From Zhaonella formicivorans (GTDB lineage Bacteria; Bacillota; DUOV01; Zhaonellaceae): a stretch of 64,000 bases of DNA. The stretch spans positions 1,956,142-2,020,141 of the forward strand of contig NZ_CP085524.1 of the NCBI RefSeq assembly GCF_004353525.1. Direction: 5' to 3'. The notes under the pieces are model-generated. The model searched no databases. It was not told where the DNA came from and saw only the letters and a list, made by a program, of their open reading frames with translations. Shown here one piece after another: positions 1-64,000 of the stretch. Position numbers and translations under genes: made by a program. Each line of letters starts with the position of its first letter. The first letter of the stretch is position 1.

Positions 1-225
1 GATGGCGATGGTTTCGGTAATGGGCACCACATCCCCTTCACCGCGAATGATCTTCAGCAGCGTGCCGCTGTGGGTAGCGTCTATGGTGATGGTCAATTTG
101 TCCGTTTCCATTTCAAAGAGAGGCTGACCCTCGGTAACGGTGCCGCCCTCCTCTACCAGCCACCGGGTGATAGTGCCTTCTGTCATCTGGAGGCCTTGCT
201 TAGGCATAATTACTTTCACTGCCAT
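1..225 (-). CDS. Dihydrolipoamide acyltransferase (E2), N-terminal lipoyl domain, partial
   Basis: The ATG at 225 opens a frame that runs off the left edge, so only 75 residues are visible. They form a biotinyl/lipoyl domain: MAVKVIMPKQG at the N-terminus and the lipoylation motif ETDKL with the acceptor lysine at residue 43. In the family this swinging arm carries acyl groups between E1, E2 and E3 of 2-oxoacid or acetoin dehydrogenase complexes. A good ribosome binding site (GGGGAGGGAC) lies just upstream, and the gene follows E1beta by 20 bp, so it is the third gene of the E1alpha-E1beta-E2 set. The catalytic domain and any E3 gene lie outside the window. It could also be a lipoyl domain fused to another protein. 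Confidence 0.9.
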   Translation of the reverse strand, partial: MAVKVIMPKQGLQMTEGTITRWLVEEGGTVTEGQPLFEMETDKLTITIDATHSGTLLKIIRGEGDVVPITETIAI

Positions 226-245
226 GGAAATGTCCCTCCCCTTTT

Positions 246-1226
246 TTACTTGTAGAGAGTTGCTTTAGAGGCTTTGATGATATCTTCCACTTGGGGCGTT
301 GCAGCATTCTCCAAGCCAAGATTGAAGGGCAAGGGGCATGCCTTGGCACCTAAGCGGATAGGTGCTGCGTCCAAATAGGGGAATACGCGCTCAGTAATTT
401 CGGCGGCAATCTCTGCACCCCAGCCAGCGGTACGGTGAGCTTCATGTACCACTACCAGTCTGCCAGTCTTTTTCACGGAGTTCACGATGGTTTCTATATC
501 CAAAGGAACCAGGGTACGGGGATCGATTACCTCGGCGCTGATTCCTTCCTTTTCCAGCTCAGCTGCTGCTTGCAGCGCCCGACTTACATAGAGCAGGTTG
601 GCCACAATGGTAACATCCTTGCCCTCCCTTTTTACATCGGCCCGACCGAAGGGGATGATAAAATCAGGATCGTCGGGCACTTCAAACTTCAGCGGGTATA
701 GTGCTTTATGTTCAAAGAAAATCACGGGATTATCGTCCCGTATGGCAGCACGCAGCAGTCCAGCTGCATCGGCTCCGGTAGAAGGGCAAGCCACTTTCAA
801 GCCGGGGATATGCATAAAGATGGTCTCCACGCTCTGGGAATGAGTGGCTGCGTTGCCGCGCCCAATACCCTGCTGCCCCCTGATAACCAGAGGAATACGG
901 GCCTTACCACCAAACACGTAACGGGTCTTTGCCGCCTGGTTGAGCAGCTGGTCCATGGCTACAAAGGTAAAATCCATATACATCAGCTCCACGATGGGCC
1001 GCATGCCGGCACAAGCCGCACCAACTCCGGCGCCTACAATGCCCGCCTCGGATATGGGGGTGTTGCGTACCCGTTCAGTCCCAAACTCCTTGTACAAATC
1101 GCGGGTGCAGCCGAATACGCCACCCAGCGTTTCGATATCCTCGCCCATGATAAATACCCGTTCATCCCTGCGCATTTCCTCGGCGATGACGTCCCTGATT
1201 GCTGTCGCGTAAGTTTTGATGCTCAT
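246..1226 (-). CDS. Thiamine-dependent dehydrogenase E1 component, beta subunit
   Basis: About 326 residues, the usual length for AcoB/PdhB-type E1beta subunits. Visible family motifs are GEDIETLGGVFG near the start, RNTPISEAGIVGAGVGAA, and VIDPRTLVPLD and HEAHRTAGWGAEI in the C-terminal transketolase half. With the alpha subunit it forms the TPP enzyme that decarboxylates a 2-oxoacid, or cleaves acetoin, and hands the acyl or aldehyde unit to E2. An in-frame start exists nine codons earlier, but the ATG at 1226 follows a GAGGGGGTG ribosome binding site and sits 1 bp from the end of the alpha gene, so translation is probably coupled. The substrate cannot be read from sequence alone. Confidence 0.93.
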   Translation of the reverse strand: MSIKTYATAIRDVIAEEMRRDERVFIMGEDIETLGGVFGCTRDLYKEFGTERVRNTPISEAGIVGAGVGAACAGMRPIVELMYMDFTFVAMDQLLNQAAKTRYVFGGKARIPLVIRGQQGIGRGNAATHSQSVETIFMHIPGLKVACPSTGADAAGLLRAAIRDDNPVIFFEHKALYPLKFEVPDDPDFIIPFGRADVKREGKDVTIVANLLYVSRALQAAAELEKEGISAEVIDPRTLVPLDIETIVNSVKKTGRLVVVHEAHRTAGWGAEIAAEITERVFPYLDAAPIRLGAKACPLPFNLGLENAATPQVEDIIKASKATLYK

Positions 1227-1227
1227 G

Positions 1228-2199
1228 CTACTGCACCCCCTCATAAAATACATCTTCCATTAAAGTTGCGGGGTCCGGCTCAGGGCTGTTCAAAGCAAAT
1301 TCTGCCGCATCGTCAGCTTCCTGTATGGCTGCCCGCTCGATTTCATCCAACTCCTCCGGAGTAAAGTCTCCCTCTTGCAGCATCCGCTCCCGCATCCGCC
1401 GGATAGGATCATTCTCCTGCTTCCACTTCTCTACTTCTTCTCTAGTGCGATAGGGTTGTGGATCCCCCGTCCAGTGTCCAAGATGGCGATAAGTTTTACA
1501 CTCAATGAGAGTAGGACCTTCCCCTGCTTTCGCCCTTATAATAGCTTGCTCCGCCACCTCATAGATGGCATAGACATCGTTGCCGTCCACCGTAAACCCC
1601 GGTATGTTGTACCCCGTACCCCGCACGCTGATATCCCCTACCGAGGTTGACTGCCAGGTAGGAACCGAAATGCCAAAGCCATTATTTTCGCAGACATAGA
1701 TCACAGGCAGTTTCCAGACCCCTGCCAGGTTCAAGGACTCATGGAAGGTTCCCTGGTTGGAAGCGCCATCCCCGAAGAAAGATACTGCCACCTGATCCGT
1801 GCCCCGGAGCTTTGCCGCCAGTGCCGCCCCTGTGGCAATAGGAATGCCTCCGCCCACGATGGCGTTTGCACCAAGGTTGCCCTTGGTGAAATCTGCAATG
1901 TGCATGGAGCCGGAGCGACCCTTGCAATAGCCTGTAGCTTTGCCCATGAGCTCCGCCATGGCCTTATCCATCCTTGCCCCCTTAGCTATACAGTGGCCGT
2001 GGCCGCGGTGTGTGCTTGTGATATAGTCCTCGTCCCGTAACAGGGAGCAGAGGGTGGCTGCCACCGCTTCCTCACCAACATACAGGTGTACAGAGCCCCT
2101 CAGTTTATCTTGCTCAAAAAGGCTTTGTACCTTGAGTTCAAAGTAGCGGATCCGGTTCATAGTTTCATAGATCCAACGTTTGCGTTCCTTGGAAATCAT
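1228..2199 (-). CDS. Thiamine-dependent dehydrogenase E1 component, alpha subunit
   Basis: A 323-residue E1alpha of the short AcoA-like class. The TPP/magnesium motif is clear (GDGASNQGTFHESLNLA followed by VCENNGFGIS), as is the HRGHGH motif near residue 64 and the conserved GRSGSMH segment. It pairs with the E1beta gene immediately downstream. GGGGGAGG precedes the ATG. It lies 113 bp downstream of the molybdenum hydroxylase genes on the same strand, which suggests the hydroxylase and the dehydrogenase act in one catabolic route. Acetoin dehydrogenase and branched-chain or pyruvate-type dehydrogenase are all possible from motifs alone. Confidence 0.93.
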   Translation of the reverse strand: MISKERKRWIYETMNRIRYFELKVQSLFEQDKLRGSVHLYVGEEAVAATLCSLLRDEDYITSTHRGHGHCIAKGARMDKAMAELMGKATGYCKGRSGSMHIADFTKGNLGANAIVGGGIPIATGAALAAKLRGTDQVAVSFFGDGASNQGTFHESLNLAGVWKLPVIYVCENNGFGISVPTWQSTSVGDISVRGTGYNIPGFTVDGNDVYAIYEVAEQAIIRAKAGEGPTLIECKTYRHLGHWTGDPQPYRTREEVEKWKQENDPIRRMRERMLQEGDFTPEELDEIERAAIQEADDAAEFALNSPEPDPATLMEDVFYEGVQ

Positions 2200-2246
2200 C
2201 TGGCTTCCTCCCCCAATAAGTATTGGAATAGTTTCAACAACTCATA

Positions 2247-2274
2247 TTCCCTGATACGCTTGGCTTTCAGGGAA
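2247..2274. other. Intercistronic hairpin
   Basis: TTCCCTGA at 2247-2254 and TCAGGGAA at 2267-2274 form a perfect 8-bp stem with a 12-nt loop between the hydroxylase small subunit and E1alpha. No U-run follows on the minus strand, so it looks more like an mRNA processing or stabilising hairpin than a terminator. Confidence 0.4.
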
Positions 2275-2312
2275 CTTCTTTTTGCTTCACCCCCAAAAAT
2301 GAAAGCACAATC

Positions 2313-2783
2313 CTAAAATTTTTCAGATGCCAGCATAATGGCATCTACAATGCGTTTATAGCCTGTGCAACGGCAAATGTGGCCCTCCATCTCCTTGCGA
2401 ATCTGCGCCGGCGTGGGGTGAGGGTATTTGTCCAGCAGTGCCTTGGCGCCAAGCAACATGCCCGGCGTACAAAATCCGCACTGGACTGCGCCTGCCTGAA
2501 GAAAAGCTTCCTGCAACGGGTGCAGCGTACCTTCCTCAGACGCCAGGCCCTCCACCGTCAGCACCTGTGCTCCATGGGCTTCCACCGCCAGCATCAAACA
2601 GGAATTAATGGGTTTGCCATTGACAAGTACCGTGCAGGCCCCGCATTCACCCTCATTGCAGCCCTGTTTTGTACCGGTTAGGTGCAGTTCTTCCCGCAAA
2701 AATTCCAACAGCGTCATGTTTACTTCTACGTTTTTAAAATAGATTTGGCCGTTCACCGTCACTTGTATAGTTTCTTGTCTCAT
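2313..2783 (-). CDS. Molybdenum hydroxylase, [2Fe-2S] small subunit (CoxS/XdhC-type)
   Basis: A 156-residue subunit with both canonical [2Fe-2S] clusters of the xanthine dehydrogenase family. The plant-ferredoxin-like site is CNEGECGACTVLVNG with the fourth Cys in NSCLML, and the helical site is QCGFCTPGM plus CRCTGYKRI. It passes electrons from the molybdenum centre to the FAD subunit. Its ATG overlaps the end of the FAD-subunit gene by 4 bp. The gene order here is large, medium, small. The spacing and overlaps leave little doubt that the three subunits form one enzyme. Confidence 0.95.
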   Translation of the reverse strand: MRQETIQVTVNGQIYFKNVEVNMTLLEFLREELHLTGTKQGCNEGECGACTVLVNGKPINSCLMLAVEAHGAQVLTVEGLASEEGTLHPLQEAFLQAGAVQCGFCTPGMLLGAKALLDKYPHPTPAQIRKEMEGHICRCTGYKRIVDAIMLASEKF

Positions 2784-3649
2784 CTTCTATCCCCCCCTGC
2801 ACGGGCCAGAGCGGTGCTAAAAGCACGCTGCATCAGCTCTTCTATCAATTTCAATCGAAATTCACGGTTGGCACGCCAACTGGAACGGGGACTTGCCTCC
2901 GCTGCCGCCTGCTTACCCATTTCCTCCATGGATATATCCTCTGTGCTTTTCCCTCGCAGCATTGCCTCCGTTTGATAGGCGCGGATAGGCGTAGGCGCAG
3001 CTGTGGATAGTGCTATACGCACATCCCGCAGCAGATTACCGTCCAGGGCAAGATAAACACATACACCCAGCAAGGCCAAATCCATGGCCTTGCGCCGCGT
3101 ATATTTGATATAGGCGCTGCCGGAACATTGAGCAGGCGGGGGGACCACTATCCTGTAAAGCAGCTCATCTGCTGCCAGCACAGTTTTTTTGGGGCCGGCG
3201 AAGAACTGGCTCAGTGGCACAGTTCTCTGCCCTTCCTTCCCTACGACAACACATTTTGCATCGAAAACCAGCAGGGGACCAACGGAATCAGCCGACGGTG
3301 CAGCATTGCAAATATTGCCACCCAGAGTTCCCCTGTGCCTAATCTGTACGGAGCCTACTTGGGAGCAGCCCTCAAAGAGCGCATAATACCGTTCTTTGAT
3401 AATGTCCCATTCCTCTATAGTCCGGTGGGTAGTTAAAGCACCTAAATTAAGACCCGACTGTTCATCAAAGGTTGCACCCTGCATTTCGCCTATTCCCTTT
3501 ACATCCACCAGGGCCTTTGGCCTTAACCGTCCGCCATGCATGGCAACAAATACATCGGTGCCGCCTGCAAACACCATCGCCCCCTGTCCCTTCAGTTCAC
3601 AGGCTTCTTGGAGGCATTTGGGCCGGTAAAGCTCAAATTGCGGCAACAT
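2780..3649 (-). CDS. Molybdenum hydroxylase, FAD-binding medium subunit (CoxM-type)
   Basis: 289 residues, the usual size for the FAD subunit. FAD-binding motifs are visible: AGGTDVFVAM near residue 28 and the TLGGNICNAAPSAD loop near residue 108. The C-terminal half matches the CO-dehydrogenase flavoprotein C-terminal domain (ARRKAMDLALLGV). It accepts electrons from the Fe-S subunit and passes them to NAD or another carrier. It lies 2 bp from the large-subunit gene and overlaps the small-subunit gene, so the three are co-translated. Confidence 0.94.
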   Translation of the reverse strand: MLPQFELYRPKCLQEACELKGQGAMVFAGGTDVFVAMHGGRLRPKALVDVKGIGEMQGATFDEQSGLNLGALTTHRTIEEWDIIKERYYALFEGCSQVGSVQIRHRGTLGGNICNAAPSADSVGPLLVFDAKCVVVGKEGQRTVPLSQFFAGPKKTVLAADELLYRIVVPPPAQCSGSAYIKYTRRKAMDLALLGVCVYLALDGNLLRDVRIALSTAAPTPIRAYQTEAMLRGKSTEDISMEEMGKQAAAEASPRSSWRANREFRLKLIEELMQRAFSTALARAGGDRR

Positions 3650-3651
3650 AA

Positions 3652-5952
3652 TCAGCCCTCCTTTCTGAATAGGATATGTTCCGGTTTAACTGGTATGGAA
3701 TTGAAGTTTGCACCGCACGCTGCATTGATAGCATTGACAATGGCTGCAGCAGTGGCAGCAAGTCCCGGTTCACCGATACCCTTGGCACCGTAAGGCCCTT
3801 CAGGATGGTTCTTTTCCACCAGCGTAATCTGCAAATCTACATCAGAATCCATAAAGGTTGGCACCTTATAATCCACCATATTTCCGTTTTTAAGCTCTCC
3901 ATCCTCATAAATCATTTCTTCCATTAGCGCATGCCCTAAACCCATGATGATGGAGCCCTCAACCTGCTGCATACAACCCACAGGATTAATAGCGCAACCT
4001 ACATCGTGGGCCGCACCCATAGTTTTGAGCTGCACCTGACCCGTAGCGGGGTCCACCTCTACCACTGCCGCTTGTGCGCCAAACATCCACATCACGGTGG
4101 GACGCTGCGACTGATGGGTAATAGGATCGGGCTTATCAAATATATCTGAAGTACCATAGGCGCCAATACCGATGACAGGCGGCTGCTCCTTGAGGATGCC
4201 GGACTCTCCCACCTCGTTGATATGTATATATTTCGTTGCATCGTTTTTGCAGCGTATAGTCCCGTTTTCATATTCCATCTGGGATGTGGGCATGCCAAAG
4301 TGTTTTGCCGCAAGGATCAGCAGCTGATCCTTGATCTGTTGCACAGCCATCAACACTGCATTGCCGCCGTGGAAGGTTGAACGGCTGGAGGTAGTGGTCT
4401 TATCATAGGGACTAAATGCCGTATCCACGGGTGATACCGAGACTTTGTCCACATCAATGCCCAAGGCTTCCGCCGCAATCTGCGGGAGCACCGTGGTAAC
4501 GCCCTGTCCCATTTCCCTGCTGGAATCCAGGATGGTCAAAGAGCCGTTTTCATTGAGCTTGATCACTACCGAGGTGGTAGAGGGTGTACCCGTCAGCTTG
4601 CAAAAGCAGGCAATGCCCTTGCCGCAAAGCTTACCTGTAGACGAGGTCCAACGTAAGGGCTTATTTGACCAATCGATGTTCTTCGCTGCAGCCTCTAAAC
4701 ACTCTTTAACAGCTACACTGCGCATGGACTCGCCGGTTACGGACAAATCCCCATCTTCCAAAACATTCTTGAGCCTCAGTTCCAGGGGATCCATACCCAA
4801 CCTCTTGGCAATTAAATCCATTTGATATTCATGAGCACAAGCTACCTCCGTTACACCAAATCCACGATACGCCGTGCCAAGGCTCTTGTTGGTCATGACG
4901 CAAAAACCATCTACCTGGGCATTGGGTATTTTGTAGGGACCACAGGCTGCAAAGCCGGCGTTGTAGTTAACCCGGGGGCCAGTAGTCACATAGGCGCCGG
5001 TATCCCAATAAATGGTGACCTGCTGCGCCAGCAAAGTCCCGTCCTTTTTCACGCCAGTTTTGATTTTAAACTTGACTGGAGCGCGGGCAACGCTTGCCTG
5101 AAACTCCTCATGCCGGCTAAACACCAGCTTGACCGGCCTGCCCTTTGCAAACAAAGCCAAAGCAACGGCAAGTGGTTCGGCCTTTGCTTCGTATTTTGAG
5201 CCAAAGGCACCACCGATTTCGGTGCAAATTATTCTCATTTTTTCCAAAGGTACGCCAAAAGCCCTGGCCAGAATTCCCCGAATAATGAATGGCGATTGAG
5301 CCGGGGTATAGACCGTAATCTCCCCTGTAGCCCTGTCGGCAAAAGCAAGCGCCGAATGGGTCTCGATGGTTGTATGCTGCAGCATGCTACAAAAAAATTC
5401 GTTTTCCAGCACCAAGTCCGATTCCGCGAAGCCCTGCTCAACATCTCCCTTGCGCAATGTGAAAGTGTCGCCAATATTGGTCTTTGGAACGGGATGGCAC
5501 GCGCCGACTATATTATATGCGCTCCAGTCCTCATGGAGCAGCGTCTCGTTTTGCAATGCCTCCTCAATGGTATTCACCACAGGGAGAGGTTCATACTCCA
5601 CCTCGATCAGGCGTACCGCTTCTTGGGCTGTGTGAAGATCCTCCGCTGCAACAAGGGCAACAGGTTCACCCTGATACCTTACCTTATCATAAGCAATGAT
5701 GGGCTGATCCTCGATAAACTGTCCAAACAGCTTGTTAAAATCTGCACCGGTCAGCACCACGCGCACACCGGGCAACTTCCGCGCCAGTTCTGTATGTACA
5801 GCCTTAATTTTGGCATGGGGATACGGGCTGCGACAAACTGCACCGTACAACTGCCCCGGCAGGCTAATATCTGCACCAAAGAGTGCGCTGCCCGTTACCT
5901 TTTGCACGCCGTCCTTACGCGGAATGGACTTCCCAACTACTTGATGCTCCAT
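3652..5952 (-). CDS. Molybdenum hydroxylase, molybdopterin-binding large subunit (XdhA/CoxL family)
   Basis: 766 residues. The N-terminal a/b hammerhead begins VGKSIPRKDGVQKVTGSALF, and Moco-binding segments follow (EIGGAFGSK, AYRGFGVTEV, SSREMGQGV). The catalytic glutamate motif GAKGIGEPG is near residue 725. The AYRGFG loop differs from the AYRCSFR loop of true aerobic CO dehydrogenase, so CO is not the likely substrate. The family hydroxylates aromatic or N-heterocyclic carbons, aldehydes and related compounds. The ATG at 5952 has GGAGGG upstream. Substrate is unknown; the linked dehydrogenase and phosphotransferase genes are the only clue. Confidence 0.93.
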   Translation of the reverse strand: MEHQVVGKSIPRKDGVQKVTGSALFGADISLPGQLYGAVCRSPYPHAKIKAVHTELARKLPGVRVVLTGADFNKLFGQFIEDQPIIAYDKVRYQGEPVALVAAEDLHTAQEAVRLIEVEYEPLPVVNTIEEALQNETLLHEDWSAYNIVGACHPVPKTNIGDTFTLRKGDVEQGFAESDLVLENEFFCSMLQHTTIETHSALAFADRATGEITVYTPAQSPFIIRGILARAFGVPLEKMRIICTEIGGAFGSKYEAKAEPLAVALALFAKGRPVKLVFSRHEEFQASVARAPVKFKIKTGVKKDGTLLAQQVTIYWDTGAYVTTGPRVNYNAGFAACGPYKIPNAQVDGFCVMTNKSLGTAYRGFGVTEVACAHEYQMDLIAKRLGMDPLELRLKNVLEDGDLSVTGESMRSVAVKECLEAAAKNIDWSNKPLRWTSSTGKLCGKGIACFCKLTGTPSTTSVVIKLNENGSLTILDSSREMGQGVTTVLPQIAAEALGIDVDKVSVSPVDTAFSPYDKTTTSSRSTFHGGNAVLMAVQQIKDQLLILAAKHFGMPTSQMEYENGTIRCKNDATKYIHINEVGESGILKEQPPVIGIGAYGTSDIFDKPDPITHQSQRPTVMWMFGAQAAVVEVDPATGQVQLKTMGAAHDVGCAINPVGCMQQVEGSIIMGLGHALMEEMIYEDGELKNGNMVDYKVPTFMDSDVDLQITLVEKNHPEGPYGAKGIGEPGLAATAAAIVNAINAACGANFNSIPVKPEHILFRKEG

Positions 5953-6013
5953 ACAATCCCTCCATTCCCTAAACTCACTACCTACCTATTTACCATCAAA
6001 AATTGGTAGCTGA

Positions 6014-6721
6014 TTATTGCTCTGGCTGCTCTTCCTGCTTGGAGATATAGGCAATCAATTCATTGGTAAAATTCTTGATATGCAAAAACATGGCCGCACC
6101 TGCGCTATGATCCGCATGGTTGGAAATGTGCTGGTAAATAACTTTGTGGTCATCCATCAGCTCTTTCAGGGAGCGACTTGTAGCCTGCAGGGTTAACGCT
6201 GTCCACTCTCCCATGAGCAGGATTTCCCATACTCGTTTAAGGGCGTTGCTCTGGGCAGCGTCCATCACCAGCGCATGGAACCGTACATCGGCGGCCATAA
6301 ATGCTTCCGTGTCATGGTTTTGCACCGCAGCCTCCATTTCTTCAAATATAGGGAGAAAGGCTTGCAGTTGCTCCTCGGTTATCCTTTTGGCTGCTCTTTT
6401 GACCGCATATTCCTCAATAAATGCCCTGGTATTGTAAATATCCTCAATGTCCTCTGCCGTAAGCTTCCGCACGATTGTGCCTGAATAGGGGCGCTCCTCC
6501 AGAAGACCCATGACGGAAAGTTCCAAAATAGCCTCCCGCACCGGTGCCTGAGATACATTCAGCTCTTTGGCCAGCTTGGTTTCTACGATGCGCTCGCCAG
6601 GCCGAAATGTACCATTGTTGATGTTGTCTAGGATGTACTTTCTGATTTGCGTGCGCAAGGTATCCTTGCTCACAATATCTTTGCTGCGATTCAATTCCCT
6701 TATCTTCATCTTTTGATCCAC
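6014..6721 (-). CDS. GntR-family (FadR/FCD subgroup) transcriptional regulator
   Basis: 235 residues. The N-terminal winged helix covers about residues 18-85 (GERIVETKLAKELNVSQAPVREAI is the recognition region) and an FCD ligand domain covers about 92-220, with metal-site-type histidines in DVRFHALVMDA and DHKVIYQHISNHAD. FCD regulators sense small organic acids and usually control neighbouring catabolic genes. The gene is 61 bp upstream of the hydroxylase large subunit. The palindrome ATAATCGATTAT occurs 53 bp upstream of its start and again at the promoter of the divergent operon, which points to autoregulation and control of both arms. The effector is unknown. Confidence 0.92.
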   Translation of the reverse strand: MDQKMKIRELNRSKDIVSKDTLRTQIRKYILDNINNGTFRPGERIVETKLAKELNVSQAPVREAILELSVMGLLEERPYSGTIVRKLTAEDIEDIYNTRAFIEEYAVKRAAKRITEEQLQAFLPIFEEMEAAVQNHDTEAFMAADVRFHALVMDAAQSNALKRVWEILLMGEWTALTLQATSRSLKELMDDHKVIYQHISNHADHSAGAAMFLHIKNFTNELIAYISKQEEQPEQ

Positions 6722-6773
6722 ACCCTACTTTTTTCTTTCTTCTTAATCATCTTAAGCTAGAACATTTTAACCG

Positions 6774-6785
6774 ATAATCGATTAT
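6774..6785. promoter_or_regulatory. Candidate operator ATAATCGATTAT, copy 1
   Basis: A perfect 12-bp palindrome 53 bp upstream of the GntR-type regulator start. An identical copy lies at 7670-7681. Identical palindromes at the two promoters next to a GntR gene are best explained as its operators. The binding is inferred. Confidence 0.6.
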
Positions 6786-6832
6786 ATGTATTGTAGCCTT
6801 TAAAATTTTCTGTGTCAACCACGGAAGGAAAT

Positions 6833-7582
6833 TTATTTTGCTAAGGCTGCCAGGCGAGCGTTACGTTCTGTTAGATAAGAATCGAAACTCTCAGCGGTAT
6901 AGTTGACGATTTGTTCAAGAGGAAAATCCATCTCTTGCAGCAACTGCAACATCGGTGTCACATTTCCAACCATGGTGCAAAAATGAGCATCACTGGCAAC
7001 ACATACTCGTACGCTGTATTCTTTACATACGCGAATAAACTCCATTAGCGAGGGCTTGCTGTTGGGACGATGGGGCGTAAGAGAGTTATTGTTAAATTCC
7101 AACAGTTTGCCCTGTTTCACCGCTTCCTTGGCCAATGCTACAAAATCGCAAGGAACCCGGGGATCATCGGGATGTCCCAAGATATCGATGTATGGGTTTC
7201 GCAAAGCGCCCAGATATGCAGCGGTATTCTGCTCTTTTGAACCAGGCACCAGGGCAAAGTCATGGAAGCTTGCTATGGCAAACTCGCAGAGCGCCAAATA
7301 TTTGTCAGGAATGTCCAACTTTCCGCTATAATCGATAATATTTGCCTCAACCCCGCGATAGACACGAATTCCATTTATTACATCGGGCAACATGCGCTGG
7401 CTGTGAGGTATAAACTCCGGCGTACCGTTAGGCGTATTGGGTCCATGCTCTGTCAGGCAAATACCGTACATGCCTTTTCCCCTTGCAGCTTGTACATTCT
7501 CTGCCAAAGTGCTGAAGGCATGCCCCGAAATTACGGTATGCGTGTGCGTATCAACTGCCGGTCGGTGTTCAAAAAGTCCCAT
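6833..7582 (-). CDS. PHP-domain metal-dependent phosphoesterase (YcdX-like)
   Basis: 249 residues spanning a complete PHP fold. Metal-ligand motifs appear in order: DTHTHT near residue 11, TEHGPN near 45, GVEANI near 77, a SFHDF segment near 105, GHPDDP near 137 and SDAHF near 197. These match the trinuclear-metal phosphatase group typified by YcdX. The ATG at 7582 follows AAGGAGG. It is the first gene of the minus-strand arm, 111 bp upstream of the regulator. Because the plus-strand arm encodes an apparent phosphotransferase, a role in removing a phosphate from a pathway intermediate is a reasonable inference, but the substrate is not known. Confidence 0.88.
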   Translation of the reverse strand: MGLFEHRPAVDTHTHTVISGHAFSTLAENVQAARGKGMYGICLTEHGPNTPNGTPEFIPHSQRMLPDVINGIRVYRGVEANIIDYSGKLDIPDKYLALCEFAIASFHDFALVPGSKEQNTAAYLGALRNPYIDILGHPDDPRVPCDFVALAKEAVKQGKLLEFNNNSLTPHRPNSKPSLMEFIRVCKEYSVRVCVASDAHFCTMVGNVTPMLQLLQEMDFPLEQIVNYTAESFDSYLTERNARLAALAK

Positions 7583-7634
7583 GTTAAACCTCCTTATCTT
7601 ATAACTAAAGATTATGTACTTTTAAAAAAGTGTG

Positions 7635-7681
7635 TTGACAAATAAATTTCAGACAATTATCATTTTATTATAATCGATTAT
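7635..7681 (+). promoter_or_regulatory. Sigma-A-type promoter with overlapping operator, copy 2
   Basis: TTGACA at 7635-7640, a 17-bp spacer and TATCAT at 7658-7663 make a near-consensus promoter reading toward the 7817 operon. The palindrome ATAATCGATTAT at 7670-7681 covers the expected transcription start, the classic position for a repressor site. The 5' leader would be about 145 nt. Confidence 0.65.
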
Positions 7682-7816
7682 TGATTAATAATCTTGATCG
7701 TATTGTAACAACCTCCGCAAATACCGTCAACCATCAGCTAAAGACGAAATTAAAGTTTCCGTATGATATTACGGAAAAAAATAGCATCATTAAATGTTAA
7801 AGAGGGGGTAACATTT

Positions 7817-9559
7817 ATGAGTGAAAACAAGGTGTTAGCTACGTACTTTGGCGACGACAAGGTTAAAGTAGACTGGAAAGACGAATATGAAAAAAGTCTT
7901 TTCTGGTTCTACGATGATCTTCATTGTCCGCATCCCATTTCTCCGCTATACTTCGATGTTGGCGGATGGTGGGGCCCAGGCTGCCAGTACATGTACCGCC
8001 GCTTTGGCGCACCTATTGGCAGCGAATGGATTGCAAAAAAAATTGGGGGCTATGTTTACAGCGCCGTAGTTCCTCCTAAAACCGATCCCGATAAAATCGC
8101 CGGACTTTTCAACTACTACACACAAGTCATGCCCATCTACGCAGATACATTCCTTGACAGGTGGATCAATTCTTATGTTCCTGAATTGAAAGCGGCCGGT
8201 GATTACATTGTCAATTACGACTACGCCAATAAGAGCATTCCCGAAATCCTGATCCATCTGGAAGACTGTCTAGATCTGCAGGAGCGAGCATTCCGAATCC
8301 ACTGGATTATCAACCTTGCACAATTCCAGGCAGCCACTGAGTTTACCAATACATACAAAGAAGTGCTGGGCAAAGAAGTGCTGGACGAGGCTGACAATGT
8401 ACTTATCGGCAAGATCAACATTTCCCGCCAGGACAGGAACTGGGATTCTCTTAAAGCGCTGTGGGAGATGAAACAGTATATCTGCACAGTTCCCGAACTA
8501 AAAGCCCTGTTTGCAGAGACCGCCGATGAAATTATGGCCAAAGTTGCCACGACCAACGGCGGTACAAAACTGTTAGAAATGGTAGCTGCCTATCAGGAGG
8601 AATATGGCTACAAGGCTGTTTACACCCATGAATACATCTACAAAACCTGGAAAGAAGACCCAACCCCCATCTATGAAGCGTTACGCGGCTACGTAGCTTC
8701 TGACTACGATTATTATGCGGACTATAACAATTGCATGGAAGAGCAGCAAAAGGCCATTGACGAGCTCTATTCCAAGGTTTCGGATCCTGAAAAGCTGGCA
8801 AAGCTTAAGAAGGCACTGGAGTTATGCGTTAAGATGGCACCTCTTACCCCCGACCATCATTTCTACATTGACCAGGGCATCTATGCCCGCATGCGGATCA
8901 TGTTCCTGAACGTGGGCAAAGCCTATGTAGCGGCCGGCATTCTGGATGATCCGGAAGATATCTTTATGCTTGAATATGAAGAAATCCGCTGCGCCGGTGT
9001 TTCCGATTACCCAGTAAAGGAACTGGTCAAGCAGCGCAGGGCAGAGATGGAAGCAGCAAAGGCAATTCGTCCTCGTGAATGGTATGGTACTGCAACTCAC
9101 TGGGCGGTATACGAAGAGCCATATAAGACCCTTTGGGGTTATCCCCACAAATTCGAGGCTGAAATGGCTGAGCAGGCGGCTTTAAAGCCTGTCGACAAAA
9201 CGATTCTAAAAGGTATTCCAGGGTCTCCCGGCGTTGTGGAGGGTATTGCCAGGTTTGTCACCTCCCCCGCTGAATTTGATGAAATCCAAAAAGGTGATAT
9301 TCTGGTCTGCAAAATGACCAACCCTGCATGGGTCGTTAGTTTCTCCAAGATTTCTGGGCTGGTCACAGATACCGGAGGAGCTTTGTCTCACCCTGCGGTG
9401 GTGTCCCGCGAGTTTGGCATTCCCTGTGTAGTTGGTACACGTCGAGCCACTCAGCTGATTAAATCCGGGATGCGCATCCGCGTGGATGGCAATAAAGGAA
9501 TTGTAGAAATACTGGACCACGAGGCAGGACAAACTTCCTCTTCTGCAATCGACCGCTAA
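7817..9559 (+). CDS. PEP-utilising-enzyme mobile (swivelling His) domain protein, phenylphosphate-synthase-like large subunit
   Basis: 580 residues from the ATG at 7817, which follows AAAGAGGGGGTAAC; an earlier in-frame start at 7763 has no such site. Residues 1 to about 430 form a helical region without a domain I can name (start: WFYDDLHCPHPISPLYFDVGG). The C-terminal ~100 residues are the PEP-synthase/PPDK phosphohistidine domain, with TDTGGALSHPAVVSREFG and the predicted phospho-His at residue 525. In phenylphosphate synthase and rifampin phosphotransferase this domain shuttles phosphate from an ATP-grasp module to a substrate. Here the ATP-grasp module is the next gene. No PEP-binding TIM barrel is present, so PEP synthesis is unlikely and the acceptor is probably an organic hydroxyl. 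Confidence 0.82.
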   Translation: MSENKVLATYFGDDKVKVDWKDEYEKSLFWFYDDLHCPHPISPLYFDVGGWWGPGCQYMYRRFGAPIGSEWIAKKIGGYVYSAVVPPKTDPDKIAGLFNYYTQVMPIYADTFLDRWINSYVPELKAAGDYIVNYDYANKSIPEILIHLEDCLDLQERAFRIHWIINLAQFQAATEFTNTYKEVLGKEVLDEADNVLIGKINISRQDRNWDSLKALWEMKQYICTVPELKALFAETADEIMAKVATTNGGTKLLEMVAAYQEEYGYKAVYTHEYIYKTWKEDPTPIYEALRGYVASDYDYYADYNNCMEEQQKAIDELYSKVSDPEKLAKLKKALELCVKMAPLTPDHHFYIDQGIYARMRIMFLNVGKAYVAAGILDDPEDIFMLEYEEIRCAGVSDYPVKELVKQRRAEMEAAKAIRPREWYGTATHWAVYEEPYKTLWGYPHKFEAEMAEQAALKPVDKTILKGIPGSPGVVEGIARFVTSPAEFDEIQKGDILVCKMTNPAWVVSFSKISGLVTDTGGALSHPAVVSREFGIPCVVGTRRATQLIKSGMRIRVDGNKGIVEILDHEAGQTSSSAIDR

Positions 9560-9613
9560 AGTCAAGTGCAAATTAATTTGCAAAAGAGACAACAGAGAAA
9601 AGAGGCTAATCGT

Positions 9614-10570
9614 ATGCGTTTCCTTGCTTGGTTTAATGAGATCCCAAATGATGAGCTTGCACTCTCGGCGGGTGGAAAGGGCGCAAGCCTGTGCCTGATG
9701 CATCGCAACCGGCTTCCCGTTCCGGAGGGTTTCATAGTTTGTGCCGATATGTTCAGCTACTTCATGAAAGAAAGTGGACTGCGGGAACGTGCCCTAACAT
9801 TGATAAGTCAAATTGACTGGAGCAATAATTCCAATTTAATTAGCATTGCCAAACAAATTAGAAATATGATCATGGATACGCCTATACCGCCCTATCTTGC
9901 TGAGCCAATCAAGGGCTATTACAACGGTTTGGGCAGTGACGTTCCGGTTGCCGTTCGCTCCAGCGGAACCGCAGAAGATCTGGAGGATGCCAGCTTTGCC
10001 GGTCAGCAGGATACCTACTTATTCGTCATCGGTTCTGATGCTGTGGTCAAATTTGTAAAGGAATGCTGGGCATCCCTTTATAACGACAGGGCTATTTTCT
10101 ACCGCCATGAAAAGGGCTTTGATGAACGGGAGATTTCCATTGCTGTGGTTGTCCAGCGCATGATCAACGCCGAAAAAGCCGGCGTGATGTTTTCAGCCAA
10201 CCCCATCACCAAAGAAAAGGATGAAGTTGTAATCGAAGCAGCATGGGGGCTTGGTGAAGGCGTAGTGCAAGGCATCGTTACACCTGACAATTACTGGATC
10301 AAAAAGGGCAGTTACGAGCTGGTCAACGAATACATTGCTGAAAAGGAAACCATGGTGGTTCGCCTTTCGGAGCAGGGCGGCGTTAAAGAAGTGCCCGTTC
10401 CTGCAGAAATGGTTGAACTGCCGGTGCTCTCGGAGCAAGAGCGTAAGGAATTGGTGGATATCGCTGTGCGCGTCGAAGCGTTTTACGGTAAGCCCCAGGA
10501 TATGGAATGGGCTTTTGAAAATGGTACGCTCTACCTGCTCCAGTCGAGACCCATTACTACATTAGACTAA
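9614..10570 (+). CDS. ATP-grasp (PPDK/PEP-synthase N-terminal type) phosphotransferase subunit
   Basis: 319 residues from the ATG at 9614 (AAGAGGC upstream), equal to just the nucleotide-binding module of PEP synthase. Motifs run in order: GGKGASL near residue 21, AVRSSGTAEDLEDASFAGQQ near 115, AEKAGVMFSANP near 180, EAAWGLGEGVVQG near 210, and QDMEWAFENGTLYLLQSRP at the C-terminus. With the preceding His-domain protein it reconstitutes an ATP-dependent dikinase-like phosphotransferase in two chains, as in the phenylphosphate synthase of anaerobic phenol degraders. The third (CBS-type) subunit of that enzyme is not seen here. Confidence 0.87.
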   Translation: MRFLAWFNEIPNDELALSAGGKGASLCLMHRNRLPVPEGFIVCADMFSYFMKESGLRERALTLISQIDWSNNSNLISIAKQIRNMIMDTPIPPYLAEPIKGYYNGLGSDVPVAVRSSGTAEDLEDASFAGQQDTYLFVIGSDAVVKFVKECWASLYNDRAIFYRHEKGFDEREISIAVVVQRMINAEKAGVMFSANPITKEKDEVVIEAAWGLGEGVVQGIVTPDNYWIKKGSYELVNEYIAEKETMVVRLSEQGGVKEVPVPAEMVELPVLSEQERKELVDIAVRVEAFYGKPQDMEWAFENGTLYLLQSRPITTLD

Positions 10571-10593
10571 TTCATTACTGGAGGATTAAAATT

Positions 10594-11478
10594 ATGGCAA
10601 TTTATACAGAACAAATTAATTGCGACATCGTTAGCATCCGACTGGATGTACATAGTGCGGCTCCCGTTGATCAAGTGTTGGAGGATATGACTTTCCTCAA
10701 CTACCGTTTAGGTGGTGCTACCAATCAGAGAGGCAGCATACTGCCTAAGGCTGATTTTATATGGTATAAGGACGAAGCTGAAAAGGCCATTTCCTATGAA
10801 GATGGAGTCATCACACTGCGCGGGCAATGGTTTGAAGGAGAGATTCAGCGTATTTTGGTTTCTTTTATAGCCTCCAAGTTGTTTGAAAAAGACCGTTTCT
10901 TGTTCCATTCCTCAGCCGTCAATTATAAAGGCAAGAACATCCTGTTCCTAGGAGGCGAGGGCAATCGCGGCAAAAGCATGAGCCAGATTGCCGCCTGTAA
11001 GCGCGGTGCAACCATTCTCTCCACCGAAACTACTGTTTTGGATTGGGACGGCAACTATATCATGGGTTCGCAAAAAGTCTACTTGCGCAAACGCGCCAAA
11101 GGTACCGAGCGCATCGATAAGCCCAGCCAGGATGAAGGTGTGGCCAAGTTCTTCGATAAGGATCCAGAATATGCCCTTTATCAAGGTGAAGCCAACATCG
11201 ACCTGGTGATGATGCCGGACATGGACGGCAATTACGCCACCGTTTCCGGCCTGATGGCAGATTATGAAAAAGAATATCAGACTTTTCACTGCCTATGTGA
11301 TTACTTTGGCATGCACATCTTGCTCTCTTCCGGTTTCCCCATGCCAATGTTTGACACACCGGAACTGCGCAAAAAACGTGCTGATTTTATTGCTCAATTC
11401 GCAAAGCAGCGTCCTTATGTATACGTCCGCTGCGCAAACCCTGAAATTCTCATCGATGAACTGGAAAAATACATGTAA
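10594..11478 (+). CDS. HPr-kinase-like P-loop protein of unknown function
   Basis: 294 residues after a GGAGG site. The segment FLFHSSAV (102-109) followed by GGEGNRGKS (120-128, Walker A) resembles the C-terminal domain of HPr kinase/phosphorylase. That family usually reads GGSGxGKS, so the loop here is variant. No HPr kinase capture-loop signature is obvious, and the first ~95 residues are unassigned. It follows the dikinase-like subunits with 23 bp spacing and precedes an MBL hydrolase by 14 bp, so it belongs to the same operon. It could phosphorylate a pathway partner, or bind nucleotide and regulate the phosphotransferase; neither can be decided from sequence. Confidence 0.65.
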   Translation: MAIYTEQINCDIVSIRLDVHSAAPVDQVLEDMTFLNYRLGGATNQRGSILPKADFIWYKDEAEKAISYEDGVITLRGQWFEGEIQRILVSFIASKLFEKDRFLFHSSAVNYKGKNILFLGGEGNRGKSMSQIAACKRGATILSTETTVLDWDGNYIMGSQKVYLRKRAKGTERIDKPSQDEGVAKFFDKDPEYALYQGEANIDLVMMPDMDGNYATVSGLMADYEKEYQTFHCLCDYFGMHILLSSGFPMPMFDTPELRKKRADFIAQFAKQRPYVYVRCANPEILIDELEKYM

Positions 11479-11492
11479 GTAGGAGGGTAATC

Positions 11493-12350
11493 ATGGAACA
11501 AATCACTAAAAATGTCTTTACTGAAACTAAAATCAGAGGATGTAATCCTAGTATTGTACTCACCCGTGAAGGTGCCGTCTTTATCGACACGGCACAATTG
11601 ATTACCCCACTGCTGGAAATGCGTAATTTTGCTTTGCAGCATGGACCAATTAAAGCGCTGATCAACACGGAGTCCCATATCGATCATATTTTCGGCAACC
11701 ATTGGTTTGCGGGTGAATGCCCCGTCATCGGCCATGAGAAGCTGATCGATACTTTCTGGAAGATTCCTGCTTCCTTTAACATGACCACCTATGAATACAT
11801 GCTGGATGTAATCCAGCGGCAAGATCCTGAGGGCTTGCCCTTCATGCCGAAGGAGGAAGACTACATCATCAACCCCCCATCCATTACTTTCAGTGACAGG
11901 ATGACATTCAAGTCTGGCGACCATACTTTTAAGCTGTACTACACGCCAGGACATTCCGACGCCAATATCAGCGTATATGTTCCCGAGGAACGCGTGGTCT
12001 TCGTAGGCGATACCGTGTTCTCCGATTGCCAGATCTGGCTGCATAGTTGCGATCCCGATGCGTTGTTGAACACTCTGCACTTCCTGTCCACCTTGGATGT
12101 AGACTACATCGTCCCCGGCCACGGCCCTGTGGTCAAGAAGGAATACCTTAAACAACAGGCTGCTTTCCTTTATGAATGGCTTTCTGCTGTTGCCTACGGT
12201 ATGTCCAAGGGCTGGTCTAAGGAAGAATGCGTGGCGCGAATCAGCTTTGCCGACCGTTGCCCCGTGGATATTGGTCAAGAGGATGCTATGGACTATATCC
12301 AGACCGCCAACGTACGTGTAGTCTATGATTATCTGCTGGCAAAGGTATAA
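11493..12350 (+). CDS. Metallo-beta-lactamase-fold hydrolase
   Basis: 285 residues with an MBL core. The metal motif is ESHIDH at residues 60-65 (Glu where the classic HxHxDH has its first His), followed by TPGHSDANIS, VFVGDTVFSD and VPGHGPVV, which carry the later ligands. The family hydrolyses thioesters, lactones or phosphoesters in many pathways. GTAGGAGGG precedes the ATG, and it is the fourth gene of the plus-strand operon. A role as thioesterase or lactonase for a CoA or ring intermediate is inference only. Confidence 0.85.
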   Translation: MEQITKNVFTETKIRGCNPSIVLTREGAVFIDTAQLITPLLEMRNFALQHGPIKALINTESHIDHIFGNHWFAGECPVIGHEKLIDTFWKIPASFNMTTYEYMLDVIQRQDPEGLPFMPKEEDYIINPPSITFSDRMTFKSGDHTFKLYYTPGHSDANISVYVPEERVVFVGDTVFSDCQIWLHSCDPDALLNTLHFLSTLDVDYIVPGHGPVVKKEYLKQQAAFLYEWLSAVAYGMSKGWSKEECVARISFADRCPVDIGQEDAMDYIQTANVRVVYDYLLAKV

Positions 12351-12362
12351 GGAGAGTTGCAT

Positions 12363-13316
12363 ATGAAACTTGATAGTGTTAACCATATAGCAATCATCGG
12401 CACTGGAATGATTGGTGCCAGCCTAGCGGTGCTGTTCACCGGCAACGGCTACAAAACTACCATGCTCGCCATTAATGAGGCAGAAGCGGCATCAGGCCAG
12501 GCCCGCTATGATACTTACTACCAGGACCTGATCAATCAGAAACTGGTGACACCCAAACAAGCCCAAGCCTGTGCCAAGCTATTGCACTTTACTCAAGACT
12601 ACATGGATATTAAAGATGCTGATTTCATATTCGAGTGCGTATTTGAGCGCATTGACGTAAAGCACAGCGTATATAGGGAGATTGAAAAGCACTGCAAGCA
12701 ATACCAAGCCATTGCCTCCTCCACCTCTGCCATTTCAGCAGAGGACTTAGCGGCAGGGTTAGACGATAAAGAGAAGCTTATGGTGGCACATCCTTATAAC
12801 CCACCCCATCTGGTTCCCTGTGTAGAGGTGGTCAAGAGCCAATACACCAGCGAAGCTGCCGTTCAATTTGCAGTGGACGTGCTGCGTTCAGTAGGCCGTG
12901 AGCCTGTAGTTTTGAAAAAAGGTGCGCCGGGCTTTATAGGCAATCGTCTCCAGCATGCGCTGTACAGAGAAGCGGTTTACATGGTTGAGCAAGGCATCGC
13001 CACTCCTGAGGATATCGATAAAACCATCATGAGCAGCTTCGGCCCTAGATACGCCTCCATCGGATTGTTTGAGCATTTTGACTATGCAGGGTTGGATCTG
13101 ATAGCCAATATTGAAGATTATCTCTTCCCCACACTATGCAACGCCACACAAACCCAAGATATAATTCGGGAGCATATTGCCGCTGGCAAGCTTGGTTTTA
13201 AAACCGGGAAGGGCATGTATGACTGGTCGAAAAAAGACCTAGATGAATTCCGCAAGCGTGCAGGTAAGCCATATCTGCCTTATTTCAATTGGAGCTTGCC
13301 CGAAGAAAGGGAATAA
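12363..13316 (+). CDS. 3-hydroxyacyl-CoA dehydrogenase family NAD-dependent oxidoreductase
   Basis: 317 residues from the ATG at 12363 (GGAGAG six bases upstream; a TTG two codons earlier is less well placed). Rossmann motif IGTGMIG is at residues 12-18. The family segments ECVFER, SSTSAISAEDLA, AHPYNPPHLVPCVEVV (with the catalytic His) and GFIGNRLQHALYREA are present, and the C-terminal 3HCDH domain follows. Single-domain members include 3-hydroxybutyryl-CoA dehydrogenase, L-gulonate 3-dehydrogenase and carnitine dehydrogenase. It would oxidise a secondary alcohol to a ketone with NAD. Confidence 0.88.
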   Translation: MKLDSVNHIAIIGTGMIGASLAVLFTGNGYKTTMLAINEAEAASGQARYDTYYQDLINQKLVTPKQAQACAKLLHFTQDYMDIKDADFIFECVFERIDVKHSVYREIEKHCKQYQAIASSTSAISAEDLAAGLDDKEKLMVAHPYNPPHLVPCVEVVKSQYTSEAAVQFAVDVLRSVGREPVVLKKGAPGFIGNRLQHALYREAVYMVEQGIATPEDIDKTIMSSFGPRYASIGLFEHFDYAGLDLIANIEDYLFPTLCNATQTQDIIREHIAAGKLGFKTGKGMYDWSKKDLDEFRKRAGKPYLPYFNWSLPEERE

Positions 13317-13318
13317 AA

Positions 13319-13831
13319 ATGACGAAAGAAATTATTATTGGAGGTACCGCTAGCGGTACCTCCGCTGCCTTTAAACACGACCGACCGGTAAAGCTGGTTT
13401 TTACCCAGGCCGACCGGGACAGCGTAAAAGACTATTTTTACTGCACTGGCTTTAACTGCGCTGAAAGCACCATGTACTTGCTCATGTCAAAGGGCACGTT
13501 GGATGTGCCTCCTGACATAATAAAGGCGATGAGCGGCTTTGGCGGTGGAATGCAGCGCGGACTTGTATGCGGTGCGATTACGGCTTCCGTTGCAGCACTA
13601 GGCTTACTTACAGGGCGAAAAGCGCCCGGTGAATCCAGAGAGCCCTCGGCCAATGCGGTTCAAGCATTTCTGGAGGAATTTGAATACAACTTTGGCGCAC
13701 TTTCCTGCAACGAGCTAACCGCCGGGCTCAAATCAAAATCGGATGAGATGTATGCGCACTGCACCCAATTCGTAATGGGCGCAGTAAAAATCGTTTCTAA
13801 GATCGTAGAAGATATTAAAAAATCGGTTTAG
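13319..13831 (+). CDS. C_GCAxxG_C_C family protein
   Basis: 170 residues from the ATG at 13319, two bases after the preceding stop. It carries FNCAEST near residue 43, GFGGGMQRGLVCGAITASVAALGLL near 71, and later Cys in LSCNEL and AHCTQF, which are the hallmarks of the putative redox-active C_GCAxxG_C_C family. Function in the family is not established. It closes the plus-strand operon, and the next position is occupied by a transposase remnant. Its first codons contain a perfect 24-bp palindrome. Confidence 0.8.
   Translation: MTKEIIIGGTASGTSAAFKHDRPVKLVFTQADRDSVKDYFYCTGFNCAESTMYLLMSKGTLDVPPDIIKAMSGFGGGMQRGLVCGAITASVAALGLLTGRKAPGESREPSANAVQAFLEEFEYNFGALSCNELTAGLKSKSDEMYAHCTQFVMGAVKIVSKIVEDIKKSV
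13340..13363. repeat. Perfect 24-bp palindrome inside the C_GCAxxG gene
   Basis: The left half GGAGGTACCGCT is followed directly by its exact reverse complement, giving 12 bp with no spacer. It lies seven codons into the coding region and encodes a Gly/Thr/Ser-rich run. Confidence 0.9.
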
Positions 13832-13849
13832 CTATTTAGCTAGGAGGAA

Positions 13850-14085
13850 CAAGCATTAACAAAAAGGCAGACGGGACGTAAAATACCAGGCTATTCTCTG
13901 AACAAAAAGGGAGAAAAGATACCGGATGAACTTATCAAAGAATACCTTGGTTAGCTTATAACCGGCGATGGTTTTCCCTATGGATACAAAAGCTTGGCAT
14001 TTGTTTGAAAAAAGATTATAAGTTGATAATCAACCATAAGAAAGTTTACCGACTTTGCAAAAAACTTGATATTTTACGTCCCTAA
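13850..14085 (+). pseudogene. Degraded IS3-family transposase (OrfB HTH_21 region) remnant
   Basis: From about 13850 the frame reads TGRKIPGYSLNKKGEKIPDELIKEYL, then a TAG, then DGFPYGYKSLAFV, a TGA, a frameshift, and INHKKVYRLCKKLDILRP. This is the recognisable N-terminal helix-turn-helix region of IS150/IS3-type OrfB. Two stops, one frameshift and loss of the DDE catalytic half show it is dead. AGGAGG at about 13842 is left over with no intact gene after it. Confidence 0.75.
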
Positions 14086-14099
14086 CTTGCGATATTAAA

Positions 14100-14927
14100 T
14101 TATGAACATTCATCCAGCCAGGTGGTCAAGAACCTAGCCACTTCTTCCTTTTGCGATTCGTTGAAAAGCTCGTGATAAAGCCCAGGCCAGAGTTTAAAAG
14201 TACAGTGGACCGGTACCTGGCTGGCGAACCGGTGGCTCGCTTCCGGTGAGGTGATGCGGTCCGCACCGCCATGCATCAATAAAAGAGGAAGGTCAAATTG
14301 AGCTGCATGGCCCAAGGCCCATAAACCGGCCTCATAAACGCCGGTAAAGAGGCGGGCGGAAATCCGGTCATGGACCAGTGGATCATGCTCGTAGGAATGA
14401 ACACTCTCTGCATCATGGGATAGGTCCCTTGACCGTAACCCGTTAGACTGGGTAAAAGCAGGCATAACCATGTTCATGATTTTAGCGAGGCAAATCTTCC
14501 AGGGAGGAGGCTCAAATGCCAAGCGCAGCCAAGGGCCGGTAGCAATTACTCCGGACAGTTTCGGTTTCCTGCGCAGAGCATAATTCAACACCAGATTTCC
14601 CCCCATGCTGTGTCCGTATAAAAAGCGCGGCTTACCTGGAAACCGCAGCGCTGCTTGTTGCAAAAATTCGTCAATGTCGTCAAGCAAAAAATCATATCCA
14701 GGTGTATGCCCGCGCCTGCCTTCAGACCGACCAAACCCGCGCTGGTCAAAGGTGAGCACCGCATAGCCCTCCGGCACCAGAAATTGAGCCAATTTCAGAT
14801 ATCTACCGCCGTGTTCCCCCAAGCCATGGACGACACCAACCACAGCCTTTGGTCCCTCCGGTCGCCAGCCCTGGGCAAAAAGCCTCAACCCGTCGCCAGT
14901 CTGCCACTGAAATGTAAAATGTTCCAT
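14100..14927 (-). CDS. Alpha/beta hydrolase, monoacylglycerol-lipase-like
   Basis: 275 residues. The oxyanion segment is HGLGEHGGRY near residue 34, the nucleophile elbow is GHSMGG near residue 105, the acid is in MHGGADRITSP near 222, and the catalytic His is in GLYHELFNES near 253. This matches serine-aminopeptidase/hydrolase_4 lipases of the lysophospholipase-MGL type. No signal peptide is seen, so it is probably cytoplasmic. It is transcribed away from the neighbouring membrane protein gene with no evident operon partner. Confidence 0.88.
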   Translation of the reverse strand: MEHFTFQWQTGDGLRLFAQGWRPEGPKAVVGVVHGLGEHGGRYLKLAQFLVPEGYAVLTFDQRGFGRSEGRRGHTPGYDFLLDDIDEFLQQAALRFPGKPRFLYGHSMGGNLVLNYALRRKPKLSGVIATGPWLRLAFEPPPWKICLAKIMNMVMPAFTQSNGLRSRDLSHDAESVHSYEHDPLVHDRISARLFTGVYEAGLWALGHAAQFDLPLLLMHGGADRITSPEASHRFASQVPVHCTFKLWPGLYHELFNESQKEEVARFLTTWLDECS

Positions 14928-14978
14928 TGCCTCACCTCATCAGCCCATTTTATTTAGTTGGATTCAAAGTGAAACTCT

Positions 14979-15434
14979 TTACCTTATACTAAGAAACCGG
15001 TAATAATAGATTAGCCTGGTTAACTGTATTATAACAAACAACAGACTGGCCAGAACTATCCAAGGATATGCCGGCGAGGAAATTTTCCCATAAAACATTA
15101 AGAGGTTAAGAGCAAACGCAGAACCGAATAAAGTTAAAACTGCAAACCGGCTGAGATTTTCATTGTTTTTCCTGATAATCATCCTAAAGAGAAAGAGAAT
15201 CAACCAAAGGAGTACGAGCAGGATTAAAAGCTTATAAAGCATTACCAGCTCAGGAGTGAATACTGTTTGCTGAAGAGCGCGGTTACGCACATATAAGTCC
15301 CTTTGTATTCCCATTCTCTTTTGTACCCCAATTTGTAAAAGAAGGCTCAAAAGCAGCAGCAGCCAGGAAACCGCCGGCAGTATTTTAGTAAAAATAAACG
15401 CGGGAAAACTAATGCACCTTGTGCTTTTTTTCAT
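14979..15434 (-). CDS. Small four-helix membrane protein, unknown
   Basis: 151 residues with four hydrophobic segments at about residues 12-30, 63-86, 97-112 and 121-142 separated by basic loops (RMIIRKNNENLSR). I do not recognise the family. A GGAGG ribosome binding site precedes the ATG at 15434. Nothing conserved or catalytic stands out. Confidence 0.65.
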   Translation of the reverse strand: MKKSTRCISFPAFIFTKILPAVSWLLLLLSLLLQIGVQKRMGIQRDLYVRNRALQQTVFTPELVMLYKLLILLVLLWLILFLFRMIIRKNNENLSRFAVLTLFGSAFALNLLMFYGKISSPAYPWIVLASLLFVIIQLTRLIYYYRFLSIR

Positions 15435-15595
15435 TTTAACCTCCCTATTGCAAAAAATTTCAAAATGAGCTTTTTACGTAACAAAGACGGTTACTCAGTT
15501 TATCAACAGACCATCACGCTGCTCTTCGCAGGACATTGTCATTCCAAAGCAGGACACAAGGGTTACATTTCAGGTTAGTTGTTTGTCGCTAAGCA

Positions 15596-15629
15596 AAAGA
15601 GGCAATGCAGAAATCGCCACTGCCTCTTT
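15596..15629 (-). terminator. Hairpin terminator after the rhodanese lipoprotein gene
   Basis: AAAGAGGCA and TGCCTCTTT form a 9-bp stem just beyond the 15650 gene end, followed on the minus strand by a short T-rich run (TTTTGC). Confidence 0.6.
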
Positions 15630-15649
15630 CATTTTCCAGCAATATTTTA

Positions 15650-17005
15650 TTACATCGGGGGTTTTTGCTCACCAGTTTCAATAGGATTATTTTTATCAGA
15701 ACTCCACTCATACCAACCACCATCATAAACGGAAATATTCGGCCAACCCATTACATAAGCATAAAACCAGACTTCTGCAGCCCTCCAACCCGTTCCGCAG
15801 TAAAAAGCTATTTTTTTATCAGGTGTAATACCCCACTCTTTCCAAAACGCCTGTATTTCAGCCGCATTGCGCATGGTCTGGTCAATATTTCTGTAATCTT
15901 TTATGTCATGGCCCCAAACATCACCAGGTATTCTCCCCTTTGGCTTAATGTAGCTATAACCACTGGTCTCCCCGATCTGTTCAGCCCAGCTGCGTATACT
16001 AACCAAGCACCCATTGGGATCTTTTAAAAGTTCTTTTGCTTCGGGCATATCGATTATATATTCCGGATGGGCAGGCGTAGGCTTGCCAAAGTCAGTAACA
16101 GGTTTTTTCGGATTAGAACCTGTTTCGATCTCGAATCCCGCATTTTTCCATGCTTCAAAGCCGCCATTTAAAATGCGAACATCCTCCACACCCATGTACA
16201 TCATGATTAAGGCTACTCTGGCTGCAGGGGTGGTATCAGCAGAATATAGAACCACAGTGGTATCATGGGTTATTCCGTTGTTTAAAAGCATTTTCTCCAG
16301 CTCTTTGTCGGACAGCCTGTTCCATAAAGGTTCCGATTCAACTTCGTCAGTATTGATATGAACAGCTCCGGGGATATGCCCTTTCTTATAATCTTCTCCT
16401 TGACCCCAACTTACTTCAAAAAGTTTATACCCTTTGCCGGGGTAAGTTTCAGGGTTCTTTCCATTTATTAGATCGTTTACCCAGGCAGGATGAACTAATT
16501 TGGAGTAATTAGGCAAGCTTTCCATGGGCAAATCTTTGTTTTTAGCCCACTCAGACGCACCACCCTTGTAGATATAGATATTTTTGTATCCCAGTTCTTT
16601 TAAAGCGCCTGCCATGGCTTCACTATTGCCCTTATCCACATCATAGATGACAATATTTTTATCCGCAGTGATCCCTTTTGTCTTCAACGTATCTGTAAGA
16701 GTTTGCTTATTCATCTTCTTGAGCCAGGGATAGGGGAAATCTACCGCCCCCCTGATGTGACCTCCTCGTTCAAGCCCATCCAAAGCCCAGCCTATGTAAG
16801 CGGCTTCATCCCTAATGTCCACAATAACAAAATCTTTATCATCCAATTTTGTTTTTAATTCCTCAGCAGTAATTACCGAAAATTTTTCCGCTTGCTCTCC
16901 CGTTTGATCTGTTTTCACTGTGTCACCCGATTGAGAACAACCGAAAAGAAAAAGGCTGGCTACAAGGAGAAAAATATATAATTTTCTGCTAATTACGGAA
17001 GTCAT
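15650..17005 (-). CDS. Extracytoplasmic triple-rhodanese lipoprotein (sulfurtransferase-like)
   Basis: About 451 residues from the ATG at 17005; AAAGGATG fits this start better than the ATG three codons earlier. A lipoprotein signal ends in LFLFGCSQS (acylated Cys 23). Three rhodanese modules follow. In the first two the catalytic cysteine is absent (IYDVDKGN and LYSADTTPA at the active loop). The third has FYCGTGWRAAE with Cys near residue 403. Rhodaneses carry sulfur as a persulfide, so only the last module can do so here. It ends the minus-strand cluster with the selenorhodanese-like gene and two glycosyltransferases, and is anchored outside the membrane. Confidence 0.87.
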   Translation of the reverse strand: MTSVISRKLYIFLLVASLFLFGCSQSGDTVKTDQTGEQAEKFSVITAEELKTKLDDKDFVIVDIRDEAAYIGWALDGLERGGHIRGAVDFPYPWLKKMNKQTLTDTLKTKGITADKNIVIYDVDKGNSEAMAGALKELGYKNIYIYKGGASEWAKNKDLPMESLPNYSKLVHPAWVNDLINGKNPETYPGKGYKLFEVSWGQGEDYKKGHIPGAVHINTDEVESEPLWNRLSDKELEKMLLNNGITHDTTVVLYSADTTPAARVALIMMYMGVEDVRILNGGFEAWKNAGFEIETGSNPKKPVTDFGKPTPAHPEYIIDMPEAKELLKDPNGCLVSIRSWAEQIGETSGYSYIKPKGRIPGDVWGHDIKDYRNIDQTMRNAAEIQAFWKEWGITPDKKIAFYCGTGWRAAEVWFYAYVMGWPNISVYDGGWYEWSSDKNNPIETGEQKPPM

Positions 17006-17081
17006 TGGTATCATCCTTTCTACTCATTATAGTAACTTCCTAACCTGATTCGTCTTTCTGCAATCCGCCGGTTAATAAAAA

Positions 17082-17855
17082 CTACTCATGTATCATGCTG
17101 TTTTCATTCTTTGCTTTTTCCTTATATAGTTCCGATATAGTTCCGGCATATTTGTGAATCATTTTTTCTGCAAAAAGGTAAGACTGCAGTCTGTTTGCAA
17201 ACCTATACTTTTTAGCTGTACCAACATGGTAAAAGAATAGCAAATCTTCCCAGGTATCTACATCCCCTTTCTCTTCCAACAAGCTGACAGCTAACCCGGC
17301 GTTACGAGCCTTTTCCAGTGTCTGAAACAGTACATAGCCCGTCCCCCACCGGATATCCTGAAACAGAACTGTATGCACCTCCTTTAAACCAAGTAAATAA
17401 TAACCCCCGTCAAGAGCAGGCCCCAAAACAATATCACAGCTGTCTAATTCCTTAAAAACCCTTAAAATAGTATCAGAAGTAATATCAGGGGTGTCCGTGC
17501 CGATCACTGCCAGGCGATCATGGTTCTGAAGAACTTGACGGCAGGCGTCATCAAGCCTTTGCCCCAGATCACCTTCTGCCTGGGGACGCACTTCAAACAA
17601 ACCCAACTGCTCAGAGGTGAAACCCAAACCCGGGAAACCAAGTTCAGCCAAATGCTTTTCCCTAAAAAGCTCCGGACTGCCCCCGGTATAGTAAAGGTAA
17701 CACTTGATACCTGTTTCCCTCAACATCTTCCCGATATCCAACAAACACGCCATCTGAAAAGCCGCACATTCCGCCCCCGATAGTTTTTCCATTAACCTGG
17801 TTTTGCTTATTCCCGGCAAAGGGACTTTGCTCATCACAATTACTGCCGGAAACAT
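17082..17855 (-). CDS. TIGR04282-type glycosyltransferase (rSAM/selenodomain-associated transferase 1)
   Basis: 257 residues with a CofC/GT-A-like nucleotidyl-binding fold. The start VIVMSKVPLPGISKTRL, the DxD-like AVIGTDTPDI, LGPALDGGYYLLGL and a DIRWGT segment are typical of the DUF2064/TIGR04282 family. That family was named for frequent neighbourhood with radical SAM/selenodomain proteins, and is found with its partner TIGR04283. The partner gene lies immediately upstream and overlaps by 16 bp. Donor and acceptor sugars are unknown. Confidence 0.85.
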   Translation of the reverse strand: MFPAVIVMSKVPLPGISKTRLMEKLSGAECAAFQMACLLDIGKMLRETGIKCYLYYTGGSPELFREKHLAELGFPGLGFTSEQLGLFEVRPQAEGDLGQRLDDACRQVLQNHDRLAVIGTDTPDITSDTILRVFKELDSCDIVLGPALDGGYYLLGLKEVHTVLFQDIRWGTGYVLFQTLEKARNAGLAVSLLEEKGDVDTWEDLLFFYHVGTAKKYRFANRLQSYLFAEKMIHKYAGTISELYKEKAKNENSMIHE

Positions 17856-18538
17856 GATATTTGGTTCCTTTTCGAAGAATACATTTTAGCCAAACTGTCA
17901 GGTGATACTCCAAGGTAAAACAATAGCTTCAGTTTTTGCATCAAGAGCAACGTCCTCAAGGGACCTTGTTCTTTAAAACGCCGGGAGCTGGTAATAATCT
18001 TTGCCGATAGTACTTTTGCAGCAGAATAGCGGCGCAGCTTTTGAGATAAAGAGAGATCTTCCATCAAAGGAATATCCGGAAAACCACCATTGGATATGAA
18101 AAACTGTCGTTCACAAAAAATTCCTTGATCTCCGAAGCAGATGCTGAAGACTTTGGCTCTCAGCCTTGAAGCAGCTGCTGTTATCTGAAAAAAGGGAGTG
18201 TCTTCATCAAAAGATAAGGTGCAGCACCCCCACTTGTGACCTGATTGTACGGCTGCGCGCATCTCAGCAAAAGCCGTTTTTTCTACAATTGAATCGGCAT
18301 GCAGGAAAAAGAAAATATCCCCTGTTGCCGTTTCAGCACCGACATTTAACTGCTTGCCGCGCCCCTTGGAGGTACAGATAAACTTGACAGGATACGAGGC
18401 GCAAATTTTTGAGGTATTATCACTACTGCCGCCGTCGCTGACCACTATTTCCAGACCCGGCATACCTGCCAACTGTTTCAAAGTGCGGCCAATATTTTTT
18501 TCCTCATTATATGTAGGTATAATGACGGAAATATTCAC
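17840..18538 (-). CDS. TIGR04283-type GT2 glycosyltransferase (rSAM/selenodomain-associated transferase 2)
   Basis: About 232 residues from the GTG at 18538, which has AAAGGATGG upstream and places the strand ISVIIPTYNEEKN at the N-terminus as usual for GT2 enzymes. VSDGGSSDNT, FFLHADS and a QGIFC segment support this assignment. An in-frame TTG at 18655, directly after the rhodanese stop with GGAG upstream, would add 39 atypical residues. Its family co-occurs with TIGR04282, as here. Together the two transferases may build or modify a small glycosylated product of the cluster; this is inference. Confidence 0.83.
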   Translation of the reverse strand: MNISVIIPTYNEEKNIGRTLKQLAGMPGLEIVVSDGGSSDNTSKICASYPVKFICTSKGRGKQLNVGAETATGDIFFFLHADSIVEKTAFAEMRAAVQSGHKWGCCTLSFDEDTPFFQITAAASRLRAKVFSICFGDQGIFCERQFFISNGGFPDIPLMEDLSLSQKLRRYSAAKVLSAKIITSSRRFKEQGPLRTLLLMQKLKLLFYLGVSPDSLAKMYSSKRNQISCFRQ

Positions 18539-18655
18539 TGCCTGCCATCCTTTCAGACTGTCTGCCAATAGATGCAGTGTTGCCGTCGTAGCACCGGCAG
18601 CACACTGAAATTCATTGCAAACATAAGCAAAAAGTTTTCGGGCCTTAAAAGCCAA

Positions 18656-19630
18656 CTATTTCTCCATCGGCATGCTGGGATCTCCGCCCCATTCATAGAT
18701 TGAGCCCTCGTAGTTTCTAACTTTCTCAAAGCCAACGGCTCTGAGGATCATGGATGTATATCCTGATCTGATTCCCATAGTTCAGTAAACTGTAAAGTCA
18801 TCTTCCGGCTTTACGCCATAAGACGCCATAATATTTTTAATTTCTTCCGGGCTTTTAGGAGTACCATTTTTGTTTAAAAGGTCCAACCAAAGCATATTAA
18901 CAGCACCCTTAATATGGCCTCCTCTTGGCTCTCCTGCCTTTTGAGAACCTTTAAATTCTTCCTCTGTCCTGACATCAATTAAGACTTGTTTACCTAAATT
19001 GTTAAAGACATACTCCTTTGTTGCAGCATAGCTTTCATCATAATCTTTAAGCACTACGCCTGTTATTGGTTTCGGTTCCGCTACTTCATCGGTAACCTCA
19101 TAGCCAAGCTCTTTCCAGTAGGAAAGACCGCCAACCAGCAGTTTGACATTATCCAATCCTGCCATTTTTAACTGCCACACTGCTCTGCCGTCTGCGCCGG
19201 GACCCCTAAATACATCAGAATAGAAGACAACAGTTTTCTTATTGTCAATACCAAGGGATTCCAGAGTTTTTTTCAAATCCTCTTTGTTTTTTATCGTTCC
19301 CCAGCCCGGATCCCCGGGCTTTCCGATTTTGTCCGAAAACGCATGGAGTCCGATACCGATAGCTCCGGGAATATGTTCCTTGGCATATATATCCGGTTTA
19401 TTGCAATCCAACAAAACCAGATCTTCTCTCCCCAGCAATTTTTTTAACTGCTGCGGAGTAATTAAAAAATCATTGTTCTTATATACTGAGATATCAAACT
19501 CACCGGCAGGAACTTCACTTTCTTTAGCAGTATTATTAACGCATCCTGCCGACCCCAAAGCGATGCTGAGCAAAACAAATATAATAACTAATAAGTGTTT
19601 GACTTTAAAAGTCCTCTGCAAATTTTTCAC
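18656..19630 (-). CDS. Two-domain rhodanese lipoprotein with UGA (selenocysteine) at the catalytic cysteine
   Basis: The frame from 19630 encodes a lipoprotein signal (lipobox SAGC) and two rhodanese domains. At 18782-18784 it meets TGA exactly where the active-site Cys belongs (FTVY-TGA-TMGIRSGY), then stays open for 41 more codons of good rhodanese sequence (SMILRAVGFEKVRNYEGS, YEWGGDPSMP) to a TAG at 18656. Read through as selenocysteine, the product is 324 residues with Sec 283. The first domain has no Cys at its loop (FYSDVFRG). A hairpin in the bacterial SECIS position follows the UGA. Selenium genes lie nearby. A recent nonsense mutation is the alternative, but the exact position argues against it. 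Confidence 0.82.
18746..18768 (-). promoter_or_regulatory. Bacterial SECIS-like hairpin after the rhodanese UGA
   Basis: Nucleotides 14-36 after the UGA fold as GAUCA/UGAUC then GGAU/AUCC around AUAC, with one bulged A. With the inner pairs open, the apical loop begins GG at nucleotide 19. This fits the known bSECIS model of a loop with an early G about 16-37 nt from the UGA. Confidence 0.6.
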
Positions 19631-20318
19631 CTTCTTTTCTCTTTTTGTCTTTCCAAATATTTTTAAATAAAATAATCAATGTACTCAGGGCAAACAGCAA
19701 CAATAAACCTGTAACAAAAGTCTTGACCGTACCTACCAACATCCCTCCAATATAAGAGTAAATAATTGTTGCCGGAAGCTGACCAATGCCTGTGGCAATG
19801 AAAAACGGCCCAAAACCCATTGAAGTCAGTCCCGCAGCATAACTTACAATGTCAAAGGAAATAAACGGCAACAGCCTGGCAATTAATATAGCATACTTCC
19901 CGTAGTGGGCAAAAAAATCGTCCACTTTTTGCAGGGCGGTCCGGGAAGTGAGTTTTTCCACCGCATCCCTTCCCAAAAAACGGGCAATATAGAAGCAAAG
20001 TGCAGCGCCCGCCATTGCACTGGACCAAGACAATATAGTACCCTTTACCCAACCGAAAAGACCCGCATTAGCAAAAGTAATGATAAAGGCAGGTAACGGA
20101 GCCGCTACAGACTGAAAGACCATCAGCAGAAAAGATACGATAGGGGCCCAAATACCGAAGCCCAGTATATAGTCCCTGACTAACTCCACATCCACATTGC
20201 TGAGTATAAAAAATGCCTGGTTGACATTTATCTTTATAATTGGGACAAAATAATACAAACATCCTATGATCGACAATGCCAGCAACTTGCCTTTATAGCC
20301 TTTTAATATCTTATTTAT
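19605..20318 (-). CDS. TVP38/TMEM64 (SNARE-associated/DedA-like) membrane protein
   Basis: About 238 residues with five to six membrane segments. The family core is recognisable: APLPAFIITFANAGLFGWVKG, GAALCFYIARFLGRDAVEKL and ARLLPFISFDIVSYAAGLTSM. Family members are implicated in lipid or small-molecule transport, without a settled substrate. The start is unusual. GGAGG at 20328-20332 is followed by no in-frame ATG, GTG or TTG; AUA at 20318 is the best-spaced codon. A TTG at 20429 lies inside the upstream radical SAM gene. It overlaps the UGA-rhodanese gene by 26 bp, so the two are coupled. Confidence 0.78.
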   Translation of the reverse strand: MNKILKGYKGKLLALSIIGCLYYFVPIIKINVNQAFFILSNVDVELVRDYILGFGIWAPIVSFLLMVFQSVAAPLPAFIITFANAGLFGWVKGTILSWSSAMAGAALCFYIARFLGRDAVEKLTSRTALQKVDDFFAHYGKYAILIARLLPFISFDIVSYAAGLTSMGFGPFFIATGIGQLPATIIYSYIGGMLVGTVKTFVTGLLLLFALSTLIILFKNIWKDKKRKEGEKFAEDF

Positions 20319-20370
20319 ATCAAAGCACCTCCAGTTTTTACTATGTTGGCTTAAGTTCCTAAAAGGCACT

Positions 20371-21378
20371 TTATTTTTTTGAAAATATTTTTGACGGACC
20401 TGATAATATTTTCCATTCGGCTTCTGCAAAAATTTGTTTACATTTTTCTACGGTGAAGCCCCGGCTCACAGAAGTTTCCTGTTCAGTATCCCTGGGGTTT
20501 GAACCCATCTCAGCCCAAATTAAATTTGCCCCGGCAGATGCCCCTAAAACATTAGGCTCATGTGTACAATTACCTGGAACACTGTAACCCATGGCTAATC
20601 GGACCACAGCCAGAATATGGGCCATTTTGGCTTCACTGACTATGCCGTACTTACTAAGCTGGGTATTTGGTATGGGAATCCTCCTGGCAGCCCCACTGTA
20701 ACAAGGTTGAGCTTCCCTGGTAATCAAAGTCTTCTCAACCAGCTCTGCCACAGAGTGCTCCGGACCAACCGGTTCCACACAGGTTCCTAAAAGAAGTCCT
20801 GCATCCCTGGCTGCCCGGAAAGTCTTTAAACGCATTTCCTGCTTGATAGCTGTTACCATGCCTTCTCCCAACCTTAAAGCATGGTAAACGCCGGAAAACC
20901 CTGCTTCTTTCAGCAGCACCGCCTGCTCATAATCAAAATCGCCTATGTTGGCAACCATAATGGTTTCAGGCTGCAGATTTGAACGCACTGCTTTTCCAAC
21001 CCTTATAAAATTTTCAAACGGGAAATTGGCTGTAGCCATTAAGTAAACGGCATTTGCACCTGCTTTTTCGAATGCCAGGCATTTTTCTACAATCTCTTCC
21101 AGCGGCGCCACCTTGTGTTCCTTAAAAATCCCGTTGGAAGCCGCAAATGAGCAAAATGCACAGTTTTTAGGACACGGTGCCAGATTTAAGCCCACCTGCC
21201 CGTGGATCTCCGCATAGCCTTCATTTGCTGATTCGCTCATCTTTCTGGACGCACACTGTACTAAAAAAGATTCCTCTGAAAAAAGAGGCAGGGAAAATAA
21301 TTGGGCAATCTCTTCCCCTGAGATCAATTGTCCGTCCAGAGCTTTATTAATAATTCCATGAACATTTAAATTGCTCAA
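20371..21378 (-). CDS. Radical SAM enzyme, BioB/HydE-like fold
   Basis: 335 residues from the TTG at 21378 (GGGAG six bases upstream). The [4Fe-4S]-AdoMet motif is CPKNCAFC at residues 69-76. Later features are MATANFPFE, MVANIGDFD, LRLGEGM and GTCVEPVGPEH, like biotin-synthase-type (BATS) enzymes. A late Cys/His segment GNCTHEPNVLGASAGANLIWAE may bind an auxiliary group. It is not the ArsS/TIGR04167 radical SAM that usually accompanies the two glycosyltransferase families, so the reaction is open. Neighbours on both sides are on the same strand. Confidence 0.83.
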   Translation of the reverse strand: MSNLNVHGIINKALDGQLISGEEIAQLFSLPLFSEESFLVQCASRKMSESANEGYAEIHGQVGLNLAPCPKNCAFCSFAASNGIFKEHKVAPLEEIVEKCLAFEKAGANAVYLMATANFPFENFIRVGKAVRSNLQPETIMVANIGDFDYEQAVLLKEAGFSGVYHALRLGEGMVTAIKQEMRLKTFRAARDAGLLLGTCVEPVGPEHSVAELVEKTLITREAQPCYSGAARRIPIPNTQLSKYGIVSEAKMAHILAVVRLAMGYSVPGNCTHEPNVLGASAGANLIWAEMGSNPRDTEQETSVSRGFTVEKCKQIFAEAEWKILSGPSKIFSKK

Positions 21379-21411
21379 GATAATCTCCCTTCCATTACAA
21401 AAATAAAACAA

Positions 21412-21834
21412 CTATGCAGGCATAGCCACCTTAAGCTCCTCAAACAAGTCATATAAGATGCCTGCAGCCTGAGCAGTTATTTTTTTGCAGCCTTGGTTGG
21501 TAGCCCTCTCTAAAACACCCTGTTTTTTGCGCAGGACTCGGCAGCATGATGAGCCAAAAGCCTTGACAAAATTGTCATGGAGTTGACAGGCCGGCTTTGC
21601 TTTTAAAGATACGCCTTTGCGCTGCTGAATAATGCCTAAGGCCATTTCACATCCGACCAGAGCGCCGCAGGTGCATCCGGCACCCATCCCTTCACGGAAA
21701 AAATGAGCCGAAGCTATTACATCGGGGCTTATCTCCAGAGCCCAAAGATCATTAGCAGCCAGTAAAACACTTTGGCAGCAATTATACCCTTTCGCAAAGT
21801 AGTTGGCAGCTTTCTCCTGCATTGTACTTTTCAC
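21412..21834 (-). CDS. C_GCAxxG_C_C family protein
   Basis: 140 residues from the GTG at 21834 (GGGAGGGC upstream). Motifs are YNCCQSVLLAA near residue 18, GMGAGCTCGALVGCEMALG near 50, and GSSCCRVL near 94. The family is a proposed redox or metal-binding protein of unknown function. It overlaps the preceding membrane protein gene by about 50 bp, so translation is likely coupled. A second family member ends the first operon of the window at 13319. Confidence 0.8.
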   Translation of the reverse strand: MKSTMQEKAANYFAKGYNCCQSVLLAANDLWALEISPDVIASAHFFREGMGAGCTCGALVGCEMALGIIQQRKGVSLKAKPACQLHDNFVKAFGSSCCRVLRKKQGVLERATNQGCKKITAQAAGILYDLFEELKVAMPA

Positions 21835-22789
21835 CGTTAGCCCTCCCTTTCACATGCCCGTTTTTCAACCAAATCCAGCCTCCCCAGAGGCTTGCCATAC
21901 TGACAACCAACGCAAATAAAACAGAAGCAGTCATAGCCCCGGCCTTGGTGACTCCCAGGTAGGAAAACAATGCAACATATGCTCCTTCTCTGGTCCCATA
22001 GCCGTTAATACCAATTGGAATCATGGCTGCCACAGAAGTGGCGGGAATTAAAACGCAGGCCTGCACTAAATTTACCTGGGTAATATTTAAAGCCATGAAT
22101 AAGCTGTAGTTGACCATCACTACGCAAAACTGAAAAACCACCGACCAGGCCAAAGCTTTAAATAAGGGTATATGGCTCTTTCTCATTCTTTTACCATGGC
22201 TGCTGAAACATTCTAGAAATTTAACACACCGCGGAAATGCTTTGCATAACCTTGTTAAAACATCAAGCATTTTGGGATAGAGAATTATAAATAATAAAAG
22301 CAAACTCAATAAAACCATAGCCAGGAAAAACAATGCCAAATTAGGAACATTTATTCCGGCGAAAGGAATCGCCAGTAAGGCCAGCAGCGACAGACCCAAA
22401 GTTGCCAAAATCCTCTCTACTGCCACAGAAGCAGTGGCACCTGTCAAGTCATTGGCATATTTCCCGCTCCAGTAAATCCGCAAAGCATCTCCCCCGATAC
22501 TTGAAGGTAAAAAATTATTAAAAAACAATCCTGCCCAATAAGCCTGCCATAAGACCTTAAAAGGCATGTCAAGTCCGGCAGCTTTACCAACAAGCTGCCA
22601 CTTATAAGCGCTGACTAAGACGGAAACTATAACCCATAAAAATGCCACAATAATCCATCCTGTTTTAGCTCCGCTTAAGAGCACAGCTACTTGAGCCCAT
22701 TCTATGCTCATAACAAGCCAAGCTATAAGCGCCAGAGAAATAGTAAATTTGAAAATTATAACTTTATGCTTTTTTGTAACGTTTTTCAC
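21782..22789 (-). CDS. YbhN/UPF0104 lysylphosphatidylglycerol-synthase-type membrane protein
   Basis: 335 residues with about eight transmembrane segments. Characteristic stretches are FFNNFLPSSIGGDALRIYW, the GATASVAVERILATLGLS region, and IPIGINGYGTREGAYVALFSYLG. This is the flippase-like membrane half of MprF-type proteins without the aminoacyl transferase domain. It may move a lipid-linked product across the membrane. As first gene of the minus-strand cluster it likely has its promoter in 22790-23015. Confidence 0.82.
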   Translation of the reverse strand: MKNVTKKHKVIIFKFTISLALIAWLVMSIEWAQVAVLLSGAKTGWIIVAFLWVIVSVLVSAYKWQLVGKAAGLDMPFKVLWQAYWAGLFFNNFLPSSIGGDALRIYWSGKYANDLTGATASVAVERILATLGLSLLALLAIPFAGINVPNLALFFLAMVLLSLLLLFIILYPKMLDVLTRLCKAFPRCVKFLECFSSHGKRMRKSHIPLFKALAWSVVFQFCVVMVNYSLFMALNITQVNLVQACVLIPATSVAAMIPIGINGYGTREGAYVALFSYLGVTKAGAMTASVLFALVVSMASLWGGWIWLKNGHVKGRANGEKYNAGESCQLLCERV

Positions 22790-23015
22790 TAAAAACCACC
22801 TTATCTTTATAGCACCCTATGTAAAGGATCCGTTAAGCATTCTTATTTTTAATCCCGAATTTATGATAATGGCGTTTTACTTATTAGTCCAATAAAATAA
22901 TTTTATGTCTACGTGTACTATGATAAGTATTTTTTTGATTATTCCGTTGTGCAAATGATTAATGCATATTACACCGGCCAATAATAATAATGCATGAAAG
23001 TTAGGAGGTGATTTT

Positions 23016-23237
23016 ATGGAAGCCGGAGTACGAAACAATTTACACGGCGAAATCGAATCTATTAAATCTGATGGATTAATGGCGCAGGTAACCATGTGAG
23101 TTGGCGGCTGAGGGGCTGATTCACCCCGACTCACGTCCGTGATGACGCGAGACAGCTTGGAAGATGCGGGCTTCAAACAAGGCGATAAAGTTGATGCTTT
23201 GGTAAAAGCTATTAATGTGGTTTTTGTAAAGCATTAA
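23016..23237 (+). CDS. Mop/TOBE-like molybdate-binding protein with two in-frame UGA codons
   Basis: After TTAGGAGGTGATTTT an ATG at 23016 opens a 73-residue frame that is continuous except for TGA at codons 28 and 32. It reads RNNLHGEIESIKSDGLMAQV, then TM-U-VGG-U-GADSPRLTS, then VMTRDSLEDAGFKQGDKVDALVKAINVV. The flanks match small Mop proteins (RNQLKG.., MAQV, T.DS.EE.G.K.GD.V.A..KA). Relative to ordinary Mop sequences the middle has about five extra residues around the second UGA. Both interruptions are UGA, never UAA or UAG, and hairpins follow each. This supports a selenoprotein with a UxxxU motif. A decayed mop gene is the alternative. Confidence 0.68.
23096..23150 (+). promoter_or_regulatory. 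SECIS-like structures spanning the two UGA codons of the Mop gene
   Basis: GUGAGU at 23096-23101 pairs with ACUCAC at 23129-23134, enclosing GGGG/CCCC (23112-23127) whose loop starts 17 nt after the first UGA. CGUC/GACG at 23134-23147 encloses CGUGAU about 27 nt after the second UGA. The folds are hand-drawn. Confidence 0.5.
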
Positions 23238-23245
23238 TGAAAAAA

Positions 23246-23278
23246 GGAAGCAGCAGAGTCAAGTGTACTGCTGCTTCC
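23246..23278. terminator. Shared bidirectional terminator between the Mop gene and yedF
   Basis: GGAAGCAGCAG and CTGCTGCTTCC form a perfect 11-bp stem, with TTTT on the plus side and an A-run on the other. It lies between the convergent ends of the Mop and YedF genes. Confidence 0.88.
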
Positions 23279-23294
23279 TTTTAAGCTTACTATA

Positions 23295-23879
23295 CTATAT
23301 ACTAATAATTTTTGTTGTTTCGTTTATCTTCTCCACTATAGCATACATATTGGAAATCGAACCGACGCATAACTTTTCTTTAAGGTGAAAAAAATCTAAG
23401 CAGGTCCCACAGGCCAGCAGTTCTGTCCCTTTTTTCTCCAGAGCCTTTAATTCAGCTAATACCGGCGAACCTTCGCAGACCAGCTTCACTCCGGAGTTCA
23501 TAAAAATTAACACACCGGGTGCGTCTTCACTTTCAGCCAGACTGTACAACAAACTGCGAATAAGAACTGAGCCCAGCTCGTCGTCCCCTTTTCCCAATTT
23601 ATCAGAAGTAATTAAATATGCCGAATTGCTGGCGGTCTTACAGCATTTGTCCTCTGCAGCCAGTATGCCTTTACTGATATGAATGTAATAATCACATCCC
23701 TGCTCTTCTACCCTAACTAGGCAATTTTGACTTTGAGCAAACCTCACTACATTGTCTCTGGCCGCTTCGTTATTCACAATAGTGACTAATTCTCCTGCCT
23801 CCATCTCCTCCAATGCCTTTTTTGTTGTGATTACCGGCCCGGGACACGATACGCCCCTCATGTCCAATTGTTTATCCAT
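23295..23879 (-). CDS. yedF: YedF, selenium-metabolism sulfurtransferase-like protein
   Basis: 194 residues. The N-terminal TusA-like domain has the active Cys in RGVSCPGPVITTKKAL (Cys 11). A DsrE-like C-terminal domain holds LGSVLIRSLLYSLAES and a CGTCLDFF motif. This two-domain form (TIGR03527) is a marker of selenium-using bacteria and is thought to handle reactive Se or S, though its reaction is not settled. A long hairpin and a tRNA-Lys-like remnant lie upstream. It shares a terminator with the convergent UGA-containing Mop gene. Confidence 0.92.
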   Translation of the reverse strand: MDKQLDMRGVSCPGPVITTKKALEEMEAGELVTIVNNEAARDNVVRFAQSQNCLVRVEEQGCDYYIHISKGILAAEDKCCKTASNSAYLITSDKLGKGDDELGSVLIRSLLYSLAESEDAPGVLIFMNSGVKLVCEGSPVLAELKALEKKGTELLACGTCLDFFHLKEKLCVGSISNMYAIVEKINETTKIISI

Positions 23880-23927
23880 TCTATCTCACCCCCTCCATCC
23901 TTATTTAGTTACTAGGTTAGTTTTAAT

Positions 23928-23998
23928 AAAAAACGGAACCATGACCCCCTCTGCCTCTTTATTCTAGATAACTAATCAGCAGGGAATGTCCGGTTCCG
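23928..23998 (-). terminator. Long hairpin with U-run upstream of yedF
   Basis: CGGAACC (minus strand, 23998 downward) pairs with GGTTCCG ending at 23934. Inner helices CCCTGC with GCAG-AGGG, and TTAT/ATAA, make a ~65-nt stem followed by six U. It could be the terminator of the upstream tRNA-like transcript or an attenuator in front of yedF, whose start is about 50 bp further on. Confidence 0.6.
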
Positions 23999-24032
23999 CT
24001 AGCCGGCAATAGGAGAAAGTCAAATGAAATAA

Positions 24033-24063
24033 GCTCTGCTCTACCAATTAAGCAACAGCCCGC
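24033..24063 (-). pseudogene. Partial, decayed tRNA-Lys 5' half
   Basis: On the minus strand GGGCTGTTGCTTAATTGG and TAGAGCAGAGC match the acceptor and D-arm of the intact tRNA-Lys at 27631-27706 with a few changes. The anticodon arm and 3' half are absent. Confidence 0.65.
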
Positions 24064-24140
24064 CTTTACAATGGACATTGTATATAAAACTTTTTAATTT
24101 GTAAAATAAAAAATATTTATTACTACTCATGTATTGATAA
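24035..24140 (-). repeat. Copy L of the tRNA-Lys 5' half and promoter region
   Basis: This stretch aligns with 27680-27786. Shared blocks include GACATT, TATATAAAAC, GTAAAATAAAAA, ATTTAT and the tRNA D-arm. It lies just downstream (transcriptionally) of the ABC transporter cassette, while the other copy lies just upstream. Confidence 0.7.
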
Positions 24141-24216
24141 CCTTTATTTATTAATTGCTTCCCTTGAGCTGTCCAATAGAACTCATCCCATTACCTCCGG
24201 TTATTGAAAATTTGAA

Positions 24217-25116
24217 CTACTGCGCCAAACGGCGAAGCAGTCCCGAACACAGATCAGCAAAAATAACTAACAGGAAATAGCAAATTAAAAGAAGTGTTAT
24301 ATCCGTATAATGGAACCAGCTCATGCTTAGCTTAAACTGGCGCCCCAGGCCTCCTGCACCCACAAAACCCACGATGATTGTGGTCCTGATGATTACCTCC
24401 CAGCGGTACAACAAAAAGGTGAGGAATTTAGGAGTGACGGCAGGAAAAACCCCATAGAAGAGCAACTGCCAGGTACCGGCGCCGCTGGCCCGCAAAGACC
24501 TGATGGGACGTAAGTCCAGGTCCTCCACTACTTCCGCGCACAGTTTGCCCAGAATACCAAAATTATGCAGTCCCAGGGCAAGAGCGCCCGGCAGTATACC
24601 CGGTTTAAAGATAAAAATAATTAACATGGCCCAGACCAGTTCCGGTACTGCTCTGGAAAAAATATATAATAGGCGGATAAAACCGAAAGCCAGCCACCCG
24701 TACCAAGTGCTTTTAAGGGTTAAGGAACCGTCAGCCGCAGTGCGGGCGGCAGGAATGACAGTAAAAAGCATGCCGATTGCGGAAAAGCCGATAGCCAAAA
24801 CGCTCATCTGCAGTGTTTCATAAGTAAGTTTCAGGCCATTAAGCCAGTTCTCCGCCAGCAAAAATGCCGGAGCTTCAGAGCCTAAACCCAGCATATTGCT
24901 AAAGAATTTTTTGGCATAGTAAAGGTTTCTTGCAGAAAAATATGCAGTAAGGCTGGCCCCATCGGCTGTAAAAATAAAAGCCCAGGATGCCGTCACCAGT
25001 ATTAAGACTGCCCACAGCGAAATTTTTACAGTGTCCAGGCGGCGTGCGAAAGATACGACCCGGTTACTGCAACGTTTTGGCCTAAGCATTCTGCTTATTT
25101 CCTGTTCCGCTTTCAT
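24217..25116 (-). CDS. phnE: Phosphonate/oxyanion-type ABC transporter permease, second copy
   Basis: 299 residues from the ATG at 25116, which follows AGGAGG and overlaps the previous stop (ATGA). An upstream in-frame start at 25149 lacks a site. Six hydrophobic segments are present. The permease EAA-like loop SLRASGAGTWQLLFYGVFPAV and the C-terminal YRWEVIIRTTIIVGFVGAGGLG match PhnE-type permeases. It pairs with the first permease as a heterodimer. The substrate class may be phosphonate, phosphite or another oxyanion; no C-P lyase gene is nearby. Confidence 0.88.
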   Translation of the reverse strand: MKAEQEISRMLRPKRCSNRVVSFARRLDTVKISLWAVLILVTASWAFIFTADGASLTAYFSARNLYYAKKFFSNMLGLGSEAPAFLLAENWLNGLKLTYETLQMSVLAIGFSAIGMLFTVIPAARTAADGSLTLKSTWYGWLAFGFIRLLYIFSRAVPELVWAMLIIFIFKPGILPGALALGLHNFGILGKLCAEVVEDLDLRPIRSLRASGAGTWQLLFYGVFPAVTPKFLTFLLYRWEVIIRTTIIVGFVGAGGLGRQFKLSMSWFHYTDITLLLICYFLLVIFADLCSGLLRRLAQ

Positions 25117-25913
25117 GCCACCAGCCTCCTGCGCAGCTGGTTGCTCCAAAAGTCAACCAGCACAACCAACCCGATTAAAAAGAAAATATGTGTCCAGACC
25201 CGGTCGTAACGTAAATCCTGCAGTGCAATGTTAATTTGGTAGCCTAAGCCGCCCAACCCTATAAAACTCATGATTGTGGCGGAGCGAATGGCGCATTCAA
25301 ACCTGTACATGGTATAGCTGACCATATCGGCCATGGCCATGGGAAAATAGCCATAAAAAAACTGCTGCACTTTACCTGCTCCACTGGCCTGAAGGGATTT
25401 GAGCGGTTCCCTGGGCACATCATTCAAGATATCGGCGAAAATCCGTCCCAGGGTTCCACCATACGGAATAGCCAAGGCAAAAATTGCAGCAAATGGAGAA
25501 AGTCCTGCAGCAGCAACAAAAAGCCAGGCCCATACCAGCTCATGAATGGCCCGCATAAAACCCAATAATCCACGGAAAAAGCCAATGGAAGCCATGCGCC
25601 CGATAGTTTTTTCCGCCAGGATCCCCGAAGCTAAAACGCCAAAAACCAGCGCTAATATTACAGCCACTGACATGCCGGCGGTGGCATATACAATCGTCCG
25701 CCAGGCAGAAATCAGCGCCACCTGCAGGGTTCCCGAGGACAAATCCGGCTGAAAAAAGGCTTTTACAAGCTGTAAAATAGTAGCCTTACCTCCGGGATGA
25801 AATAAATCATCTCCCCACTGAACGGAAAAAAGGCTCCAGATAAATGCGGCAATGAGGAAGATAGATAGAACGGTCCGGTTATGCAAGTCAAGAAACTGCC
25901 TTGGCATTGGCAT
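25113..25913 (-). CDS. phnE: Phosphonate/oxyanion-type ABC transporter permease, first copy
   Basis: 266 residues with about six transmembrane segments. The conserved ATPase-contact loop SLQASGAGKVQQFFYGYFPMA and YRFECAIRSATIMSFIGLGGLG mark it as PhnE-like. It overlaps the ATPase gene by 26 bp and the second permease gene by 4 bp, so all four genes of the cassette are translationally linked. Confidence 0.9.
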   Translation of the reverse strand: MPMPRQFLDLHNRTVLSIFLIAAFIWSLFSVQWGDDLFHPGGKATILQLVKAFFQPDLSSGTLQVALISAWRTIVYATAGMSVAVILALVFGVLASGILAEKTIGRMASIGFFRGLLGFMRAIHELVWAWLFVAAAGLSPFAAIFALAIPYGGTLGRIFADILNDVPREPLKSLQASGAGKVQQFFYGYFPMAMADMVSYTMYRFECAIRSATIMSFIGLGGLGYQINIALQDLRYDRVWTHIFFLIGLVVLVDFWSNQLRRRLVA

Positions 25914-26673
25914 CCTCCTTTAGCTCATAGAGCTGAGCCAGGTCGCTGTCCTTCACCTCAACCGCCGGTCGGTCAAAATAAATTTTTCCTTCACGGAGAG
26001 CAATGATCCGGGAAAAATACCTGGTAGCATATTCCACCGAATGCAGGCTGGCTATCAGCGTCTGCTGTTCCTCCCTGGCAAAGCCCACCAGCAGCTGCAG
26101 CAGGTCTTCGGCCCGGGCAGGGTCCAAAGCGGAAACAGGTTCATCAGCCAGAATGGCTTGTGGCCGCTGCACCAAGATCCTGGCCAGCGCCACCCGCTGC
26201 TGCTCCCCGCCAGACAAATGAGAGGTCCGTGAGTAAATTTTTTCTAGCAAACCGACCCGTTCCAGGGCATTTACCGCCAGTTCCTTATCCTGGGGAATAA
26301 TCAATGATAAAAGGGAGCGGAACAAGCTCCACTGGCCCAAGCGCCCCGCCAGCACGTTATGGATTACCGGCAGTTGGTCTACTAAATCAAGCTGCTGATG
26401 GATAATCCCCACTTTGCCGGACATCTCCCTGCCGGGCCTGAGCTTTCCCGCCGGAATACCGTCAATTATAACCTCCCCGCTGTCGGGTTTAATCATATTG
26501 GCCAGGATGTTTAACAATGTAGTTTTTCCAGACCCGCTGGGGCCCACCAGCGCCACTGTTTCGCCTTTTCTGACGGTAAGGGAAAGGGGGGATAAAGCAA
26601 TATTCCCCCCGTAAGACTTGCTTACATTCTTTATTTCAAACATTGGGTTCGAAATTGTTTTTACTTTCCTCAT
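25888..26673 (-). CDS. phnC: Phosphonate/oxyanion-type ABC transporter ATPase
   Basis: 261 residues from an ATG that overlaps the preceding stop (TGATG). Walker A is GPSGSGKTT near residue 38, the Q-loop HQQLDLVDQL follows, the signature is LSGGEQQR, and Walker B is AILADEPVSALD. Sequence style matches PhnC. It energises the two PhnE-like permeases downstream. Confidence 0.92.
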   Translation of the reverse strand: MRKVKTISNPMFEIKNVSKSYGGNIALSPLSLTVRKGETVALVGPSGSGKTTLLNILANMIKPDSGEVIIDGIPAGKLRPGREMSGKVGIIHQQLDLVDQLPVIHNVLAGRLGQWSLFRSLLSLIIPQDKELAVNALERVGLLEKIYSRTSHLSGGEQQRVALARILVQRPQAILADEPVSALDPARAEDLLQLLVGFAREEQQTLIASLHSVEYATRYFSRIIALREGKIYFDRPAVEVKDSDLAQLYELKEDANAKAVS

Positions 26674-27587
26674 CACTTGATAATTCCCAACTCCTTGGCC
26701 ACTTCGCGGATGGCATCGTAGTTCTCATTTTTAGTTTCGACAAAGCTGTCTGTCTGGAACAGCTCAAGGATCTCAGACTGCTCAGGTCCTATAGATAGGA
26801 GAGCTTCTTTGATTTTTTCCTTGGTTCCCTGGCCAAATTCCTCATCCACATTGGCGTTAACTGTCCAGTTATAGTCAAAGAAATCAGGTGTGGTATAAAA
26901 TACTTGAACTTTAGAGGTATCCACTTTGCCCTCTTGCACAGCCTTTTCCCAGACTGCTTCATTCAGGGCACCTGCCTGGAATGCGCCTGTTTCGACTAAT
27001 TTGTACGTCTTGTCATGGGAGCCGGAATAATTTGGTCCGCCATTAAAATCTTTTTCCGGGACAATACCTGCCTGCTTCAGGAAGAAGCGGGGCATCAAGT
27101 GGCCGGATGTAGAGCTTTCACTGCCGAAAGTAAAAGTCTTCCCTTTCAAATCTTCCAGTTTTTCAATTGGTAAAACGGACTGCTTAATAAACACCGAATG
27201 GAATTTAGCATCCCGTGGTCTTTGGGCAATGGCTTCCGCTCCGGGGACTGCCGCTTGAGCCTGCACACCGGTTAGCCCGCCAAACCAAGCCAAATGGATT
27301 TCGCCCCGTTCAAAAGCTGTTAAAAGAGCGGCGTAGTCCACTGAAGGGACATATTCTACTTTGATACCTAGCTCTTCACTGAGATATTTTGCTACCGCAT
27401 TGAATTGCTTCTCCAGTTGAGCCACGTCCTGGTCGGGAATACCGCCAATTTTTAGGACTTTAGCGTCATCGACAGCAGAATTTCCTTGGTCCCTTTGACC
27501 GCAGCCGGCCAAGGCCGGCAGCAAAAAAACCGCCACAAGGGAAAGTACAAATAATTTGAGCACTTTAGTCTGTCTAACCTTTTGCAT
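26673..27587 (-). CDS. phnD: PhnD-like phosphate/phosphite/phosphonate ABC substrate-binding lipoprotein
   Basis: 304 residues with a lipoprotein signal ending LLPALAGCGQ. The ligand-binding fold shows GGIPDQDVAQLEKQF, VEYVPSVDYAALLTAFERGEIHLAWFGGLTGVQA and GSESSTSGHLMPRFFL, all typical of PhnD/PtxB-type proteins. The gene starts 44 bp after the 3' end of tRNA-Lys on the same strand, so the cassette may be co-transcribed with the tRNA. The neighbouring selenium genes make a Se oxyanion conceivable, but no residue shows this. Confidence 0.88.
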   Translation of the reverse strand: MQKVRQTKVLKLFVLSLVAVFLLPALAGCGQRDQGNSAVDDAKVLKIGGIPDQDVAQLEKQFNAVAKYLSEELGIKVEYVPSVDYAALLTAFERGEIHLAWFGGLTGVQAQAAVPGAEAIAQRPRDAKFHSVFIKQSVLPIEKLEDLKGKTFTFGSESSTSGHLMPRFFLKQAGIVPEKDFNGGPNYSGSHDKTYKLVETGAFQAGALNEAVWEKAVQEGKVDTSKVQVFYTTPDFFDYNWTVNANVDEEFGQGTKEKIKEALLSIGPEQSEILELFQTDSFVETKNENYDAIREVAKELGIIK

Positions 27588-27630
27588 AAAGATACCTCCT
27601 TGTTTAAAAGCTACCTCTGTGAACTAATGT

Positions 27631-27706
27631 TGGTGGGCTATGAAGGACTCGAACCTTCAACCTGGCGATTAAGAGTCGTCTGCTCTGCCAATTGAGCTAA
27701 TAGCCC
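27631..27706 (-). tRNA. tRNA-Lys (anticodon CTT)
   Basis: A complete cloverleaf with encoded CCA. The acceptor GGGCTAT pairs perfectly with ATAGCCC, the anticodon loop is CTCTTAA (anticodon CTT), and the T-arm is GAAGG-TTCGAGT-CCTTC. The anticodon stem has one A-C mismatch. A -10 like TATAAT lies upstream on the minus strand at about 27732-27737. Confidence 0.93.
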
Positions 27707-27786
27707 TTCTTCACATTAGACATTATATATAAAACCAACTAATTAGTAAAATAAAAATCATTTATAATCATTGCCTGAAGTATAAC
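27680..27786 (-). repeat. Copy R of the tRNA-Lys 5' half and promoter region
   Basis: This is the functional copy, comprising the tRNA 5' half plus about 80 bp of AT-rich promoter. It aligns with 24035-24140 across the 3.5-kb ABC cassette, in the same orientation. Confidence 0.7.
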
Positions 27787-27859
27787 AATTATTTATTGCT
27801 TTGTTGTTCTAATCCTATCCATAAAAGCAACAAAGGTATCCTCCCTAATAAACCTTATC

Positions 27860-27902
27860 AAAAAGCGGCGGCACAGGTTATTATATAACCCTGGGCCGCC
27901 GC
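27860..27902 (-). terminator. Terminator after the DUF3343/reductase operon
   Basis: GCGGCGGC and GCCGCCGC form an 8-bp GC stem extended by CAGGTTAT-like inner pairs. It is followed on the minus strand by CTTTTTG, 7 bp past the stop of the DUF3343 gene. Confidence 0.85.
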
Positions 27903-27908
27903 CATTTA

Positions 27909-28178
27909 TTAACAAAACTTATTCCATACTGCAGGCGTTGACCTGCGTTCCTTAAAAATGCCTTCTACCTGCACTCCACTTGTCTTAATAACTGATTTTG
28001 CCGCTTCAATGTATTCTTCCGTCACAAGTAGGGAAATGCCGCAGCAGCTGCTTGCCCTCCGCGGAGTGGGTGTGATAGTAGCCTTAACCCCCCTGGACTT
28101 CAGTTCCTTGTGAAGACGCAGCCCCTCAAAATGATTAGGAAATAAAATATAGTATTGAAATACTTCTGCTTCAAACAT
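27909..28178 (-). CDS. DUF3343 putative Se/S carrier-like protein
   Basis: 89 residues. The family pattern is visible: the strand YYILFPNHFEGLRLHKELKSRG, then TPRRASSCCGISLL with adjacent Cys, then a ferredoxin-like C-terminal half ending KFC. DUF3343 proteins are small and often sit with selenium or anaerobic redox genes. It lies 6 bp after the double-cubane reductase gene, which points to a direct role with that enzyme. A second copy sits with YedE at 33146. Confidence 0.85.
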   Translation of the reverse strand: MFEAEVFQYYILFPNHFEGLRLHKELKSRGVKATITPTPRRASSCCGISLLVTEEYIEAAKSVIKTSGVQVEGIFKERRSTPAVWNKFC

Positions 28179-28184
28179 AGCTAG

Positions 28185-29459
28185 TTATTTCCCCAGCATT
28201 TCAACAAATGCTTCAATTCTGGTCCTGAGCTGCTCAGCATCCTGTTCGCTGTAATCGGTTTCCAAATGCATCACAGGTATGCCGGCTTCTTTCAGTGCGT
28301 TCTGCACGTTATAACTTTCCGTTGAATACAGCCCGCAGAACTTCAAGTTGGCATCGATAATTCCGTCTACCTTATACTCTTTTGCCAAACGCAAGATATC
28401 GTCTATCCTGCCCGGGTTGGGAGTAAAGCAGGCACAGTTGATCTTCATATACCGCTCAGCCAGCGCCCGAATTTGACCTTCTAAAGTTGCCTGGGATTCA
28501 TCAACCAAGTTATCGAAGTAACGGGTACCGGTGCACATTTCTTCAACTACAACCGCTGCCCCGCTGGTTTCAATCAGGTGGTGCAGCTTCCAGTTGGGGA
28601 TAGCCATTGGTGTACCGGTAATCATGATCCGCGGTGCATTTACCGGGAATACCCCTTCACCTTTTGCCACCCTGGCTTCCAGTTCGTCACAGAGGGCATT
28701 GGTCTGGGCAGTGAAGCGAGCGGGGTCATCATAGAAGGCAATTTGTGTAGCGAGCAACACATCCTTGCCGCTGATAGGCACAGGGGAATTTTTCCTGGAG
28801 TTATACAGGCGAGCCAAGGCTTTACGTTTCTCGTTAATCAACCTGATGCTCTCTGCCAATCCTTCAGAGGTTACCTTATTGCCGGTCACTTCCTCTACCT
28901 TTTGCATAAACAGCTTGATTTCATCTTCCCAAGCAGCAATATCCTTAACTCTCTTCATCTGGGGCAGGTCCATGACATATACAGGCACATCCTGGGATAA
29001 TATCTCCCAGGCTTTTTTCTTGCCGTCGCAAGTAGTCTCCCCGATGTATATATCTGCAATCCTAAAGAAAGGACATGTCCTTCCCAGGCGGGCTCCCACT
29101 GAAGCCTTGATCAACGGACAAGTATTTGCCGGCAGCACTTTTTCACCTTCAGGGACCCAAAACTGGGAACCGCCACATAAGCCGGTTGCAATCCCGCCGG
29201 CAGCAAAAACTACTTCGTCGGGTACAAAAATACAAAATGTGCCGAAGACTTTACCGCCTTTCTTTTGATGTTCGATCAATTCTGCCGGCCTGACGCCGTG
29301 GATTTCAGAAACAACAAAATTAAAATACTCCATACCTTCCGGGCGGTTTTCCTGCTCCAGGTAAATATTGGTATATACCTCTGGCAAGACTTCACAAAGT
29401 AGGTCGTGTTTTTCCAAATCCATCCCCAAATCAGTCCACATTTGTCTGTAATCAGCCAT
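28185..29459 (-). CDS. Double-cubane-cluster-type anaerobic reductase (HgdB/2-hydroxyacyl-CoA dehydratase D-component family)
   Basis: 424 residues in one chain. Cluster-type cysteines are seen in GLCGGSQFW, LPANTCPLIK, GRTCPFFRI, ETTCDGKKKAWE, NCACFTPN and LKFCGLYSTES, and the fold matches HgdB-like subunits. Single-subunit members next to an activase have been described as double-cubane [8Fe-9S] proteins that reduce small molecules at very low potential. True dehydratases have two subunits, and no second subunit is present. GGAGGAATT precedes the ATG. Substrate unknown. Confidence 0.85.
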   Translation of the reverse strand: MADYRQMWTDLGMDLEKHDLLCEVLPEVYTNIYLEQENRPEGMEYFNFVVSEIHGVRPAELIEHQKKGGKVFGTFCIFVPDEVVFAAGGIATGLCGGSQFWVPEGEKVLPANTCPLIKASVGARLGRTCPFFRIADIYIGETTCDGKKKAWEILSQDVPVYVMDLPQMKRVKDIAAWEDEIKLFMQKVEEVTGNKVTSEGLAESIRLINEKRKALARLYNSRKNSPVPISGKDVLLATQIAFYDDPARFTAQTNALCDELEARVAKGEGVFPVNAPRIMITGTPMAIPNWKLHHLIETSGAAVVVEEMCTGTRYFDNLVDESQATLEGQIRALAERYMKINCACFTPNPGRIDDILRLAKEYKVDGIIDANLKFCGLYSTESYNVQNALKEAGIPVMHLETDYSEQDAEQLRTRIEAFVEMLGK

Positions 29460-29496
29460 TGTAATTCCTCCGTTTCTCCATAAAATACCTGCATGA

Positions 29497-30282
29497 TCAA
29501 TTACTGATTAATTCATTGCATAAAATTTCCCGGCCTATTAAGGCAGCCCCAATTGCACCTACCAACTGACAATCTCTCGGTACCACTATTTTCCTCCCAA
29601 GTTCATTTTCCAAACTGCGCCTTACACCGTCATTCAATGCCACACCTCCTGTAAAAGTAACTATTCCGTTTGTTCCCATCCTGTTGGCCATTGCCGCCAT
29701 CCGCCTGGCAATGGAAGCGTGGATTCCGGCAACTATTTTCCCTTTTTCAACTCCCTGAGCTAATAAACCGATAATTTCGGATTCCGCAAAAACTGTGCAC
29801 ATATTGTTTATTGTCACCGGCGTGTGATCTCTGGAAAGTTCGGACAGCTCACTGACATCCAGTCCTAAAGCTATAGCCATGACTTGCAAAAACCTGCCTG
29901 TACCTGCAGCGCACTTGTCATTCATGGCAAAATCCAATACTTTGCCCTTTTCATCAATTTTAATTACTTTGCTGTCCTGGCCTCCGATATCCATTACCAA
30001 ATCGGTTCCGGGCACCAAAAACGCAGCACCCCTGCCATGGCAGGTAATTTCGGTAACCGCCTTATGGGCAAAATCAAGGGATACTCTGCCGTAACCGGTG
30101 GCAACGATTATATCTACCTGCTCATCCCTATATCCCTCTTGTTCCAGCAGTTCCTGAAAACACTCCCGGCCCGCCTGCCGGGGGCTCCATCCGGTAGGCT
30201 TAACTTTACAACACATTTTTTCGTTATCCAAAAGCACCACTTTAGTGGAAGTGGAACCTACATCGATGCCTGCCGCAATCAT
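29497..30282 (-). CDS. ATP-dependent activase of the 2-hydroxyacyl-CoA dehydratase family
   Basis: 261 residues of the BadF/HgdC ASKHA fold. Phosphate loops are GIDVGSTSTKVVLL at the N-terminus and DIGGQDSKVIKID near residue 95. The [4Fe-4S] ligands appear in NDKCAAGTGRFLQ and NNMCTVFAESE, and the adenosine motif is TFTGGVALNDG. It hydrolyses ATP to push an electron into the adjacent reductase. AGGTGTAGG precedes the ATG, and the gene lies 37 bp upstream of the reductase. Confidence 0.93.
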   Translation of the reverse strand: MIAAGIDVGSTSTKVVLLDNEKMCCKVKPTGWSPRQAGRECFQELLEQEGYRDEQVDIIVATGYGRVSLDFAHKAVTEITCHGRGAAFLVPGTDLVMDIGGQDSKVIKIDEKGKVLDFAMNDKCAAGTGRFLQVMAIALGLDVSELSELSRDHTPVTINNMCTVFAESEIIGLLAQGVEKGKIVAGIHASIARRMAAMANRMGTNGIVTFTGGVALNDGVRRSLENELGRKIVVPRDCQLVGAIGAALIGREILCNELISN

Positions 30283-30402
30283 CCTACACCTCCAAATTAA
30301 GTCACATACCTCAAGCTGTTGTCACAGCACAATGAAGAAGATTGAAAATTGTAACTAGTGGTGTCCGCTGACAAACTAAAAACTAATGACTAATGACTCG
30401 CC

Positions 30403-31563
30403 CTAGGCCGTCAGTGCCTGGCATACCTTCCTCAGGCAATCCAGCACATAGTCTATGTCTTCTTCAGTAGTAAAGTGGCCGAGGCTTAAGCGCAATACCC
30501 CTTCGGGAAACGTGCCCAGGGTTTTATGGGCCAAAGGGGCGCAGTGCAAGCCAGGCCGGGTCATAATGCCAAACTTTTGGTCTAAAACATAACACAGCTC
30601 CGCATTGTCTATTCCATGCATGTTCAGAGCCACTGTGCCGGTTTGCAGCCGGGGGTCCTGCGGGCCGTAAATGGTGATTCCCGGTAATTCCCTTAATCCA
30701 TTTAACAGCTTTCCGGTAAGCTCCATCTCCTTGGCCCGTACCTTATCTACTCCTATAGACCGGAGGTATTCCACTGCCGCCCCCAAGCCAACTATTCCCA
30801 ATGTATTCAATGTACCGCTTTCAAACTTATCGGGCAAAAAGCCAGGCTGTTCTTCCCGGTCGGATATACTGCCCGTCCCCCCTTCATACAGAGGCTGCAT
30901 CCTTTCCGCCACTTCTTTTTTAACGCAAAATCCCCCTATCCCCATGGGGCCTAACAAATGTTTATGCCCGGTAAAGGCCAGTACTGAGGCATTCAGTCCC
31001 TCGAAATCCAGGGGAAGGCAGCCTGCCGTCTGGGCAGAATCGATTACAAAGTATAGCCCGTACTCTTTTGCCAGCTTCCCCATTTCCTCTAAAGGCACGA
31101 TCGTACCGCAAACGTTGGAAGCATGAGTTGCCACGATCATTCTCGTATTGGGCCCCACTGCCTCAATAACCGCCTGGGGATCAACAATACCCCGGGAATC
31201 AGCAGGCAGCACGGTATAAGTAACCCCCCGCTCTTTGGACAAAGCTGTTAAAGGGCGGACAACCGCATTGTGTTCCAGTCCCGTGATCAGCACGTGGTCG
31301 CCCTGTGTTAAAAGCCCTTTTAGAGCAATATTCAAGGCGACCGTAATATTTGGCGTGAATACTACCTGGCCAGGGTCCTCTGCACTGAAAAACCCTGCTA
31401 AAGCAGCTCTCGCCTCAATTACCCTCCTGCCTGCTTCCAGGGAAAGTTCATAACCTCCCCTTCCCGGGTTGCAGTTTATTTCTTTGAAGAATTGCTCCAT
31501 GGCTTTCAATACCGTCTCCGGTTTACGCTGGCTGGTAGCCGCATTATCCATATAAACTTGCAC
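30403..31563 (-). CDS. Cysteine desulfurase family protein (class V aminotransferase fold)
   Basis: About 386 residues from the GTG at 31563, with GAGGTGA at the right distance; another GTG three codons earlier overlaps that site. MDNAATSQRKP begins the domain, the PLP lysine is in FTGHKHLLG, and the mobile catalytic cysteine is in PGLHCAPLAHKTLGT. The sequence fits the EF2568-type subfamily often found with selenium genes. It would mobilise S, or Se from selenocysteine, as a persulfide or selenide. The divergent YedE cluster supports a selenium role. Confidence 0.88.
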   Translation of the reverse strand: MQVYMDNAATSQRKPETVLKAMEQFFKEINCNPGRGGYELSLEAGRRVIEARAALAGFFSAEDPGQVVFTPNITVALNIALKGLLTQGDHVLITGLEHNAVVRPLTALSKERGVTYTVLPADSRGIVDPQAVIEAVGPNTRMIVATHASNVCGTIVPLEEMGKLAKEYGLYFVIDSAQTAGCLPLDFEGLNASVLAFTGHKHLLGPMGIGGFCVKKEVAERMQPLYEGGTGSISDREEQPGFLPDKFESGTLNTLGIVGLGAAVEYLRSIGVDKVRAKEMELTGKLLNGLRELPGITIYGPQDPRLQTGTVALNMHGIDNAELCYVLDQKFGIMTRPGLHCAPLAHKTLGTFPEGVLRLSLGHFTTEEDIDYVLDCLRKVCQALTA

Positions 31564-31832
31564 GTTCTTCACCTCATCTGGATCTTATCACAGAAACCTA
31601 TAAGTATTATCTTTTCCATTAATAAAATATTTTTATTTTATTGCTTTTGCCGATAAACCTTATTTATAGCTCTCATATGCCATTCTTTCAAATTTCCCAA
31701 CTTGCCTAAAACCATATAATGTTTTTATTGTACATAATGTAGTATATAAAAACATTCAATTTTACTTTTTGTCCGGATGAAGTTATCGTAGTAAGCGAAA
31801 AAATCAAAAAATTTTTTTAAAGGGGGAATAAG

Positions 31833-32927
31833 ATGAAAAAGACGGGTATTATCATTGCCGGCGGAATTATCGGAATTTTGGCAGCCTTACTTGTGAAATT
31901 TGGCAACCCGGCCAACATGGGCGTCTGTGTAGCCTGTTTCTACCGGGACATTACAGGGGCTTTGGGACTGCACAGGGCTGAAACAGTACAGTACATCAGG
32001 CCGGAAATCATTGGTTTCATTCTGGGTGCTTTTATTATTGCCTTTACTTCCAAGGAGTTCAGGGCGCGAGGCGGCTCATCCCCTCTCCTCAGGTTTGTGT
32101 TGGGCTTCTTTGTGATGATTGGTGCATTGGTATTTTTAGGCTGCCCGCTGCGGATGATTTTACGCCTGGCCAATGGGGACCTGAATGCTTTGGTAGGTTT
32201 ATTTGGTTATATCTTCGGCATCGTTATAGGAATTCAGTTCATTAAAAAAGGATTTTCCTTGGGGAGAAATTACAAACAGACAGCAGTTAACGGATATATC
32301 ATGCCGGTATTTGCTTCAGTGTTGTTGCTGCTGGCAATAACCCAGCCCGCATTTATCTTTTTCAGCCAAAAAGGTCCCGGCGCTACCCATGCTCCGCTGC
32401 TTTTTTCTTTGGCTGCAGGTCTGATCATAGGTGCTGTGGTGCAAAAAACCAGGCTTTGTACTGTCGGGGGCTTCAGAGATGCAATCTTAATTAAAGACTT
32501 TCATCTTTTAAGCGGCCTAGTTGGAATTTTTGTTTTCGCTTTACTAGGAAACCTGATTTTAAACCCCTCCGCTTTCAAAATAGGTTTTGTGGACCAGCCC
32601 ATCGCCCACAACGATTTTGTCTGGAACTTTTTAGGTATGACTTTGGCAGGTTTAGGTTCGGTCTTGCTGGGCGGGTGCCCCTTGAGACAGACTATCCTTT
32701 CTGCGGAGGGAGATACCGACGCCGCTGTCACGGTCTTTGGCTTAATGGCAGGGGCAGCATTTGCCCATAATTTCGGCACCGCAGCCAGCCCCAAAGGAGT
32801 GCCGGTGAACGGCCAGGTTGCAGTTATAATCGGCCTCGTAGTAGTTTTAGCCATTGCCGGCTTAACGGTATGGCAAAATACTCAAAGCACAATGAAAGCG
32901 AAAGAAGGTGTTGCTCTTGGTCAGTAA
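31833..32927 (+). CDS. yedE: YedE-family putative selenium transporter
   Basis: 364 residues with about ten transmembrane segments in two YeeE/YedE halves. Each half carries a GCPLR signature (FLGCPLRMILRLANGD near residue 108 and LGGCPLRQTILSAEGDTDAAV near 282). An N-terminal NPANMGVCVACFYRDI motif matches the selenium-associated YedE group. AAAGGGGGAA precedes the ATG. It overlaps the TusA-like gene, as is typical of YedE-TusA pairs that pass a chalcogen from membrane to cytosol. Thiosulfate-type substrates remain possible. Confidence 0.9.
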   Translation: MKKTGIIIAGGIIGILAALLVKFGNPANMGVCVACFYRDITGALGLHRAETVQYIRPEIIGFILGAFIIAFTSKEFRARGGSSPLLRFVLGFFVMIGALVFLGCPLRMILRLANGDLNALVGLFGYIFGIVIGIQFIKKGFSLGRNYKQTAVNGYIMPVFASVLLLLAITQPAFIFFSQKGPGATHAPLLFSLAAGLIIGAVVQKTRLCTVGGFRDAILIKDFHLLSGLVGIFVFALLGNLILNPSAFKIGFVDQPIAHNDFVWNFLGMTLAGLGSVLLGGCPLRQTILSAEGDTDAAVTVFGLMAGAAFAHNFGTAASPKGVPVNGQVAVIIGLVVVLAIAGLTVWQNTQSTMKAKEGVALGQ

Positions 32928-33129
32928 CATTGTTGATGCCAGAGGCAGGTCGTGTCCTGAACCCGTGGTAATGACCAAAAATGCATTAGACGCATTTAGC
33001 GGCGAAGTGCAAGTCCTTGTAGATACCGAAGTTGCCAAAGAAAATGTGAAAAGATTTGCTGAAAGTCAGGGATATAAAGTAGCAATCAATGAGCTAGAAG
33101 ACGAATACAAATTAATTATTACAAAATAA
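32917..33129 (+). CDS. TusA/YedF-like small sulfur (selenium) carrier
   Basis: About 70 residues from the TTG at 32917 (AAGAAGGTG upstream), overlapping the yedE stop. The single active Cys lies in DARGRSCPEPVVMTKNAL, the defining TusA motif. It likely receives persulfide or selenide from the YedE channel and passes it on. The DUF3343 gene follows 16 bp later. Confidence 0.88.
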   Translation: MVSNIVDARGRSCPEPVVMTKNALDAFSGEVQVLVDTEVAKENVKRFAESQGYKVAINELEDEYKLIITK

Positions 33130-33145
33130 TACAGGGTAATATATC

Positions 33146-33406
33146 ATGCAATACTGCGTAGCCACTTTTCATTCGGTATACGACTCTCTTAACTTTGAAA
33201 AAGCAATGAAAACGAGAGGCATTGAAGTAAAACTGATACCGGTACCCCGGGAAATCAGTTCCAGTTGCGGTACTGCTGCCAGGTTTGCACTTAAAGACAG
33301 GGAGATAATCACTGCCATTGCCGCCAAAGAGCATCTTGAAATCGACCGCATTTATACCTTGGAAGAAAAACTCAAAAAGAAAAGCCTGTTAAATATATTT
33401 TCCTAA
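33146..33406 (+). CDS. DUF3343 putative Se/S carrier-like protein
   Basis: 86 residues. TFHSVYDSLNFEKAMKTRGIEV, then PREISSSCGTAARF with the conserved Cys, match DUF3343. Position directly after the yedE-tusA pair ties it to selenium or sulfur handling. Only one Cys is in the central motif here, against SSCC in the copy at 27909. Confidence 0.86.
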   Translation: MQYCVATFHSVYDSLNFEKAMKTRGIEVKLIPVPREISSSCGTAARFALKDREIITAIAAKEHLEIDRIYTLEEKLKKKSLLNIFS

Positions 33407-33424
33407 AGTTAATCATTACCATGC

Positions 33425-33461
33425 AAAAGACCGGTACTGAAAAATAAGCCGGTCTTTTTTT
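33425..33461 (+). terminator. Intrinsic terminator of the yedE operon
   Basis: GACCGG and CCGGTC with flanking A and T pairs, then seven T, 20-odd bp after the DUF3343 stop. Confidence 0.9.
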
Positions 33462-33525
33462 ACGGTGCTCTTTACAACGCACTATAATTGCGTTATATTT
33501 TTATTAAGATAACGAGGTGATTAGT

Positions 33526-33864
33526 TTGTACAATTTAAGATATAAAATCTGGCTTGATAAAAACGGCAAAGTTTTTGGAGAAGGCCCTTTCCAGCTTTTA
33601 AAAGGCATTGAGGAAACTGGCTCTTTGACCAGCGCTGCCCGGGCTATGAATATGTCTTACAGCCAAGCCCATAACCTCATTAAAAGCCTGGAGAAAAAGT
33701 TAGGTTTTAATTTAATCAACAGCAAAACAGGAGGAAACGGCGGAGGCGGCTCGGAATTAACCGAGGAAGCCCGTTTATTAATGGAAAGGTATCATAAATT
33801 CAGCATGGAATGCGAGCAATCACTGCAGGCTATCTTTGCCAAATACTTTGGCAACAATAATTAG
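33526..33864 (+). CDS. ModE-like winged-helix molybdate regulator (DNA-binding domain only)
   Basis: 112 residues from the TTG at 33526, six bases after GAGGTG; the GTG at 33517 lies within that site. The N-terminal LysR-like helix-turn-helix of ModE is clear: GEGPFQLLKGIEETGSLTSAARAMNMSYSQAHNLI, then GGNGGGGSELTEEARLLMERY. There is no C-terminal molybdate-binding TOBE domain, so sensing must involve something else, perhaps the Mop protein. It precedes modABC by about 30 bp. Confidence 0.88.
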   Translation: MYNLRYKIWLDKNGKVFGEGPFQLLKGIEETGSLTSAARAMNMSYSQAHNLIKSLEKKLGFNLINSKTGGNGGGGSELTEEARLLMERYHKFSMECEQSLQAIFAKYFGNNN

Positions 33865-33897
33865 TCGCCAGGAAATATTCAGTTCAGTAACGAAAGG

Positions 33898-34689
33898 GTG
33901 TTGACTATTAAGAAGCATTTTAATCTTTTCCTCATTATTTTTCTTTGCAGCTTATTTTTTACCGGCTGCAGCAACAAAGGGTCCGAAGCTACCATTATAG
34001 TTGCCGCTGCTGCTGACCTAAAATATGCATTTACGGAAATAGGTCAAAAATTTACTGAAAAATATAATATTCCGGTACAATTCAACTTTGGCTCCACCGG
34101 GCAGTTGGCCCAGCAAATCGCTAACGGCGCACCGGCAGATATTTTTTCCGCAGCAGACGTTGCTTCCGTTGAAAGACTGGCGGCCCAGGGAGTAATAGAT
34201 AAGCAAAGCATTAGCCAATATGCGCGGGGAAGAATAGTGCTGCTTTCCGGCAAAGCTGCTGCCACACCCCTCAACACTCTACAAGATCTGCTACGGGAAG
34301 ACATAAAAAAAATTGCCATCGCTAACCCGGAGCATGCCCCTTACGGCTTAGCCGCCAAAGAAGCATTACATTCTGCCGGACTCTGGGACCAACTGCAGGA
34401 TAAAATAGTTTACGGTCAAAATATCAGGGATACAATGACCTTGGTTGAAAGCGGCAATGCGGAAGCAGGCATTATAGCTTTATCCATTGTACAAGCCGGC
34501 GAATTGCCATACACATTAATTGACGACAAACTGCATAAGCCGATTATCCAAGCCATGGGAATCGTGCAAAACAGCAAAAACAAAACAGCAGCCCAGAAAT
34601 TTGCAAAATTTGTCCAAAGCCAGGAGGGACGCGCTATTTTGAAAAAATACGGCTTTATTTTGCCGGGTGAAGAAAATGAGCAGCAGTGA
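33898..34689 (+). CDS. modA: Molybdate ABC transporter substrate-binding lipoprotein
   Basis: 263 residues with a lipoprotein signal (LFFTGCSNKG). The ligand-binding core shows AAAADLKYAFTEIGQKF, FNFGSTGQLAQQIANGAPADIF and the late AEAGIIALS segment, all ModA features. The start is GTG 33898 or TTG 33901 within AAAGGGTGTTG, and the choice is uncertain. It overlaps modB. Confidence 0.92.
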   Translation: MLTIKKHFNLFLIIFLCSLFFTGCSNKGSEATIIVAAAADLKYAFTEIGQKFTEKYNIPVQFNFGSTGQLAQQIANGAPADIFSAADVASVERLAAQGVIDKQSISQYARGRIVLLSGKAAATPLNTLQDLLREDIKKIAIANPEHAPYGLAAKEALHSAGLWDQLQDKIVYGQNIRDTMTLVESGNAEAGIIALSIVQAGELPYTLIDDKLHKPIIQAMGIVQNSKNKTAAQKFAKFVQSQEGRAILKKYGFILPGEENEQQ

Positions 34690-35338
34690 ACTGCAGCCGC
34701 TGCTGCTTTCGCTGCAGGTCGCCGGATTAGCCACTTTACTAGTGATCATGGTAGGCTTACCTGTTAGCCTTATTTTAGCCAAAGCAAATTTTATAGGCAA
34801 AAATTTATTGGATGCTTTTTTCACACTGCCTATGGTTCTGCCTCCCACAGTCTTGGGCTACTACCTGCTGGTAGCTATCGGGAGGCAGAGTCCTCTGGGA
34901 GCCTTTTTGGAAACCCGTTTTGGGGTGAACCTGGTGTTTACCTGGCAGGCGGCAGTACTGGCAGCCTTTATCTCCTCCCTACCCCTGATGGTAAAATCAG
35001 CCAAAGCAGCTTTTGGCGCCATTGACGTTAACATTGAAAATGCTGCCCGGACTCTGGGCCGTCCCGAATGGGAAATATTCTTTACGGTTACCCTGCCATT
35101 AGCCTGGAAGGGAATTGCCGCCGGTGTAACTCTGGCATTTGCCAGAGCTTTAGGTGATTTTGGCACCACCATCATGGTAGCCGGCAACATCCCCGGCAAG
35201 ACTCAAACCATGCCCATCGCCATTTATGATGCTGTTTTAGCCGGGGATACAGCCAGGGCTAATTATTTAGTATTGATAATCACAGTTACAGCTTTCACCA
35301 TATTATTCATTTTAAACCGGCTGGAAAACAAGTATTGA
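34676..35338 (+). CDS. modB: Molybdate ABC transporter permease
   Basis: About 220 residues from the ATG at 34676, with five transmembrane segments. The start TLLVIMVGLPVSLILAKANF, LPMVLPPTVLGYYLL, the EAA loop ENAARTLGRPEWEIFF and FARALGDFGTTIMVAGNIPG are ModB signatures. It overlaps modA by 14 bp and precedes modC by 8 bp. Confidence 0.94.
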   Translation: MSSSELQPLLLSLQVAGLATLLVIMVGLPVSLILAKANFIGKNLLDAFFTLPMVLPPTVLGYYLLVAIGRQSPLGAFLETRFGVNLVFTWQAAVLAAFISSLPLMVKSAKAAFGAIDVNIENAARTLGRPEWEIFFTVTLPLAWKGIAAGVTLAFARALGDFGTTIMVAGNIPGKTQTMPIAIYDAVLAGDTARANYLVLIITVTAFTILFILNRLENKY

Positions 35339-35346
35339 GGTGAAGC

Positions 35347-36432
35347 ATGTTAACGGTAGACTTTGTAAAAGCTATGCCTGACTTCAACCTGAATATCAAA
35401 TTTGAGACCGGTCAAGGGATAACAGCTTTATTCGGGCCTTCAGGCTCTGGCAAAAGCCTGACATTAAAATGTATAGCCGGCCTGCTGACTCCCGATGAAG
35501 GCCGGATTCGGTTAAATGACACCGTTTTCTTTGACCGTAACCTGGGGGTCAACCTGCCGGCTCAAAAGCGGGGCGTGGGCTATGTTTTCCAAAATTACGC
35601 CCTCTTTCCCCATCTCACCGTCTACAACAACATAGCTTACGGCATCAAGCATTTGCCAAAGGAAGTACAACAGGAGAAAATCTCCCGGCTGCTGGTCCAG
35701 ATGCGGTTACAGGGATTGGAGCATAAAAAGCCTGAGAATCTGTCAGGGGGGCAGCAGCAGCGGGTGGCCCTGGCCAGAGCCCTGGCGGTAGAACCAAAGT
35801 TGCTGTTGTTGGATGAGCCATTTTCTGCCCTGGACAGCGCTGTACGCAGCAAGCTGCGGGGAGAGCTTTTAGATCTCTTGCAGCAAAACCCTGTACCGAC
35901 GCTTTTGGTAACCCACAGCCTTGATGAAGCATACAGTCTTTCAACGCATATGGCAGTCATCGAGTCAGGTAAAGTCATCCAGTTTGCCGACAAAGAGACT
36001 GTTTTGACCAAACCGGCAAATAAGAGAGCAGCCCGGCTAACCAGGGCTAAAAATATTTTTACCGGCATAGTCCATAGCATCGAAGGCCAATTAGCAAAAA
36101 TAAGCACTCATGATTTTCCCGTTTTTGTTTACGGGCCTGAACTGAAAAAAGGCCAGGAAGTAACCGTTGTCATCCGGCCCCACCAGCTAAAAATAGCAGA
36201 GGACCGGGGACAACTGCCCCGGCATAATGTTTTTAAATGCGTGATCACAAAGGTCGTCAACCATGCTGACAGCCATACCCTTTATCTTAAGCTGGAAGCA
36301 AATATGGAAAAGGACTATCACTTTTTAGCCAAAGTAACAGACCCGCCTTACAGCAAAACACGGTTGGAAAATAGCAGTGAAGTATTTTGCTGCCTGCCGC
36401 CGGAGGAAATTTTTATAATTGCCGGTGCATGA
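35347..36432 (+). CDS. modC: Molybdate ABC transporter ATPase with C-terminal TOBE domain
   Basis: 361 residues. Walker A is GPSGSGKSLTLK near residue 31, the signature is LSGGQQQRVALARAL, and Walker B is LLLLDEPFSALDS. The C-terminal ~130 residues form the regulatory TOBE region (TRAKNIFTGIVHSIEG onward). The last gene of the Mo uptake operon; its stop is followed by an HD-GYP remnant on the other strand. Confidence 0.94.
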   Translation: MLTVDFVKAMPDFNLNIKFETGQGITALFGPSGSGKSLTLKCIAGLLTPDEGRIRLNDTVFFDRNLGVNLPAQKRGVGYVFQNYALFPHLTVYNNIAYGIKHLPKEVQQEKISRLLVQMRLQGLEHKKPENLSGGQQQRVALARALAVEPKLLLLDEPFSALDSAVRSKLRGELLDLLQQNPVPTLLVTHSLDEAYSLSTHMAVIESGKVIQFADKETVLTKPANKRAARLTRAKNIFTGIVHSIEGQLAKISTHDFPVFVYGPELKKGQEVTVVIRPHQLKIAEDRGQLPRHNVFKCVITKVVNHADSHTLYLKLEANMEKDYHFLAKVTDPPYSKTRLENSSEVFCCLPPEEIFIIAGA

Positions 36433-36447
36433 CTGCATCACCAGACA

Positions 36448-36630
36448 AATACCCACTTTCCCGATGTCGTGCAGCACTGCCAGGAGCGCCAGCTCATCCA
36501 ATTCCTTAACAGACAGTCTCAATTCCTTGCCTATTGCCAGGCAGTAATTTTTCAACCGTTCGGCGTGTTCTTCCGTTTCCATGCTCTTGGCAAACAGGGT
36601 GGCCAGCAGAGTGCTGATAATGGCGTTCCG
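36448..36630 (-). pseudogene. HD-GYP domain remnant
   Basis: The minus strand reads RNAIISTLLATLFAKSMETE, EHAERLKNYCLAIGKELRLS and LALLAVLHDIGKVGI, the start of an HD-GYP phosphodiesterase domain including the HD pair. The GYP half and any sensor domain are missing on either side. It is a short leftover with no start context. Nothing else is seen between modC and the terminator. Confidence 0.7.
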
Positions 36631-36687
36631 GTATGAAGAAATATTACAACTGCCGCCTGAATTTTAAACGGGTGCTGTTATAAAGAC

Positions 36688-36722
36688 AAGGGGGAGTCGC
36701 GAAAGTTGGCGGCTCCCCTTTC
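36688..36722. terminator. GC-rich hairpin between modC and the cysteine desulfidase gene
   Basis: AAGGGG-GAG TCGC pairs with GCGG CTCCCCTT, followed by T and preceded by A residues, so it could serve the convergent genes on both sides. Confidence 0.7.
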
Positions 36723-36754
36723 CAGCTTAGTCAATATTCGGTTTTTACCCCTAT

Positions 36755-38035
36755 TCAACTAACCCTCTGCAAAAGGATATCCAAAATAGCTTCATCGGTC
36801 TTTTCCATGCCTTTTTTGCTGATCATGCTCAAGTTTTGAATAGTCCCCTCAAGGCTCTCCTCTACAATGCCCTGGGCAGCATGAATATAAATATTGTTAA
36901 TTGCCAGGTAAGCACAAATGATAGCTTCTCCGGCGGAAGTGGCCAGTTTGAAGGAACAGCTCCCCTTTGCCCCGTCACAGATCATGCCGCTTAAATTTGC
37001 TATGATGCTCTTCATGGCCCCGGAAATTTGCTCAAAGCTGCCGCCCAATAGCCAGGTGATTGCCGCGGTGGCACCTAAACCGGCAGACACGGAACAACCG
37101 CAGATAGGAGACAGCTTTCCCAAGTGCTCTTTGACATAAACATTGACCAGGTGACTGATGGCCAAAGCCCTGGCTGTTGCCACTTCCCTTTTGCCCAGTT
37201 TTTCAGCCATCATGGCTACAGGCATAATAGCCACAATGCCTTGATTGCCGCTGCCGCAGCTGGTCATGACAGGCAAGTCCACCCCACCCATCCGGGCATC
37301 GCTGGCTGCAGCTACCATGGTCTTGACCTGATCTATAATATCGCATCCTAAGACATTTTTTTCCTGCAGCAAAGCAAGACCCCCACCGATTCCTAAGCCT
37401 ACTCTGTTTTTAATTCCATATTCTGCAATGCGTTTATTAATTGCTATCCCTTCCAGCAGAAAAGATATATCTTCCGGCTTCAGCCCGGCAGCCCCCGCAA
37501 TAATATCATTAAGCGGAAAGTCCTTTAAATTATAACCCACATTAGTAACTTTTTGCCCGACATGCTGTTGATGCACTATTTGCCCGTTAACTTCAATATA
37601 ACTTATGTTGTTGTGCTGTCCATCTATGCGCACAATTGCCTCTCCATTGGCAGTTTCTACTTTTGATTCCACGTAAACCCCCTGAGGTTCATTGACGAAC
37701 TTAGCCGATACCAGACCTGCTCGTACAAGTTTTTTAGCATTATCCACATCTTCCATCTGGACATTTTTCAATACTTGCAGCCCCAAGTCGGGATCTCCGG
37801 CTACAGCGCCCAGCGCCGCTGCTATTAAAATCCCTTTCTCATCGGTCTTGGGGATCCCGACCCCATGGGCATTTTTAAAAAGTCCTTTGCTGGCGGAAAC
37901 GGCTATGTTCCTCACTTCACCGCCTAATAGGCGGGCTCCTTTGGCGCAGGCCAAAGCTATGGCCACCGGTTCTGTACATCCAAGAGCCGGTTGGACTTGT
38001 TCCTGCAAGATTTTTACTAAAGTCCCGTGCTTCAT
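36755..38035 (-). CDS. L-cysteine desulfidase / serine dehydratase-like protein (UPF0597, CdsB/YhaM family)
   Basis: 426 residues, the family length. Conserved segments are QPALGCTEPVAIALACAKGA at the N-terminus, TSCGSGNQGIVAIMPV, SPICGCSVSAGLGATAA and MICDGAKGSCSFKLATSA, whose cysteines are the proposed [4Fe-4S] ligands. Members degrade cysteine to pyruvate, ammonia and sulfide. The gene may be governed by the structured RNA at 38159-38298 just upstream. Confidence 0.88.
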   Translation of the reverse strand: MKHGTLVKILQEQVQPALGCTEPVAIALACAKGARLLGGEVRNIAVSASKGLFKNAHGVGIPKTDEKGILIAAALGAVAGDPDLGLQVLKNVQMEDVDNAKKLVRAGLVSAKFVNEPQGVYVESKVETANGEAIVRIDGQHNNISYIEVNGQIVHQQHVGQKVTNVGYNLKDFPLNDIIAGAAGLKPEDISFLLEGIAINKRIAEYGIKNRVGLGIGGGLALLQEKNVLGCDIIDQVKTMVAAASDARMGGVDLPVMTSCGSGNQGIVAIMPVAMMAEKLGKREVATARALAISHLVNVYVKEHLGKLSPICGCSVSAGLGATAAITWLLGGSFEQISGAMKSIIANLSGMICDGAKGSCSFKLATSAGEAIICAYLAINNIYIHAAQGIVEESLEGTIQNLSMISKKGMEKTDEAILDILLQRVS

Positions 38036-38158
38036 AGTATGCTAATCCTCCATGCCAATATGTTCAATATATAATTAATTATAAACTTACTAAAATCATT
38101 TGTATATATTATTTAAATACTTTTTAGGCAAATAACCTCTCCAACTTGGTTTTAAGCT

Positions 38159-38298
38159 AAAAAAAAAAGACCAGCCTGGCTTCCCAGATAAACTTGCTGC
38201 CGGATTCTCCCCAAAGGGCAGGGACACAAACAAGATCCAGCCCTCATTTTGCCAGGCAGTCAGTCCCCCGTTAACCCTCCATACTGCCTGTGCACAGG
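38159..38298 (-). ncRNA. Candidate structured leader RNA ending in a U10 run
   Basis: Reading the minus strand from about 38298, CCTGTGCACAGG is a perfect palindrome. GCCTGGC (38257-38251) pairs with GCCAGGC (38180-38174), and CTGCC/GGCAG (38221-38197) forms an inner hairpin. Ten U follow. It lies between a collapsed radical SAM gene and the cysteine desulfidase gene, in the sense orientation of both. It may be a simple complex terminator or an attenuating leader. No known riboswitch class is recognised. Confidence 0.45.
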
Positions 38299-38300
38299 AT

Positions 38301-38554
38301 TCATCCTTTCAAAACATATTTAATCAATGCTTTTTTTAACTGACAGTCCCCCCAAAAAACTTTGTCTACTTGCCTTGTATAAGCATACCTCCTGGCCAGG
38401 CAGCCTCCTCCGCACAACCAGCTATCCTGGCAGGACAGGCAATTTGAAGGTTTATCATGGATGGAATTGAGGAGAGGGCATAACAATACACACATCGCAG
38501 GTTACAATCGTTAGTTACCCTTAAAACCAGAAGTTTAATCTCTTTTCCCCGCAT
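38301..38554 (-). pseudogene. Internally deleted radical SAM/SPASM protein
   Basis: The first 25-odd codons read GKEIKLLVLRVTNDCNLRCV then YCYA, an intact CxxxCxxC radical SAM motif. The sequence then jumps, in a different frame, to a SPASM-type C-terminus: CLSCQDSWLCGGGCLARR followed by DCQLKKALIKY. The middle 250-300 residues expected for this family are gone and the two ends are out of frame. It directly follows the ABC-2 exporter genes, with which it may once have formed a peptide maturation and export set. Confidence 0.75.
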
Positions 38555-38585
38555 TGTATGAATTCCAGCCTCTTTCACGCCGCCT

Positions 38586-39323
38586 CTACTCAACCCGTAA
38601 ACTCACCCTGACAGCCAGCCAGAAGAGGACCACAGTAAACCCCAAGATAGCCCACAATGAAATCCAGGGGAAAGGATTTGCCATTGCTGCCGCCCGCAGC
38701 GCCCTGCTGGTATGAGTTAAAGGAAGTAAATTAATTAATATTTTTACTCCTTCAGGCAGATCCTTAATTGAGAAAAACGTATTGCTCAAAAATGCCATGG
38801 GGACAATTACAAAGGAGCTGAAGTTGGACATGTCTTCATGGGAATTAATGAGCATAGCCGCTACCACGCCAAGAGAAGAAAACAAAAAAGTATTTAACAC
38901 CAGTACCAGCCAAAATAATGGACCCAGGTATAATTTAGCCCCAAATAAAAAAGCAAGCCCTAGGACAATTACGGAAGCAAACAGTCCCCTGCCGCAGCCG
39001 GCTATTACCTCTCCTAAAACTACTGAAAGGGAACTAACAGGGGCTATAATAAATTCTTCGTAAGTTTTATAATAAAGACGGCTTATATTCAGCGGAGTGG
39101 CAACTCCGCTAAAACTAACGCTCATAGATGTCAGGGCCACAATCCCCGGAACTACAAACTGCAGGTAACTGCCGCCATCTACACTTATGTTGCGTCCCAG
39201 CCCCCAGCCAAAGGCCACTAAATAAAGCAGAGGGTTGACCAGAGTCGAGCTGAAAATTTTCCAAAACCTCCGCTGAAATATCCTCCACTGCCGCCAGAAG
39301 ATTGTATACCAGTCCACAATCAT
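38586..39323 (-). CDS. ABC-2 type exporter permease
   Basis: 245 residues with six membrane segments. The start WYTIFWRQWRIFQRRFWKIF, then VNPLLYLVAFGWGLGRNI and the FSSFVIVPMAFLSNTFFSIKDLPEGV region, are typical of DrrB/NodJ-type ABC-2 permeases. It overlaps the ATPase gene by 4 bp. Substrate unknown; the adjacent radical SAM/SPASM remnant suggests a peptide product in the past. Confidence 0.88.
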   Translation of the reverse strand: MIVDWYTIFWRQWRIFQRRFWKIFSSTLVNPLLYLVAFGWGLGRNISVDGGSYLQFVVPGIVALTSMSVSFSGVATPLNISRLYYKTYEEFIIAPVSSLSVVLGEVIAGCGRGLFASVIVLGLAFLFGAKLYLGPLFWLVLVLNTFLFSSLGVVAAMLINSHEDMSNFSSFVIVPMAFLSNTFFSIKDLPEGVKILINLLPLTHTSRALRAAAMANPFPWISLWAILGFTVVLFWLAVRVSLRVE

Positions 39324-40159
39324 GCACCTACCTTACGCTGGGTTAATTTAATAAAGACGTCTTCCAAATTGGATTCCCGAATAACTATTTCGCCCCGTAA
39401 ATTACCAATAGCATCAACAGCTTCTTTTCTATCGGCAAAAAATTGATATTCAGTTTCTCCCTTATTTCTGTTTTCCACAACTATATTCCCTACTTTGTTT
39501 TTAAGCTCTTCAGGAGTTCCCAGGGCAATTAGTTTTCCTTGATCAATCAGCCCTACCCGGTGGCATAACGCTTCTGCTTCTTCAATGTAATGGGTAGTTA
39601 ACAGAACCGTTAACTCCAGTTCGTTCATTTTCCTGATTAAGTCCCATATTTTCCTGCGTGTATGGGGATCCAGACCGACAGTCGGTTCATCAAGAAATAA
39701 AATTTTAGGCTGATGCAGCATTGCCCTGGCAATCATCAGCTTTCTTTTCATTCCTCCTGACAATTTAGCAACCTGTTCTTGGGCCCGGTCAGTTAATTCG
39801 GTAAAGGCCAGCAGTTGTTTAATTCGTACTTGTCGCTCCGGCCTGGGCATCTTGTGTAAGCGTCCATGTAATTCCAGGTTGTCCCATACCGTCAATTCAC
39901 CGTCTAAGTTCAGGTTTTGAGGTACCACACCAATTTGTGCTTTTACCTGCGTCAAATCCCTATGCAGATCAAAGCCATTAATCAATACCTGCCCGCCAGT
40001 AGGCCTGGCCAAGGTGGTCAGCATCCGGATGGTGGTGGTTTTTCCGGCTCCGTTAGGACCAAGCAATCCAAAAATCTCTCCCTTATCAATTTTCAAATCC
40101 AAACTGTCTACTGCTAAACGCGTACCAAATTTTTTGGTAACTCTCTTCAATTCAATCAT
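39320..40159 (-). CDS. ABC exporter ATPase (DrrA/CcmA-like)
   Basis: 279 residues from the ATG at 40159 (GGGGGT seven bases upstream; a GTG at 40177 is less well placed). Walker A is GPNGAGKTT, the signature is LSGGMKRKL, and Walker B is ILFLDEPTVGLDPHTRR, followed by LLTTHYIEEAEALC. A C-terminal DUF4162-like tail is present. Partner of the ABC-2 permease downstream, 22 bp after cobO. Confidence 0.92.
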   Translation of the reverse strand: MIELKRVTKKFGTRLAVDSLDLKIDKGEIFGLLGPNGAGKTTTIRMLTTLARPTGGQVLINGFDLHRDLTQVKAQIGVVPQNLNLDGELTVWDNLELHGRLHKMPRPERQVRIKQLLAFTELTDRAQEQVAKLSGGMKRKLMIARAMLHQPKILFLDEPTVGLDPHTRRKIWDLIRKMNELELTVLLTTHYIEEAEALCHRVGLIDQGKLIALGTPEELKNKVGNIVVENRNKGETEYQFFADRKEAVDAIGNLRGEIVIRESNLEDVFIKLTQRKVGA

Positions 40160-40181
40160 CAGGCTACCCCCAATCACCCGT

Positions 40182-40775
40182 CTAATATTCTATTCCCCTG
40201 CGGCTTGCAATTCCTTTCTTTAAGGGGTGCTTAACAGCGTTGATCTCCGAGACCAAATCTGCTGCCTCCAAAATTTCTGCCGGTAAGCCCCTTCCTGTAA
40301 GTACAAGCTCAACATGGACAGGCTTTTCCTCAATTAATTCAAGGGCCTGGGGAACAGTCAGCAAATCATATCTTAAAGCATTGCTTATCTCATCCAGAAT
40401 TACAATGTCATATTGTCCTTTTTTTAAAACTTCTTTAGCAAACTCATAAGCCATCAATACATACTTTTTGTGTTCTTCCATATTTTTTGTATCTTTATAG
40501 AAGCATTCTCCACAGCCGGTACATTTCATAAAACCACTGCGTATCAACGATGAATAGGGGCAGCCTCTGCCAAACTGGAAGAAATCAATATTTGGTTTTA
40601 AACGTTGGGAAGTAAATAATTCACCACAGTAACTGCTTCCCTTCAAAAATTGGATAAAGCAAACCTTGAACCCATGGCCGACAGCCCTGTAAGCCAGCCC
40701 CAAAGCGGCAGTTGTTTTTCCCTTTCCTGTACCTGTATAAACCTGAACCAAACCGGCAGATAATCTAGCTGTCAT
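40182..40775 (-). CDS. cobO: Cob(I)yrinic acid a,c-diamide adenosyltransferase with extra Cys motif
   Basis: 197 residues of the CobO/BtuR family. The P-loop is YTGTGKGKTTAALGLAYRA, and the LVLTGRGLPAEILEAADLVSEI segment is conserved. It adenosylates corrinoids. Between the FGRGC motif and the core helix is a cysteine-rich stretch, CPYSSLIRSGFMKCTGCGEC, with CxxCxxC spacing that could bind a metal or Fe-S cluster. GGAGGGAGC precedes the ATG. It is the last cobalamin gene of the operon. Confidence 0.9.
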   Translation of the reverse strand: MTARLSAGLVQVYTGTGKGKTTAALGLAYRAVGHGFKVCFIQFLKGSSYCGELFTSQRLKPNIDFFQFGRGCPYSSLIRSGFMKCTGCGECFYKDTKNMEEHKKYVLMAYEFAKEVLKKGQYDIVILDEISNALRYDLLTVPQALELIEEKPVHVELVLTGRGLPAEILEAADLVSEINAVKHPLKKGIASRRGIEY

Positions 40776-40817
40776 TTGCTCCCTCCTGTTAATTTCAATG
40801 AATTTTTTCCAAAGTTT

Positions 40818-42749
40818 TTATGTGCCCAAGTAGTTCCTTACCACTCCTTCGATCTCAAAAGCTTCCAGTTGGTTTAGTTTATAATACTTAGCTCCCATAG
40901 CTTCAGCTATCTCTTTGGCCAGGCCCAATTCTATAAAATCTTTCTCAGTATCTATCACCAGCGCATTAATACCCTCATACCTTAGTATCCTGCCCAACTC
41001 CTTGGCTTCCTCAACAGGGTCACCCGCGTGCAACGCAACATTTGCCCTGCAATCGGATACCAAAATCAATACCGGCACCATGTCCGGATCTTTTACTTGT
41101 CTTGCCTTCAATATTTCATAGCCTAAAAACAGCCCCGCTGCCAATGGAGTCTTACCGCCGGTAGGCAGCTCCCTAAGGTTCTTACTGGCTAAATCCACGC
41201 TCCTGGTGATTCCCAACATAACTTCAGCCGAGTTTTTGCGGAACGCTACTAAACCAACCATGTCTCTTTTTTGATACGCATCATTTAATAAGGATAAAAT
41301 AGCTGCTTTTGTAGACCTCATCCTTTGATTTGCACCCATGGAACCACTTGCGTCAACTACAAACAGCAACGTATTGCCAATTCTTTTTTCCCTAACTTTT
41401 TCCCGCAAGTCGGACTTCTCAATTGCCATAGCCAGAGCATTTTTTTCTCTCTTTTTTTGAAATAAAGCTGCTGCTCTTAACGTGGCATCAAAAGCCAAAT
41501 CAGTTACTTTGTCACTGGGTATCCGGTAGCGGATATACCTTCCCTGGCGGGAAGAAGTTTTTGTTTTACTCCTTTTACCGCTGCCTTCTCTGTCCTTTCT
41601 TTCAAAAGGTTGAATTTGGATCGGTTTTACACTGAATATTTCCCCCGGCTCGTCTATCCGGTCTTCTTGGAAAGGAGCTTCCTTTTTTTTCTCTTCAATT
41701 TTGTCTGGAAACGGTTCTGATTGTTCCTCAGGTTCATTACCATTATGCGCATTATCCCTTTGCCGGGTTTCTTCTTGTGGCGGCAGTCCATCTTCTTCTT
41801 CCTGTTCCTGCCGGTTTTCTTCCTCTTGCCGCTCTTGTTCTTCCCTTGTAGATTCTTCCTCTTTTGTTTCCTCAGGTACTTCCGTATTTTGGGGAGGCTG
41901 GGGACGTGTCCTGTGCGGCAGGGCCAGTTCCGCTGCTTCTTTTAAGTCCTTGATAGTGATATTTTTTCGTCCCTCCAAAGCGGCAATTGCCCGGGCCGTT
42001 TCCACCAGCACCAAGTCAGCCCGGTGACCCTGGCAGTTGGCCTGTTTGGCAATATCTGCCGCTATCTTAATAATGTCATGTGTTACCTCTACCAGTTCCA
42101 ATACATTACGGGCAGTACAAATCCTTTGTGCCAGCCCAGCTTCTTCTTTTTGATATTGGCGGATAAACTCTTCCGGGCTGCGCTCGTACTCTATACGCCT
42201 GGAAATAACTCTTTTTCTTTCCTCTATATCACCTTCCCCTTTTACCTCTACATAAAGGCCAAATCTATCTAAAAATTGGGGTCTCAACATTCCCTCTTCA
42301 GGATTCATGGTCCCCACCAGTACGAATTGGGCTTTGTGAGCATAAGAAATTCCTTCTCTTTCTACAATATTTACCCCTGATTGAGCTACATCCAGGAGGC
42401 TGTTAACAATATGCTCACTGAGCAAGTTGACTTCATCAACATATAGGATATTTTTGTGTGCCTTAGCCAAAATACCGGGCTCAAAAAATTTTTTGCCGGT
42501 AGAAATGGCTTTTTCAAGATCAATAGTTCCGATTAACCGGTCTTCAGTTATATTTAAAGGTAAATCAACCACCTCCATTCCCGGAAGTAATTTAGAAAGC
42601 CCCCTGACCATAGTGGATTTGGCCGTACCTTTTTCACCGCTGATCAAAACCCCGCCAATCCCAGGATTAACCGCATTGAGGATCAATGCCTTTTTAACTC
42701 TATCCTGTCCTACAATCGCCGAAAAGGGGAAGACATATTCCCGCGGCAT
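40818..42749 (-). CDS. ChlD/CobT-like chelatase subunit (AAA plus VWA domains)
   Basis: 643 residues. The AAA+ domain (about 1-290) has an intact Walker [10 protein letters not shown] and YVDEVNLL Walker B. A Glu/Gln-rich acidic linker spans about 290-370, and a von Willebrand A domain carries the MIDAS start DASGSMG near residue 455. With the ChlI-like ATPase it drives metal insertion by CobN. The ATG overlaps the ChlI-like stop (TGATG). Magnesium chelation for chlorophyll is excluded by context. Confidence 0.9.
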
Positions 42750-43798
42750 CAGGCTATACTCCTTTCTTCGTACTCCTTGACGATTTCTTCCACTTTTGAA
42801 AACTCAAGGATACTCTCTTCGAACGGCCTTCTTCTCATCCGATGGGGCAGGACTAAAGCCGCCGCTTCCAGGACATCAGCAGGGACCACCTCGCTACGGC
42901 CTGCAAAAGCAGCCATGGTTAGGGCTGTTTTAATCATATTAATATCCGCCCTGTGTCCATCCACTCCAATTTCAATGGAAATTCTGGCAGCTAACTCCAA
43001 AATCCGTTCCCCAAACTTTACCTGATTTAGTTTTTGCTTGGCCTGCAGGATTCTGGCCGCCAATTCTGCCTGTTGTTTATTGTATTGAGAAGCAAATTCA
43101 GCAGGATTTGCTTCATACTCCAGTCTCCGTTTCACTACTTCAATCCTTTGCTCAGTATCGCTTTCAGCCCTGACATCTACAGCTAAACCAAACCTGTCCA
43201 ATAGTTGGGGACGTAAATCTCCCTCTTCCGGGTTCATCGTGCCTACCAGGATGAATTTAGCCGGATGGGAATAAGACACCCCTTCTCTCTCGATGTTATT
43301 TACTCCCATAGCCGCCGCATCCAGCAGCACGTCTACCACATGGTCGTCCAATAAATTTACTTCGTCTACATACAAAATGTTGCGGTTTGCTCTAGCCAGG
43401 ATACCAGGTTCAAACTTTTTTTCCCCTTTTTTGATAGCGTGTTCAATATCCAGCGTCCCTACGACCCGGTCTTCAGTGGCGCTTACCGGCAGTTCGACTA
43501 CCTGCATTTTCTTGGCAACTACAGGCAATGCTTCTCCGTTCTTAGTCCTAGTAAGACACGATTCACACATACTGCTTTTATCCAAAGGGTCACAGCCAAA
43601 AATACAATCTGCTACCTGGTTCATCTCAGGAAGCAGGTGGGCCAGTGCCCTTACTGCCGTTGATTTTGCCGTCCCCTTCTCCCCTCTGATTAGGACACCT
43701 CCTAATGCCGGGTTAATGACATTTAAGATCAACGCTTTTTTCATATTATCCTGACCTACTATGGCACAGAATGGATAAACTGTTCTTTTTATAGACAT
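42749..43798 (-). CDS. ChlI/CobS-like AAA+ chelatase ATPase subunit
   Basis: About 349 residues from the ATG at 43798 (AGGAG upstream; the longer frame to 43882 begins in weak context). Walker A is [14 protein letters not shown], Walker B is [13 protein letters not shown], followed by [20 protein letters not shown]. It has a Cys insertion, [17 protein letters not shown], as in many anaerobe ChlI proteins. It is sandwiched between CobN and the ChlD-like gene, so it likely serves cobalt chelation. Confidence 0.9.
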
Positions 43799-43899
43799 CT
43801 TTTTAGTCTCCTCTCCAAGCGATCTAGTCCGGCTTAGCAAACCAAAATGTGGCACATGTCTTACTGGATTATTGAGTTTCATTAAGATATTTTGCGGCG

Positions 43900-46800
43900 C
43901 TAGAGGTGTTCCTCCACTTCCCCCTCTATCTCTAAATAGATTTGCCGCAGCTTTTCCAAGTCTTCCTTAGAGGCATTCCACATCCCCCTTTTACCGGCTT
44001 CCAGCAATCTCTCTACAATATTATGAAGAGCCCAGGGGTTGACTTCTTGGAGCCATTGACGGTTAGCCTGGTTAAATACATAGTTTTCCGTTATCCTGTT
44101 ATACATCCAGTCTTCGACCACATCAGCAGTAGCATCCCAGCCAAAAACTATATCCACCATAGCGGACACTTCCTGGGCACCTTTAAATCCATGCTTTTTC
44201 AGTCCGCCTACCCACTTGGGGTTGAGAATCCTTGCCCTCATGATCCTGGCGGTTTCTTCATGTACATCCCTAAGTTCTGTCCGGTCCGGGTTTGCAGTGT
44301 TCGCAGAGTAGGAGCGCGGGGCTTTTTTGCGATGGGTCTTGACTGCCGCAATCAACCCGCCATGATAATTGAAAAAGTCGTCACTGTCCAGCATATCAAT
44401 TTCCACGGAGGACTCATTCTTCACAGTAACATCTGCTGCAGCCAGTCTTCTAGCAAAAACTTCCTGCTTTTTAGCTCCGTGAATTTTCCTGCCGTACGCA
44501 TGGCCTCCCCAGAGAGTATAGATATTGCCCAAATCACTGACGTCCTGCCATTTTTTGCTGTAGATCAAGATACTGACCCCGGCTCCATAGGTCCCCGGAG
44601 GGCAGCCAAAAATTCGCAGGGAGGCTTGCTCTAAAGCATCGGCCTGGTTTATTCCTTGTTGTACCAGTTCCTCCGCTTCGTTTAAAATATGTTTACGTAC
44701 AAAATTAAACTCCAAATCTTCCTCCAGCCCGGCCACAAGGGTTACTGCATCCTCTACAAGGGCGATTAAATTGGGAAAAGTATCCCTGAAAACTCCACTG
44801 ATCCTCAGCGTTACATCAATACGGGGCCTCTTCAATTCTTCTAATGGAATAACTTCCAGCCCGATAACCCGGTCGGTGCTTCCCAGCCATTTGGGTCTGA
44901 CCCCCATTAGATATAGGATTTCCGCTATATCATCACCGCAGGTCTTCATAGTTTCCCCGGCATAAACTACAATGGCTACGCTTTCAGGATAGCGCCCCTC
45001 TTCTTGCAAATACCTCTGCAGCAGGTTATCGCCTAATTTTTTGCCAACTTCCCAGGAAGCTCGGGTGGGCACTGCCGCAGGGTCAATGGAATAAAAATTC
45101 CGGCCGGTGGGTAAAATCCTGGCCTTTCCCCGGGTAGGACAACCTGATGGCCCCGGGGTAACAAATTCCCCGTTGACCCCTTTTACTACATACTTTAGTT
45201 CATCGGCAGTCGCTTCCAATCTGGGTAGCAATTCGTTGCAGATAAACTGCAGGCAAGCTGTTAATTTACCGGTGTCAGCACTGTCCGCCCCAAAGACTTT
45301 TTCAATAGCTTCGCAGATCAGGCCTTCCTGATATCCCCCGGTATGCAGTTCATCCAGTAATTGCCTGCCCAGTTCATTTATTTCATCTAAGAGCATAAGA
45401 CCGGTCCGCCCGTCTGCCCAAACATAGGTAGGGTCGTTTTGGAGCCGTTCATAATCATAACCCTGAGCCGCCGCCACAGCTTCCGGCAAAGAAGGGACTT
45501 CTCCGTTTCTTAACCTGACCAAGGCCCGCAGCATATTTTTCAACCTGGTCCCTGCAGGAACTTCGCCGTAGACATGCAGGCCGTCTTTAATTAAAGAAGA
45601 CTTGATTTTACTGACCCAATTGTGGAGTTCTTCAATAAACTTCTGAAAATCTGCGCAGGCTTCTTGTTCCGAAAGCTGCAAATCCAGGTGTAAATTCATT
45701 TTTGCAGCCAATTCCCATATTTTGGTCCGTAAATGCGGCAGTTTACCCGGATTTGCCTTCTGGGAATGATAGTACTCCTTAACTAGATCATCTATGGCTG
45801 CCAGCTCATCATATGTATCACTTTCCACCATAGAAGGCATTAAATGGTCCAGTATGACCGCATAGGATCTTCTTTTAGCCTGGATACCTTCTCCAGGCAC
45901 GTTGATAATATAAGGGTAGAGATGAGGGATGTCATCAATCGCCAAATCCGGATAACAATCTTTGGACAGACCTATTTCTTTGCCAGGCAGCCACTCCAAA
46001 GTACCATGGGTGCCAATATGGATAATCACATCTGCCTTAAAGACATATTTAATCCATTTGTAATAAGCCAGGTAATGATGGGGGCAAACTAAATCCGTAC
46101 TGTGGTAGCAGGCTTCTGCCTGTTCTTCAAAGGCCCTGGGCGGCTGTAAACCGATAAAGATGTTGCCGTTAATTATCCCCGGCACTGCCAGACGGTCCCC
46201 AAAGGCCATAAATTCTCCCGGCGGTTCTCCCCAATCAGCCACCATTTTGCGCTGGACAGCCTCCCCAAATTTTGCCAACCATTTTCTATAATCTGCCCCT
46301 GCAATGACAGCCACACTTCTTTCCAGCATCTGTTCCGGCGGCAGCCACCGGGTATCATTAGTAACACCGTTAATTATTCTCTGGATTATTTCGGCGCCAT
46401 CGGCAAAAGCATAATCGGTTTTGATGCCAATCCTTTTCAGCGCTTCTACGATATTGTAAACAGCAGCCGGACTGTCTAAGCCGTAAGCGCAGCCGATCAT
46501 GTCAGTCCTGGGCGGCATATTATGGAAAATGATTGCCACTTTTTTCTCATCGTTTGGAATATGTCTCAGCCTAGCCCAGTTGACAGCCAATTTAACAACC
46601 TTTTCAACTCTTTCTTCAATAGGCCTGAAAATGCGTTTTTTGCCCACCTGATCCTTTACCACATCACTGTAGGCAATTGGTACCGAAATGATCTGACCGT
46701 CAAATTCAGGGTGGTAAACACTGCTGCTTAATGTCATCATGTCCAGTCCCCTGGCCGACTTTTCCCACTGTTCCAGCGTAAAGTATGTAGTCATTGCCTG

Positions 46801-47652
46801 CAGGACCGGTACGCCTAACTTTTCCAATATACTCTCTTCAATAACCTTGGTACCGTCACCCGGGTTGGCTAAAACACTTAAGGAATAGCCTGTAGTATTA
46901 ATCACTGCATCTACAATAGGCCTGCCATCCCGCATGAAGTAGTTGTCAAGCGCCCATTTAATCCCTTTTTTCCCCAGCCAGTCATCTTTAGTCACTGCAG
47001 TATAGACCGCAAGGGGCAAGGCACCCTGTTCTTTAATTTTTTTAATCACACAATTAATGTGTAACAGGTTATTTTCCTGAATTTTATTGGCGTGGAAAAG
47101 TACCCCTATTACGGGCCGGTAATTTTGGGTTATTCCTTTTAAATAACTTTCTTCGTCGGTTATCTGTTTTTGGGGATCGTAAATCCCTTCCCACCTAGGG
47201 GCTTCCGGATCTGCAAAGGGGTATTTCAGCCCTGTAAACCGGGAAGCCAACCATAAAATCATATTCAAAGCGTTTTGGCTGCCGCCCATGGCATAATACT
47301 TATAAATATTGTAATAATCGGCAGCGCTTATGCCTGTTTTATCCATAATTGCTGCTACTTCTTCTTCAATGCCGGTCCAAATAAAAATCTTCTTTCTTCC
47401 GCTGAACCTTTCAAAAAAGGAGCTGAATTTTTTAAAATAGCCAAGGCCGCTATGGATGCTGAGAAAGATGAAGTCGCTTTCTTCTCCCAACTGCAGAGAT
47501 TTGGCATATTCTTCCGGATTTTCATCTATTTCAAATGGATCAAGAAAGTCCAGCTTAAAATGTCCGGGATATTTTGCATTCAGTAACTGCCCTGCTTCCT
47601 GTAAAAAATATGAAGCATCATGACCGCTGAAAATAAACAAAATTTTATACAT
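43900..47652 (-). CDS. cobN: Cobaltochelatase large subunit
   Basis: 1250 residues, full CobN length. It begins [19 protein letters not shown], and contains the diagnostic [29 protein letters not shown] and a C-terminal [20 protein letters not shown] region. It inserts cobalt into the corrin (or a related) ring with the two ChlI/ChlD-type subunits. Many anaerobes use CbiK or CbiX instead, so CobN here is worth noting. It overlaps cbiZ by 8 bp within the riboswitch-controlled operon. Confidence 0.94.
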
Positions 47653-48766
47653 TTATCTCAGCCTCCCGTTCCAAACCTCCCGCTGCCCGGGCTATTACTT
47701 GCGCGAACAGATCAATTAACTGCTCAGATAACCGTTCATTAGGCAACAGAGGAAATTTAAAACAATCTTCTTTTAAGCCTAACTTCGTTTGGATATTTGC
47801 TAAAATCACTGCGGCAGCTTCCATAACTTCCTCCCGGTTTAGTAACTGCCATTCCAGCTGGTCCAGAAGATGGATATAAAGGGAACTGAAAGTAACCAGT
47901 GTATCCTGCCTGTCTAAAATATGGAGATGATGAATAAAAAGAGGTTTATCCATTCTTACGTTTTCTGTCATTTGCAGATACTTTTGCCATAACATTTCTT
48001 CATTTAAACCATAACGTTTAAACCTTCTGAGCAAGCTGTGTTGATATTCCGGCCCAAGTCCCGTCTGTTTGAAGAGGGCCTCCTTGACAGCGCTTTTTAC
48101 AGCTCTGCCGATTAATTCACCAAGTTTAGAATGCTTTCCGGCATTAGTCAGAGTAATTGGGGAATCGGCGTTGCTGATCATTATGGTCCCGTCTGTACCC
48201 GAGCCTGTAGCTATTCCCGTCGAGTAATTGCTTCCGGCCATCAGTTCCTGAAGGGCAGCAGTTTTGGCTTCCGTACAAGTGACTAACGCCCGGGCGAGAG
48301 TAGCCCCATTAAGCTTGGCATTGATTTCTAAGATAATATTGATAGTGCCGTGTTTAGTATGTATCACACCGTCCATCTCATCAAATGAAGCCGGATCTCC
48401 GGCTCTGCCGCCGTTTACTTCCACTCCTCCGGTAACAATGGCTGTAACCGTAAGACCTTTGTAAGTCTCTACCTTAATAGCTGCATTATCCATAGATGCC
48501 GCAGTGCCAATTCCTGCCGCATGCTCCGGATCGAGTCCCAACTCCTGCGCAATCAGCGCCATATGTTCTGCATATGTAGGAGCCCTTAACTTGCAAGCCA
48601 TACCTGCTCCGGGATTACAGTCATGGTTAAAGACAGCGGTTAAATCCTCTCTATACCCCCCGTTTAACGGGGAAGTGCTGAGCACATTTCTTTTCCCCTT
48701 AAAGCAGATAACTATGGATTTGCTATAACGGTGGACCTGGTCTCCGGCTGCAGTTTCCAACAACAT
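47645..48766 (-). CDS. cbiZ: Adenosylcobinamide amidohydrolase with C-terminal extension
   Basis: 373 residues from the ATG at 48766 (TGATG overlap with the ATPase gene). The CbiZ core covers about 1-235: LSTSPLNGGYRED, GIGTAASMDNAAI, VTGGVEVNGGRAGDPAS and ATGSGTDGTI. It cleaves the amide of imported cobinamides so that they can be rebuilt into the cell's own corrinoid. The last ~140 residues are helical and not part of the usual CbiZ. Its place between uptake and biosynthesis genes fits corrinoid remodelling. Confidence 0.9.
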   Translation of the reverse strand: MLLETAAGDQVHRYSKSIVICFKGKRNVLSTSPLNGGYREDLTAVFNHDCNPGAGMACKLRAPTYAEHMALIAQELGLDPEHAAGIGTAASMDNAAIKVETYKGLTVTAIVTGGVEVNGGRAGDPASFDEMDGVIHTKHGTINIILEINAKLNGATLARALVTCTEAKTAALQELMAGSNYSTGIATGSGTDGTIMISNADSPITLTNAGKHSKLGELIGRAVKSAVKEALFKQTGLGPEYQHSLLRRFKRYGLNEEMLWQKYLQMTENVRMDKPLFIHHLHILDRQDTLVTFSSLYIHLLDQLEWQLLNREEVMEAAAVILANIQTKLGLKEDCFKFPLLPNERLSEQLIDLFAQVIARAAGGLEREAEINV

Positions 48767-49995
48767 CAAGCTAAATTCCTCCTCACCAACCTTTGCTCCA
48801 AATGGGCATGGGAAAGATGTTCAATAACCGAGGCTATGCATTCACAATAAACCAACTGCTGGGCATGATGGCCGTACAAGCTCTCGCCTTCTTTTTTGTC
48901 CCGCAGGGTATATACTGTTTTCCCTGACTGCAGTGCATGAATAATTAAATCACGGTTGCGCCTGTTGAGCAGTCCCACCGGGAAACCCGCATCAACAATT
49001 TGCCGGGCTTCCTGGATGAACTTTTCAGCCTCGGAAAAAGCCTGATGGCTGATCTCTTCAAACGATTTTTCACTGGTGATCACAGCCCCAATTGCCTGTG
49101 CTACGTGGTAATCCACATCATTTTCGTGAATAACCCCGGTGTAAATGCCATACCCGTGTTTTGTCAGCATCCGGTAGAGACGGGTGCCGCTGCCGGCCCC
49201 TGCTATTACAAAAACAGAGGCGCTGCTGTTGTTTAAAAGTTCCATAGTGCCTAAAAAGTCATTAAAATGAGCACAGCTGATATCGTAAAGCTCAGTTATA
49301 GTTTCTTCTTTTATAACATCTTCCGGAGGGCCAACAGCTAAGATTTTACCGTTTTTCACCAGAATCACTGTCTCGCAGCTTTTTAATGCCAAATCCACTT
49401 CATGCAGGGATAGGATGACTGTGATCCTTTTTTCTTTAGCAAGCCTGCTTAAAATAGACAGGATTTCAATTCGATGGCGCACATCCAGATGGGTGGTAGG
49501 CTCATCTAGCACAATCAGCTCAGGTTCTTGCACTAAAGCCCTGGCCAGCAGCGCCTTTTGCCTTTCTCCGTCACTCAACTCATTAAAGTATCTCTCGGCA
49601 ATGTTCTCAGCATTGACTAACCGCAATGCTTCCCAGGTTTTATTAATGTCACTTTCCGACAAGCGGCCAAAAAAACCTGTATAAGGGTATCTGCCCATGG
49701 CGGCAATTTCAAAAACAGTCATCAATCCCGGTGAAATACGTTCCGTTAAGACTACAGCCAGTGTTTTGGCCAGCTCATTAAGTTTTAACTGCGGCAGCAG
49801 TCGTCCTTTCAGGTAGATAGTCCCATGCACCGGTGCCAAAAGGCCGGACAGCGACCTTAAAATAGTTGATTTTCCGGAACCATTAGGGCCCAACAGACAG
49901 ATCAACTGCCCCTTTAACGCTTCCAAGTTGATCCCGTCAACAACTGTCTTGCTGCCATAACCTACTGCCAGCTCTTGAGTTTTTAATATGTTCAC
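48766..49995 (-). CDS. btuD: Cobalamin-type ABC ATPase with C-terminal extra domain
   Basis: 409 residues, about 150 longer than a normal BtuD. The ATPase half has GPNGSGKST Walker A, LSDGERQKALLARAL and LIVLDEPTTHLDVRH. The C-terminal part (about 255-409: SVFVIAGAGSGTRLYRMLTK, LLNRRNRDLIIHALQSGKTV) has a Rossmann-like glycine motif and is not needed for transport. Its role is unknown. Overlaps btuC by 4 bp. Confidence 0.88.
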   Translation of the reverse strand: MNILKTQELAVGYGSKTVVDGINLEALKGQLICLLGPNGSGKSTILRSLSGLLAPVHGTIYLKGRLLPQLKLNELAKTLAVVLTERISPGLMTVFEIAAMGRYPYTGFFGRLSESDINKTWEALRLVNAENIAERYFNELSDGERQKALLARALVQEPELIVLDEPTTHLDVRHRIEILSILSRLAKEKRITVILSLHEVDLALKSCETVILVKNGKILAVGPPEDVIKEETITELYDISCAHFNDFLGTMELLNNSSASVFVIAGAGSGTRLYRMLTKHGYGIYTGVIHENDVDYHVAQAIGAVITSEKSFEEISHQAFSEAEKFIQEARQIVDAGFPVGLLNRRNRDLIIHALQSGKTVYTLRDKKEGESLYGHHAQQLVYCECIASVIEHLSHAHLEQRLVRRNLA

Positions 49996-51035
49996 ATTAG
50001 GGTCCTCCTTTTCAGTATCAAATAAATTACTATTGGAGCGCCAAAAAAGGAAGTTACAGCACTGATAGGCAGTTCTACGGGGTTATAGAGCATCCTGGCT
50101 GCCAGGTCGCACAGCGAAGTAATAATAGCCCCTAGTAAAACGGTACCCGGTATTAACAGCCGGTTGTCAGAAGTCCCAAATAATAGCCTGGATATATGGG
50201 GACCGGCCTGGCCAATGAAAGCTACCGGACCGGCAAAGGCCGTGATCAGGCCTGCCAGGAGGCTGGAGAGTACAACGATTACAACGCGGAAGGTCTTAAT
50301 GCTAACGCCCATACTTTTGGCATAATCCTCACTTAACAAGAGGGCATTTAAAGGTTTACAAATTAATAAAGTACCCAATAGACAGGGAATCCCAATAACG
50401 GCTACAACAAAAACCTGTTTCCAGGTAAAACCCGCAAAGCTCCCTAAGGTCCACATCACAAACCCATGGAGCTGCTCTTTTTGGGCAAAGGCCATAAGCA
50501 AACTGGTAACAGCGCTGCATAAATAGCCTACCATCAGTCCAATTACCAGCAGGGTTACAACGCTCTTAACCTTGTTGGCAATCACCAGTACCAGGGCCAT
50601 TACAATTAATGAGCCCAAAAAAGCTGCTCCAAACAGTAAAAATGGAGACCCGACTCCAAAACCAAATGTCAAACCAGCCAATACCACTAACCCCACAAAT
50701 AAAGTGGCCCCGGAAGATATGCCCAACACATACGGTCCAACAATAGGATTTCGGAAAAATATCTGCAGCAAGAGCCCTGATACGGCTAGAGCAGCCCCCC
50801 CTAAAACAGTTGCTATAGCCCGGGGCAAACGTATCTTCCAAACAACAGCTTCATTGACTGCGCCGCCGGCATCTTGCAGAAGGATAAACTTATGCAGGAT
50901 TATTTTAGTGACTTCGGCAAAACTTATTTTTACAGAGCCCAGACTAATATTTAGTAAAAATGAGCAGAGCAGGACTGCCAATAATAGAACAAATAAAAAG
51001 AAATATCTGGTTCCACGCCCTTTAATAAATTCCAC
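49992..51035 (-). CDS. btuC: Cobalamin-type ABC transporter permease
   Basis: 347 residues with about ten transmembrane segments of the FecCD/BtuC family. Motifs include LRLPRAIATVLGGAALAVSG, NPIVGPYVLGISSGA, and GPVAFIGQAGPHISRLLFG near the C-terminus. Iron-siderophore permeases share this family, but the riboswitch and the CbiZ/CobN genes point to corrinoids. Confidence 0.9.
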   Translation of the reverse strand: MEFIKGRGTRYFFLFVLLLAVLLCSFLLNISLGSVKISFAEVTKIILHKFILLQDAGGAVNEAVVWKIRLPRAIATVLGGAALAVSGLLLQIFFRNPIVGPYVLGISSGATLFVGLVVLAGLTFGFGVGSPFLLFGAAFLGSLIVMALVLVIANKVKSVVTLLVIGLMVGYLCSAVTSLLMAFAQKEQLHGFVMWTLGSFAGFTWKQVFVVAVIGIPCLLGTLLICKPLNALLLSEDYAKSMGVSIKTFRVVIVVLSSLLAGLITAFAGPVAFIGQAGPHISRLLFGTSDNRLLIPGTVLLGAIITSLCDLAARMLYNPVELPISAVTSFFGAPIVIYLILKRRTLM

Positions 51036-51141
51036 GATTTAGATTTCACCTCCGGCTTCAGCTATAAATAGTCTTAAGGCGTGATGGTACTTCAGTCAGC
51101 TTTACCCGGTTACAACACCACCACGCCATTTCAAATTAAAC

Positions 51142-52602
51142 CTATTTCATCGGAACTTTATCATAATGCTTTACGGAATAGCCTTTGAAAGCCGAAGGGT
51201 GGAAAATCACAGCCAGGTCTTGGATAGTTTCATGGGTTTTATCCAGTACTTGGTAATACCAGGGCTGAAAGCACCAGACATTTCCCTTTTTGATGCTGTT
51301 CAGTTCGGCCAGGACAGGGGCTTTTTTGATAATATCCTGTACGGAACCGGTCCACTCAGTTGTTGACGAATAGATGAAGATATCTGCATCAATGCCTTTG
51401 GCATAGAACTCTTCAATGCTGATCTTTGAGCTTGACCCTTTATTCGGGCTTAAATCCTTAAAGACATAATCTCCCCCGGCCATTTCAATCATTTTGGCCA
51501 CATAAGAACCACCGTTGGGGACATGGACCTCCCCTTTATAAATTGACCCCCATAATACCTTTGGTTTGGTCCCTTTTGGTATTTTTGTGCTTAAAGCGTT
51601 TACAGCTTTTACCGCATTATTGAAATAAGCAGTGGCTTCAGCTTCTTTGTTATAAAAGGCCCCTAAAAATTTTATCCATTCCATCCTTCCCAGCGGATGC
51701 TCTTCTAAATATTCATTATCAATGGCATATTTAATCCCCAATTCACTCAACTTATTAATCATTTTTTGCTGGCCGTAAGCCCCGGTATAGGCAAAGACAA
51801 TTTGCGGATTTAATGCTTGTACTTTTTCGTAATCAGGCTCACCCATATTACTACCGCCTACAAATTTTATAGAGCCTTTCTCCAGCCCCTTTTTAATCTC
51901 AGCTATATACCAGTCGTTTTTATCAGCAGTAACGCCGGATATACTGTGGAGCACATTAAGAGGCCTTAATAAGCTGACTTGAGTTATCGAAGCAGCTAAG
52001 ACATTATCAATTGGCGTATAGATTACAGGTACGCCTTTATAACCATCCGGTACTTTTTTACCGCGGGGGACTAAAAGGAGAGTCCTTCCTTCACCGTCTA
52101 CAACCTTTTTGCACCCGTCCCCGATATATTCAATGCTGAAGCCTGTGGCATATTCTACTTTCACTTTTGTATCCACAGAGATGGTTTTATCAGTCTTGTT
52201 AAAGCTGACGTTTGCTCCTAACGCTTCGCTCACAAAGCGCAAAGGGACTAAAGTGTTTCCGTTACGGACAGCGGCAGGGACATCAAGTTTAACTGTCTCG
52301 TTGTTTTTAGTAGCGACTTTGCTGCCGATAACCAGTTTTATTTTTTTGCTCCCCTTAACTGCTGTTACAGTCTTGGTTTTACTGTCCCAGTTGACTGTAG
52401 CCCCCATTTTTTCAAAGATTCCCCGTAAAGGCACTAAGGTGCGGCCATTTTCAATTACCGGCCGGACATCCAACGCTACATCCTTGCCGTCCACCAGCAC
52501 TTTAACCTGGGCAGCACCTGCTGGACCGGCGGAAAGAAAAGCAAATACAATGCCTAACAGCAAACAGCTGATGTAAAACTTAATTGACCTCATGTCGGAC
52601 AC
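51142..52602 (-). CDS. Cobalamin-type substrate-binding protein with N-terminal stalk (copper amine oxidase N-like) domain
   Basis: 486 residues with a signal peptide ending SAGPAGAAQ. Residues about 33-140 form two copper-amine-oxidase-N/stalk repeats (NGRTLVPLRGIFEKMGATVNWD and NGNTLVPLRFVSEALGANVSF, a cell-wall-associated module). Residues about 170-480 are a BtuF/FepB-type periplasmic-binding domain. No lipobox is seen, so the stalk may replace lipid anchoring. First substrate-specific gene of the B12 operon. The start is GTG 52602 or ATG 52593. Confidence 0.87.
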   Translation of the reverse strand: MSDMRSIKFYISCLLLGIVFAFLSAGPAGAAQVKVLVDGKDVALDVRPVIENGRTLVPLRGIFEKMGATVNWDSKTKTVTAVKGSKKIKLVIGSKVATKNNETVKLDVPAAVRNGNTLVPLRFVSEALGANVSFNKTDKTISVDTKVKVEYATGFSIEYIGDGCKKVVDGEGRTLLLVPRGKKVPDGYKGVPVIYTPIDNVLAASITQVSLLRPLNVLHSISGVTADKNDWYIAEIKKGLEKGSIKFVGGSNMGEPDYEKVQALNPQIVFAYTGAYGQQKMINKLSELGIKYAIDNEYLEEHPLGRMEWIKFLGAFYNKEAEATAYFNNAVKAVNALSTKIPKGTKPKVLWGSIYKGEVHVPNGGSYVAKMIEMAGGDYVFKDLSPNKGSSSKISIEEFYAKGIDADIFIYSSTTEWTGSVQDIIKKAPVLAELNSIKKGNVWCFQPWYYQVLDKTHETIQDLAVIFHPSAFKGYSVKHYDKVPMK

Positions 52603-52619
52603 AAACCCCCTGTTATTTT

Positions 52620-52817
52620 TTAACGCTGGAGTGAACCTATTTTCCCATTGTCTCTCTTGTCAAGTTCCAGCTGCTCTTCGATGTCCATTATTTTAACCAA
52701 GAGCCTTGCTTTCTCGCTGCCATTAACGGTAAACCATTTACCCAGTAAGATCTCGCGCTCTTTTTCCAAGAGATTTAATCTCGCCTGCCAAAATTTTGCT
52801 TCCTGCCAGCCTGCCAT
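52620..52817 (-). CDS. Small coiled-coil protein, unknown
   Basis: About 65 residues, mostly charged helix (ARLLVKIMDIEEQLELDKRD). The ATG at 52817 has GGAG 13 bases upstream, which is weak; a TTG at 52841 is also possible. It lies between the leader RNA and the binding-protein gene, so it would be the first gene of the cobalamin operon. I do not recognise it, and it may not be translated. Confidence 0.4.
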   Translation of the reverse strand: MAGWQEAKFWQARLNLLEKEREILLGKWFTVNGSEKARLLVKIMDIEEQLELDKRDNGKIGSLQR

Positions 52818-52894
52818 ACCTGATCTGCAAACTCCTTTCAACTATTTATTTAGACCTCCATGCTGCTGTCACAGCACCAGCAGTATATGATCAC

Positions 52895-52949
52895 TAAAAA
52901 AAATAAACAGCCTAACTATCACCTCCAAACGTGATGTGAGTCGGCTGTT
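52895..52949 (-). terminator. Second leader terminator
   Basis: AACAGCC (52949-52943) pairs with GGCTGTT (52912-52906) around an inner CATCAC/GGTGAT helix, and TATTTTTTTT follows. It lies about 130 nt downstream of the riboswitch terminator and before the first gene. Confidence 0.75.
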
Positions 52950-52979
52950 AACTTGCTTGGGGATCATCACAGGCCTAAG

Positions 52980-53070
52980 TTGGAAATTCATATTTTAGAC
53001 ACTGCTACCCTTCACAGTTATGATCCATTTAAGCTTTGCCCCTCGGGGCAAAACACCTGATCTTGTGTTT
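52980..53070 (-). other. Candidate second structured element between two leader terminators
   Basis: On the minus strand TTTGCCCC-GA-GGGGCAAA (53052-53035) is followed by GC, a spacer, and GGGTAGCAG before the second terminator. ACAC and GTGT (about 53067 and 52998) could close the whole. The CAAAGC and GGTAGC pieces recall c-di-GMP-I aptamers, but the match is too partial for a call. Confidence 0.3.
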
Positions 53071-53075
53071 AGTTT

Positions 53076-53116
53076 TAAATAAAAAGCCCTTTTTGCACCA
53101 AGGGTACAAAAAGGGC
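53076..53116 (-). terminator. Terminator of the cobalamin riboswitch
   Basis: GCCCTTTTTG and CAAAAAGGGC form a perfect 10-bp stem followed on the minus strand by TTTTTATTT. It lies about 65 nt after the aptamer, as expected for transcription-attenuation control. Confidence 0.88.
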
Positions 53117-53179
53117 ATACTGACCTTGCAAATTGATCATACCATGCTACCTATCAACCGTAGGTACAAATGGCAATAC

Positions 53180-53437
53180 TCAACAAGCAGGTTTCCTGGC
53201 TTAGGTTCACAGCCTTGTCCTACACCTTCCCATCCGCACTCAACCCGCTACAATTAACCGGTTAACCCAATACTGCCATGCATAAAACATTAGAGATGGC
53301 TAACCGTATAGTTTATACGAGGTTAAGGCCCGGACAGTGGCATAACGCAGGACGGCTCCCCTTTACAGTGGCGGGACCGCGCTGGATTTTCACCAGCTTC
53401 CCTTTTTGTACTTCCTGATGAAGTACCACTTGTCTGC
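53180..53437 (-). promoter_or_regulatory. Cobalamin riboswitch
   Basis: On the minus strand the conserved core reads GGGAAGCTGGTGAAAATCC, then CGGTCCCGCCACTGT, and ends with AAGCCAGGAAACCTGC. P1 can form from GACAAG near 53436 with CTTGTT near 53183. A GTACTTC/GAAGTAC hairpin (53408-53426) lies just inside P1. It is followed by an intrinsic terminator and controls the minus-strand B12 uptake and cobaltochelatase operon. Confidence 0.95.
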
Positions 53438-53555
53438 AAAATATGCTCTTATCCACAAAATATTTCTGAGGTTATTATATCCATCGCAGTAATTTTTTGC
53501 AATACCCTTTTTTAAAGCACAAACCGGTCTGAAAACAGGCTTTGAATTCTCTTAC

Positions 53556-55217
53556 TTATTCTCCCAGGATAGCTTTTAAGTCTTCTTCCACGGAACTGAT
53601 GGGCTTAATGTCGAAGTTGTTCACCAGTACCTGCAGTACATTCGGCGATACGAAGGCAGGTAATTTGGGCCCAAGACGAATGCCCTTGATGCCCAGGTGC
53701 AACAGCGTAAGCAGAATGCCCACCGCTTTTTGCTCGTACCAGGAAAGCACCAGGGAGAGCGGCAGGTCGTTGACGCCGCAGTTAAAGGCATTGGCCAGAG
53801 CAACAGCAATCTTGATTGCCGAATAGGCGTCATTGCACTGACCCACATCTAAGAGCCTGGGCAGTTCCCCGATAGTGCCGAATTCCAACTTGTTAAAGCG
53901 GTACTTACCGCAGGCCAACGTGAGGATCACGCAATCATCGGGAACTTGCTTGGCCAATTCTGTATAGTAACTGCGCCCGGGCTCATGGCCGTCACAGCCC
54001 GCAATCAGGAAGAAGTGGCGGATCTTGCCTGATTTTACTGCTTCAATCACTTTGTCAGCAACATTCAGCACCGCATTGTGGGCAAAGCCGGTCAATATTT
54101 TTTTCCCGTCTGCGTCTTCAGGGAATCCGCCCAGTTCCAAAGCCCTTTCGATTACAGGGGTAAAGTCTTTATCCGCGCCGATGTGTTTAACTCCGGGCCA
54201 TGCCACCAGCCCGGTTGTAAAAATATTGTCCTTGTAGCTGTCCCGCGGCTTCTGGATGCAGTTAGTGGTCATCAAGATAGCCCCGGGGAATTCGGCAAAT
54301 TCTTTCTGCTGGTCCTGCCATGCCCCTCCGTAGTTGCCGACCAGGTGGGGGAATTTCTTCAATTCCGGATAGGCATGGGCAGGCAGCATTTCTCCGTGGG
54401 TATAAATGTTAATGCCTTTCCCTTCGGTCTGCTGCAGCAGTTTATAGAGATCCTTCAGGTCGTGCCCGCTGACCAAAATAGCCGGTCCTTTTTTTACGCC
54501 GGTAAATACCGCTGTAGGCTCAGGGCTGCCAAAAGTCTCATTATGGGCTTTATCCAAAAGCTCCATAACTTTGAGGTTGACTTCTCCCACCTTCAAGGCC
54601 AGGCCCACCAGCTCCTCAACGCTTTTTTGTGTTGTCAGCGCTGCCAGTGCCTCGTGCATAAAACCGTAGATTTCTGTGTCATCATACCCGAGGATACGAG
54701 CATGGTCAGCATAGGCAGCCATACCCTTTAAACCATATGTAATTAATTCTTTCAACGCTTGGGTATCTTCGCTTTCAGGGCCAAAAACCCGGCTTTTGAC
54801 ACCCACCTCTCTGCCTTTGGCAATCAAGGCATCTAAAGCGCCTTCAGGCTCCCAGCGGGCCGCGATATTCTCGATGGCCGGAGCACTGCTGCCCTTTTTC
54901 TCTGTATATGTTTTTTCGTAGATCTCCTTTGTTGCGGCTTTAACTTCTGCGCTACGCCGGATCAGCTTTTCAATTCTTTCCGGGTCGAAATTCACATTGG
55001 TTACCGTGGTGAACAGCCCTTCAGTAACAAACAAATCGGCTTCCCCGGTCTTTGCACCAAGTTTACGCGCTTCATCGGCATATATGCTGATACCCTTCAG
55101 CTGGAATACCAGCAAGTCCTGGAGCGCAGCCACTTCCTCATTTTTGCCGCACACACCGGCAAGTGTACAGCCAGTACCTTTAGCTGTCTCCTCACACTGA
55201 TAACAAAACATGCTCAA
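53556..55217 (-). CDS. hcp: Hydroxylamine reductase / hybrid-cluster protein
   Basis: About 553 residues from the TTG at 55217 (MSMFCYQCEETAKGTG), seven bases after GGAGAG; the ATG two codons on is the alternative. The N-terminal Cys set CYQC, then C and C in GCTLAGVCGK, binds the [4Fe-4S] cluster. Hybrid-cluster ligands appear in GHDLKDL, THGEMLPAH, NCIQKP, AGCDGHEPGR, TLACGKYRFNK and GQCNDAYSA. Hcp reduces hydroxylamine or NO to handle nitrosative stress. A TGTGA-N6-TCACA palindrome lies about 115 bp upstream. Confidence 0.96.
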   Translation of the reverse strand: MSMFCYQCEETAKGTGCTLAGVCGKNEEVAALQDLLVFQLKGISIYADEARKLGAKTGEADLFVTEGLFTTVTNVNFDPERIEKLIRRSAEVKAATKEIYEKTYTEKKGSSAPAIENIAARWEPEGALDALIAKGREVGVKSRVFGPESEDTQALKELITYGLKGMAAYADHARILGYDDTEIYGFMHEALAALTTQKSVEELVGLALKVGEVNLKVMELLDKAHNETFGSPEPTAVFTGVKKGPAILVSGHDLKDLYKLLQQTEGKGINIYTHGEMLPAHAYPELKKFPHLVGNYGGAWQDQQKEFAEFPGAILMTTNCIQKPRDSYKDNIFTTGLVAWPGVKHIGADKDFTPVIERALELGGFPEDADGKKILTGFAHNAVLNVADKVIEAVKSGKIRHFFLIAGCDGHEPGRSYYTELAKQVPDDCVILTLACGKYRFNKLEFGTIGELPRLLDVGQCNDAYSAIKIAVALANAFNCGVNDLPLSLVLSWYEQKAVGILLTLLHLGIKGIRLGPKLPAFVSPNVLQVLVNNFDIKPISSVEEDLKAILGE

Positions 55218-55332
55218 TTCAGATCTCTCCTTTTCCTGAACAAATTTATTGGATATCCCTAAATTTTTCGCTAAAGAGGAACATCCGGAGAAATATTTCG
55301 TTTGCATTTTACAGCAGTTCTATTTTTGGGTA

Positions 55333-55348
55333 TGTGATATCCATCACA
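55333..55348. promoter_or_regulatory. CRP/FNR-family (HcpR-like) operator
   Basis: TGTGATATCCATCACA has perfect TGTGA/TCACA arms spaced by six bases, about 115 bp upstream of hcp. HcpR, a CRP/FNR-family regulator of hcp in anaerobes, recognises sites of this kind. No such regulator gene is in the window. Confidence 0.65.
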
Positions 55349-55353
55349 ATTTA

Positions 55354-55388
55354 TATAAAAAAATTTCAGGCTCCCTGCCTGAAATTTT
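55354..55388 (-). terminator. Terminator of the DUF134 gene
   Basis: AAATTTCAGG and CCTGAAATTT form a 10-bp stem with a 7-nt loop, followed on the minus strand by TTTTATAT. It sits between the DUF134 stop and the hcp promoter. Confidence 0.88.
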
Positions 55389-55879
55389 TAGTGTTCTTTA
55401 TATTCACTTTGCCACCCTCGCCTGCATCTCCTGTGCTTGTGATTATGCCCTTGTTTCCTGCAGTTCTGCTCCTCTAGCTCTTGACCCTGGCACCTGGGGC
55501 AAACTGCTTTTTCGACTTGTTGCAATCTGCTTAAGGGTATTTCAAATTCATAAGCGCAGGCCTTGCAGCGCAGCCAACTAGTAGCCAGGCGGTAATTTCC
55601 GCCTTCAACTTTAAGCATTTTTCCTCTCAGCAACGCATCGGCAATCTTCGCCCTTGCCGAATTAAGAATTCTGACAAAAGTGGGCCTTGAAACCTGCATG
55701 CGTTCAGCACAATCTTCCTGCTCCAGGTTTTCCATATCCTTTAGCCTGATCGCTTCCAGTTCTTCCACAGTCAGGATAACTTCGTCCAAGTCCCGCTGAG
55801 GTACCCCTGCCGGTTTAAAGCATGTATATTCAGGTTCATGTTCAACTCTACGACATTTCATCGGCCTTGGCATTTTCAT
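55388..55879 (-). CDS. DUF134 helix-turn-helix DNA-binding protein with zinc-ribbon tail
   Basis: About 163 residues. The N-terminal DUF134 domain has MPRPMKCRRVEHEPEYTCFK, then LTVEELEAIRLKD and a sigma-70 region-4-like helix-turn-helix (CAERMQVSRPTFVRILNSAR). The C-terminal part adds CKACAYEFEIP and CPRCQGQE, a zinc-ribbon, and a His-rich end. Starts at 55879 or 55873 are both possible. DUF134 genes commonly sit with NifX/Mrp/DUF5320 genes, which occur here at 60-64 kb. Confidence 0.85.
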   Translation of the reverse strand: MKMPRPMKCRRVEHEPEYTCFKPAGVPQRDLDEVILTVEELEAIRLKDMENLEQEDCAERMQVSRPTFVRILNSARAKIADALLRGKMLKVEGGNYRLATSWLRCKACAYEFEIPLSRLQQVEKAVCPRCQGQELEEQNCRKQGHNHKHRRCRRGWQSEYKEH

Positions 55880-55889
55880 CACTCATTTC

Positions 55890-55901
55890 GGTCATTTGTC
55901 C
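55890..55901. promoter_or_regulatory. Operator-like GGTCATTTGTCC before the DUF134 gene
   Basis: This 12-mer, 11 bp upstream of the start, resembles GGTCATATGTTC and GGACATATGTCA found as a pair upstream of DUF5320 (60577-60622). A shared site would suggest control by the DUF134 protein. Confidence 0.4.
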
Positions 55902-56050
55902 GTAAATACGTAAGACAATTATAGCCTTTTTCCAAAATACAGTCAATTAACCAAAAGCTTTATACCTCAAAAGCCAACATAATGATTTTTAAGCCAAAAG
56001 GTTAATTTTATTGCTAAAAAGGGCAATACTAGATATAATAAATATGCAAT

Positions 56051-56065
56051 TGCAAATCATTTGCG
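56051..56065. promoter_or_regulatory. Fur/Zur-family operator
   Basis: TGCAAATCATTTGCG is a 7-1-7 inverted repeat with six of seven pairs, about 20 bp before the start of the zinc-uptake operon. The Fur-family gene at the end of the same operon is the likely binder. Confidence 0.55.
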
Positions 56066-56085
56066 TTTGGGAGGCAGACTTTGAA

Positions 56086-57075
56086 ATGATAAAAAAGGCG
56101 GTACTGCTAATCTTTTTTATTACCCTTCTCACAGCAGGCTGTACTCAAAAGTCGGTCGACACTGATTCTGAAAAAATAGCCCAAAGAAACAAACCGGTAA
56201 TTTATACTACCATCTATCCAATTTATGACTTTACTAAAAAAATAGGCGGCAGCAGGGTGGAAGTAATTCAAATCATACCTCCGGGGGTTGAACCCCACCA
56301 TTTTGAACTTTCGGCAAAAACACTGGCCGAACTTAGCAAAGCTGCCGTGCTGATTTATAACGGAGCGGGTATGGAGCCCTGGATTGATAAGATTAAACAA
56401 GCGCTGGACGGCAGCCAAGTTATGATGGTCGATACCAGCAGCAAAGTCAATCTGATTGCGTTTAAAGAGAACCATGAAGAACAGCATGAAGAGGAAGAGC
56501 ATGAAGGAAAAATACATAGAGTGGACGGGAGCGAAGGAGAGCACAGGCACGATATAGACCCCCACATCTGGCTGAGTCCCCTGAATGCCAAAATACAGGG
56601 GCAGGCTATTTTGGAAGCCTTGCAAAAAGCTGACCCCGCCAATGCGGATTATTTCCTGGCGAACTATGAGCAGTTTGCCAGGGAGCTTGACGAGCTCCAC
56701 GCAGAATTTACAACTGTCCTGAATAAAACTAAGAAAAGGGAAATTGTAGTTGCCCACGAGGCACTGGGATACCTGGCCAGGGAATACGGCCTGGTGCAAA
56801 TCCCCATCAGGGGCTTGACTGCTGAAGCTGAACCTTCGCCAGCGAAGATCAAAGAAATCATCGAGCTTGCGAAAAACCATAACATAACTTATATCTTTTT
56901 CGAGACTATGGTTGACCCTAAAGTTTCCCAAATTATAGCCGCGGAAATCGGAGCCGGTACTTTGCAAATAAACACCTTAGACAACATAACTCAAGGACAA
57001 TTGGCTGACGGAGAGGATTACTTTTCTCTGATGCGGCAAAACCTGGATAACCTAAAAAAAGCTTTGTCGGATTAA
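56086..57075 (+). CDS. ZnuA/TroA-type metal-binding lipoprotein
   Basis: About 329 residues from the ATG at 56086 (GGGAGG upstream). The lipobox is LLTAGCTQ. Metal-ligand motifs are PPGVEPHHFELSAKTLAEL, DPHIWLSPLNA, VAHEALGYLAREYG and FFETMVDPKVS. A His/Glu-rich loop (EEQHEEEEHEGKIH region, then EHRHD) near residues 130-155 is a hallmark of zinc-specific ZnuA proteins. It delivers metal to the ABC permease encoded downstream. Confidence 0.9.
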   Translation: MIKKAVLLIFFITLLTAGCTQKSVDTDSEKIAQRNKPVIYTTIYPIYDFTKKIGGSRVEVIQIIPPGVEPHHFELSAKTLAELSKAAVLIYNGAGMEPWIDKIKQALDGSQVMMVDTSSKVNLIAFKENHEEQHEEEEHEGKIHRVDGSEGEHRHDIDPHIWLSPLNAKIQGQAILEALQKADPANADYFLANYEQFARELDELHAEFTTVLNKTKKREIVVAHEALGYLAREYGLVQIPIRGLTAEAEPSPAKIKEIIELAKNHNITYIFFETMVDPKVSQIIAAEIGAGTLQINTLDNITQGQLADGEDYFSLMRQNLDNLKKALSD

Positions 57076-57090
57076 TACGGGGTGAATCTT

Positions 57091-57780
57091 ATGGATGTTA
57101 TCGTAAAAATAAACAATATTTCTTTTTCCTACCCCGGTATGCCATTTATCCTGCAAAGTATCAATTTAAGTATTAACAAGGGTGATTTTCTGGCCATTAC
57201 AGGGCCTAACGGCTCTGCCAAGACAACACTGCTGAAGCTGATCCTGGGCATTTATAAACCTCAGATAGGAAACATTGAAATTTTCGGACAAAATAACCTG
57301 CAGTTTAAAGATTGGCACAAAGTAGGATATGTGCCGCAAAAAACCTCTTTTTTCAATCCCGGCTTTCCGGCCACAGTGCAGGAAATTGTGGGATTAGGGC
57401 TTATCCCACAAAAATATACAAAGCAGTATAAAGTATTAAAAATACATGAAGCGCTGGAACTGGTTGACCTGGCAGACAAAAAAAAGAGGAAGATCGGAGA
57501 GCTTTCGGGCGGTGAGCTGCAGCGCGCTCTCATTGCCCGCTCTCTGATCAATAATCCGGAAATTCTGCTTTTGGATGAACCTACTGCCAATTTGGACCTT
57601 GCTTCCCAACAAAAACTCAGCGGGCTGCTTGAATTTTTAAACCAAGAATTGAAGATTTGCATTGTTATGGTCACCCACGACCCGCACGTTTTAACCAAAG
57701 CATCCCGGCTGATCAAAATAGCCCAAGGGAAATTGACTGAAGTTGACATCAGTAACTTTAACCACGCAGCAAGTTTATGA
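57091..57780 (+). CDS. ZnuC-type metal ABC ATPase
   Basis: About 229 residues from the ATG at 57091 (GGGGTGA upstream). Walker A reads GPNGSAKTT, with Ala replacing the usual Gly before Lys. The Q-loop YVPQKTSFF, signature LSGGELQRALIARSL and Walker B ILLLDEPTANLDL are normal. It lies between the binding protein and permease genes. Confidence 0.9.
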   Translation: MDVIVKINNISFSYPGMPFILQSINLSINKGDFLAITGPNGSAKTTLLKLILGIYKPQIGNIEIFGQNNLQFKDWHKVGYVPQKTSFFNPGFPATVQEIVGLGLIPQKYTKQYKVLKIHEALELVDLADKKKRKIGELSGGELQRALIARSLINNPEILLLDEPTANLDLASQQKLSGLLEFLNQELKICIVMVTHDPHVLTKASRLIKIAQGKLTEVDISNFNHAASL

Positions 57781-57799
57781 CCAAAGGGAGTGGTGAGTT

Positions 57800-58639
57800 T
57801 TGCCGGAGATATTATCTTATGCATTCATGCAGAGGGCCTTTCTGGCAGGAACCATGATCGGCATAGTCTGTCCAACCATAGGTGTTTTTCTCGTTTTAAA
57901 ACGGCTTTCCATGATCGGTGAAACCTTGGCCCATGTTTCTTTGCCGGGGGTACTGATAGGCTTTCTCTTAAAAACCAATCCCATCATCGCAGCTCTTGTT
58001 GCTTCCCTGGTTACTGCTTTGGGGATGGAAAAACTGCGTTCCTCTTTTAAATCTTACAACGAAATCGCCTTGGCCGTTTTGACCTCAGCAGGTTTAGGGC
58101 TGGCAGTAATTTTATTCAATATTGTCAAGAGCACTGATACAAGCATCCAAAGCCTGCTCTTCGGCAGCATTGTCGCTTTAAGCAGCAAGGACTTACAGGC
58201 CGTCTGGCTCCTGGGAACAGTTGTCCTTATTCTGGTTATAAAGTATTATTCTCAGCTGTTCTACCTGACATTCGATGAAGAAGGAGCCAAAATGGCAGGC
58301 ATTAACTGCAGCCTTTTGAACTACACGCTCCTGGTGGCAACTTCATGCATTGTGGCTATCAGCATGCGCATCATCGGCGCTCTCCTGGTTTCTTCTTTGC
58401 TGGTCCTGCCCGTTGCCGGAAGCATGCTCATCAGCAAAAGCTTTATTTCAACTATAATAATTGCTAACATTATCAGCCTGGTTTCCATATTCATAGGGCT
58501 TATTTTATCATTTTACTATAACTTGGCGCCCGGAGGAGCCATTGTAATGGTACTGGTGACAGCTTTACTGTTAATTCTAGGCACAAAAAAACTTACTGAT
58601 CACCGGTCGGGCCAAGTGTTTAACAGAAATGAGGTGTAA
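57800..58639 (+). CDS. ZnuB-type metal ABC permease
   Basis: 279 residues from the TTG at 57800 (AAGGGAGTGGTGAG upstream), with eight membrane segments. Family motifs include MQRAFLAGTMIGIVCPTIGVF, LKRLSMIGETLAHVSLPGVLIG, and SMRIIGALLVSSLLVLPVAGS. Completes the zinc/manganese-type uptake system. Confidence 0.92.
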   Translation: MPEILSYAFMQRAFLAGTMIGIVCPTIGVFLVLKRLSMIGETLAHVSLPGVLIGFLLKTNPIIAALVASLVTALGMEKLRSSFKSYNEIALAVLTSAGLGLAVILFNIVKSTDTSIQSLLFGSIVALSSKDLQAVWLLGTVVLILVIKYYSQLFYLTFDEEGAKMAGINCSLLNYTLLVATSCIVAISMRIIGALLVSSLLVLPVAGSMLISKSFISTIIIANIISLVSIFIGLILSFYYNLAPGGAIVMVLVTALLLILGTKKLTDHRSGQVFNRNEV

Positions 58640-58641
58640 CC

Positions 58642-59073
58642 ATGAAAACAGATAACCCGGATAAAATATCAGAGCTGTTAAGAAAAAAAGGTGAAAAAGT
58701 AACCCCGGCCCGCATGGCCATTTTAGAGGTCCTGTCTGACTGCAGTTGCCTTTTGAGTGTCGCTGAAATTTATGACAGATTAAGGGAACAAAACATTAAA
58801 ATGAATTACTCCACAGTTTACCGCAACCTGGAAGTCCTCTGCAGGAATAAAATCACCGAAAAAATTGCTTTTCCCGACGGAGCCAAATTCAAGCTTTTTG
58901 ATGAGGGTAAACATACCCACCATCTCATCTGCAAATCGTGCCATAGAACCGAAATCTTGAGTTACTGCCCTTTTGAAGACGTAAAAAAAATAATTAAATC
59001 GAATACGAATTTCTTACCTCTTGAGCATAAACTGGAAATTTACGGTTACTGCGAAAAATGTCAAAAAAAATAA
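58642..59073 (+). CDS. Fur-family metal regulator (Zur-like)
   Basis: 143 residues. The winged helix has VTPARMAILEVLSDC and NYSTVYRNLEVLC. The regulatory metal site includes HTHHLICKSCHRTE, and a structural zinc site is formed by CKSC and CEKCQ. It sits 2 bp after the zinc permease gene in the same operon, so Zur is the most likely identity, with a 7-1-7 site in front of the operon for autoregulation. PerR or Fur cannot be excluded. Confidence 0.9.
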   Translation: MKTDNPDKISELLRKKGEKVTPARMAILEVLSDCSCLLSVAEIYDRLREQNIKMNYSTVYRNLEVLCRNKITEKIAFPDGAKFKLFDEGKHTHHLICKSCHRTEILSYCPFEDVKKIIKSNTNFLPLEHKLEIYGYCEKCQKK

Positions 59074-59083
59074 TACAGCATCT

Positions 59084-59923
59084 TTAAATTACAACCCGAC
59101 TGCCGACATTATTAAGAAAAAAACCTTCTCCCAACGCTCGTTTAAAACGTGCCGCCGCCTCAAAACCGGTACAATGGGATACACCCAACCTTTTTACTCC
59201 TATACGTTTTAAATGCCAAACAGTAGCCTCCATTTGCTCAGCCGTAGCCCGCAATAAATGGGTACCGCCAATTACAGTGTCAATGGCTGTTACCCCTGTT
59301 ATTTTTTGTGCATGTTCGATGGTATTGATTAAACCTGAGTGGGCGCAACCAAGTATAATAACTAACCCTGCCGGTTCTACTATTACCAATGCTTGATCGT
59401 CCAATAAAAGGTCAGGAACCATTCCCGCTTCAGTTACAGTATAAAGACCCGGATCAATTGTTTCGAAATTATTTTTTCGGGGTATTTCCCCTGTAAGCCA
59501 AATACCCGGGTAGATTTCCCTGGGCTTAGCAGAAAGCTGAAAAACCGCCCCCAGCTTTTCCAACTCCTCTTTAGTCCATCGTAAACCAATCTCAACAGGT
59601 TTTGTACCAGGTGCAATTCTAAATTTTGGAGTAAAAATATCAGGGTGAGCAAAAATTGAAAGGTGCCGGTTTTGGCGCAGCCTAAAAAACTCGCCCAACC
59701 CTCCGGTATGATCGTCATGCCCATGGCTCAAAATTAACGCGTCAAGGTTGGCCAAATCAATCTTCAGTGCATTGGAATTACTTCTCAAAGCTAAACCTTG
59801 CCCCGTGTCAAATAATAGATTCCTTCCCTCCCGAGCAATGTGAATCGCCAGACCATGCTCGGCCACCAGCCCCCGTTTCTCAACAGAATTTTCCGATAAT
59901 ACGGTAATAGTAAGATGGCTAAT
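59084..59923 (-). CDS. MBL-fold metallohydrolase (MptA/RFA-P-synthase-like group)
   Basis: The metal motif is SHGHDDHTGG. Later ligands are in LGCAHSGLINTIEHA and the C-terminal VSHCTG. The family N-terminus (TITVLSENSVEKRGLVAEHG) is encoded upstream of the first ordinary start, a GTG at 59866. No ATG, GTG or TTG exists between this region and the preceding stop. An AUU at 59923, six to eight bases after GGGGGTG, would give the complete ~279-residue protein. Such proteins often sit near Mrp/NifX genes; substrate unknown. It converges on the Fur gene with 10 bp between stops. Confidence 0.75.
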   Translation of the reverse strand: MSHLTITVLSENSVEKRGLVAEHGLAIHIAREGRNLLFDTGQGLALRSNSNALKIDLANLDALILSHGHDDHTGGLGEFFRLRQNRHLSIFAHPDIFTPKFRIAPGTKPVEIGLRWTKEELEKLGAVFQLSAKPREIYPGIWLTGEIPRKNNFETIDPGLYTVTEAGMVPDLLLDDQALVIVEPAGLVIILGCAHSGLINTIEHAQKITGVTAIDTVIGGTHLLRATAEQMEATVWHLKRIGVKRLGVSHCTGFEAAARFKRALGEGFFLNNVGSRVVI

Positions 59924-60192
59924 TTAAAACACCCCCACTCTGTTTTGCTTCTCACAGCGTTAATCCAATTTCTGCTATTTCCCCTCTTGCCAAAATGACA
60001 ATGGGAAAGTATAAACATCACACAATAAATTTTTGAATTTCCCTTACAGGTTTGTAAAAAATGTCCTGTTCTGTACCTAATTGTTTTATGCTTTCCAATG
60101 CAATAAAAAAGAGGCATATTGGCAATAAATGCAGCAAATTATTTTTTAAACTACACTTTTTCATTGCCGGAGGGGGCTCGGCCTTTTTACAA

Positions 60193-60552
60193 TTATTTTT
60201 CTTCGTTCTCAGCTTGCGGCTCATCATAATTTAATTGCTTAAGCCTGTTTTCCATGTCCTGTAAATAGTTTTTAATGGACTCAACCTGTTGCTTCAGGAA
60301 TGAGTATTGCTGTTCCTTGTTCTCTGGTTCCCCTGCAGGGCCCATATACATAGCTTCCCATTCCCCTGGGGCAGAGTTTCCACCGGACAACCATGTTGCC
60401 CAATTGCGCCACCGCCAGCCCCTACCGGCACCGCCTCTGCACCATGGCGCCCCATACCTCTGCGGTCTAACTTTGTAGCCTAAACAATAACCTCTTCCCC
60501 AGCCTGTCATTGGTCCTAACCCAGCTGGGCCAGTTCCATCACCACGCGGCAT
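60193..60552 (-). CDS. DUF5320 family protein
   Basis: 119 residues. The Gly/Trp/Arg-rich N-terminal half starts MPRGDGTGPAGLGPMTGWGR, which defines DUF5320, and continues with GYCLGYKVRP. The C-terminal half is a coiled coil (YSFLKQQVESIKNYLQDMEN). GGAGGTGTAATAG precedes the ATG. Found next to Mrp, NifX and DUF134 genes in many anaerobes; function unknown. Confidence 0.88.
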   Translation of the reverse strand: MPRGDGTGPAGLGPMTGWGRGYCLGYKVRPQRYGAPWCRGGAGRGWRWRNWATWLSGGNSAPGEWEAMYMGPAGEPENKEQQYSFLKQQVESIKNYLQDMENRLKQLNYDEPQAENEEK

Positions 60553-60570
60553 CTATTACACCTCCCTTTT

Positions 60571-60622
60571 TATTATGGTCATATGTTCATTTTTAGTATA
60601 GATCTATTATGGACATATGTCA
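60571..60622. promoter_or_regulatory. Pair of operator-like direct repeats upstream of DUF5320
   Basis: TATTATGGTCATATGTTCA at 60571 and TATTATGGACATATGTCAA at 60605 differ at three or four of 19 positions and are 34 bp apart. Each contains a near-palindromic GnCATATGnC core. They lie 19-70 bp upstream of the DUF5320 start, overlapping the expected promoter. Confidence 0.6.
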
Positions 60623-60800
60623 ATTATTTAGAAAAAATTTTTGTGCATACATTCTATTCTTTTCTTTTGCAGTATACACGCAATTTCATTAGGTTTGCTA
60701 ATATGGCCGTTTGAATACCACGCGGTTGGCATGACATCCGCCCGAGCAGAACAGTTTTACCCAGCATGTAAATTAAAAGCTTATTCCGGATCTTAATAAG

Positions 60801-60840
60801 GCCTTGGAAAGTCCTGAAACTTGAGAGGACTCGCCAAGGC
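60801..60840. other. Strong isolated hairpin in the 60553-61030 gap
   Basis: GCCTTGG (60801-60807) and AGTCCT (60810-60815) pair with AGGACT (60826-60831) and CCAAGGC (60834-60840). That is 13 bp with a 2x2 internal loop and a 10-nt loop. No U-run follows on either strand. The rest of this 478-bp gap holds the repeats at 60571-60622, the terminator at 60984, and no supported gene. Confidence 0.6.
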
Positions 60841-60983
60841 ACTTTATCTTAAGCACTAACTTTAACAAGCTCAATTTGCCCTATTAACTATAGCATTTTC
60901 TGCTGCCCACATAACCTGGTATACAAGCGTTGGAACCTGTCAGGAGGGGGTGAGTCGCAATAATATATTGCTATTTGTTTTTG

Positions 60984-61022
60984 AAAAAAGCGGCTATGCC
61001 TTAATATCAGGCAGCCGCTTTT
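60984..61022 (-). terminator. Terminator of the Mrp/MinD-ferredoxin operon
   Basis: AAAAGCGGCT and AGCCGCTTTT form a 10-bp stem, 9 bp past the mrp stop, with TTTTTT on the minus strand. Confidence 0.9.
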
Positions 61023-61030
61023 AAGTTATA

Positions 61031-61783
61031 TTACAGGTTCTGTACCAAATCAGGAAGGTTTCTAAAAATTTCATCTCTTGAATATTCTTCTATTCTGCCC
61101 CGATCAGATAAGCTAACCAGTAAGGGATCAACAGGCAATTTGCCTATTAACCTAAGATTATATCTTTTGCTCAGTTCCTCACCCCGGCTAGGTCCGAATA
61201 TTTCCATCTTTGTGCCGCACTTCGGGCAAACCAGGAAACTCATATTTTCCACCAGGCCCAAGATAGGGATTTCTAAAGTAGCGGCCATGTTGATAGCCTT
61301 TCCTACAACCATCCCCGCTAAATCCTGTGGTGAAGATACCATAATAACCCCGTTTAAAGGCATGGACTTCATCACTGTCAAGGGCACATCCCCCGTACCT
61401 GGAGGCAGATCAACCAGCAAGTAATCCAGGTCGCCCCACGCTACCTCATTCCAAAACTGCAGAACTGTGTTTGCAATTAACGGACCCCGCCAGATGACGG
61501 GTTGTTCGTTATTACTTAGAAGAAGGTTTAAAGACATTACTTTAATCCCAAGCTTTGTCTCGAGGGGTAGAAGGTAATCCCCACTCATTGCCGGAGAACC
61601 TACAAGCCCGAAAATCTTGGGAATACTTGGGCCGGTAATATCTGCATCCATAATCCCCACCTTATAACCCATACGGGCTAAAGTTACGGCAGCTAAACCG
61701 GCAACTGAAGATTTTCCCACCCCGCCCTTGCCGCTGGCTACGGCAATTACATGCTTAATATTCCTTTGACTAACCTCACCCAT
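61031..61783 (-). CDS. mrp: Mrp/NBP35-family Fe-S cluster carrier ATPase
   Basis: 250 residues. The deviant Walker A is ASGKGGVGKSSVAG, and DADITGPSIPKIFG, the LVDLPPGTGDVPL motif and a CPKCG pair near residue 195 mark Mrp. It binds and transfers [4Fe-4S] clusters. It follows two MinD-type ferredoxin ATPases and a NifX-like gene on the same strand. Confidence 0.93.
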   Translation of the reverse strand: MGEVSQRNIKHVIAVASGKGGVGKSSVAGLAAVTLARMGYKVGIMDADITGPSIPKIFGLVGSPAMSGDYLLPLETKLGIKVMSLNLLLSNNEQPVIWRGPLIANTVLQFWNEVAWGDLDYLLVDLPPGTGDVPLTVMKSMPLNGVIMVSSPQDLAGMVVGKAINMAATLEIPILGLVENMSFLVCPKCGTKMEIFGPSRGEELSKRYNLRLIGKLPVDPLLVSLSDRGRIEEYSRDEIFRNLPDLVQNL

Positions 61784-61807
61784 AATACCATACCTTTCAA
61801 TTCCAGT

Positions 61808-62686
61808 TTATAAAGCAGCTAATTCCTGAGCCACCTTGGCTTGTAAATCTTTCAGCTTGCTTTGCAATTCCGCCGGCAAATTTTCCAATAGAGACGAATC
61901 CTGGGTATGAGCCTTCACCATCCCCTGGACTACACTGCGGCTGAATGGAATTTTGCCAATCAACTTGCTGTCTCCAGCCGAGCATACTTTGCTTATCTCA
62001 TCAGTCAGCGCAGGGTTAAGGTCATACTTGTTGATACACACCAATGACTTAATTCCAAAGCTTTGAGTCAAGGTCAAGATACGCCCCAGGTCATGCAGGC
62101 CGGAGAGAGTAGGCTCGGTAACTACCAAAACCAAATCCACCCCGGAAACCGCCGAAATGACCGGGCAGCCGATACCGGGAGGACCATCAATCAGAATAGT
62201 GCCGCAACCTTGCTCCTTGGCAAGTTCCTTGGCAACAGAACGAATTTGGGCTACCAGCTTTCCTGAATTATCTTCCGCAATCCCCAATTCAGCATGAACC
62301 ATTGGTCCCTGAGCAGTTTCAGATATAAACCATTTGCCTGCCAAGTTGCTGTGTAAAGCAATGGCTTCCTTAGGACAAACCAGGGTGCAGGCGCCGCAGC
62401 CGGTACATGACAAATCATCAATAGAAAAATCAGCACTGATAGCCTCAAAACGGCATACCCTGCGGCAAGCCCCGCAGCGGCTGCAAAGTTCCGTGTTAAG
62501 CACTGCTTTGTACCCGCTATAAAAATCGGTACTGCTCACTACCTTTGGTTTTAAGACCAGGTGCAAATTAGCTGCATCCACATCACAGTCCACCAAAATC
62601 TTGTTTTTCCACAATTCGGCCAGGGCAGCAGTCACTGTGGTTTTGCCTGTGCCGCCTTTACCGCTGATAATCGCCACTTCTTTCAT
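61808..62686 (-). CDS. MinD-superfamily ATPase with inserted 2x[4Fe-4S] ferredoxin domain (downstream copy)
   Basis: 292 residues. The P-loop is ISGKGGTGKTTVTAAL, followed by an inserted ferredoxin with CSRCGACRRVCRFEA and CTGCGACTLVCPKEA (about residues 63-110), then DGPPGIGCPVISAV. Such proteins come in tandem pairs with NifX-like and DUF134/DUF5320 genes; their role, perhaps Fe-S or metal cofactor handling, is unproven. Overlaps the upstream copy by 4 bp. Confidence 0.9.
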   Translation of the reverse strand: MKEVAIISGKGGTGKTTVTAALAELWKNKILVDCDVDAANLHLVLKPKVVSSTDFYSGYKAVLNTELCSRCGACRRVCRFEAISADFSIDDLSCTGCGACTLVCPKEAIALHSNLAGKWFISETAQGPMVHAELGIAEDNSGKLVAQIRSVAKELAKEQGCGTILIDGPPGIGCPVISAVSGVDLVLVVTEPTLSGLHDLGRILTLTQSFGIKSLVCINKYDLNPALTDEISKVCSAGDSKLIGKIPFSRSVVQGMVKAHTQDSSLLENLPAELQSKLKDLQAKVAQELAAL

Positions 62687-63573
62687 TGCTCAAGCCCCTT
62701 ACTGCTTTGCCCGGCTAAAATTGTTTGAATGGCATCATAGCATGCCAAAAATTCCGACTTTAGCTCCGGAAACTCGGGCACTAAAAGTTTCCCCTGGGAA
62801 CAGAGAGAAGCAATCTGAGGGTCAAAAGGTATCTGCATCAAAACCGGTAGGCCTTCCTTAGCACAGTATCTCTCTACTTCTTTATCTCCCAAGTCTGCCC
62901 GGTTCAGCACTACCCCGTGAGGCAAACCAAGTCTTTTTACCATCCCTACAGCTAACACCAAGTCGTGCAGCCCAAATGGTGTCGGTTCCGTAACCAGCAC
63001 TACAAAGTCGCTGAGCCGTACCCCCTCGATCACCGGGCAGGAACTGCCGGGGGCGACATCAATAATAGTAACCCTATCTCTGCTAACGAATCGGCGCAGA
63101 GCTTTAATCACAGGCGGCGACTTAGCCTCGCCTTCGTTTAGTCTGCCTTCGACAAAACTTATGTCTCCTGCTTCTCCCATGCTGATTTTTCCTACAGCCC
63201 GGCTTCCCTCCAGCAATGCTTTTTGCGGGCATACCAGGAGGCAAGCTCCACAACTGTGGCAAAGTTCGGGAAACAGCATCACATTTTTTTTGAGTACGAT
63301 CAAAGCGTTGAAATTACAAACTTTGCGGCACTCACCACAGCCGTTGCAAAGCTTGGGGTCTACCTCCGGCACCATCACCCGTACGGTGTGTTCTTGAGTG
63401 ATCTCAGGTTTAAGGAAAATATGTCCGTTTGGTTCTTCAACATCGGCATCGATATATTTGACTTGCCCGTCCAGTGCAGAGGCTAAATTAACGGCAAAAG
63501 TGGTTTTGCCGGTACCACCCTTGCCGCTGGCCACAGCAATTACCGGGTGCTTTTTAGTGGCCGCCGCACACAT
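62683..63573 (-). CDS. MinD-superfamily ATPase with inserted 2x[4Fe-4S] ferredoxin domain (upstream copy)
   Basis: 296 residues and clearly paralogous to the next gene. The P-loop is ASGKGGTGKTTFAVNLA, the ferredoxin motifs are CNGCGECRKVCNFNA and CHSCGACLLVCPQKA, and DVAPGSSCPVIEGV follows. The ATG lies within the NifX-like gene (20-bp overlap), so the set is co-translated. The two copies probably form a heterodimer; this is inference. Confidence 0.9.
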   Translation of the reverse strand: MCAAATKKHPVIAVASGKGGTGKTTFAVNLASALDGQVKYIDADVEEPNGHIFLKPEITQEHTVRVMVPEVDPKLCNGCGECRKVCNFNALIVLKKNVMLFPELCHSCGACLLVCPQKALLEGSRAVGKISMGEAGDISFVEGRLNEGEAKSPPVIKALRRFVSRDRVTIIDVAPGSSCPVIEGVRLSDFVVLVTEPTPFGLHDLVLAVGMVKRLGLPHGVVLNRADLGDKEVERYCAKEGLPVLMQIPFDPQIASLCSQGKLLVPEFPELKSEFLACYDAIQTILAGQSSKGLEQ

Positions 63574-63925
63574 AGTCTTCCGTCATAGGTTGAAGCGTTC
63601 CGGCAGTGTAACCATTGACCGCCTCCCTCACAGTCACCCCTTGGCCAATCAAAACGTCGATGCCTGCCGCCCTGAAACCCATCAAAGGCCTCATGCCCAT
63701 GCCGCTCACCACAATTGCGTCTACTTTATGACCCGCCAATAAGTTTACAGGAACCAGACAGCCCCCTTCAGTATGTTCTACGTTGTTAATAACATCTACG
63801 TTGACAACCTTACCGTTTTCAATATCTATTAACGTAAAAACATCACATCTGCCAAAATGGCCTGACCGATGAGCATCAAGGCCGCCCGGAACCATTGAAG
63901 GTACTGCTATTCTGCGTTTGGACAT
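63554..63925 (-). CDS. NifX/NafY-type (dinitrogenase iron-molybdenum cofactor family) protein
   Basis: 123 residues: RIAVPSMVPGGLDAHRSGHFGRCDVFTLIDIE, then HTEGGCLVPVNLLAGHKVDAIVV and GFRAAGIDVLIGQG. This is the stand-alone NifB/NifX C-terminal fold that binds FeMo-co precursors or other metal clusters. No nif genes are present, so it likely works with the MinD-ferredoxin and Mrp proteins on another cluster. GAAAGGGGAAG precedes the ATG. Confidence 0.9.
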   Translation of the reverse strand: MSKRRIAVPSMVPGGLDAHRSGHFGRCDVFTLIDIENGKVVNVDVINNVEHTEGGCLVPVNLLAGHKVDAIVVSGMGMRPLMGFRAAGIDVLIGQGVTVREAVNGYTAGTLQPMTEDYVCGGH

Positions 63926-63966
63926 TTTTTCTTCCCCTTTCTGAACTTGCTATTTAACAAAATATC

Positions 63967-64000
63967 TTACCAATGACCTTCCACATCAGCTTCCATCACT
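63967..64000 (-). CDS. Possible C-terminal end of an upstream gene (partial)
   Basis: One minus-strand frame enters from the right edge, reads VMEADVEGHW and ends at a TAA at 63967, about 40 bp before the NifX-like gene. Eleven codons are too few to identify it, and the frame may be chance. Confidence 0.2.
   Translation of the reverse strand, partial: VMEADVEGHW

Follow-up and report, generated by a model that had tools for sequence, protein, structure and literature searches.

Sulfane-sulfur transfer is the established reaction of the rhodanese family. Selenocysteine (Sec)-containing rhodaneses have been published in several forms, among them UxxG-motif proteins (forms 2 and 4, PMC13188914), and some of the UxxG-type proteins belong to the COG2897 rhodanese-related sulfurtransferases. 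COG2897 and cd01449 Sec sulfurtransferases have also been reported from marine metagenomes (PMC1088965, PMC2398784). Finally, fusions between DedA (COG0586) and rhodanese domains exist, for which the function is unexplained (PMC10127716). The gene described here lies in a 64,000 nt stretch of Zhaonella formicivorans DNA (hereafter the window) and belongs to a clade of rhodanese genes with an in-frame TGA. Like the published UxxG proteins (forms 2 and 4, MBM9537886.1 and MCY3690685.1, compared by motif and description rather than by sequence), the products have a predicted Sec in place of the catalytic Cys, with U-x-x-G at the catalytic position in 19 of 19 sequences. Unlike the marine COG2897 and cd01449 examples, the clade is centred on anaerobic Bacillota, has a lipobox at the N-terminus and is linked to a VTT-domain gene. 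Two other Sec rhodanese families, NF041203 (rhodanese_LYCAU) and NF045694 (TsoB), have different motifs (CxU and UxxxxU, respectively). The window protein scored 31 of the required 115 bits for the former and 21.8 of 805 bits for the latter, which rules out these known NCBIfam Sec rhodanese families as its identity, and the clade reached the cut-off of none of the NCBIfam selenoprotein models. We class the TGA clade as a well-supported, conserved and new subfamily within an already known kind of protein.

The reading frame is on the minus strand of the window (18656–19630), comprising 324 codons from a GTG at 19630 and 324 residues when its TGA is translated as a residue. PF00581 matches it in two stretches (116 bits), as expected for a tandem rhodanese. 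The single TGA is codon 283 (18784–18782) and is followed by 41 codons, TMGIRSGYTSMILRAVGFEKVRNYEGSIYEWGGDPSMPMEK, and a TAG. Because an ordinary ORF caller halts at the TGA, its product ends at 18782 with 282 aa, and the U plus 41 residues (42 in total) are lost, just as had been predicted for automatic annotation. The first-pass annotation had also placed the TGA at the active-site Cys of the second rhodanese domain, with 41 codons of rhodanese sequence beyond it, and both claims held: the aligned column is Cys in 31 of 31 distant homologues. Since the truncated gene model loses the catalytic residue, errors in the annotation of the subfamily are probably widespread among genomes of anaerobic Bacillota. 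A TTG at 19621–19619, preceded by AGAAGGTG, is more likely to be the start codon than the alternative GTG at 19630. Near the N-terminus, a hydrophobic stretch precedes a lipobox Cys that does not vary among the clade members compared (13 of 13). This lipoprotein signal pattern suggests that the Sec rhodanese is probably extracytoplasmic, anchored by lipid outside the membrane.

Relatives were gathered by a scan of GTDB contigs and by class-wide genome searches. All 19 distinct clade genes read directly, including that of the window, have TGA at the same codon, the U-T-M-G motif and an intact 41-residue tail. The clade relatives are 53–82% identical and come from Bacillota (Pelotomaculum MAGs, Tepidibacter formicigenes, Sporotomaculum syntrophicum, Desulfoscipio-labelled MAGs, HGW-Firmicutes-15, and Acidaminobacter and Clostridium MAGs) as well as from Aquicultor/Actinobacteria-labelled MAGs. 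In the class-wide searches, full-length matches at 53–78% identity each carry exactly one TGA, while matches at about 40% identity or less carry none; the 31 distant homologues with Cys fall in the latter range of identity. Aligning the homologues had been proposed as a check on the first reading, and the column proved to be UGA (19) or Cys (31) throughout. No Cys-bearing member of the TGA clade was seen in either the contig scan or the class-wide searches, and in a tree with 13 TGA genes these were monophyletic with 100/100 support. The pattern looks like one Cys-to-Sec replacement followed by fixation throughout the clade, with the reverse possible under another rooting. It would be a clean replacement of single origin, in a protein that seems to lie outside the membrane. 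One genome, G534, seems to be the Pelotomaculum MAG of L060 and holds two copies of the gene, on G534:C122 and G534:C133, with identities of 78% and 76% to the query and one TGA each.

Were the UGA a true stop, the gene would encode a shortened rhodanese or be decaying, and its tail would be a remnant. Some copies are indeed damaged. The sole broken copy, in one MAG (L072/L103), has a single frameshift upstream of the UGA that stems either from faulty assembly or from recent damage, and two other genomes have degenerate tail fragments (G383, L079, minus strand near 1535–1657; G121, L080 near 2110–2220). These fragments are probably remnants of lost copies and suggest occasional loss of the gene. 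However, TGA and tail are intact even in the frameshifted copy, and frameshifts after the UGA, which had been named in advance as evidence against a selenoprotein, were found in none of the close relatives. In the tail, 25 of 41 residues show no variation among 13 sequences, and the tails share a common end point (that of L096 is two residues longer). The TGA, kept in 19 of 19 genes, is never another stop or a sense codon, and truncation would cost an otherwise strongly conserved protein its active-site residue. Given the conservation of both tail and TGA, we rejected the stop-codon or pseudogene explanation, which we regard as highly improbable.

The genome of the window encodes the components needed for Sec insertion. 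The genes selA and selB and tRNA-Sec lie side by side, and selD (L082, G000:C1:2510500-2512900) is also interrupted by a TGA in frame (AAG-U-AAKVGPG), which makes SelD another probable selenoprotein. The search for selA, selB, selC and selD suggested by the first-pass annotation thus found all of them. In addition, selB scored above the cut-off in 13 of 13 other host genomes searched. As a control, we counted selB in genomes of the phylum and found it in 72 of 101; co-occurrence with selB is therefore weak evidence by itself, showing that a necessary condition holds, and we no longer treat it as strong proof. We also considered that the UGA is decoded in another way, by Trp or Cys suppression or by near-cognate read-through. 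TGA is the ordinary stop codon of 16 of the 59 window genes, which indicates a genome without general recoding and rules out a reassigned genetic code. With the full Sec machinery present, the same in-frame TGA device in selD and a homologue column that is Cys and never Trp, we give such decoding very little credence compared with insertion of Sec.

The sequence immediately 3´ of the UGA is under selection at the RNA level. Where two clade genes share an amino acid, the same codon is used in 0.807 of pairs for codons U+5 to U+20, compared with 0.42 before the UGA, 0.34 for U+1 to U+4 and 0.50 after U+20, and the observed mean synonymous identity was never reached in 100000 column shuffles. Folding of the 70-nt segment that begins at the UGA gives −22.2 kcal/mol (z −3.5 relative to dinucleotide shuffles). 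Against codon-preserving shuffles, the fold was significant at p < 0.01 in 8 of 13 genes and at p < 0.05 in 11 of 13, and in the gene described here it is the strongest (z −4.4) among the segments scanned along the gene.

The consensus structure consists of two tandem hairpins, which together make up the putative bSECIS element. Hairpin 1 (18746–18768, minus strand) has nine pairs, with a stem that starts 14 nt after the UGA. This agrees with the hairpin described earlier in pairing and position, but the GG that had been assigned to its apical region is in the upper stem and not in the loop. Hairpin 2 (18725–18745, minus strand), which was absent from the first-pass annotation, follows directly, with 8–9 pairs, a GUU apical loop and invariant synonymous codons GGC and TTT. 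In hairpin 1 we noted a compensatory change from A-U to U-A in L069, L071 and L098, and an alternative pair (27/41) changes from A-U to G-C; the pairs of hairpin 2 are preserved through G-U/A-U changes. The strong conservation of the sequence leaves few base-pair changes. The covariation scores were above those of both shuffled and slid controls. Even unstructured sequences can score above shuffles when they are related, however, and covariation support for the hairpins is modest. The published bSECIS model requires a G in the loop and a distance of 16–37 nt from the UGA, and some putative elements are described as breaking it (PMC13188914). By this model, hairpin 1 has an allowed spacing but a loop (AUAC/AUGC) without the required G, and hairpin 2 has a loop with G first, but at 45 nt from the UGA this loop is beyond the range. 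Neither hairpin satisfies all of the standard rules, so that the bSECIS check proposed for this gene returned a selected structure 3´ of the UGA but not a strict match. The rules for bacterial SECIS elements could be tested well on this frozen two-hairpin RNA.

Collectively, an in-frame UGA that aligns with Cys and is kept as UGA among close relatives, a genome encoding SelA, SelB, tRNA-Sec and SelD, and a selected RNA structure immediately downstream are what is expected of a bacterial selenoprotein. Coding maintained past the UGA adds to this sequence-based support. We conclude that the gene very probably encodes a selenoprotein in which Sec would be inserted at codon 283. The initial suggestion of a likely selenoprotein was therefore borne out, its genomic checks being favourable except for the strict bSECIS match.

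The gene directly upstream (19605–20429, minus strand) encodes a VTT-domain (PF09335, DedA/TVP38-like) membrane protein (96 bits) and overlaps the Sec rhodanese frame by 26 nt. A VTT gene directly precedes the rhodanese gene at 20 of 20 clade loci, where the VTT proteins are 57–78% identical. At one locus (G309, L058 6773-9682), three successive VTT-domain genes precede the Sec rhodanese. A search of PDB sequences with the VTT protein gave no match. Several Cys homologues are also near VTT genes, which suggests that the VTT-rhodanese association is probably older than the Sec residue. A functional partnership between the Sec rhodanese and the VTT protein seems to us reasonably probable from this constancy. 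As in the DedA-rhodanese fusions, a VTT domain is joined to a rhodanese, but the fusions are single polypeptides, presumably with Cys, whereas two adjacent genes and a predicted Sec are found here. The constant VTT partner bears on the acknowledged puzzle of the DedA-rhodanese domain link.

To place the protein among characterized rhodaneses, a structure was predicted with AlphaFold2, with Sec modelled as Cys (pLDDT 84, pTM 0.82). The model matched the two-domain thiosulfate sulfurtransferases CysA2, CysA3, SseA and Thermus rhodanese (1uar) with TM scores of 0.71–0.86, and EanB and YnjE more weakly; sequence profiles agreed with these matches. Thermus 1uar and the Mycobacterium proteins CysA2, CysA3 and SseA likewise have two domains with the catalytic residue in domain 2, but they use Cys rather than Sec and are about 30% identical. 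Domain 1 of the window protein appears to have no catalytic residue. We considered its Cys76 as a resolving partner and dropped it, as this residue is not conserved (Ala in L064 and L067).

By these likenesses, sulfane-sulfur transfer is somewhat favoured as the main activity. Because a redox role is assumed for the majority of predicted selenoproteins (PMC9312934), the protein could instead be a Sec-based thiol or peroxide oxidoreductase, or a detoxifying enzyme, on a rhodanese scaffold. The active-site loop nevertheless retains the rhodanese pattern [CU]xxGxR and there is no conserved second redox-partner Cys nearby, the variable Cys76 included, making an oxidoreductase a less likely, though live, alternative.

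Selenium-related genes are found elsewhere in the window. As the first-pass annotation had stated, YedF and YedE are within 15 kb: the selenium-metabolism marker YedF (TusA + DsrE; 23295–23879, minus strand; TIGR03527, 214.6 bits) is 3.7 kb away and the putative selenium transporter YedE (31833–32927, plus strand; TIGR04112, 522.6 bits) 12.2 kb away. A cysteine desulfurase/selenocysteine-lyase-like gene is also within this distance (30403–31572), beside YedE and the genes for a double-cubane-cluster reductase (512 bits) and an acyl-CoA dehydratase-type activase (28185–30282, minus strand). The Sec protein might accordingly serve in selenium handling and not in sulfur transfer, carrying selenide or perselenide to SelD or YedF/YedE; a link of DedA proteins to selenite resistance, as cited in PMC10127716 (Ledgham 2005), fits this alternative. 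We consider it a less likely, though live, possibility: in relatives, the roughly 5 kb on either side of the gene yielded no homologues of YedF and YedE, so that the linkage is poor evidence for a selenium-handling function and was downgraded, the protein is apparently outside the membrane and away from SelD, and its nearest relatives by fold are thiosulfate sulfurtransferases. An ArsS-type rSAM selenoprotein (TIGR04167) was likewise considered as a partner, and no match above the cut-off was found in the genome of the window.

With the VTT gene always just upstream, we propose that the protein acts as an extracytoplasmic, Sec-based sulfane-sulfur transferase working with the VTT protein. SelB and tRNA-Sec would decode UGA 283 as Sec, directed by the RNA structure just 3´ of it, and the protein would be exported and then lipid-anchored on the outer face of the membrane. 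There, the Sec of domain 2, in the six-residue loop U-T-M-G-I-R, may take up sulfane sulfur as a selenenyl-sulfide and hand it to a thiol acceptor or a partner outside the membrane. The VTT protein would pair with the Sec rhodanese, and its probable task would be to accept, or carry through the membrane, a chalcogen species or lipid-linked substrate. The substrate, the direction of transfer and the role of the VTT protein in this scheme are our suggestions, as is the earlier idea that a rhodanese with Sec may be a strong selenide or sulfane carrier. More speculatively, and with greater doubt than belief, the two genes can be viewed as an obligate module for extracytoplasmic chalcogen transfer or transport, in which the VTT protein would move sulfur or selenium species or a lipid-linked intermediate, the Sec rhodanese lipoprotein would load or unload them, and a non-standard two-hairpin element would direct Sec.

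The remaining genes of the run vary among relatives. In the window, the Sec rhodanese gene is between the VTT gene and two glycosyltransferase genes on the same strand, an arrangement that the first-pass annotation had recognized (TIGR04283, next downstream, 17840–18655, minus strand, 248.2 bits; a TIGR04282 glycosyltransferase-like protein, 17082–17855, minus strand, 166.7 bits). After these comes a YnjE-like triple rhodanese gene (15650–17014, minus strand; YnjE, 3ipo/2wlr, 383 bits). Upstream, a BioB-like radical SAM protein gene (20371–21411, minus strand) adjoins the VTT gene, as it does in several relatives, and the run also includes genes for a C-GCAxxG-C-C protein and an LPG-synthase-like flippase. 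Most of these accompany the gene in some relatives only, and in other relatives the flanks hold unrelated transporters and other genes. E. coli YnjE resembles the Sec rhodanese in being an exported multi-domain rhodanese tied to VTT-type proteins, but it is a Cys enzyme with three domains. The E. coli ynjE operon also carries the TVP38-type genes ydjX and ydjZ, and the YnjE-like gene together with the VTT gene recalls the ydjXYZ-ynjABCDE region. Elsewhere in the window, we noted two genes for PhnE-like permeases (24217–25913, minus strand), scoring 174 and 188 bits against a curated cut-off of 216.7 bits, and a cobalamin riboswitch (53169–53448, minus strand, 94.8 bits).
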